This document shows, piece by piece, positions 1 through 14,125 of a stretch of DNA of 14,125 nucleotides (positions are counted from its first letter, which is position 1; each line of letters begins with the position of its first letter). Source of the stretch: Planctomycetota bacterium (lineage in GTDB: Bacteria > Planctomycetota > Phycisphaerae > UBA1845); assembly GCA_022566435.1 (NCBI GenBank), contig JADFIX010000014.1, forward strand, positions 1 to 14,125, in the 5' to 3' direction. Both the position numbers and the translations under genes were made by a program. The notes beneath the pieces were generated by a model. It was not told the DNA's origin and made no database searches. It was given only the letters and a program-made list of their open reading frames with translations.

Positions 1-328
1 AACTCGGTTCGTGGTCGCCTCGAAAGCGTGAAAGAGAATCTTTCGGACGCCCGCTTTTCAACTGAATTCGGGCCGTGCGGATGTTTCCGTTTGCCGGGCT
101 ATTGCTGCTGCGGGCTTAGAGCAAGCCGTCAACCCTCGGCGCACACATGGGCCGAATTCCCCATTTCTTAGACTAAACGAAAGGCGCAGAAACTGCGCGG
201 CTGGCGCAAATCACGATCCGTAGTGTGTCGCCAGCCGCTGATTACCATATCTTGACGGTGAATCGAACCGCCGTCGCGCTGCCGAACACTAATTGCAAAA
301 GCCAACTCCCTTTTATCGAAGATTGTTG
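1..328. other. Upstream region, no recognised gene
   Basis: I recognise no gene in this stretch. One forward frame is open from the window edge to a TAG at 169-171 and another ends at a TGA at 29-31; either could be the tail of a gene starting outside the window, but neither translation resembles a family I know. The only clear structure is the pair of hairpins at 184-238. An imperfect inverted repeat (GAATTCGGGCC near 64-74 and GGCCGAATTC near 150-159) is also present and may be chance. Confidence 0.5.
184..238. repeat. Two overlapping hairpins upstream of the mraZ promoter
   Basis: The first is a perfect 6-bp stem, GCGCAG (184-189) and CTGCGC (193-198), with an AAA loop. The second is a perfect 10-bp stem, GCGGCTGGCG (197-206) and CGCCAGCCGC (229-238), with a 22-base loop. 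They share bases 197-198, so both cannot be fully paired at once. No T-run follows, so a standard intrinsic terminator is not supported. They could be the end of an upstream transcript or a protein-binding site. Confidence 0.5.
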
Positions 329-356
329 TTGACGTGGTGGGGGTAGGTGGTACAGT
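329..356 (+). promoter_or_regulatory. Probable sigma70-type promoter for mraZ
   Basis: TTGACG (329-334) and TACAGT (351-356) are separated by 16 bp, a near-consensus -35/-10 pair 45 bp upstream of the mraZ start codon. The spacer is G-rich and holds TGGGG at 338 and TGGTA at 348, a 10-bp period. This resembles the direct TGGG-type repeats bound by MraZ in front of its own operon in other bacteria, so autoregulation is plausible, though only one of the two repeats is a full TGGG. Confidence 0.55.
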
Positions 357-400
357 AGACCTAGTTGGACCACGATGTGTGGCAAGGCGAATCGGCTTAA

Positions 401-880
401 ATGCGGATATTTACCGGGCAATATGAACGATCGATCGACGCGAAGAACCGGATCCAGCTTCCCTCGCAGATCCGGTCCGCGTTCGATCCCGAGACCGATG
501 GGTGTGGACTCTACGTCACCCTCGGCGAGCACCGCGGCACCTTATCCATCTTTACTCATCGGGCCTTCGACGCGCTCGCCGAGAGGATGGAGACCGAATT
601 TCTGCCCGGCCCGGAGTCTCGAAAATTCGAGCTGCAGTTTTACGGCCTGGCGTCGTACGTGGAAATGGACAAACAGGGTCGGATCATTCTGCCGGAACGC
701 TTGCGGCAGAAAGCCGGCCTGCGAGAGGAAGTATTTCTCGTGGGTCAGAAGCACCGGCTCGATATTTGGAACCGTGACGATCTCGATCGTGCCACCGGCA
801 TCGATTGGGAGGGCGATGAATGGCCCGACTGGCAGGGCTTTTTGCGGATGAGACCAACCGAGTCAGGAGGACGAGGTTAG
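401..880 (+). CDS. mraZ: Transcriptional regulator MraZ
   Basis: MraZ is a ring-forming DNA-binding protein that usually controls its own dcw operon. The 159-residue product has the two AbrB/SpoVT-like halves of the family, each with the DxxxR signature: DAKNR at residues 13-17 and DKQGR at 90-94, both followed by a hydrophobic-Pro segment (LPSQIR, LPERLR). The start at 401 fits the family N-terminus (short strand then YERSIDAK). The Shine-Dalgarno is weak (AAGG about 13 bases upstream). It is the first gene of the cluster, as in most bacteria, but is unusually separated from rsmH by 543 bp holding a terminator-like hairpin. The C-terminus, after about residue 140, is divergent and Trp-rich. 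Confidence 0.95.
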   Translation: MRIFTGQYERSIDAKNRIQLPSQIRSAFDPETDGCGLYVTLGEHRGTLSIFTHRAFDALAERMETEFLPGPESRKFELQFYGLASYVEMDKQGRIILPERLRQKAGLREEVFLVGQKHRLDIWNRDDLDRATGIDWEGDEWPDWQGFLRMRPTESGGRG

Positions 881-965
881 ACGCGCTGCTGCGATTGACT
901 GGAAGGATCCGGAAACCGTAGCGAGTGGGAGCCGACGGCGAACAATCATGAATCAGAGTCGGTAA

Positions 966-1019
966 GGAAGCTGAGCAGGGCGGCGCGGTTCTGCTCAGCT
1001 TCCCACCCGCCTTTTTTTT
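966..1019 (+). terminator. Terminator-like hairpin after mraZ
   Basis: GGAAGCTGAGCAG (966-978) and CTGCTCAGCTTCC (991-1003) form a perfect 13-bp stem with a 12-base loop, followed after 8 bases by a run of eight T (1012-1019). The geometry is that of a rho-independent terminator on the + strand, except that the T-run is set back from the stem. GGCGG (979-983) in the loop could instead pair with CCGCC (1007-1011), which abuts the T-run, so an alternative fold exists. It would end or attenuate mraZ transcripts before rsmH. Confidence 0.7.
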
Positions 1020-1168
1020 GGCGTGCCGTCCTTTTGCGTCTTTGTCCATCGCCGCCGCCCTGCACGAGACCGACCGGGCGTGGAAAAGTGCCAACGGTGC
1101 CGAACCGGCGAAGATGAACGGACTCATTTCGTCTCGGCGCGCCGCGTTTTCTCATGAAGGGTTGAGGA

Positions 1169-1408
1169 ATGACTCGTATGGTTCGTTTGGTTTCTCGTTT
1201 TCATGACAACTGGCAGTCATGCCAGAGGCCAAGACAAGCCGATTCACTAACGGTACGAGAGATTGCGGCGCTCGAAGAACGTGTCGACGCGCTGCGCAAA
1301 AGCGACCGACGTCTTGCCTACGTCGGTCTGTCGCGATTCGTTCCGTCGGATAGCCCGCTTGAACACGAACGCGGCGTCAGGGGAAATTGTGTTGCCACGG
1401 AGGTGTGA
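1169..1408 (+). CDS. Doubtful small ORF upstream of and in frame with rsmH
   Basis: The 79-codon ORF starts with ATG after an AAGGG (1157-1161) at a usable distance. I do not recognise the product. Its middle part (about residues 29-50) is predicted by eye to be a charged helix with a heptad-like LEERVDALRK stretch. The first third has poor coding character; the second half has codon use closer to the neighbours. Its TGA (1406-1408) is in the same frame as rsmH, with no other stop between them, and lies in the hairpin at 1399-1413. It could be a leader peptide, a remnant of a longer 5' end, or chance. Confidence 0.25.
   Translation: MTRMVRLVSRFHDNWQSCQRPRQADSLTVREIAALEERVDALRKSDRRLAYVGLSRFVPSDSPLEHERGVRGNCVATEV
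1202..1225. repeat. Two mutually exclusive short hairpins
   Basis: CATGAC (1202-1207) pairs with GTCATG (1216-1221), loop 8 bases. CTGGCA (1210-1215) pairs with TGCCAG (1220-1225), loop 4 bases. Both stems are perfect 6-bp pairings and they share bases, so only one can form. They lie inside the doubtful ORF, and no function can be assigned. Confidence 0.35.
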
Positions 1409-1413
1409 CCTCC
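1399..1413 (+). promoter_or_regulatory. Hairpin enclosing a strong Shine-Dalgarno before rsmH
   Basis: GGAGGT (1399-1404), loop GTG, ACCTCC (1408-1413) form a perfect 6-bp hairpin. GGAGGT is the best ribosome-binding match in this gap, but it is 19 bases from the TTG at 1424 and is sequestered by the stem. The TGA that ends the upstream small ORF overlaps the loop. Translating ribosomes reaching that stop would open the stem, so translational coupling to rsmH is a possible reading. Confidence 0.4.
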
Positions 1414-1423
1414 CCCTGGCGGT

Positions 1424-2359
1424 TTGGCATTGCGGATCGTTCTGGTGGTCGACAAGCCAATTGGACACACGCCTGTCTTACCGCGTGAGGTGTGCGAACT
1501 TCTGGCCGTGCAGTCGAGCGACACGGTGGTCGACGCGACCGTCGGGCTCGGTGGTCACGCGAGGCTTTTTGCCGAGAACCTGGATCGTCGCGGCACACTG
1601 ATTTGTCTTGACGTCGATCCAGCCAACCTCGAGCGAGCCCGAGCGAATCTCGCGGGTCGTTCGTGCCGTATCGAGTTCATCCACGCCAATTTCGCCGAGT
1701 TGCCCAAGGCACTCGGTTCAATCGGCCTGGATCGGGTGGATGTGTTGCTGGCCGATCTCGGTGTCAGCTCGACCCAGCTAGACGACGGAGCGCGAGGGTT
1801 TTCCTTTATGCATGATGGACCACTCGACATGCGGATGGATCCTCGGCTTATGGTGACGGCCGCCGACATGGTGAACCGTATGAAGGAGCGTGATCTGGCG
1901 GACGTGCTTTTCTATAACGCTCAGGAAATGCGCAGCCGTCGGATTTCCAAGCTGATCTGTAACGAACGGCGCAATTCGCGGATTACGACGACAGGTCGGC
2001 TGGCGGAAATCGTGGCCAGGGCTCAGGGCATCAATCCTTCATCGCACAAGGCCAAGATCCACCCTGCGACGCGTACGTTCATGGCGTTGCGCATGGCGGT
2101 CAACGAAGAAATCCCCAACCTCGAGAGACTGCTCCAAGATGCTCCAGCGGTGTTGAAACCGGCGGGACGCTTCGGCGTGATCGCATTCCACAGCGTGGAA
2201 GACAAAGTGGTCAAGCTGGATTTTCGAAAACGGAAATCAGAGATCGTTTACAACGTCCTGACGAAAAAGCCGGTCACCGCCGACGACGAGGAACGCAGGG
2301 CGAATCCCAGGTCGCGCAGTGCGAAGCTTCGGGTCGCCAGGAGGCTACCCACTGAATAG
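1424..2359 (+). CDS. rsmH: 16S rRNA m4C1402 methyltransferase RsmH (MraW)
   Basis: RsmH transfers a methyl group from S-adenosylmethionine to N4 of C1402 in 16S rRNA at the ribosomal P site. The 311-residue length is typical. Numbered from the TTG at 1424: HTPVL at 15-19; the SAM-binding loop DATVGLGGHA at 37-46; acidic DVDP at 63-66; the family hallmark DLGVSSTQLDD at 111-121 with RGFSF and LDMRMD after it; HPATRTFMALRMAVNEE at 213-229; HSVEDK at 256-261; and the basic C-terminal NPRSRSAKLR at 294-303. The start is uncertain: TTG 1424, TTG 1430 and GTG 1445 all lack a good Shine-Dalgarno, and GTG 1445 would give the usual short leader before HxPVL (304 residues). A 54-bp gap follows before the LysM gene. 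Confidence 0.95.
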   Translation: MALRIVLVVDKPIGHTPVLPREVCELLAVQSSDTVVDATVGLGGHARLFAENLDRRGTLICLDVDPANLERARANLAGRSCRIEFIHANFAELPKALGSIGLDRVDVLLADLGVSSTQLDDGARGFSFMHDGPLDMRMDPRLMVTAADMVNRMKERDLADVLFYNAQEMRSRRISKLICNERRNSRITTTGRLAEIVARAQGINPSSHKAKIHPATRTFMALRMAVNEEIPNLERLLQDAPAVLKPAGRFGVIAFHSVEDKVVKLDFRKRKSEIVYNVLTKKPVTADDEERRANPRSRSAKLRVARRLPTE

Positions 2360-2397
2360 CGGTCGACGTCGGGATCGCGACGCAACGGTAGAGTCGG

Positions 2398-2404
2398 AAG
2401 GAGG
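2398..2404 (+). promoter_or_regulatory. Strong ribosome-binding site of the LysM gene
   Basis: AAGGAGG lies 9 bases before the ATG at 2414. It is the best Shine-Dalgarno in the window and fixes the start of this gene. It suggests higher translation than the neighbouring genes, most of which have weak sites. Confidence 0.75.
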
Positions 2405-2413
2405 ATCCAGTTC

Positions 2414-3451
2414 ATGGCGCGCGAGACAAAGGTTGGATTGATCGCAGGGCTCGCTTTCATCATTTGCTTCGCCGTCATTCTGTCCAATCGTGGTCGTCTC
2501 GTTCCGTCACCACAAGATCCGCCAACTCGTTTTCAGTATGTCGCCGCGGAAACAATAACACCGCCGGCATCGAATCGTCGGCCGCCACAGCGTCGAACCG
2601 CATCAGCTACCCGCGGCGCGGCGACCAATCCGCCACGACCCGCCGGTACCGACCAAGGCCTGGCGAACACCGTTTCGAACCACAACCCGTCCGGGGCGTC
2701 GCCACCCGCGTCATCAGGTCTGTCGAACCCGCAACGAGGACCACAAAATGCGCAGGTGGCCGACGCCCGGTCGTCGGATGAAGCCGAACGCTTCCGTCAA
2801 CTGGAAGCCCGCATCGAGGCGTTGAGTCAGAAGCTTGCGCTCGAGGGTCGCCGTGAACTTCGCATGGCGGACAAGGAGCAGCAGACCGTGATCCAAGCGG
2901 ATACCGAACGAGCGCCGCCTCCGTCACCGCCGGCACGCCAATCGACGGCCAATCCGCCGCCTGCGGCCAATCGCGAAATGGGACGCCACACGGTGACGTC
3001 GGGAGATACACTTTCGAAAATCGCTTTCACTTACTACGGCAGCAAGTCTCGGCGACCGATCAACGCGCTTATCGACGCCAACCGCGGCGTGCTCTCGGAC
3101 CCCGATGTGCTAGGCATCGGGATGGAACTCGTTCTTCCGGTCGTCGCCGGATTCGAGAAACCGCACAAAGGGACCGCCGCACGCACCCCAGAGGCGGATC
3201 AAGACGCCGCCGAACCGCGTCGTCCGCGCACCAGAGCGGATGAAACGGGCCCCTTTCGTTGGTATCAGATCAAGAAGAACGACCGGTACGTCAGTATCGC
3301 CCGAGATGAACTCGGCGACGAATCGCGCTGGAAGGAGATATTCGAGCTGAACAAGAAGGCGTTTCCCGATCCTTCTCGAATTCGGTCCGGCGTGCGCATC
3401 AAGTTGCCCACGGTAGCCATGGCCGATTCCAGCCGTGGCACGAATCGATGA
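2414..3451 (+). CDS. Membrane-anchored protein with two LysM domains
   Basis: This 345-residue protein has an uncleaved-looking N-terminal membrane anchor (residues 8-24, no lipobox) with three charged residues before it. A long Pro/Ser/Arg-rich disordered linker (about 28-120) follows, then a short predicted coiled coil (121-152), a second Pro-rich stretch (167-186) and two LysM domains (191-243 and 282-332). The first LysM has the typical HTVTSGDTLSKIA start; the second, YQIKKNDRYVSIA, is more divergent. LysM domains bind N-acetylglucosamine in peptidoglycan, so the protein probably tethers the inner membrane to the wall. Its place between rsmH and the ftsL-like gene, with ATGA overlap to the latter, suggests a part in septal wall synthesis; that is inference. 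No enzymatic domain is visible. Confidence 0.85.
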   Translation: MARETKVGLIAGLAFIICFAVILSNRGRLVPSPQDPPTRFQYVAAETITPPASNRRPPQRRTASATRGAATNPPRPAGTDQGLANTVSNHNPSGASPPASSGLSNPQRGPQNAQVADARSSDEAERFRQLEARIEALSQKLALEGRRELRMADKEQQTVIQADTERAPPPSPPARQSTANPPPAANREMGRHTVTSGDTLSKIAFTYYGSKSRRPINALIDANRGVLSDPDVLGIGMELVLPVVAGFEKPHKGTAARTPEADQDAAEPRRPRTRADETGPFRWYQIKKNDRYVSIARDELGDESRWKEIFELNKKAFPDPSRIRSGVRIKLPTVAMADSSRGTNR

Positions 3452-3738
3452 ATACCCTTCGCATCTGCGTTCTGCTGGTCATGTTTGCGATCGTGGCATT
3501 AGGGGTAGTGTTCTGTCGGGTCGGGCACACCCGCAGTGCGTGCGCCGCGCTGACCATTGAATCGCAGAGGGTCGAGGCCCGGCAGCGTCTGTGGCTCGTG
3601 CAGACGGCGGTTGCCCGGCTGCGTGCGCCGCAGCGGTTGCATTCCCGCATGTCGTGGATTGACACCGAACTTGTTTCGCCCGCGGAGGTCGAGTCTTCGG
3701 GTGAAATCGCCCTCACTTATCCACGACCGAGAGACTGA
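3448..3738 (+). CDS. Small single-pass membrane protein, FtsL-like
   Basis: The 96-residue product has one N-terminal membrane segment (about residues 5-24) followed by a helical stretch rich in Glu, Arg, Leu and Val (about 33-65) that could form a coiled coil. That is the plan of FtsL, the bitopic divisome protein that pairs with FtsB and activates FtsW-FtsI. FtsL diverges too fast for sequence recognition; the assignment rests on size, topology and position directly before ftsI. The ATG at 3448 overlaps the TGA of the LysM gene (ATGA), so the two are translationally coupled. The C-terminal tail after residue 70 is not leucine-zipper-like. It could instead be an unrelated small membrane protein. 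Confidence 0.6.
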   Translation: MNTLRICVLLVMFAIVALGVVFCRVGHTRSACAALTIESQRVEARQRLWLVQTAVARLRAPQRLHSRMSWIDTELVSPAEVESSGEIALTYPRPRD

Positions 3739-3745
3739 GGACACC

Positions 3746-5482
3746 ATGACATCCGATGCGATCGATCGTCGGCAACGCAGGGTGGCCGCGGCTGTGCTGG
3801 GCGGCGTGATTCTCATGCTCCTGGCCCTTTCCGGGCGGCTGGTCCACATCAACACGACGCTACGACCGCGTCTCTTGTCCCATGCGAAACGGCAGTATGC
3901 CGGCAACGCCGTGCTGCCCGCGCGGCGCGGTCGGATATTCGACAGTCGCGGCCGCGTCTTGGCGACCAGCCGGCGACTGTGGGACGTGTTCATCGATCCG
4001 GTCCGCGCTGAGAACCTCGAGAAATCGGTGCATGCCCTCGCGCCGCGAGTGAACTTGTCGCCGGAAGATATCGAGGACATGATCCGCCGCCGCCCGAACT
4101 CGCGGTTCATCGTGGTGGCATCGACCGTCGATGACGTGACGGCCGACGCCGTTCGCGACTTGCAGGACCCCGCCGTGGGTCTGTCGGGAAAGCTTGTGCG
4201 CCATTATCCATTGGGAACGTCGATGTGTCATGTGCTCGGCTACGTTGGCAGCGAGGGGCACGGTCTGGATGGAATCGAGCTAAACCTTAACAAGCACCTC
4301 GCCGGCCGCGACGGTAGACGAGCCACCATTCGCGACGCAAGACGCCGCGCACTCTGGCGGTCAGAAGATGCGTCGACACCGCCCGTTGACGGGGGCCACT
4401 TGGTGCTGACGATCGACGCCGAGATTCAACGGATTACGGAGACGGCGCTCGACCAGGCGGTTCGTTCATTCGAGGCGAAGAGCGGTCTGGCGGTCGTCAT
4501 GACGCCCAAAACCGGCGACGTGCTCGCCATGGCGACGATTCCGTACTTCGACCCCAACGTGGCGGGAGAGAGCTCGGCCGATGCCCGGCGCAACAGAGTC
4601 TTGACCGATCCAATCGAACCGGGCAGCACCATCAAGCCGTTCATCGCATCCGGGGCGTTGGCCGGTGGATTCGTAACGACGACCGAGCAAATCGACTGCC
4701 ACATGGGCCGTCATTATTTTGGTCGCCGCCTGATAAAGGATGTGACACCGCAGGGTTTGACGGATCTGAGGGGCATAATCGTCAAGAGCAGCAACATCGG
4801 CATGACACAAATCGGGATGCGGATGGGAAAGGACGTCTTGTACGAGACGATTCGGGGCTTCGGCTTCGGGGCGCGGACCGGAATCGAATGCCCGGGCGAA
4901 AACGCGGGGTCGATTCGTCCCGCGTCGGCATGGTCCGAAATGACGACGCAGTCCGTTTCGTTTGGTTATGAAATCGGTGTCACACCGTTTCAGCTCATTA
5001 CGGCCTACGCGGCCCTAATAAACGACGGTACGCTGCTGAAACCGAGGTTGGTCAGGGGCCTTCTGGGGTCCGGCGGCGATGTGCTTGAATGGCACGAGGG
5101 TCCGGAAGCCGTCAGGCGTTCGACGCCCGTTGATGTAGCGCGATACATTCGTGACGAACTTTTGGTCGCGGTGGTGAACGAGGGCCGGTCGGCGTCGGTT
5201 ATGCCGGCACGATATCGCGTGCTGGGCAAGACTGGTACATCTAAGTTAACGCTTCCTGGTCATCGGGGGTATGTGGATGGGGCGTATCAGTCGACATTCG
5301 TGGGGGCCGCGCCCGCATCCGATCCACAGGTCCTCGTATTGATCATGATTCGTCGCCCGAACATGGCCATCGGATACTATGGTGCTACTGTAGCGGCACC
5401 GGCAGCCGGTCGCATAATCGCGCAATCTCTAGCCTACTTGGAGGTGCCTCCCGATCGTCCGATGGAGATCGCCGGGCTGTGA
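3746..5482 (+). CDS. ftsI: Septal peptidoglycan transpeptidase FtsI (PBP3-type, class B)
   Basis: FtsI crosslinks peptidoglycan at the division septum and works with FtsW. The 578-residue protein has an N-terminal membrane segment (about 13-35), a class B pedestal region with RRGRIFDSRGRVLATS (60-75) and GLDGIELNLNKHLAGRDG (173-190), and a penicillin-binding transpeptidase domain. The catalytic motifs are all present: STIK with Ser294 and Lys297, SSN at 348-350, and KTGTS at 495-499. No PASTA domains are present. The ATG at 3746 is preceded by GAGG (3737-3740) overlapping the stop of the ftsL-like gene, leaving a 7-base gap. The frame is open further upstream, but that part overlaps the ftsL-like gene and has no protein character. 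The context favours septal FtsI over elongation-type MrdA. Confidence 0.95.
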   Translation: MTSDAIDRRQRRVAAAVLGGVILMLLALSGRLVHINTTLRPRLLSHAKRQYAGNAVLPARRGRIFDSRGRVLATSRRLWDVFIDPVRAENLEKSVHALAPRVNLSPEDIEDMIRRRPNSRFIVVASTVDDVTADAVRDLQDPAVGLSGKLVRHYPLGTSMCHVLGYVGSEGHGLDGIELNLNKHLAGRDGRRATIRDARRRALWRSEDASTPPVDGGHLVLTIDAEIQRITETALDQAVRSFEAKSGLAVVMTPKTGDVLAMATIPYFDPNVAGESSADARRNRVLTDPIEPGSTIKPFIASGALAGGFVTTTEQIDCHMGRHYFGRRLIKDVTPQGLTDLRGIIVKSSNIGMTQIGMRMGKDVLYETIRGFGFGARTGIECPGENAGSIRPASAWSEMTTQSVSFGYEIGVTPFQLITAYAALINDGTLLKPRLVRGLLGSGGDVLEWHEGPEAVRRSTPVDVARYIRDELLVAVVNEGRSASVMPARYRVLGKTGTSKLTLPGHRGYVDGAYQSTFVGAAPASDPQVLVLIMIRRPNMAIGYYGATVAAPAAGRIIAQSLAYLEVPPDRPMEIAGL

Positions 5483-5593
5483 ATTTTGCAGGCTAAGCCT
5501 GTTGGAACGCTTGATTTCACAGTCGTTCGGCAGGCGAGTTATGGTGGCGGTTGTTTTTCTTTCCGTTTGGTTCGTCGAAGGTTTCGCGCTTGG

Positions 5594-5622
5594 GTGACAC
5601 GGATGCCGCGGTGGCGTAGAAT
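5594..5622 (+). promoter_or_regulatory. Near-consensus promoter immediately before murE
   Basis: GTGACA (5594-5599) and TAGAAT (5617-5622) match five of six positions each to TTGACA and TATAAT, with the optimal 17-bp spacer. Transcription would start around 5627-5631, only 4-8 bases before the murE ATG at 5635. The 152-bp gap after ftsI thus holds an internal promoter that would produce a nearly leaderless murE transcript. The short palindrome AGGCT-A-AGCCT at 5490-5500 has no T-run and is not a clear terminator. Confidence 0.6.
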
Positions 5623-5634
5623 AGGCACTCAAGG

Positions 5635-7176
5635 ATGAAATATTCGGACGGATCCGCCATCGACTTGCGTACCCATACATTGCAGACCCTCTGGTGTCGC
5701 GCCGGGCTTACCCTCGCCTATCCGTGCGGCGTTCCCTCGGGTGACGTGATTACGTCACTCACGGACGATTCGCGTCGTGTCGAACCGGGTTCCCTGTTCG
5801 TTGCCGTACGCGGCACGCATTGCGACGGACATAGATATGTGGAGCAAGCAGTCGAAGCCGGCGCCGCGGCGGTCGTCGTCGACCAGGAAGCGAAAACTAC
5901 GGGGAACGCGACCTATTTGCGCGTTCCAGACTCGCGCGCCGCATTGGGTCGATTGGCAGCGGCGTTCTACGGGCTACACGATCCGCCGGCCGACAAGCTA
6001 AGACTCATCGGTGTCACCGGTACCAATGGCAAAACGACCGTGGCCTGGATGCTTCGTTCGATTCTTCAAGCCGCGGGGAAAAAGGCGGCGCTCTTGGGGA
6101 CCATTGAGTACGATCTCGTGGGAGATCGGATCGCCGCGCCATTGACCACACCAGGTCCAGTCGATCTTTGTCGTCACCTGTCGGCGGCCGCCACCGCGGG
6201 TGCCCGATACGCGGTCCTCGAGGTGTCTTCGCACGCTTTGGATCAACGCCGTACGGAGGGACTACGGTGGTCGGTCGGTGTGTTCACGAATCTCACGGGC
6301 GATCATCTGGACTATCACGGCTCGATGGATACCTATGCTGCGGCCAAGCGCCGCTTGTTCGAGCAGCTCGATTCACGGGCGACCGCTGTGGTGAACGGCG
6401 ATGATCCCGCGAGCGAGTCGATGACCGCTAAGACGAGGGCATCGGTTTCACGATTCGGCTTGAACGGCGACGATTGCGAAACGGGTGCCACGATCGAATC
6501 CATGACCGCATCCGGCAGTCAATTCGTCATACATTGGCAAGATTACGAAGTTCGCGTGCGAATCGGGCTGATCGGTCGTCACAACATTTCGAATGCACTG
6601 GCGGCTGCGGCGGCGGCACGCGTTTTGGGTCTTTCGCGGGCGTCGGTTCAGCTGGGGTTGGCCGGTCTTACCGGTGTGCCTGGGCGTTTGGAACGTGTCG
6701 CGCCGGAGGAGAGTCCCATCTCAGTACTGGTGGACTACGCTCATACGGATGACGCGCTTCGCCATGTGCTACAGGCGATTCGGCCGCTGACCGTAGGACG
6801 AATCCGTTGTGTATTCGGTTGCGGGGGTGATCGCGATAGAGTCAAGCGTCCGCGTATGGCTGCCGTCGTGCACGAGATGGCGGATGTGGCCTACGTCACG
6901 AGCGATAATCCGCGGACCGAAGAGCCGCGGAAGATTGTGGACGACATCTTATGTGGATTCCCCCCGGATGCCGCGAAGGGGGTGCGTGTGGACGTCGATC
7001 GCCGCTGTGCGATCGCCCGCGCGATCGCGGAGGCCGAACCAGGCGACACGGTCTTGATCGCGGGCAAGGGGCACGAAGACTACCAAATTCTCGGCGACGA
7101 AGTCTTGCCATTCGACGACGCGACGGTGGCCCGCGAATGCCTGGAAACCACCGTGACCGCGGGAGGTGTGGTATGA
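5635..7176 (+). CDS. murE: UDP-MurNAc-L-Ala-D-Glu:meso-diaminopimelate ligase MurE
   Basis: MurE adds the third stem-peptide residue to UDP-MurNAc-dipeptide in the cytoplasm using ATP. The 513-residue length is typical. The N-terminal domain has DDSRRVEPGSLFVAVRG (44-60) and DGHRYV (64-69). The ATP loop is GVTGTNGKTT (126-135). TTPG and EVSSHALDQ (196-204) follow, then NLTGDHLDYHG (219-229). YAAAKRRLF (234-242) contains the likely carbamylated Lys238. The C-terminal domain has VDYAHT, GCGGDRD and DNPRTEE (424-430); DNPR is the motif of meso-DAP-adding enzymes. GKGHEDYQ is at 477-484. The start codon directly abuts AAGG (5631-5634), too close for normal ribosome binding, which fits leaderless translation from the promoter just upstream. 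Its TGA overlaps the murF ATG. Confidence 0.96.
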   Translation: MKYSDGSAIDLRTHTLQTLWCRAGLTLAYPCGVPSGDVITSLTDDSRRVEPGSLFVAVRGTHCDGHRYVEQAVEAGAAAVVVDQEAKTTGNATYLRVPDSRAALGRLAAAFYGLHDPPADKLRLIGVTGTNGKTTVAWMLRSILQAAGKKAALLGTIEYDLVGDRIAAPLTTPGPVDLCRHLSAAATAGARYAVLEVSSHALDQRRTEGLRWSVGVFTNLTGDHLDYHGSMDTYAAAKRRLFEQLDSRATAVVNGDDPASESMTAKTRASVSRFGLNGDDCETGATIESMTASGSQFVIHWQDYEVRVRIGLIGRHNISNALAAAAAARVLGLSRASVQLGLAGLTGVPGRLERVAPEESPISVLVDYAHTDDALRHVLQAIRPLTVGRIRCVFGCGGDRDRVKRPRMAAVVHEMADVAYVTSDNPRTEEPRKIVDDILCGFPPDAAKGVRVDVDRRCAIARAIAEAEPGDTVLIAGKGHEDYQILGDEVLPFDDATVARECLETTVTAGGVV

Positions 7177-8592
7177 TTCCTCTTACACTCGGCAACATTG
7201 CCTCTGCGATCGGCGCGGAAATCTCCGCTACGACCCACTCGTTGACCATCGATCGCGTGATCACCGATTCCCGCGAGATTCATACGGGCGATTTGTATGT
7301 GGCGATTCGGGGGAAAGCTGGCGCGTCCGTCCCTGGCGGAGACGAATGCAATCAGCGCAGTACCCGACGGGCGAGAGTGGTACGACTTCGAGGGTGCATC
7401 GTCTTTGGAAACCGATGGTCGCGACGATTCGATCGTCCCCCTGGTTGTCGACAATACAATCACGGCACTCGGCCGATTGGCGGCCTATTATCGTCGCGAG
7501 GTTGTTTCACCGACGACCGAGGTCATCGCGATCACCGGCAGCAACGGCAAAACGACGACCAAGCTCATGCTGCATCACTTGCTGTCGGCTTCGTTTCCCG
7601 GGCGCTGTGCACCCAGGAGCTTCAACAATGAGATCGGCGTGCCGTTAACGTTGCTTTCCGCCGAGCCGGATGATCGCTATTTGATTGTCGAGATCGGCAG
7701 CAGCGCCCCCGGTGAAGTCGCTCATTTGGGGCAAATGGCGGCCCCGACAATCGGTGTGATCACTTCGATCGGCGAAGCCCATTTGTCGGGTTTTGGCGAC
7801 CTCACCACGATCGCCGCTGAAAAAGCGTCATTGATGGACCATATTGCTTCGGGGGGACTGTGCGTGGTCAACATCGAATCGGACGAATTGACGAATCAGA
7901 TGGGTACGCCGCGCGGGTGCGAAGTTTGGACGGTCGGTCGGACGCCGGGCTCGAAGTTTGCGCTGGCGGAAGTTGAAGGTTCCCTTTCCGGCACGACTTT
8001 TTCGCTGTCCGGCTTCGGGCGGGTTCATGTGCCTCTTCCCGGTTCGCATCACGCCGTAAACGCGGCGGCGGCGATGGTCGTTGCCCAGCGGCTCGGGCTC
8101 TTGGGCGAAGATATGATCCGCCGATTTCATTCGTTCGTGCCACCGGCGGGACGTGCCCGGATCGTGCGAATCGGTGACATCACCCTGATGGATGACACCT
8201 ACAATGCGAATCCCGCAAGCGTTGAGGCGGCGATCGAGTCTCTCTTGCTCGCAGACACAGGTCGTCGGGTTTTTGTCCTGGGCGACATGTTGGAGCTTGG
8301 CGATGCGTCCGCTCGCCTCCACCGCCGCGTCGTGCGACGCATCGTAGATGCCAAGTTCGACTTGTTGATTACCGTGGGCCGTAAAACACGCCAGGCCGCG
8401 GGTGAGGTGAAGAATGAAGGTACCCTCATGATGATGGTCGCGTGCGAAGACAGCGAGTCCGCCGGGGAGGCACTCGATTCACTCCTGCAATCCGGCGATA
8501 CCGTTTGGATCAAAGCGTCGCGTGAATTGCAACTGGAAAGAATCGTGGAGCGCATACGAAGTTCGTACGGGGAGCGGGTTGCGATGGCCTAG
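7173..8592 (+). pseudogene. murF: UDP-MurNAc-tripeptide:D-Ala-D-Ala ligase MurF, frameshifted
   Basis: MurF completes the pentapeptide by adding D-Ala-D-Ala. The ATG at 7173 overlaps the murE stop (ATGA), and the first frame gives a normal MurF start up to TDSREIHTGDLYVAIRG, ending at 7313. The rest lies in another frame: VVDNT (from 7444), ATP loop GSNGKTTT (7537-7560), then SFNNEIGVPLTLL, EIGSSAPGE, SIGEAHLSGFG, the MurF hallmark DDTYNANPASVEAA, and LGDMLELGD, to the TAG at 8590-8592. Removing one base, for example from the five-G run at 7309-7313, gives one product of about 472 residues, a normal length. Codon character places the shift between 7313 and about 7350. The expected DGHxF segment after VAIRG is absent in every frame. 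MurF is essential, so a sequence error is likelier than true loss, but this cannot be decided here. Confidence 0.9.
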
Positions 8593-8712
8593 TGTACCAC
8601 GGGTGTCTCTGCGGGTTTGCAAGCGGGGCACTCGTCTTATCAGTACGGCGAGCGTGAGCGACCCGGCTCTTGGTTTGAAAAGCATTGTGATGGAAACGGG
8701 AAACGACGAAAC
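8593..8712. other. Gap between murF and mraY
   Basis: These 120 bp hold no gene I can support. The mraY frame is open upstream to about 8617, but that translation lacks any membrane-protein character and departs from the family, so I treat it as untranslated. A TTGCAA at 8617-8622 has no good -10 at the right distance. No terminator is seen. Confidence 0.5.
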
Positions 8713-9855
8713 GTGCTTTACCACTTGATTCATGGGCTTCTGGGCGGTCGGCATTACGCCTACGAGAATACGTTGTTCCGTGGCACGTGCGCCGCGGTGT
8801 TTTGTTTTCTCCTCATGCTTATCGCCATGCCCCGTGTGATTCGTCAACTAATGAAATGGAAACTGGGCGACCGACCCGAATTCGATCACGCTTCGCTCAA
8901 CGAGCTCACGCGAGACAAGAACAACGTTCCCACGATGGGCGGATTCATGATTCTATCCGCCATCCTCCTCGCCACGCTTTTGCTCGCCGACTTGACCAGT
9001 TTCTACGTCCGCATGGGGATTGTCTGTCTCGTCTGGCTCGGGGCGTTGGGTGCGGTAGACGACTGGCTCAAGCTCACGGCCGGGCGGAAAAATCGATCCC
9101 GCGACGGTCTCAAGATGTACGAGAAGCTTCTGTTTCAGATCGGGCTGGGCGTGATCCTGGGCTTCTACGTGTACAGTCACGGGCAACACAACCATGCGAT
9201 GCTCAGTTCGGTGGCGGAGCCGGGTGCGGTGCCGTCGTTCAAGATTCTCTCCGTGCCGTTTTACAAAGCCGGACTGCAACTCGGTGCACTGACGTTCATG
9301 CTCATTACCGTTTTGGTCATGACCGGCACGTCGAATGCGGTCAACTTGACGGACGGGATGGACGGACTGGCGACGGGGTGCGTGGCCATGTGCGCGCTCG
9401 TGTTTCTGATCCTCGCGTACATTGTGGGCACCGAGCCGTTGGCGCACAAGCTCTTGTTTCCACATGTACCCAAGAGCGGCGAACTGGTGGTGATCTGCGG
9501 CGCGATCCTGGGATCGTGCCTCGGGTTTCTGTGGTACAACTGCCATCCGGCGCGCGTTTTCATGGGCGACACGGGGTCGTTGCCGTTGGGCGGACTAATC
9601 GGTTTCGTGGCGATCGTGATTCGTCAGGAATTGATGCTATTGATCGCAGGCGGTATCTTTGTCATTGAAGCGATTTCCGTTCTGTCGCAGATCGGTTATT
9701 TCAAGTGGAGTGGCGGTAGGCGTATTTTTCGATGTGCGCCGATTCATCATCACTTCCACTTGGGCGGTTGGAGCGAGCCGCAAACGGTCGTCCGGTTTTG
9801 GCTGATCGCCGCATTGTTTGCCGGACTTGCGGTGGTGACGATCAAGCTTCGTTGA
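8713..9855 (+). CDS. mraY: Phospho-MurNAc-pentapeptide transferase MraY
   Basis: MraY moves phospho-MurNAc-pentapeptide from UMP to undecaprenyl phosphate, making lipid I in the inner membrane. From the GTG at 8713 the product has 380 residues and about ten hydrophobic membrane segments. Family motifs, numbered from this start: NVPTMGG (71-77), the magnesium-binding VDDWLK with Asp116-Asp117, NLTDGMDGLATG (211-222) with Asp214 and Asp217, FMGDTGSLPLGG (283-294) and APIHHHFHLGGWSE (342-355). The GTG is chosen because LYHLIHGLL matches the usual N-terminus; its Shine-Dalgarno (GGGA near 8698) is weak and rather distant. The gene begins after a 120-bp gap and is followed by ftsW rather than by the usual murD. 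Confidence 0.95.
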   Translation: MLYHLIHGLLGGRHYAYENTLFRGTCAAVFCFLLMLIAMPRVIRQLMKWKLGDRPEFDHASLNELTRDKNNVPTMGGFMILSAILLATLLLADLTSFYVRMGIVCLVWLGALGAVDDWLKLTAGRKNRSRDGLKMYEKLLFQIGLGVILGFYVYSHGQHNHAMLSSVAEPGAVPSFKILSVPFYKAGLQLGALTFMLITVLVMTGTSNAVNLTDGMDGLATGCVAMCALVFLILAYIVGTEPLAHKLLFPHVPKSGELVVICGAILGSCLGFLWYNCHPARVFMGDTGSLPLGGLIGFVAIVIRQELMLLIAGGIFVIEAISVLSQIGYFKWSGGRRIFRCAPIHHHFHLGGWSEPQTVVRFWLIAALFAGLAVVTIKLR

Positions 9856-9920
9856 CGAAAAAATACTAGGCAGCACGTTGGCCGGTGTGCTGCAAGAATG
9901 AATACTACGGATGGAACGTC

Positions 9921-11108
9921 ATGCGGACGAGGGAACGTCTGATCCAAGATCATGCCGGGGCGATGGTCATTGTGGCCACGGCGCTGCTGGTCATCGGCGT
10001 GGTCATGGTCACATCCGCCTCGGCGCGGCTCGATCAATCCTACCTTGATGTTTCGCTGTGGCAGTCGGTGTTCGGTCGGCAGGGCATCTTTGCGGTGGTC
10101 GGATTCCTGCTGCTGATTTCGGCGGCACGCTGGGGTCAACTGCTATTGGCCGCACCGGCGGGCCGAAAATGGTGCACATTCGCGGTCTGTGCATTTGCTT
10201 TGATCACTTTGGGCGCGACGTTCCTTCCCGGTTGGTCCGTGGCACGCCACGGTTCTCAGCGCTGGATTCACGTTTCGCTGTCCGGCGTGGCGCTGGGGTT
10301 TCAACCTTCCGAATTGGCCAAGATCGCCATGATCTTCGTGCTTGCGTGGTGGTTTGGCGAGAGAGGCGCGGATGCAAGGTCATTCAAGGCGGGGCTGCTC
10401 CCCGCAGTGGTCTTGATCGCGCTATTTGTGTTGTTGGTGGGAAAAGAGGATTTCTCAACTTCATTCTTACTGGCAGCGGTCAGCGGATTGATGCTTCTGG
10501 TCGCGGGCTGTCGTCTCGTCCACCTCGGGGCCTTGGGTTGTTTCGGCGTTTGCGGTCTTGCCGGCTTGCTGATGGCGGCCCCGTATCGAGTTCAGCGGTT
10601 GGTTGCCTTTCGAGATATTTGGGGGGATGCCCGCGGTGCGGGTTACCAGCCTCTCCAATCGCTGACCACGATCGCCTCCGGTGGCTGGTTCGGCACCGGA
10701 CTCGGGGCGGGCATTCAAAAGTACGGCTATCTGCCCGAGAGCCATTCCGACTTCATTTTCGCCCATCTCTGCGAGGAGGCGGGCGTGGTCGGCGGCACGC
10801 TTGTCGTGGCGCTGTTCTGCGTGTTTGTCTACTTGGGCCTGCGCACGATGTGGTCGGCGCGCACGCCATTCGAACGGCAGATCGCGTTTGGGCTGACCGC
10901 CTGCTTCGGCCTGCAGGCGGTGCTGAACATCGCGGTTGTCACTGTCATGGCACCAACGACCGGAATACCGCTTCCTCTTGTATCCGCCGGCGGAAGTGGC
11001 GTGCTGACCTATTGCCTGGCGATCGGCATCTTGGCAGCCATCGCCGGGCGTGCGGCCAAGGCGGATGAAGACTCCTGTATTCACTTTGTTGGTCGGAGCC
11101 ACGAGTGA
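9921..11108 (+). CDS. ftsW: Septal peptidoglycan glycosyltransferase FtsW (SEDS family)
   Basis: FtsW polymerises lipid II glycan chains at the septum as partner of FtsI. The 395-residue polytopic protein has about ten hydrophobic segments. SEDS motifs: SQRWIHVS (112-119) followed by FQPSELAKIAMI (127-138), the GYQPLQSLTTIASGGWFGTG block (241-260), QKYGYLPESHSDFIFAHLCEE (266-286, with the conserved Asp277 in the SDFIF motif) and TTGIPLPLVSAGGSG (346-360). The ATG at 9921 is chosen over the in-frame GTG at 9885 because it matches the family N-terminus and has a purine-rich GGATGGAA at 9909-9916. SEDS proteins FtsW and RodA are alike; the position between mraY and murG indicates FtsW. The 65-bp gap from mraY holds no trace of murD. 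Its TGA overlaps the murG start. Confidence 0.95.
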   Translation: MRTRERLIQDHAGAMVIVATALLVIGVVMVTSASARLDQSYLDVSLWQSVFGRQGIFAVVGFLLLISAARWGQLLLAAPAGRKWCTFAVCAFALITLGATFLPGWSVARHGSQRWIHVSLSGVALGFQPSELAKIAMIFVLAWWFGERGADARSFKAGLLPAVVLIALFVLLVGKEDFSTSFLLAAVSGLMLLVAGCRLVHLGALGCFGVCGLAGLLMAAPYRVQRLVAFRDIWGDARGAGYQPLQSLTTIASGGWFGTGLGAGIQKYGYLPESHSDFIFAHLCEEAGVVGGTLVVALFCVFVYLGLRTMWSARTPFERQIAFGLTACFGLQAVLNIAVVTVMAPTTGIPLPLVSAGGSGVLTYCLAIGILAAIAGRAAKADEDSCIHFVGRSHE

Positions 11109-12277
11109 TGGTAAGCGAGTCACCCTTGCCGCCGTTTTCTTCGACGATCGCGTTTGCCGGTGGCGGCACGGGAGGCCATCTCTTTCCCGCGATCGCCGTG
11201 GCGGAAGCACTCCAGTCTCGTCTGTCGGACCTGAAATGCCTGTTCTTCGGTACCACTCGGGCGATCGATGCGATCGTCGTCGGGCAGACCAATCATGAAC
11301 TGGTCAGTCAGAACCTGCCGCCACTGAGACGGGCGCCCTGGCGATGGCCGGAAGCGATGTATGGGTACTGGCGAGAGGCAAAGCGTTGCCGAGCGCGTTT
11401 TGCGGTCCAACGCCCGATGGTCGTTGTCGGAACGGGTAGCATTAGCTCCGTACCGGCCGTTCGTGAGGCGTATCGTGCCGGAATTCCGATCGCGCTGCTG
11501 AATCCCGATGTTACGCCGGGACGGGCCAACAAGCACTTGGCGCCGATGGCGAAAGCGGTTTTTGCTCAATGGGCGGAGACGATCGATCATTTTCCTTCGC
11601 ATTCGAATGTTCGGGTCTTGGGGTGTCCTGTTCGCGCCGTCTTCGGTCATGCGAGCCGGGAGAGGGGTCTTACGCGATTTGGGCTCGACCCGAAGCGTCA
11701 CACGCTGCTGGTGACCGGCGCCTCGCAAGGTGCGCGGACGGTGAACGAAGCGGTGTTGGCCAATCTGGCGTTTCTGGAATCCTTTGAAGACTGGCAGATC
11801 CTGCACTTGTCCGGGGAGAGCGATTACGATCGCGTTGCCGAGGCGTACGCAGGCAGAAATATTCCTTGGCGCGTGCTGCCGTTTACGCATGACATGGCCG
11901 ATGCCTTGGCCGTCGCCGACCTCGTCGTCTCCCGGGCGGGGGCGTCGACGCTGGCCGAGTTGACAGTCGTCGGGCGTCCCGCCGTGCTGCTGCCGTACCC
12001 TTTCCATAAAGACATGCATCAAATGGCGAATGCCAAGTGTCTCGAACGCGTCGGAAGCGCTCGGGTTGTGCAGGATCAGGCCGATCCCAAGAAGACGGGA
12101 CCGGTGTTGCGAAGGGTACTCGAGCCGTTGATGGCTTCGGCTGAGCTTCGCCGCTCGATGGCGGACGCCGCTCGGCGGTCGGCGCCGAAATCGCCGGCCG
12201 AAGATATCGCGGATGGGATCTTGCGTTTGGCAGCGGTCGCAGATGCGCCACGGGCCTGTGAAATGGTGGTGTCATGA
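11108..12277 (+). CDS. murG: UDP-GlcNAc:lipid I GlcNAc transferase MurG
   Basis: MurG adds GlcNAc to lipid I on the cytoplasmic face of the membrane, making lipid II. The 389-residue protein is GT-B fold: N-terminal GGGTGGHLFPAIAVAEAL (18-35), then GTGSISSVPAVREAY (108-122), where the GG(Y/F)xSxP loop of other MurGs is expected. The usual HEQN-type acceptor loop is replaced by LNPDVTPGRAN (131-141). The C-terminal donor-binding half has TGASQGA (203-209), MADALAVADLVVSRAGASTLAEL (263-285) and PYPFHKDMHQMANA (296-309). The GTG at 11105, overlapping the ftsW stop, and the ATG at 11108 are both possible, with GGAG at 11095-11098 serving either. At about 30 residues longer than E. coli MurG it is a divergent but complete copy. 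Confidence 0.93.
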   Translation: MVSESPLPPFSSTIAFAGGGTGGHLFPAIAVAEALQSRLSDLKCLFFGTTRAIDAIVVGQTNHELVSQNLPPLRRAPWRWPEAMYGYWREAKRCRARFAVQRPMVVVGTGSISSVPAVREAYRAGIPIALLNPDVTPGRANKHLAPMAKAVFAQWAETIDHFPSHSNVRVLGCPVRAVFGHASRERGLTRFGLDPKRHTLLVTGASQGARTVNEAVLANLAFLESFEDWQILHLSGESDYDRVAEAYAGRNIPWRVLPFTHDMADALAVADLVVSRAGASTLAELTVVGRPAVLLPYPFHKDMHQMANAKCLERVGSARVVQDQADPKKTGPVLRRVLEPLMASAELRRSMADAARRSAPKSPAEDIADGILRLAAVADAPRACEMVVS

Positions 12278-12410
12278 AGCGAGGCGTGACGATAAAGAGA
12301 TCAAGCGGCGCGGTGGAATCTTTGCGGGCGAGAACCGTCTACATACGCTCCGCGCGGTCGACTTCTTCAGACATAGCTCGTGGCGAGGGAGCGAGGTGCG
12401 CGTGGGCATA
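12274..12410 (+). CDS. Doubtful small ORF between murG and murC
   Basis: An ATG at 12274 overlaps the murG TGA (ATGA), the same coupling seen at murF and the ftsL-like gene, and opens a basic ORF of 45 codons ending at TAG 12408-12410, just inside murC. The product is rich in Arg, Ser and Ala, with no motif I recognise. It fills the otherwise empty 118 bp before murC, so it may be a coupling peptide that carries ribosomes to the murC start. Chance is at least as likely. Confidence 0.2.
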
Positions 12411-13820
12411 GACGAACACGATTCCAGTCGGGCAAACAATCGCTTCGACGCTTCAGGTTTGCGCATTCACATGATCGGTATCGGCGGCTGCGGTATGAGC
12501 GGCGCGGGACGCATTCTCGCGGAGCGCGGCGCGGTGGTGTCCGGCTCGGACCTCAACTCGTTTGAAGGCATGGGGTCTTTGGTGCAGCGCGGTGTGAGGG
12601 TGAGCATCGGGCATCGCGCCGAGCAGGTCGCTGAGGACGTGGATCTTGTGGTGATCAGTGCCGCCATCCCAATGTCGAATCCGGAATTGCAAATCGCACA
12701 CCGGCGCGGCGTACGAGTCATCAAATATGCGGAATTGCTCGGTGAGCTATCACGAGGGTACCGAGGGATCGCGATCGCCGGGACGCATGGCAAGAGTACG
12801 ACAACGGCGATGGTCGCCCACATTTTCCGGGAGTCGGGCCTGGATCCGACCTTTGTGATCGGTGCGCAATCCGAGCAACTGGGAGGGAGCAGCGCCGCGG
12901 GCACGGGTCCGCACTTCGTGGTCGAGTCCTGTGAGTATGGTCGATCGTTCTTGAACCTCAAGCCGCACGCCGCGGCGATATTGAACATCGAGTCGGATCA
13001 CCTCGATTGCTACAAGAATTTCGAGGCCATCGTCGAGGCTTTTTCCGACTTTGCCCGCCTGGTGGACGTCGCGGGAATCGTGATTTGTAATGGTGAAGAC
13101 CGATGGGCGATGGAAGCGTCCGCGGCATCCGGCGCCTGCGTCGAGACGTTCGGATTCGACGAGTCCGTGGACTGGCGAGCGATCAATCTGGCGCAGGACT
13201 TCGGTCGGTTTTCTTTCGACGTTCAATATCGTCGGGTGCCGGTCTTGTCGACGCGGCTGGAGGTTCCCGGGCAACACAATGTACGTAACGTCCTGGCTGC
13301 CGTCGCGCTGGCCTATCATTGCGGCGCCGCCTGCCATCGGATTTCCGAAGCCGTCACCTCGTTTGAGGGCATCGGACGAAGGCTCACGTTGCGGGGTAGA
13401 GGGAGCGGCGTGCAGATCGTGGATGACTATGCCCATCATCCCACGGAGATTCGTGTCACGATCGAAGCCGTTCGGAGTCGGTATGTGCCGAAGCGGATCA
13501 TCGTCGTTTTTCAGCCGCACCAATACGACCGAACACGCCATTTTCTCGACGACTTCGCGGCCTCGTTCCACGATGTCGACGAGGTCGTGGTGCCTGATGT
13601 ATACGGCGCTCGGGAGAGTGAACGTGACGGCGTACAAGTGGGTTCGAAGGAGTTGGTTTCGCGTATCTGCGAAAAAGGCGGTCGGGCTTGTTACCTGCCG
13701 ACGTTGAGTGCGGCGGCCGAGCATGTAGTGGCCCAGGCGACCGATGGCGATCTCGTGGTCACGATGGGGGCGGGTGACGTGTGGAAGGTGGCGGATGAAC
13801 TGGTGCAGCGAATTTGCTGA
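12396..13820 (+). CDS. murC: UDP-N-acetylmuramate:L-alanine ligase MurC
   Basis: MurC adds L-Ala to UDP-MurNAc, the first stem-peptide step. From the GTG at 12396 the product has 474 residues, normal for the family. Motifs: Rossmann IGIGGCGMSG (27-36), ATP loop AGTHGKSTTTAM (128-139), ESCEYGRSFLNLKP (177-190), NIESDHLDCYKNF (197-209), PGQHNVRN in the central domain and DDYAHHPTEI, QPHQYDRTRHF and DVYGARE in the C-terminal domain. Most MurC proteins have EADESDxSF where this one has ESCEYGRSF. GTG 12396 and GTG 12402 each have a purine-rich site 5 bases upstream (GAGGGA at 12385 and GAGG at 12393), so the exact start is open. The frame is open back to 12213, but that part overlaps murG and is not MurC-like. 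Confidence 0.95.
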   Translation: MRVGIDEHDSSRANNRFDASGLRIHMIGIGGCGMSGAGRILAERGAVVSGSDLNSFEGMGSLVQRGVRVSIGHRAEQVAEDVDLVVISAAIPMSNPELQIAHRRGVRVIKYAELLGELSRGYRGIAIAGTHGKSTTTAMVAHIFRESGLDPTFVIGAQSEQLGGSSAAGTGPHFVVESCEYGRSFLNLKPHAAAILNIESDHLDCYKNFEAIVEAFSDFARLVDVAGIVICNGEDRWAMEASAASGACVETFGFDESVDWRAINLAQDFGRFSFDVQYRRVPVLSTRLEVPGQHNVRNVLAAVALAYHCGAACHRISEAVTSFEGIGRRLTLRGRGSGVQIVDDYAHHPTEIRVTIEAVRSRYVPKRIIVVFQPHQYDRTRHFLDDFAASFHDVDEVVVPDVYGARESERDGVQVGSKELVSRICEKGGRACYLPTLSAAAEHVVAQATDGDLVVTMGAGDVWKVADELVQRIC

Positions 13821-14125
13821 TCGCATCGAACGGGATGCGCCGTTGGGGCGTCTGACGTGGTTCCGGCTGGGCGGACCCGTGAGCTACCTGTTCCATCCTA
13901 AAGATGGCGAGGAACTCGCTCGTATGGTGGTACGAGCGAAAGATACGCAAACACCGCTCAAAGTGCTCGGTGCCGGCGCCAATGTTTTGATCAGAGATGA
14001 CATGATAGATACCGCCGGTTCGATTGCGGCCGCAGCAGAGTGCGTGAAGCAAAACGGTGCTCTGGATATTTATGCGGCAGCTACGCATGGCGTACTGTCG
14101 GGACAGGCTTTAGAAAGAATTGAAA
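13795..14125 (+). CDS. murB: MurB N-terminus joined in frame to a PRPP synthetase fragment
   Basis: The ORF starts at ATG 13795, overlapping murC by 26 bases, with GGAAGG at 13783-13788, and runs off the window. Residues 1 to about 68 are the start of MurB, the FAD enzyme that reduces UDP-GlcNAc-enolpyruvate to UDP-MurNAc: APLGRLTWFRLGGPVSYLF (15-33) and VLGAGANVLIRD (57-68), the FAD-binding region. A MurB would then continue with a glycine-rich segment and AGAGxxL. Instead the frame continues as ribose-phosphate pyrophosphokinase (see the separate entry). Position after murC is a normal one for murB. The MurB part as it stands cannot make a working enzyme. Confidence 0.85.
   Translation, partial: MNWCSEFADRIERDAPLGRLTWFRLGGPVSYLFHPKDGEELARMVVRAKDTQTPLKVLGAGANVLIRDDMIDTAGSIAAAAECVKQNGALDIYAAATHGVLSGQALERIE
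13999..14125 (+). other. prs: Ribose-phosphate pyrophosphokinase (Prs) C-terminal fragment
   Basis: Residues 69-110 of the murB-started frame read DDMIDTAGSIAAAAE, then a short stretch, then YAAATHGVLSGQALERIE. In PRPP synthetases DDMIDTAGT is the PRPP-binding loop and ATHGVLSGxAxERI follows it at this spacing, so both motifs and their distance match. Nothing like this occurs in MurB. By hand count G or C ends about 18 of 41 codons here, against about 42 of 69 in the MurB part, so base use shifts as well. The upstream two thirds of Prs are missing. A join of two unrelated sequences near GATGAC (13996-14001) is the simplest explanation. Confidence 0.88.

Follow-up and report, generated by a model that had tools for sequence, protein, structure and literature searches.

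The last 124 to 145 bases of the contig analysed here are very probably foreign, and appear to be a piece of a ribose-phosphate pyrophosphokinase gene (prs) from a bacterium near "Candidatus Zixiibacteriota bacterium B55T3L14" that was joined artefactually to the murB of the host within positions 13981-14001. The window, that is, the whole stretch of DNA under analysis, is the entire contig (G000:C820) of a Planctomycetota genome bin and ends at position 14125. The two halves of the join differ in their affinities, the bounds of the join are sharp, and the three genomes nearest to the tail each carry a whole, unfused prs, which is the pattern expected of a chimera between genomes. The join almost certainly arose artificially, during assembly or through a chimeric library molecule, rather than in a living cell, and the MurB-Prs reading frame that results from it is almost certainly neither a biological feature nor a real new protein.

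The bin is a fragmented assembly of 939 contigs and is 63.6% complete. In the window, Pfam matches outline a dcw cluster that includes mraZ, rsmH (MraW family), a LysM protein, a penicillin-binding transpeptidase, a MurE-type Mur ligase, murF (recognized by NCBIfam too), an MraY-type transferase, an FtsW-type protein, and a MurG-type transferase. The 3' part of the cluster consists of murC (12402-13820, forward strand, start approximate), which matches TIGR01082 with 456 bits (cut-off 335) and is the last intact gene before the join, followed by the murB piece. The LysM-domain protein (345 amino acids, 2414-3451) lies between rsmH and the penicillin-binding transpeptidase; after it comes a frame of 96 amino acids (3448-3738) with no Pfam match, which may be FtsL-like, a guess made by position alone. 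A change of frame is present in murF (window positions 7173-7320), as its start (MIPLTLGN...VAIRGK) is read in the frame of 7173 and the remainder, an open reading frame at 7297-8592 that covers columns 48-416 of TIGR01143, in the next frame. Since the change sits near a GGGGGAAAG run, it probably reflects either an indel error or a real frameshift.

At the very end of the contig, an open frame without a stop (13795-14124, 110 amino acids) begins as the front of MurB and runs into the region of Prs that contains the PRPP loop, the change falling fewer than 150 bases from the contig end. The original prediction, which placed an in-frame change from murB to prs near position 13999, was borne out by separate profile matches. 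Indeed, the segment 13795-13998 alone matches the MurB profile NF010480 (E 4.9e-15, columns 13-73) with 55 bits, well short of the 259 set as cut-off for the full length, and the segment 13996-14124 alone matches the Prs profile TIGR01251 (E 4.2e-14, columns 217-259). Pfam likewise assigns the tail to Pribosyl_synth and, below threshold, the front to FAD_binding_4. Each enzyme is represented only in part. Of MurB, the N-terminal segment of the profile is there and the full length with the remaining domains is missing, the match stopping at column 79 of 303; of Prs, the PRPP-binding loop and the next segment are there, as indicated by the TIGR01251 match and by the sequence DDMIDTAGS, which we take to be the PRPP loop, and the N-terminal domain with the rest of the enzyme is missing, the contig holding only columns 209-259 of 309. 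The frame can thus be divided into a native murB 5' end (13795-13980, residues 1-62), a join zone with the sequence AATGTTTTGATCAGAGATGAC that encodes NVLIRDD (13981-14001), and a prs fragment of another bacterium that extends to the contig end (14002-14125), all on the forward strand. The GC content at third codon positions (GC3), said earlier to drop from about 61% to about 44%, was computed as 0.60 for 13795-13998 and 0.44 for 13996-14124, with 0.70 for murC.

The MurB half points to the host. A piece of 62 residues (13813-13998) finds matches in 57 of 60 genomes, namely the bin and 59 relatives, among which the closest kinship is that of the same family. In the 29 loci fetched out of the 56 relatives with a match, the C-terminus of MurC is located just upstream of murB on the same strand in every case, at a distance between matches of -5 to 108 bases. 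The best identity, 66% over 62 amino acids, is to the murB of a member of the same family. This murB (G031, for instance) resembles the window also in that it follows murC, but its frame of 313 codons includes no Prs piece. Judged by these sequence comparisons, the MurB half is native to the lineage of the bin.

The affinity of the Prs half is entirely different. When the last 51 residues were searched against a named genome collection, at least 570 confirmed loci were obtained, of which 80 were kept; the best among the matches listed was 100% identical over 48 residues and belongs to the metagenome-assembled genome B55T3L14, with the other 79 not exceeding 67%. At the DNA level, the prs of this genome (JADFLZ010000154.1) shares 137 of 145 bases with positions 13981-14125. 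Among 132 genomes grouped in the same phylum, 19 match the tail and three do so closely, with 138, 137, and 134 of 145 bases identical (92-95%), and all the mismatches are at third codon positions and synonymous. In all three genomes prs is a complete frame of 319 amino acids that is not fused, so that the Prs of B55T3L14, although it shares 48 of 48 residues with the tail, differs from the frame of the window. The GC3 of these prs genes is 0.43, and the value of the tail fits them and not murC, which counts in favor of a chimera. The comparison of the taxonomy of the two halves, proposed as a check in the original prediction, therefore assigns the MurB half to the family of the bin (up to 66%) and the Prs half to the phylum group of the Zixiibacteriota genome B55T3L14 (92-95% at the DNA level), and the reading of a contig-end chimera is supported both by the difference in lineage and by the finding of the lineage of the tail. 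The donor would be a bacterium near B55T3L14, the closest prs genes being similar and not an exact match.

The Prs proteins of the relatives are more distant from the tail. A Prs above the family cut-off is present in 58 of the 60 genomes, the exceptions being the bin itself and G027. In the 30 loci fetched from these 58 genomes, a set that leaves aside the additional Prs gene which some relatives possess, the closest protein has 27 of 43 residues in common with the tail, and the motif reads DD[MI][IV][TA]TAGT in all 30 as compared with DDMIDTAGS in the tail. When 114 genomes of the order were searched with the whole frame, the Prs sequences outside the bin among the matches listed (at least 39.3 bits) had no more than 61% identity. 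A second, lower-scoring Prs gene is found in eight relatives of the order (G040, G042, G046, G050, G051, G053, G056, and G059), with scores of 320-327 bits as compared with about 381-403 for the first. A phage or a plasmid was also considered as the source of the tail, and is unsupported at the sensitivity of the searches used: blastn of the tail DNA (13999-14125) against phage and plasmid records gave no match, and exact scans of viral contigs found neither a 36-base piece spanning the join nor a 32-base piece of the tail. In the literature on B55T3L14 or Zixibacteria, B55T3L14 was absent among the matches listed.

The position of the join can be bounded on both sides. Over the 30 bases before position 13981, each of the three close prs genes agrees at only 7-8, and every 21-base bin from there back to 13813 shows 3-8 of 21 matches. 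Since none of the three close genomes has the same base just before 13981 and the similarity further up is at chance level, the prs sequence should not start before 13981. One of the close prs genes carries exactly the word at 13981-14001, and the other two each depart from it at a single base. On the other side, the residue that follows the join zone is a glycine in 29 of 29 MurB relatives and a methionine in the window, so that host sequence should not extend past about 14001. The switch therefore lies within 13981-14001, and a shared word could be no longer than 21 bases. At the peptide level, the join zone reads NVLIRDD in Prs and mostly NVL[IV][SR]D, with D, E, or some other residue after it, in the MurB relatives, and the nearest murB word of a relative (L058) has 3 mismatches to the prs word over 21 bases. 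As a refinement of the idea that a short shared GATGAC could have joined the genes, the candidate stretch is longer. In a ranking by homology, the pair of murB and prs 21-mers at the join (best 18/21 bases, L058) has no superior in 8 of 29 relatives and is surpassed in 21, which supports a word-driven join only modestly. The codon AGA in the join accounts for 14 of 346 arginine codons in the genes of the window, as delimited here, versus 12 of 18 in a related prs (L145). As AGA is rare in the former and common in the latter, the shared word is maybe about 14 bases long (to 13994) and not 21, a length that may fit a chimeric molecule better than a graph join with k=21.

A real and very recent recombination should also be weighed, in which a Zixiibacteriota prs segment entered the murB of the host at a microhomology of at most 21 bases. 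Recombination could also make use of a similar word such as the one at the join, which is in frame, and the bin contains neither another murB nor a full prs. In particular, profile searches of the bin detected murB only once and, apart from the tail, prs at no more than 22.8 bits (a weak match on contig C336), and for the remainder of the host murB a profile search and the exact 14-mer at the join hit only the join itself. However, with a bin that is 63.6% complete these searches are weak tests, and the missing copies mean little. MurB is needed for peptidoglycan synthesis, and such an event would have cost the host most of murB even though other dcw genes are present; in addition, the join is found, among the matches listed, in no other genome of the order and the contig stops within 145 bases of it. 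A recombination of this kind is very unlikely, and the same low probability is given to its fuller version, in which a living strain carries the Zixiibacteriota segment in murB by microhomology-driven recombination, with intact murB and prs elsewhere in parts of the genome that were not assembled.

A genuine MurB-Prs fusion protein inherited in the lineage is more doubtful by far, despite the frame being open through the join. Such a fusion in related genomes, which would count against a chimera, was looked for with the whole 110-residue frame in the 114 genomes of the order. A match over residues 1-110 is seen in the bin alone (238.9 bits); among the other 113 genomes the highest score is 98.8 bits, over residues 1-73, and none of these 113 shows the fusion among the matches listed (at least 39.3 bits). 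Two matches run longer (G212, residues 1-96, 60.2 bits; G199, residues 12-107, 48.2 bits); they belong to open frames of 305-308 codons, the usual length of murB there, and their scores are within the range of MurB-only matches. In five relatives listed with one contig (G008, G023, G041, G042, and G046), murB and the best-scoring prs are 0.36-2.3 Mb apart along the contig, and a literature search on a fusion or chimera of MurB and ribose-phosphate pyrophosphokinase found no paper. Inheritance in the lineage is also at odds with the 92-95% DNA identity of the Prs side to another lineage, with only synonymous changes, and with a product made of a short N-terminal MurB piece and a Prs piece of 43 residues without most of both enzymes. 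Finally, that the whole frame is MurB and its likeness to Prs due to chance can be dismissed as wholly implausible, since no point in its support was found, the last 43 residues alone match TIGR01251 at E 4.2e-14, and the residues from 13981 on are identical to a Zixiibacteriota Prs at 48 of 48 positions.

The artefactual join is the simplest reading, with the prs piece attached to the host murB at a stretch that both genes share or nearly share. A passage of PMC7299287 describes metagenome assembly graphs as linked by shared k-mers, with chimeric contigs possible. Along this route, a short k-mer common to the two genes would have connected them and the weakly covered true branches would have been pruned. 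Alternatively, a chimeric library molecule would have given a read that formed the tip of the contig; the contig ends 124 bases past the last base that could be shared, and the 145 bases from 13981 to the end would be close to the length of a short read. The case is like other inter-genome chimeric contigs of metagenomes, in that sequences from two lineages meet at a similar short word where a contig ends, and in that the bin is fragmented; here only the in-frame coincidence stands out. The join is in frame because both genes code for a similar NVLxxDD peptide at that point.

The importance of the finding is that of a quality warning only. Annotations should not list the predicted protein at the contig end as a fusion, and positions 13981-14125 should be excluded from the sequence assigned to the host organism. 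All in all, a conserved peptide motif, encoded by similar words in unrelated genes, can give rise to a plausible in-frame pseudo-fusion in a metagenome bin.
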